Origin: Verrucomicrobiales bacterium | Lineage (GTDB): Bacteria > Verrucomicrobiota > Verrucomicrobiia > Limisphaerales > UBA9464 | Length of the DNA: 11,215 nucleotides | Reading direction: 5' to 3' | NCBI GenBank assembly: GCA_003445095.1 | Contig: DLVS01000006.1 | Coordinates: forward strand, 1-11,215 | Shown: positions 1 to 11,215 of the stretch, piece by piece | Numbering within the stretch: position 1 is the stretch's first letter | How the letters are laid out: every line of letters starts with the position of its first letter | Made by a program: the position numbers and the translations under genes | Notes under the pieces: generated by a model | Told to the model about the DNA's origin: nothing | The model's input: the letters and a program-made list of their open reading frames with translations, nothing else | Databases searched by the model: none

Positions 1-975
1 AACCGAATGGCCCCCTTCTACAACACGATCCCGCTCTACGTGGTCGCGTTCCCGTTGTCGTCTTTCTATTGGTTCAACTTCGCCGAATGGGCGCGCAAGA
101 CCGCGTTGTGGCTCATCATGGTCGCCTTTGTCATCCATACGGCTGGCCTGATTTTTCGCATGACGCTGGAAGGACGCCCCCCCGTCACCAACTTATATTC
201 GTCAGCCATTTTCATCGGCTGGGGCGCCGTGGGGCTCGGCCTGATTTTGGAGAAATTCTGGCGCAATGCGATCGGACTGGTGGTCGGGAGCACCCTTGGA
301 TTCGTCACGCTCATCATTGCCCACAACCTCGCCCTCAGTGGGGACACGCTGCAGATGCTGCAGGCCGTCCTCGACACCAATGTCTGGCTCGCGACGCACG
401 TGGTGATCGTAACTCTGGGTTACGCCAGCACGTATGTCGCGGGGTTCCTGGCGATCATCTATATCCTCCGGGGCGTTTTTACGAAAGGCCTCGACGAGGC
501 GACCGGTAAATCACTCGCGCGAATGGTCTACGGGATTGTCTGCTTTGCGACCCTCTTCAGCTTCATCGGAACCGTTCTTGGTGGCATCTGGGCTGATCAA
601 AGCTGGGGACGATTTTGGGGCTGGGACCCAAAAGAGAATGGCGCGCTCATTATTGTCCTGTGGAATGCGCTGGTCTTGCACGCGCGTTGGGGAGGACTGG
701 TCCGTGAGCGAGGCCTAATGAACCTTGTCATCGTCGGCAACATCGTCACGAGCTGGTCGTGGTTTGGCACCAACATGCTCGGCATCGGTCTGCACAGTTA
801 CGGGTTCATGAGCGGCGCGTTTTTGTGGCTGCTCGGATTTGCCGCCTCGCAGCTATTGCTCATCGCGCTGGGCTGTCTGCCGCCCACTTGGTGGCGAAGT
901 TACCAGGCGCGAGTCGACCCCCCCAAGACGCCAACAGGACGGAAGCCCAGAGGTCGCGAAGCCGTCCCGGCGTAA
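1..975 (+). CDS. ccsA: Cytochrome c biogenesis protein CcsA/ResC (probably 5'-partial)
   Basis: Integral membrane protein of system II cytochrome c maturation. With ResB (CcsB) it carries haem across the membrane and attaches it to apocytochromes on the outer face. Numbering from the ATG at 7 (322 residues), the WWD haem-handling motif lies at about 195-209 (WADQSWGRFWGWDPKE). Histidines suited to haem ligation are at about 44, 131, 225 and 263, and there are about eight hydrophobic segments. The stretch GRPPVTNLYSSAIFIGWGAV is typical of the family. The frame is open to the left edge and no ribosome binding site fits in the six bases before ATG 7, so the gene probably begins upstream, perhaps as a ResB-ResC fusion. 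The C-terminus is a short basic, proline-rich tail. Family assignment is firm; the start is unknown. Confidence 0.9.
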   Translation, partial: NRMAPFYNTIPLYVVAFPLSSFYWFNFAEWARKTALWLIMVAFVIHTAGLIFRMTLEGRPPVTNLYSSAIFIGWGAVGLGLILEKFWRNAIGLVVGSTLGFVTLIIAHNLALSGDTLQMLQAVLDTNVWLATHVVIVTLGYASTYVAGFLAIIYILRGVFTKGLDEATGKSLARMVYGIVCFATLFSFIGTVLGGIWADQSWGRFWGWDPKENGALIIVLWNALVLHARWGGLVRERGLMNLVIVGNIVTSWSWFGTNMLGIGLHSYGFMSGAFLWLLGFAASQLLLIALGCLPPTWWRSYQARVDPPKTPTGRKPRGREAVPA

Positions 976-1315
976 TGAGCCGGACGGAGCGTTTATCGGG
1001 CGCTTGGTTTTCTCGTCTCGCGCAAGACCAGAGTTTTGAGCTAGACTTCTCCTCGCCATCACTATCGCTACCGCTAGGTGTCCTGCTAGCCTCGATGGGC
1101 TAGGCATCAAGGAAGGCGTCATCGAAGCGATCGAAGCGTACGGTTTTGTGAAGAAGTTTAGTTTCCCGTGGTAGCACAGATATTCCGAGTGAGTCGCCAC
1201 TACCTCACTCGCCACGGCGCGGTTTGGTCGGAATTTCGAGCGCGCAGGTCAATTCGGGTGAAATGCTGGGTTGATTCTGTCGCCCTCGGTCGCTTTGGAT
1301 TCCCTCATCCACGGA
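976..1315. other. Intergenic region with a start-less open frame and a CTAG cluster
   Basis: No convincing gene. On the + strand, 1040-1174 is open between two stops and ends like a plausible protein C-terminus (IKEGVIEAIEAYGFVKKF), but it has no ATG or GTG start and I do not recognise it, so it may be a gene remnant. Four CTAG tetramers lie within 1041-1103. The last two form a small hairpin, CTAGCC 1086-1091 with GGCTAG 1098-1103. The region should hold the promoter of the downstream kinase-regulator operon, but no clear -35/-10 pair stands out. The TTG at 1271 is an alternative kinase start. Confidence 0.4.
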
Positions 1316-3148
1316 ATGACCCGAGCCTCGCTAGCCACATGTCACCTCTGGCTGTTGACTGGCGGCCTCGCAGCGAGGCTGTTTGGATTGCCCGATGCTT
1401 GGGGCGCGTCGCTCACCGATCGCGCCGCCGGACTCCAGCTCGTCCGCCAGTGGACCGCGCTCGACGGGCTGCCGGATAACCGGGTCAAAGCCATCCTGCG
1501 CTCAAGCGATGGCCGTCTCTGGTTGGGCACCCGCGCCGGCCTGGTGCGGATGGATGCCAACCAACTGGACGTGTTCACTCCAACGAATACTCCCGAGCTG
1601 CCCAGCCTGGATGTCCAAATACTGGTGGAAGATGCCGCCGGCGCGGTATGGGCGGGCACGCCCCGAGGTGTAGTCCGCTGGCAAAACGACCGGTGGGACC
1701 GATTCGACGAGGAATCCGGGCTGCCCCATGGCTTGCTGTTTTGCATCCTTCCCGACACTCGGTCCGGCCTGTGGGTGGGTACTTTCGGCGGGCTTGCCCA
1801 GTATCACGACGGACACTGGCGATCCTTCACCGACGGCAGTGGATTGAACGACGTGCACGTCACGGCCCTCACGGAAGGTCCCGACGGACAAATCTGGATC
1901 GGCACTTATCGGAGCCTCCAGCGGTTGGATCCGGTGGCGGCAACGTTTACCGAGGTGGCGATGCCGCCGGGCGTGGAGAATCAAATGGTGCATGCGATTC
2001 ACTTCGGAGCGCTCGGCGACCCCTGGATTCTCGTTTCCGTTCGAGAGCGCGGCACCACCGATTTGTGGCATCGGTCAGCGGGAGAATGGAGGCGGGTCGA
2101 AACCAGTCATGCGGTGGTCGGCGATCAGATGCTCCTGCCGGCCTCCAGCCAAACCGGAACCTTTTGGAAGCTGTCTGCGGGTTGGGGCTTGGAGGCCTGG
2201 ACCGCAGGCGGTTCGAACCACCTGATGACCCAACCGCCCATCCCAACGGAATGGGTGTGGAGTCTGACCGAAGATCCTGACGGCAATTTGTGGGTCGGCG
2301 GCGATGGCACTGGACTTCAACTCTGGCGACGATCGGAAGACGCGGCGAATCCAGTGCCCTTTGAGAAAGCGCGCACGATGGAGGCGATGCGCGCCGAACG
2401 CAGGCAGCACCTGCGTCTGGCCGGTGGCGCGGGCCTAGCCCTCGCGGCAACGGCCCTCGCGCTGGGATGGCATTCAAGACGGTCCCGCCGCCGAGTTCGG
2501 CTCGCTCGGGAGGAAGCTACCGCCACGGAACGCAGCCGGCTGGCCCGAGACTTACACGACAGTGTCGGATCGGGATTGACTCGGATCACGTTGCTGGCCG
2601 ACCAAGCCCGCCACTCGCAGAACGGCTCCGCGTCGGAATCGCAATGGTCCTCCAATCTTTCCCAGTCCGCGCGAGACTTGGCTGAGGTCTTCCAAGATGC
2701 CTTGTGGGCGGTCAATCCTGTCGGTGCCACCCTCGACGGCCTGCTGGCTCACTTGGCAGAGGACACGCAAACCTTGGTAAACGCTGCCGGCCTCCGCTGC
2801 CGCGTGCTGTTGCCGGGGGAGGTTCCGGACCTGGCCCTTCCCGCGCCGGTTTGTCGACAGATCTTCCTCGCAGTCAAAGAGGCGCTCCACAATGCCATCA
2901 AGCACGCTTCCGCTTCGGAGATCCGCTTGGTGGCAATGGTACAGTCGAACCTGCTAGACATTCGAATCGAAGATAATGGCCTCGGAATGGGCAAAGGTTC
3001 CAGTCGCACTGAGTCCGCTGGTCGCGGGCTGACCAACATGCGAGCACGCCTGGAGGCGCTTGATGGGGAGATGCGCATCGTGGCTCGGGTAGGTGGCGGC
3101 ACCTGTGTCGAGTTCCGCCTTCCTCTACTGCCGGCGCACGCCACCTAA
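1316..3148 (+). CDS. Beta-propeller sensor histidine kinase (HisKA_3 / NarL-partner type)
   Basis: Membrane-anchored sensor kinase of about 610 residues. An N-terminal hydrophobic leader is followed by an extracytoplasmic region of repeated propeller blades. Each blade has the reg_prop pattern D-G-x-[IL]-W-[IVL]-G: DGRLWLGTRAGLVRMD, GAVWAGTPRGVV, SGLWVGTFGGLAQY, DGQIWIGTY, DGNLWVGG. One transmembrane helix follows at about 366-386. The cytoplasmic part has a HisKA_3 box (ERSRLARDLHDSVG) with phospho-acceptor His414. Next come the ATPase N box EALHNAIKH (Asn526), the G1 box EDNGLGMG (Asp553), GRGLTNMRARLEAL and GGGTCVEF. I chose ATG 1316 because it gives a signal-like N-terminus; TTG 1271 would add 15 residues. 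The regulator gene starts 4 bp after the stop, so the two form one operon. I see no Y_Y_Y domain before the membrane helix. The ligand is unknown. Confidence 0.9.
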   Translation: MTRASLATCHLWLLTGGLAARLFGLPDAWGASLTDRAAGLQLVRQWTALDGLPDNRVKAILRSSDGRLWLGTRAGLVRMDANQLDVFTPTNTPELPSLDVQILVEDAAGAVWAGTPRGVVRWQNDRWDRFDEESGLPHGLLFCILPDTRSGLWVGTFGGLAQYHDGHWRSFTDGSGLNDVHVTALTEGPDGQIWIGTYRSLQRLDPVAATFTEVAMPPGVENQMVHAIHFGALGDPWILVSVRERGTTDLWHRSAGEWRRVETSHAVVGDQMLLPASSQTGTFWKLSAGWGLEAWTAGGSNHLMTQPPIPTEWVWSLTEDPDGNLWVGGDGTGLQLWRRSEDAANPVPFEKARTMEAMRAERRQHLRLAGGAGLALAATALALGWHSRRSRRRVRLAREEATATERSRLARDLHDSVGSGLTRITLLADQARHSQNGSASESQWSSNLSQSARDLAEVFQDALWAVNPVGATLDGLLAHLAEDTQTLVNAAGLRCRVLLPGEVPDLALPAPVCRQIFLAVKEALHNAIKHASASEIRLVAMVQSNLLDIRIEDNGLGMGKGSSRTESAGRGLTNMRARLEALDGEMRIVARVGGGTCVEFRLPLLPAHAT

Positions 3149-3152
3149 ACCT

Positions 3153-3800
3153 ATGCCCGTCGCGTCCAACCAGCCCTCCCCGATCCGCGTTATGATCGTC
3201 GAAGATGATTCCGACACGCGAGGTATGTTGGCCGCCTTGTTCCGAGGTTCTCCGGGTTTCGCCTGCGACAGCGCCCATGCGACGGCTGAAAGCGCCGCCC
3301 GCCAGCTCGCCCTAGCGAGACCCGACGTCATCGTGCTCGACCTTGAGCTACCCAAACTTCCGGGCGTCACGTGGCTGGCCGATCTCAACCGACATTGGCC
3401 CGAGTTGCCGGTGTTGATCCTCACCGCTCATTCGGATCCAGCTCGTTTGTTCGCGGCCCTGGCGGCCGGCGCCTGCGGTTACCTGGTGAAACCCGTGCCA
3501 CCCGCTCGCATCCTGGAGGCAGTGGCTGAGATACATGCTGGAGGAGCCCCCATGTCCAGCGGCGTCGCGCGACTGGTGCTCGGGCGTTTCCGCGAGAAGA
3601 CCGGACACCATCTCCAAATGGAAACGCTCACCACGCGTGAGCAGGAAGTGCTGAAGCGGATCAGCCAGGGGCTGCTTCCGGAAGAAGTCGCCGTGGAACT
3701 GGGGATCAGCATGCGCACCGTCGGCAGTCATCTGCATCACATCTACGGAAAGCTGCACGTGGCCACCCGTGCCCAGGCCGTGGCTCGGTTCCTCGGGTGA
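3153..3800 (+). CDS. NarL/LuxR-family response regulator
   Basis: DNA-binding response regulator of 215 residues and the evident partner of the kinase just upstream. The receiver domain (about 11-128) shows the acidic pocket (VEDD, Asp18/Asp19), phospho-acceptor Asp63 in VIVLDLELP, the conserved Thr91 (ILTAHS) and Lys113 (YLVKPVPP). A short linker leads to a C-terminal LuxR-type helix-turn-helix (about 157-213) with LTTREQEVLKRISQG and the recognition region ISMRTVGSHLHHIYGKL. The ATG at 3153 starts the protein just before the receiver domain and 4 bp after the kinase stop. The open frame runs back to 3093, but an earlier start would overlap the kinase. HisKA_3 kinases normally pair with NarL-type regulators, which supports the operon reading. 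Target genes are not visible. Confidence 0.93.
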   Translation: MPVASNQPSPIRVMIVEDDSDTRGMLAALFRGSPGFACDSAHATAESAARQLALARPDVIVLDLELPKLPGVTWLADLNRHWPELPVLILTAHSDPARLFAALAAGACGYLVKPVPPARILEAVAEIHAGGAPMSSGVARLVLGRFREKTGHHLQMETLTTREQEVLKRISQGLLPEEVAVELGISMRTVGSHLHHIYGKLHVATRAQAVARFLG

Positions 3801-3807
3801 CTGGAGC

Positions 3808-3823
3808 GCGGACTTCAGTCCGC
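3808..3823. repeat. REP-like perfect hairpin after the two-component operon
   Basis: GCGGACT (3808-3814) and AGTCCGC (3817-3823) form a perfect 7-bp stem with a two-base centre, beginning seven bases after the regulator stop. It lies in the wider string GGAGCGCGGACTTCAGTCCG. It could end transcription or protect the mRNA 3' end, but no T-run follows. From memory, similar GGAGCGCGGAC...GTCCGC strings are scattered in verrucomicrobial genomes, so it may be one copy of a dispersed repeat. The GGAGCGCG start also occurs at 10594 in the valS element. Confidence 0.5.
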
Positions 3824-3964
3824 AGGGCGAATCACATCCGGCGAGAGTGACCGCCGCGATGTACACACGGTGCATCCAGCCAGGGCAGACCCAGGTCATC
3901 TGTTCTCTGTTCTCGCCCCAGTGGTCGTCCTTGCGAAACGATGGTTCACTGGAAGAATTCCTTC

Positions 3965-4156
3965 ATGAACACGGGAGCGTTGGAGCAAGAGCTGACCGAC
4001 TTGATAGCGCGCGTGGAGCGGCTGGAAGAAATGGTCAAGCCGATCGCGAAGCCGACGTGGCGCCAAGTGTTGGGAACTTCCACCGGCGACGAACGGGACC
4101 GCGAGGCAGCCCGGCTGGGCGCGGAGTGGCGGGCGAGTGAAGGGAAACCCGAGTAG
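3965..4156 (+). CDS. Small VapB-like antitoxin (toxin partner truncated)
   Basis: A 63-residue protein that looks like the antitoxin of a type II PIN-toxin module. The N-terminal half is a heptad-like helix (LEQELTDLIARVERLEEM), suited to a coiled coil. The C-terminal half carries W-R-Q-V-L-G-T, then GDERDREAARLGAEWRAS. I recall this G-T/x-x-x-D-x-x-x-x-E-A-x-R-L-G-x-x-[WY]-R-x-S pattern from small proteins encoded directly before PIN toxins, where the tail would bind the toxin. The ATG at 3965 is preceded at 3951-3957 by a good ribosome binding site (GGAAGAA); an earlier in-frame ATG at 3941 is possible. Three bases after the stop begins what looks like a PIN toxin N-terminus, cut off after about 23 codons. 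The antitoxin therefore seems orphaned. Family recognition is from memory. Confidence 0.7.
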   Translation: MNTGALEQELTDLIARVERLEEMVKPIAKPTWRQVLGTSTGDERDREAARLGAEWRASEGKPE

Positions 4157-4159
4157 CCG

Positions 4160-4227
4160 ATATTCGTAGTCATCGACACGAATAATTTTAGAGAACTGAG
4201 AGAAACGATTGAGTCTTGCGAAGGGGA
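4160..4227 (+). pseudogene. 5' stump of a PIN-domain toxin gene
   Basis: Directly after the antitoxin stop, the frame starting at 4160 reads I-F-V-V-I-D-T-N-N-F-R-E-L-R-E-T-I-E-S. This matches the first strand and helix of a PIN ribonuclease, including the motif VIDTN that carries the first catalytic Asp. The expected start codon is ATA (4160-4162), one base from ATG. After about 23 codons the resemblance ends where the oppositely oriented vapC gene begins. The frame stays open but is then only antisense to vapC. A rearrangement that joined the two modules and removed the rest of this toxin is the simplest reading. It could still be chance, because the recognisable part is short. Confidence 0.55.
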
Positions 4228-4644
4228 TCACGACTCTTTGATCCACGGATTGACAACCTTCACGCCGGGAAAATCCGCGACGTTGCGGGACGCAACGGCC
4301 AAACGATGCACGATGGCGGTGGCCGCAATCATACTGTCGATCGAGGGGAGCAAACGGCCAAGGGCGCGTTGCTTTTCGAAATAGTGAGCCCACGCGGACG
4401 CTTCGGTTTCCCCAAACGCCAGAATCCTTCCCGCCATCGCCGAACGAAGTTCATTGAGCCACGCGTCCAATTGGCGTCGCCGCGGTCCGCCCGGGAGTTT
4501 GACGATGCCCTTCTCAACTTCCCCCAGAGTAATGGTCGAAATGGAAAGTTCGGCATCATGAACCCCAAGCCAGTTCAGCACTTGTGCGTCCGGCGATCTC
4601 CGAACCGCTTCCGAAATAACATTGGCATCGACCAGAAAGCTCAT
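4228..4644 (-). CDS. vapC: VapC-type PIN-domain toxin (FitB-like)
   Basis: A 138-residue PIN-domain protein, the usual length for VapC toxins, which are Mg-dependent ribonucleases that cut tRNA or rRNA when their antitoxin is lost. The acidic catalytic set is present: Asp6 in FLVDANVISE, Glu42 in TLGEVEKGI, Asp103 in PSIDSMIAATAI and Asp124 in ASRNVADF. The pattern ends with VKVVNPW, as in FitB-like members. The ATG overlaps the TGA stop of the upstream antitoxin by four bases (ATGA at 4641-4644), so translation is probably coupled. No frameshift or missing residue is seen, so the toxin is probably active. The 3' end converges on the truncated toxin stump on the other strand. Confidence 0.93.
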   Translation of the reverse strand: MSFLVDANVISEAVRRSPDAQVLNWLGVHDAELSISTITLGEVEKGIVKLPGGPRRRQLDAWLNELRSAMAGRILAFGETEASAWAHYFEKQRALGRLLPSIDSMIAATAIVHRLAVASRNVADFPGVKVVNPWIKES

Positions 4645-4889
4645 AACTCAATCGATCGAGGCTGGTCGCGATCGTGTGGAATCTCGAAATCCGGCACGGG
4701 ACACCGCCGCAGAACATCCACCAGCTTTTTTCCGGGTGAAGCGCGACGGCTCCACTCGGAATAGGAGACGACCACCACGGCCTCCTTGCCATGTCGCGTA
4801 ATGACCTGCGGTTGGAGGTTCATGGCATTCTCGACGACTTGGCTCAGTTGATTTTTGGCTTCTTGAAGCTGCCACCGGTGTTTCTTCAC
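4641..4889 (-). CDS. Phd/YefM-family antitoxin
   Basis: An 82-residue antitoxin paired with the VapC toxin that follows. The N-terminal Phd/YefM fold is clear: WQLQEAKNQLSQVVENA, then PQVITRHGKEAVVVVSYSEW, the usual DNA-binding dimer core. The C-terminal tail (KLVDVLRRCP through the end) would wrap and block the toxin. The start is GTG at 4889, just before KKHRWQ, and no strong ribosome binding site precedes it. Antitoxins of this type normally bind operator palindromes near their own promoter and repress the operon, more strongly as a complex with toxin. A perfect 10-bp palindrome at 4921-4930 is a candidate site. Confidence 0.9.
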   Translation of the reverse strand: MKKHRWQLQEAKNQLSQVVENAMNLQPQVITRHGKEAVVVVSYSEWSRRASPGKKLVDVLRRCPVPDFEIPHDRDQPRSIEL

Positions 4890-4920
4890 GCGAAATCGCT
4901 AGCCCAATCGTTCTGGCCTG

Positions 4921-4930
4921 TCTAGCTAGA
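4921..4930. promoter_or_regulatory. Candidate operator palindrome for the toxin-antitoxin operon
   Basis: TCTAGCTAGA is a perfect 10-bp palindrome 31-40 bases upstream of the antitoxin GTG, where a self-repression operator is expected. A third CTAG lies nearer the gene (4899-4902). No convincing -35/-10 pair can be fixed around it, so the operator role is inferred from position and symmetry only. Confidence 0.35.
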
Positions 4931-5022
4931 ATAGGTCCAAGGCTCGATTGAGTGAGTCGAGCGAAGCGGTCTGCACCAGGCGCCCAGGAATCTGTGTCAT
5001 TTTGGCCTGACGCGACGAAGAA

Positions 5023-5277
5023 AGTGCCCTGAAGGCGCGCAAGATTTGAGCCTGGGGCTAAGCCTCTCGAAGCGATGCTCCGGGTTGCGCCTCATTTTCG
5101 CAGTGCCCTGAAGGGGCATCAAAGCTGCGAATCCGTCGGGACGCATTCATGGACCACCGAAAGCGTTAATGGCTCCGGCGCGCCTTTCAGGGCGCAAACT
5201 TGGTGGCGACAGAACCCCGGGGCAGCGCCCAGGGCGCAGCCCCGGCTGGTTTCTGAAGGCCTTTCAGGCCGGCCGGC
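5023..5277. repeat. Cluster of GC-rich palindromic repeats with CCTGAAGG core
   Basis: AGTGCCCTGAAGG occurs twice as a direct repeat (5023-5035 and 5102-5114). The same core appears inverted as GCGCC-TTTCAG-GGCGC (5180-5195, a 5-bp stem). It appears again as CTGAAGGCCTTTCAG (5253-5267), followed by the palindrome GCCGGCCGGC (5268-5277). Between them lies the strong hairpin at 5217-5245. The arrangement resembles decayed composite intergenic repeats rather than a gene. Confidence 0.65.
5217..5245. repeat. Strong imperfect hairpin
   Basis: CCGGGGC (5217-5223), A, GCGCC (5225-5229), loop CAG, GGCGC (5233-5237), A, GCCCCGG (5239-5245). Twelve G-C pairs are interrupted by a single A/A mismatch. 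No T-run follows on either strand, so it is more likely a repeat unit than an intrinsic terminator. Confidence 0.7.
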
Positions 5278-5640
5278 AAGCATGGGAACCTGTCACCTCC
5301 TGTTCATCACCATCATGATTTCCAGATTCAGTGGCCACGATTCCTCTTCGCTCAGCGGCATCTGCGTCATTCAACGCACAAAGCCCGAAATTCAGAGCCT
5401 CGTGAGAGCCAATTCGAGTCATTTGCTGGATAGCAAGACCCACAGCCGATCAGCGAAACTTTGGATGTGTACGATTCTGCCAACAATGCCGACCCGGCCT
5501 ACTTTGCTCTAAGGCATCCGCCAATGAACCGATGATCCTTCAGTCTGGTGATACCTGATTCGAGCACAAAGAACCTCTGTCCACCGTCGTCATGCGCGAT
5601 CAAAGTCGAGGCGTGTCAGTCAAACCTTCCCACGAAAGCA

Positions 5641-5665
5641 CGCCGATGCCTGCCCCTCATCGGCG
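5641..5665. repeat. 8-bp perfect hairpin
   Basis: CGCCGATG (5641-5648) and CATCGGCG (5658-5665) are perfect inverted copies around a nine-base pyrimidine-rich loop, about 100 bases before the LamG start. No T-run follows. It may be an mRNA leader structure or a leftover terminator, but its role is unknown. Confidence 0.4.
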
Positions 5666-5768
5666 CATTGGCATTGGGTCCATCCTGACGATCGAGATTG
5701 TCGGCCAAACAATGCACCCGCCGAGCAATCGTGGCAGCGGTGAACAGTGAGGACCACACAGAATTCAA

Positions 5769-7007
5769 ATGAAAACTCAAATAGGAACACTTCTCTTGGT
5801 CACCGGTATCGCGGTAATTTGCTCCAGTCTCACTCAGGCTCAGTGGAACAACTGCAATTTCACCAATGTACTCGGCTATTATCCGTTCCTAGGCACAGCG
5901 CGGAATCAGGGTGCCACGAATATTCACGGGATAGATTTCCACGGAACGGTCGTCGGCGCACAATCAAGTGCAGATCGGTTTGGGAATCCACTTTCTGCTT
6001 ATTCTTTCAATGGTATAAGCGACTACATTCACTTTGGCAATTCACTCAAGCCGACCTTCCCATTTACCATCGCAATGTGGGTCAAGCGACATTCCGATAA
6101 TAGGAGCATGGGAATATTCTCGAGTGGCCCTTGGGATACTTCATACTATGGCGTCCACATAGTTGTCAGACAGCGAGGGGACGCAAGAGTTGACATTGGT
6201 GATGGTGGTGCTGCCGGACCATCGTCGAGACGATCCAAGTTTGTTGTGAGTTCAAGCAATTTCATTACTACTAACCAGTGGCATCATTTGGCTTTCGTCT
6301 GTGCGAGCATAAACAATGTAGAAATTTACGTGGACGGAGCACTAAGACAGTCTGATTGGACGAGTGGGACTGGCAGTGGTGTTAAATACACTACTTCGCC
6401 TGCTCAGATTGGCTGGTCAAACGCTGGTGGTGAGCCAAATCAGCATTTTGATGGATCGATCGACGATTTCGTGGTTTTTAATCGTGCGCTTTCCACATTG
6501 GATGTGGTCGGCCTCTACAACTCAGCAGATCCTGCACTACTCGATTCAGACGGTGACAGCTACGATGACCGGGAGGAAGTAATGTCGGGGATGAGTCCTT
6601 GCAATCCGGACGAGCATCCCGCCGCGCATCTAGGCAACTATCAGCGGATGCTACGGCTGGATCTCCGGCCCACTGATATCACCGACTTTACGATCGCACG
6701 TTGGACGAATCTTCGGGATGTGGGCGTTATTTCTGAACCATACAAAGAAAAGCCGCCGATCTATGTTCCTTTTGATGAGACTGGATCGGGATTCTTCCGA
6801 AGTGCGGAAGCAACGTACCTAATCATTTCGCACGCCTTCAAATTCTCTTTCGCTACGACGGTGGGAACGAGTTACCAGGTTCAAAACTCGTACGACACGG
6901 TGTTGTGGACGAATTACTCCTCTCCAGTGCTTGGAAACAATGATAACCAGTCAGTCTTTGGTTCACCCGTTCCCGATCCGCATTTCTTCAGAGTAATATC
7001 GCCGTAG
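5769..7007 (+). CDS. Secreted LamG-domain protein with TSP3-type calcium repeat
   Basis: A 412-residue exported protein with a signal peptide (MKTQIGTLLLVTGIAVICSS, cleavage near 24, TQA-Q). A concanavalin-like LamG/jelly-roll domain follows at about 36-252. Its marks are the opening strand LGYYPFLGTARNQG, FPFTIAMWVKR, the central QWHHLAFV (170-177), VEIYVDGALR and the closing FDGSIDDFVVFNRALS. Next is an Asp-rich calcium loop, DSDGDSYDDREE (259-270), of the thrombospondin type 3 kind. A C-terminal beta domain (about 355-412) ends FFRVISP, a tail I associate with verrucomicrobial secreted proteins. Such proteins usually bind glycans or hold to the cell surface; no catalytic domain is seen. 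The gene is far richer in A+T than its neighbours and lies between a repeat cluster and a transposase relic, suggesting transfer. The ribosome binding site before ATG 5769 is weak. Confidence 0.88.
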   Translation: MKTQIGTLLLVTGIAVICSSLTQAQWNNCNFTNVLGYYPFLGTARNQGATNIHGIDFHGTVVGAQSSADRFGNPLSAYSFNGISDYIHFGNSLKPTFPFTIAMWVKRHSDNRSMGIFSSGPWDTSYYGVHIVVRQRGDARVDIGDGGAAGPSSRRSKFVVSSSNFITTNQWHHLAFVCASINNVEIYVDGALRQSDWTSGTGSGVKYTTSPAQIGWSNAGGEPNQHFDGSIDDFVVFNRALSTLDVVGLYNSADPALLDSDGDSYDDREEVMSGMSPCNPDEHPAAHLGNYQRMLRLDLRPTDITDFTIARWTNLRDVGVISEPYKEKPPIYVPFDETGSGFFRSAEATYLIISHAFKFSFATTVGTSYQVQNSYDTVLWTNYSSPVLGNNDNQSVFGSPVPDPHFFRVISP

Positions 7008-7074
7008 TGGGAGAGTCAATTGGGTCTGATGCGAATCACAGCCAAACCAGCCAAACCACAGGAGGAGGATAAAG

Positions 7075-7110
7075 GGCTGAGTTGACGCCTGTCGGGCAAG
7101 CCACTCAGCC
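7075..7110. repeat. Hairpin downstream of the LamG gene
   Basis: GGCTGAGT (7075-7082) and ACTCAGCC (7103-7110) are perfect 8-bp inverted copies around a 20-base loop that itself holds GCC/GGC. It lies about 70 bases after the LamG stop and just before the transposase remnant. It could end transcription or mark an old insertion boundary. No T-run follows. Confidence 0.4.
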
Positions 7111-7123
7111 TGCGGGTGTATGA

Positions 7124-7384
7124 ACGAAAACATCGACTCCGCCGTACGCCAACACGCTTTCGCATGCCAACCGGGAACGTCCCAGTGCGCTGGCGCAGGA
7201 TCTGTTCTACGAAACGTTGGAACATTTACGCCGGCAGAGCCCGGGGTTCGGCGGTCGACGCTTTCCGGGCCGCTTGAAGAAACTCAAACAGGACAGGGCC
7301 AGGACAACTATCGCGCCGAGACTCAGGGTGCGTTATTATCGACCCCGACTGACGGCGGTTGGTCACGACGTTCAACTCCAATGA
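7124..7384 (+). pseudogene. Internal remnant of an IS4-family transposase
   Basis: This open frame has no start codon, because TGA at 7121-7123 directly precedes it. It reads S-T-P-P-Y-A-N-T-L-S-H-A-N-R-E-R-P, then ALAQDLFYETLEHLRRQSPG and FGGRRFPGRLKKL. From memory this matches IS4-type transposases in the block before the first catalytic Asp (the S-T-L-S-x-A-N-x-x-R-P motif, then L-F-x-x-L-x-x-L and P-x-F-x-x-R). The expected V-D-S-T-T catalytic strand does not follow; after about 7290 the frame becomes basic and unrelated, and it stops at 7382-7384. Neither the N-terminal part nor the D-D-E core is found, so the element is dead. Whether it was cut by deletion or by later insertion cannot be told here. 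Confidence 0.6.
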
Positions 7385-7431
7385 ATCGAGATCTCGTTGG
7401 CCCTTCGGTAGCTGTCCTGCGCTCCGAAGGC

Positions 7432-8430
7432 CTATTTCAAATCGAGCGGATCGAACACGACGTGTTTGATTTTCTCGCGACGCCAGGTGTAGGTGACATG
7501 CACCATTCCTGCCCTGTCCTGAATAATCGCAGGATAGCTGTATTCGCCAGGTCCCTTCTCCAGCGTGAGCACCGTGTTCCAGTTGAGTCCGTCCAGCGAG
7601 CGACCGATTACAAGTTGGTTTCGATTGTCGGTGGAAGGATTGTACGCGAGCAACGCTTGGCCATTGCGCAGCATGACCGCGTCAATAGCACTGTTGGGAT
7701 TCGGTAATCCGGTGCGGCGCATAGGGCTCCATTCGCGAAGATTTCCTTCGCTCCAGGATTCGAGGACGCTGCCCTGCTTGGAGCGGCAGAGGATCTGAAT
7801 TCGCTTGTCGGGCCAAAGAAGGATGGTCGGCTGGATCGCACCCCACTGCATCGCACTATTGAGCGGGTCGGAGGTACGCCAGCGCTCATTCGGCTTGGTG
7901 AACCATTCCATATGGACCAGCCACCCGCGGTTTTCCGTGCTCGCACCACAGAGAACCGTTCCATCGGCCAGCTCGACGGGCTTGTTGCGGACCGGTCCAA
8001 TCGCATAACTCGGCAGCCGTTTGGACCGCGACCAGGTGAGTCCAGCATCCTTGGAAGTGATAAAGCGTCCCCACCATTCGGACGGGCTCGGTCCCACTTT
8101 ATAGAACAGCCAAAGGTCGCCTCCCGTTTTCCGCTGGAACAACACCGGGTTCCAGCAGGCCCATTGTTCATCGCCGTCCTCATCGCCGCGCGCGACTTCG
8201 ACAGGTTTGGTCCACTTGCGGTCCTCGTGGCGCGAGAGCCAAATGACACAATCACGAGCCCGTTCCTTGGTACCCCCAAACCAGGCCGCCATGAGGCTCC
8301 CGGCCGCATCGCAAATCGTGGAAGCGTGGGAGCTCGCTGTGGGTGGATTGTCGGCGATAAATTCTTCAACCTTGATCTGGGCCACGACAGGCAGGGCGAT
8401 AAGGCTGGCAAGCAGGCAAAGCAATTTCAT
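7432..8430 (-). CDS. Secreted sialidase-like BNR/Asp-box protein
   Basis: A 332-residue exported protein of the predicted-neuraminidase family (BNR_2-like, six-bladed propeller). A signal peptide (MKLLCLLASLIALPVVAQ) starts it, with cleavage near 18. A classical Asp box S-x-D-x-G-x-T-W is at 126-133 (SKDAGLTW), and a weaker one, RSLDGLNW, lies near the C-terminus. The family blocks SHASTICDAAGSLMAAWFGG, GDEDGDEQWACWNPVLF and GMVHVTYTWRREKIKHVVFD are clear. Related proteins occur in polysaccharide and glycoprotein utilisation loci. The substrate need not be sialic acid, since the typical sialidase arginine triad cannot be confirmed by eye. It lies 64 bp after the metal permease gene on the same strand, but a hairpin between them suggests separate transcripts. 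No further degradation enzymes are visible nearby. Confidence 0.85.
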   Translation of the reverse strand: MKLLCLLASLIALPVVAQIKVEEFIADNPPTASSHASTICDAAGSLMAAWFGGTKERARDCVIWLSRHEDRKWTKPVEVARGDEDGDEQWACWNPVLFQRKTGGDLWLFYKVGPSPSEWWGRFITSKDAGLTWSRSKRLPSYAIGPVRNKPVELADGTVLCGASTENRGWLVHMEWFTKPNERWRTSDPLNSAMQWGAIQPTILLWPDKRIQILCRSKQGSVLESWSEGNLREWSPMRRTGLPNPNSAIDAVMLRNGQALLAYNPSTDNRNQLVIGRSLDGLNWNTVLTLEKGPGEYSYPAIIQDRAGMVHVTYTWRREKIKHVVFDPLDLK

Positions 8431-8463
8431 AGACAGCTAAGACGTGGGCGGAACCATAAACGT

Positions 8464-8487
8464 CCCGCGCCATCCGCCAAGCGCGGG
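8464..8487 (-). terminator. Hairpin between the permease and sialidase-like genes
   Basis: CCCGCGC (8464-8470) and GCGCGGG (8481-8487) form a perfect 7-bp GC stem with a ten-base loop, starting seven bases after the permease stop on the minus strand. Position and strength suit a terminator, but only a weak T stretch follows on the minus strand, so it may be a 3'-end stabiliser. Confidence 0.4.
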
Positions 8488-8494
8488 GTATCTT

Positions 8495-9181
8495 TCAAGT
8501 CGCCGCGACCAGCCACCAGGCACCGATTCCGATCGCAGCCCCGGCGCACGCCTGCAACAAACCGCGATAGGCGAGGCGTCGCCCCCCAGTCCGACGAGAG
8601 AATAAACCCAGCGCCGAGGAAAATCCCGCCATGGCGACGACGGTGCCGACGGCAAACGCCAACAAATAGGCAACCGCCGCGCCGGTTGTCGGGAGGGCGA
8701 GGGCGGGCAACACGCCGAGGAAGTGGGAGCTCCCCGCCAACCCGTGCAACGTTCCAATACCAAAGGCCGCGTGCCGATGTGAATGCGCCACGGGGTGCCG
8801 GCCAGAAGCCGATTCCGGTGCGTGAAAATGCACATGCTCGTGCGTCTCTCCGTCATGAGTGTGGGTGTGCGAGTGAATCTGGATTCGGGCCGCTTGGCGC
8901 AGACTCCACAGTCCAATGCCGATCAGGAGCACACCAACCAGACGTTCGCTCCAAGACGAGATTGCCTCCACCGGCAAGACGCCCCGAAAGGCGACCGCCA
9001 ACAAGCCCACCACCGCGACTCCGGCCGAATGTCCAATCGCCCAGCGAACGCCGGTCTGCCACGCGCCGCGATGGGCTCGGACTGCCAGCGGCGCGACCGC
9101 CGCGAGGTGATCGGGACCTGAAACCACATGCAAAAACCCAGCCGCCAATCCGGCCAACGGCGCCAACATCGGACCGAGCAT
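8495..9181 (-). CDS. NicO/UreH-type nickel or cobalt permease with His-rich loop
   Basis: A polytopic membrane protein of about 228 residues with six hydrophobic segments, related to the NicO/UreH branch of nickel-cobalt transporters (near TauE/SafE). The first helix carries the H-x5-D-H signature in GFLHVVSGPDHLAAVAPLA (His18, Asp24, His25). The second half repeats it as GTLHGLAGSSHFLGVLPALA (about 143-162). Between the halves, a cytoplasmic loop at about 103-137 holds twelve histidines (HSHTHTHDGETHEHVHFH, then HSHRH), which would bind divalent metal. I chose the ATG at 9181 (ATG 9169 is also possible). The frame continues to 9403, but that extension is low-complexity, would overlap the valS start and precedes the first helix without a fold. 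No urease or hydrogenase gene is in the window, so the metal and its direction of transport are open. Confidence 0.85.
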   Translation of the reverse strand: MLGPMLAPLAGLAAGFLHVVSGPDHLAAVAPLAVRAHRGAWQTGVRWAIGHSAGVAVVGLLAVAFRGVLPVEAISSWSERLVGVLLIGIGLWSLRQAARIQIHSHTHTHDGETHEHVHFHAPESASGRHPVAHSHRHAAFGIGTLHGLAGSSHFLGVLPALALPTTGAAVAYLLAFAVGTVVAMAGFSSALGLFSRRTGGRRLAYRGLLQACAGAAIGIGAWWLVAAT

Positions 9182-9386
9182 GGGAATCACCGCGGCTGGT
9201 GGCAATCTTCGTGGTGATCGTTTTTGGCGCACGGCGCGAGGGACTGACTGGAGGGCCGGATGCGGGAAATCCGTTGTCCGGTTCGGAGGGAGGGGTGGGG
9301 CGGCGACGTTCTCACGAGTTACGACATTACTGACTCCCCCCAGTTGCCTTAGCGCCTCTCGCTCCGCTAAGATGTCCCCTCGCGAC
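9182..9386. promoter_or_regulatory. Divergent promoter region between the permease and valS
   Basis: These 205 bases separate the two outward-pointing genes and must hold both promoters. No -35/-10 pair or T-box-like leader is convincing. An in-frame ATG at 9372 could begin valS five codons earlier (MSPRD). Neither valS start has a strong ribosome binding site. Confidence 0.4.
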
Positions 9387-11215
9387 ATGACCGAAATTCC
9401 CAAGGTTTACGAGCCGAAGTCCGTTGAGGAAAAGTGGTACCAGTTCTGGTTGGACCACGGATGCTTCACGGCCGATCCCGCGCGCGTTTCTTCAACTCGC
9501 CCGGCGTACTCCATTGTGATCCCACCGCCGAACGTCACCGGCGTCCTCACGCTCGGTCACGTTCTCAACAACACGATCCAGGACATCCTCGCGCGCAAGG
9601 CCCGCATGGACGGCAAAGAAGTCCTTTGGCTTCCCGGCACCGACCACGCGGGTATCGCGACTCAGAACGTCGTCGAGAAGACCTTGAAAAAGTCTGGCGA
9701 GATCAAGCATCGCGACGATTTGGGTCGCGAGGCGCTAGTCGCGAAGATCTGGGAATGGAAGGAGAAGTACGGCGGGATCATTCTCCAGCAACTTCGTGCG
9801 CTTGGGGCTTCCTGCGATTGGACCCGCACTCGATTTACGATGGATCCGGAGTATTCCCGGTGCGTCTCCAAGGTCTTCGTCGATCTCTACAAGAAGGGAC
9901 TCATCTATCGCGGCAAGCGCATGGTGAACTGGTGCCCGGCGTCGCTCACGGCGTTGTCGGACGAAGAAGTGATCATGAAGGAACAGAAGGGGTTCATGTA
10001 TCACTTTCGCGTGGAAGTGGTGGACGGAGCGCCGGCGGCCTCGCCCGCGCGTGCGGGCATTCAGCGTACCGGCACTTTCCTTACCATCGCCACGACGCGC
10101 CCAGAAACCATCCCTGCCGACACCGCCGTGGCGGTCAACCCGTCCGATCCGCGCTACACGCACCTGATCGGCAAGCACGTGATTCGCGCGTTGCCGTTGG
10201 ATGTGCCGGAGGAACAGCGCCTCATTCCGATCATCGCGGATGAACACGTGGATTTCAGTTTCGGCACGGGCGTGCTCAAGGTGACGCCGGCTCATGACAA
10301 GGCGGATTATGAAATTGGGCTGCGGCATCGGCTCCCGGTGATCGATGTTCTGACACCAGACGGGAAAATGACGGCCGAAGCCGGCGCTGATCTCGCGGGC
10401 CTTGATCGGTTCGTCGCGCGGAAGAAAGCGGCGGAGATCTTGGAGGCCGCTGGTGCGATGGAAAAGGTAGAGCCTTACACCAACAATGTGGGGTTCAGCG
10501 AGCGTGCGGATGTGCCGATTGAACCGCGGCTGAGCGAACAGTGGTTCCTGAAGTATCCGAGTGTGCAAGCCGCGCGCGCCTGCATTGCTTTGGGGAGCGC
10601 GCCCGCCTCGGGCGCTGTCGAAGGCGCCTCGCCTTCGACACCGGCGCGCGTGGAGGCGAAGTCGGCAGCGGATGACCCCACACGCCCGAGTGCGGCGGAC
10701 GAGGCGTCCACCGCAGCGCCCGAGGCGGGCGCGCCCCCCAAAGCGGAGATGCGCTTTTTCCCCGAGCGTTGGGCCAAGGTCTATGACCACTGGATGGGCG
10801 GCATCCAAGATTGGTGCATCAGCCGCCAATTGTGGTGGGGGCATCGGATTCCGGTGTGGAGACGAAAACCGTTCAAACCCGACGAATCTTGGGAGAAGTT
10901 TGGTTTACACTTTGTCGCGAGCACCGAAAAACTGACGGTTGACGAGATCGACTCTGAACGAGCCTGGTATCGTCTCGTAAAAGTTGGTGAGGATATCCAC
11001 TGGGAAGCCGTCACATACTCGGATTCTTACGCGAAGAAACTTGAGGAGTGGGGCTTCACCCAAGACCCCGACGTCCTCGACACGTGGTTCAGCTCTTGGC
11101 TCTGGCCGTTCGCCACGATGGGCTGGACTGGCGACAAGGAAACGGACGCCAAGAACGCGACTCTGAAGACGTTCTATCCGACCACCGACCTGGTCACCGG
11201 ACCCGACATCATCTT
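9387..11215 (+). CDS. valS: Valyl-tRNA synthetase (3'-partial, with in-frame insertion)
   Basis: Class I aminoacyl-tRNA synthetase that charges tRNA-Val in the cytoplasm and edits mischarged threonine. The first 609 codons are present; the KMSKS loop and tRNA-binding C-terminus lie beyond the right edge. N-terminal marks are KVYEPKSVEEKWYQFW and PPPNVTGVLTLGHVLNN, the HIGH region, here TLGH with Thr for the first His and His58 as the last. Then come LWLPGTDHAGIATQ, the editing-domain motif TTRPETIPADTAVAVN (from 236) and GTGVLKVTPAHDKADYEIG. The returning catalytic core shows DWCISRQLWWGHRIPVW (from 475) and DVLDTWFSSWLWPF. Residues 401-453 are an Ala/Pro/Ser/Glu-rich insertion encoded by a palindromic element. 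A smaller unusual stretch lies at about 214-229 before TTRPET. The frame is intact through both, so the gene is probably functional. ATG 9387 fits the family N-terminus; ATG 9372 is possible. Confidence 0.96.
   Translation, partial: MTEIPKVYEPKSVEEKWYQFWLDHGCFTADPARVSSTRPAYSIVIPPPNVTGVLTLGHVLNNTIQDILARKARMDGKEVLWLPGTDHAGIATQNVVEKTLKKSGEIKHRDDLGREALVAKIWEWKEKYGGIILQQLRALGASCDWTRTRFTMDPEYSRCVSKVFVDLYKKGLIYRGKRMVNWCPASLTALSDEEVIMKEQKGFMYHFRVEVVDGAPAASPARAGIQRTGTFLTIATTRPETIPADTAVAVNPSDPRYTHLIGKHVIRALPLDVPEEQRLIPIIADEHVDFSFGTGVLKVTPAHDKADYEIGLRHRLPVIDVLTPDGKMTAEAGADLAGLDRFVARKKAAEILEAAGAMEKVEPYTNNVGFSERADVPIEPRLSEQWFLKYPSVQAARACIALGSAPASGAVEGASPSTPARVEAKSAADDPTRPSAADEASTAAPEAGAPPKAEMRFFPERWAKVYDHWMGGIQDWCISRQLWWGHRIPVWRRKPFKPDESWEKFGLHFVASTEKLTVDEIDSERAWYRLVKVGEDIHWEAVTYSDSYAKKLEEWGFTQDPDVLDTWFSSWLWPFATMGWTGDKETDAKNATLKTFYPTTDLVTGPDII
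10043..10058. repeat. Small GC palindrome inside valS
   Basis: GCCCGC (10043-10048), GCGT, GCGGGC (10053-10058) is a perfect 6-bp hairpin. It lies in the part of valS encoding the Ala/Pro-rich stretch APAASPARAGIQRTG, which looks longer than the usual link before the TTRPET motif. It may be a second, smaller palindromic insertion or just GC-rich coding sequence. Confidence 0.35.
10587..10744. mobile_element. 158-bp palindromic element inserted in frame in valS
   Basis: The ends are 31-bp inverted repeats, 10587-10617 and 10714-10744. They match at 30 of 31 positions (the only mismatch is A at 10596), with outer ends GCTTTGGGG and CCCCAAAGC. Directly inside the left arm is a perfect 9-bp hairpin, GTCGAAGGC/GCCTTCGAC (10617-10639, loop GCCTC). 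Directly inside the right arm is TGCGGCGGACG/CGTCCACCGCA (10691-10715, one mismatch). A weaker third pairing joins 10646-10653 with 10678-10685. The whole could fold as a closed stem with two or three arms. It contains no gene of its own, so it resembles a MITE or REP-like element moved in trans. No clear target-site duplication is seen at the edges. It is read through in the valS frame as residues 401-453 without a stop. Confidence 0.8.
10617..10639. repeat. Internal 9-bp perfect hairpin of the valS element
   Basis: GTCGAAGGC (10617-10625) and GCCTTCGAC (10631-10639) enclose the five-base loop GCCTC. It is the strongest of the internal arms and abuts the left terminal repeat, sharing one base with it. 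Confidence 0.85.

Follow-up and report, generated by a model that had tools for sequence, protein, structure and literature searches.

Palindromes read in frame inside protein genes are best known from Rickettsia, and we know of no mover for those elements. The locus analyzed here raises the question of what a 158-bp palindrome is doing inside the gene of an essential enzyme, valine-tRNA ligase (ValRS), and where it came from. The window, that is, the whole stretch of DNA analyzed (11,215 nt), ends within this gene, valS, and the features discussed below are collected in Table 1. From the ATG at 9387 to the window end, the frame is open throughout and belongs to a longer open frame; the 158 bp are stop-free in it, and the sequence-only reading was therefore right that valS runs across them uninterrupted. 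The protein was assigned to ValRS by NCBIfam NF004349 over residues 6-609, where the score is 690 bits against a cut-off of 704, with the gene truncated by the window end. Alignment to the Thermus thermophilus ValRS (1gax) placed the extra residues between its residues 363 and 376, at which point the T. thermophilus enzyme has only a short linker; we take this region to be the linker after the editing domain. AlphaFold2 modeled the ValRS of the window poorly (mean pLDDT 54), and no conclusion is drawn from that model. A tRNA scan of the window found no tRNA. Elsewhere, the window carries a PIN-domain toxin and Phd/YefM antitoxin pair (4228-4889, minus strand) and a two-component regulator-propeller histidine kinase followed by a LuxR-type response regulator (1271-3800).

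Table 1. Position of the valS element and its parts in the window.
Feature	Position	Strand	Basis or remark
valS (valine--tRNA ligase), 5' part, host gene	9387..11215	+	window end cuts gene
Whole palindromic element, 158 bp, residues 401-453 of the valS frame	10587..10744	+	inverted ends, fold, absence in most relatives
Left foot, GGGAGC (four G's from 10592)	10593..10598	+	conserved in 49 arms compared
Left hairpin 1, 7 bp, loop CCT	10599..10615	+	arm comparison, covariation
Left hairpin 2, 11 bp, loop CCT	10616..10640	+	arm comparison, stem pairing
Spacer, 50 nt; place taken by RAYT gene in alaS (G002) and thrS (G027) elements	10641..10690	+	
Right hairpin 2, 11 bp, one non-Watson-Crick pair, loop CCT on minus strand	10691..10715	-	
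Right hairpin 1, 7 bp, loop CCT on minus strand	10716..10732	-	
Right foot, GGGGGC on minus strand	10733..10738	-	arm comparison

The ends of the element are inverted repeats as first described, 31 bp long with one mismatch: read as reverse complement, the last 31 bases repeat the first 31 with a single difference, at position 10. The arms as a whole (67 nt, 78% complementary) form the longest inverted repeat listed for the window. Just inside the left end, a hairpin of 9 bp had been noticed; the hairpin is present, although its stem has 11 bp and a CCT loop (10616-10640), and the second hairpin inside the right end was confirmed (10691-10715, 11 bp with one non-Watson-Crick pair). Folding against dinucleotide-shuffled controls gave -125.3 kcal/mol and a z-score of -10.05 for RNA, and a z-score of -9.19 for DNA, equaled by none of the 200 shuffles in either case. 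The element has the terminal inverted repeats, the shortness and the lack of a transposase gene of a MITE, and it also has the two inverted hairpin units of a REP/REPIN. Compared with the TIR motif GGGGWSAS, the window sequence GGGGAGCG fits at positions 1-6 and does not at the seventh. The sequences beyond 10586 and 10745, looked at for a target-site duplication, differ from each other. No second copy of 10587-10744 was found within the window, and a comparison with plasmid records gave no match.

We then surveyed the same site in relatives, keeping the best 80 of 575 ValRS matches, mostly Verrucomicrobiota by record title; the 80 readable rows are the window and 79 others, with L018 left out, whose valS also carries an insert and has a stop codon elsewhere in the gene. 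The nearest other protein is 73% identical to the window ValRS. The site holds 5 residues in 44 rows, 11 in nine and 14-78 in 27, consistent with the earlier statement that ValRS normally lacks the segment. Similarly, among the 115 readable proteins of 120 matches listed, 15 including the window have at least 16 residues there. All 27 inserts of at least 14 residues are open and in frame, for which dinucleotide shuffling gave a chance of about 10^-8.5 in rows that were preselected as open frames. Twenty-two of the 27 fold far better than their shuffles (z of -2.9 or lower), the other five (L019, L024, L027, L029, and L064) not being palindromic; control segments, 80 in all and one per gene, had a mean z of 0.2 and a minimum of -3.9. 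By eye, the 22 folding inserts fall into at least five sequence families. On a quickly built ValRS tree, with insert columns excluded and with L018 and L029 labeled empty despite their inserts, no fewer than 11 changes were needed to explain insert presence and no fewer than 21 to explain the family labels; the sister rows L001 and L002 carry different families. The valS site is thus a hotspot with turnover of palindrome families. valS was a single locus in 20 of 21 insert-bearing genomes (E 1e-60); a second, partial valS was seen in G026.

Other palindromes at this gene were also observed. A second family (GGAGCGC, two long arms) occupies the same ValRS codons in L039, L040, L041, L044, L048, L052, L002, and L007, and a third, long one (CAGCCCGGAGGGCTG ends, more than 200 bp) does so in L001, L059, and L079. 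The record of L052 is titled Klebsiella pneumoniae, its valS lies near Verrucomicrobia rows, and it is probably a metagenome bin under a wrong name. ValRS has a further insertion site, at which the 47 pattern-readable rows included nine with 39-73 residues and 37 with 12; seven of the nine long inserts are strongly palindromic as judged by eye, without a shuffle test. At this second site (after residue 213), the window itself has 13 added residues with a small GCCCGCGCGTGCGGGC hairpin (10026-10068), perhaps an insertion remnant.

These data bear on two ways in which the segment might be something other than a passively tolerated insertion. If it were an intron, an intein or a translational bypass, it would be removed or skipped and would be absent from the mature enzyme, and its ends do pair almost perfectly and would join the flanks. 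A skipped segment would need no open frame, yet all 27 inserts keep one; moreover, the Pfam scan of the window ValRS returned synthetase families only, with no splicing domain, and an Rfam scan of the whole window at gathering thresholds matched no family. We consider removal or skipping extremely unlikely. Alternatively, the hairpin or the peptide might have been co-opted by the host, for example for stability or translation of the valS mRNA, as the strong folding of the inserts and their recurrence at one site in many lineages would suggest. However, even closely related rows can carry different families, as the sisters L001 and L002 do, 53 of the 80 rows have 11 residues or fewer at the site, and a permissive loop accounts for the recurrence without any function. 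Co-option is therefore very improbable as an explanation, though slightly less so than removal.

The segment is instead very probably a transposase-less (REPIN/MITE-like) copy of a RAYT-type, IS200/IS605-related family, carried as an in-frame linker in ValRS. Used as a query, the window element matched seven of 22 relatives' genomes, with 52 matches in G019 and 26 in G020, and no match in the other 15; genomic sites are fewer than these counts since a palindrome matches both strands and valS inserts are counted. Together with the absence of the segment from most relatives, these similar copies support the original view that a MITE/REP-like element had been inserted in frame in valS. Arms of the window type bound 13 dispersed, transposase-less G019 copies of 141-148 bp and occur in six other valS inserts. 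Each arm has the foot GGGAGC, followed by a 7-bp hairpin with a mostly pyrimidine loop and, 0-1 base later, by a second hairpin of 10-11 bp with a YCY- or CCCT-like loop.

To describe this design, 49 arms were compared: 26 from the 13 G019 copies, which were selected by their end motif in 20 regions surrounding BLAST hits and include some near-duplicates; 14 from seven valS inserts; and nine from RAYT loci, which were preselected for pairing and of which only four truly flank a RAYT. The foot was GGGAGC nearly everywhere, with GGGACC in the G002 alaS element and GGGGGC at the right end of the window element. For hairpin 1, 96.9% of cells were paired (23 distinct rows), 25 double changes were counted against 8.8 in shuffles, and the covariation score was higher than in all 500 shuffles; two of the five measures, the count of pairs showing a double change and the count of pair types, did no better than shuffles (183 and 299 of 500). 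For hairpin 2, 341 of 350 positions were paired in 35 distinct stems, each taken at its best register, whereas swapping the 3' stems gave a mean of 227 and a maximum of 251. Stems that vary yet remain paired, with constant feet and loops, are as would be expected of a structure recognised as a hairpin. The earlier suggestion of selection on the fold is supported by stem covariation at the level of the family, and was not shown for the single window copy.

Furthermore, the length between the feet is 3n+2 in all seven valS inserts of the window family (two of them sisters), whereas the 13 dispersed copies fall into the classes 3n, 3n+1, and 3n+2 with seven, three, and three members; the frame thus looks filtered afterwards and not built in. 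Stop trinucleotides numbered 18 against 33.5 in shuffles for the 13 G019 copies, and 15 against 13.8 for the seven valS inserts. Since the copies are related, stop avoidance is a hint at most, contrary to a general claim of it.

The link to a transposase comes from complete elements in relatives. In G002 (L083), window-like arms flank a Y1/RAYT gene, with feet at 1504 and 2193 and the RAYT at 1624-1926. This whole element lies in frame in alaS, whose product of 1,186 residues has AlaRS domains on either side of Y1_Tnp; its middle part matched the NCBIfam REP-associated tyrosine transposase at 72.3 bits, below the cut-off of 80. Two stretches at the ends of the window element match the alaS element of G002, one of 60 nt at 83% and one of 28 nt at 93%. 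Similarly, the thrS of G027 (L143) contains a RAYT in frame with matching arms on both sides. A RAYT gene flanked by matching repeats was thus found in relatives (G002 alaS and G027 thrS) and not in the window, and the arms of the window element are the same as those of RAYT-bearing elements. Arms on both sides of the RAYT were not found in alaS of G022 and G024. The G024 alaS (L144) has an in-frame RAYT without adjoining arms, its single arm being more than 1 kb from the RAYT. The G022 alaS (L142) holds two complete RAYT-less palindromes of the window design, one of which adjoins the RAYT, and its frame is broken at the left RAYT junction, which may be a real frameshift or an assembly error. 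PF01797 matches were present in 12 of 13 and in at least 47 of 50 genomes (63 of the 80 relatives covered).

Since alaS and thrS do carry complete elements of this type in frame, the valS palindrome might be a scar: a full RAYT-bearing element that lost its transposase by internal deletion, leaving the arms and a short spacer. Against this, transposase-less units of nearly equal size (141-148 bp) are dispersed in G019, indicating that the short form moves or spreads as such, and no ValRS with an embedded RAYT occurs among the 120 long proteins listed of 1,601. We therefore regard an origin by deletion in valS as unlikely, though less so than either alternative considered above, and favor insertion of a copy that already lacked the transposase.

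We further analyzed how widely RAYT domains are embedded in essential proteins, using the RAYT part of the AlaRS L141 as a query and restricting the search to proteins between 652 and 2,075 residues long and to E values no higher than 1e-10. This search gave 1,601 long-protein matches; precomputed Pfam assignments for the 120 listed named 116 AlaRS, three MetH, and one ThrRS. By pattern, the RAYT occurs at three or more places in AlaRS, chiefly at two of them (46 and 35 of the 90 placements), and arm-like peptides flank it on both sides in 38 of the 90 readable placements among the 120 long proteins listed. Embedded relatives are up to 85% identical to the L141 RAYT among the matches listed, where RAYT-size proteins reach 75%, except for an 81% piece with an AlaRS domain. 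The HxH and Tyr motifs were retained in all eight embedded RAYTs checked.

Other repeats serve as linkers for whole or nearly whole RAYT domains lying in frame in the DinG-type helicases L147 and L148 (L148 by Pfam) and in a fragment of DnaE (L152), the start of which coincides with a contig end, so that its upstream junction lies outside the sequence. Inspection by eye adds two more hosts with such linkers, an SNF2-type helicase (L145) and ClpB (L182). In two related genomes (L184 and L185), a RAYT was also read in frame at the C terminus of a protein that, by eye, resembles a cyclase-type enzyme. Comparison of DinG L147 with L148 gave a dN/dS of 0.15 for the RAYT (184 codons), 0.19 and 0.13 for the host parts, and 0.58 for the linkers, suggesting in this one pair that the RAYT domain was conserved while the linkers drifted. 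For L141, AlphaFold2 gave a weak model (58.7 overall), of which we rely on just the difference between the RAYT block (63-81, residues 471-570) and its linkers (about 24-31); a Foldseek search with this model returned AlaRS as well as the IS200 and ISDra2 transposases (E near 3e-4), and a search of the RAYT part against PDB chains by sequence gave nothing at E 0.01. alaS was a single locus in eight of eight genomes. With the valS counts above, this indicates that the RAYT- or insert-bearing genes are the only copies, as far as the assemblies show.

From these observations, we propose the following mechanism. The window element would belong to a RAYT-type family that occurs in relatives of the window, most of which are Verrucomicrobiota going by their record titles. 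A RAYT, a Y1/HUH transposase, most likely recognises the double-hairpin arms in trans on single-stranded DNA, and may process whatever single-stranded DNA such arms bound, with or without its own gene; mobilisation in trans in this form is suggested by the REP literature (PMC3733652, PMC6006769). One copy would have entered the permissive ValRS linker after the editing domain. Insertions in essential genes presumably survive only at tolerant loops with the frame kept, and the window insert may persist because its insertion kept the frame and brought no stop codon there. Translated arms of the family would yield Ala/Pro/Ser/Gly-rich linkers; the window insert itself is probably read as an Ala/Pro/Ser-rich, flexible or disordered linker of about 50 residues in a ValRS that presumably still works.

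Inteins are mobile elements lying in frame inside essential proteins, as are the present pieces of mobile-type DNA; unlike in inteins, no splicing domain was found in either the window protein or L141. Intragenic REPs were published in 2013 by Di Nocera et al., and that report describes REPs inside tRNA synthetases of other bacteria, places most intragenic GTAG repeats in Opitutus terrae (Verrucomicrobia), and includes RAYTs flanked by long TIRs (TIRtrons) (PMC3733652). The present family resembles the REPs/REPINs and TIRtrons described there in its inverted hairpin pairs, high copy number in some relatives, RAYT association and partly intragenic location (PMC3733652). In contrast to them, the foot is GGGAGC and not the GT[AG]G of the GTAG type, each arm has two hairpins, whole RAYT-bearing units lie in frame inside essential enzymes, and one ValRS loop is reused by unrelated palindromes (PMC3733652). 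Rickettsia palindromic elements, the classic in-frame case, are likewise palindromes of about 150 bp in frame in protein genes, whereas the present ones are found in other bacteria whose relatives carry a RAYT with matching ends (PMC10969869). Relatedness of the window element was found to RAYT transposase elements carried by relatives. The embedded RAYTs keep the HxH and Tyr motifs of TnpA_REP and the IS200/IS605 Y1 HuH transposases, but here a housekeeping protein contains the transposase as one of its internal domains (PMC6006769).

JGI annotation already labels some proteins as alanyl-tRNA synthetase/REP element-mobilizing transposase RayT, and our searches of the open-licence literature yielded no account of a tRNA synthetase gene with an entire RAYT gene in frame inside it. 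As far as we found, three things are new: the double-hairpin family with the GGGAGC foot, the single ValRS loop that unrelated palindromes occupy repeatedly, and the presence in essential enzymes of complete RAYT genes lying in frame. Tentatively, and with less than even confidence, these elements may represent a class of mobile DNA suited to essential proteins, in which the hairpin ends needed for mobility double as stop-free, flexible linkers and the transposase works as an internal domain. If so, with the transposase built into a functioning tRNA synthetase or helicase, deletion or frameshift could not readily rid the host of the element; it would be the counterpart of an intein without splicing, with the window valS palindrome as its transposase-less form. 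In-frame palindromes come here with a likely transposase of the same ends, in single-locus essential genes and at large scale, so that one can test what moves them, how their targets are chosen, and what the insertion costs the enzyme. The finding further suggests a route by which transposons may add linkers and domains to core proteins.
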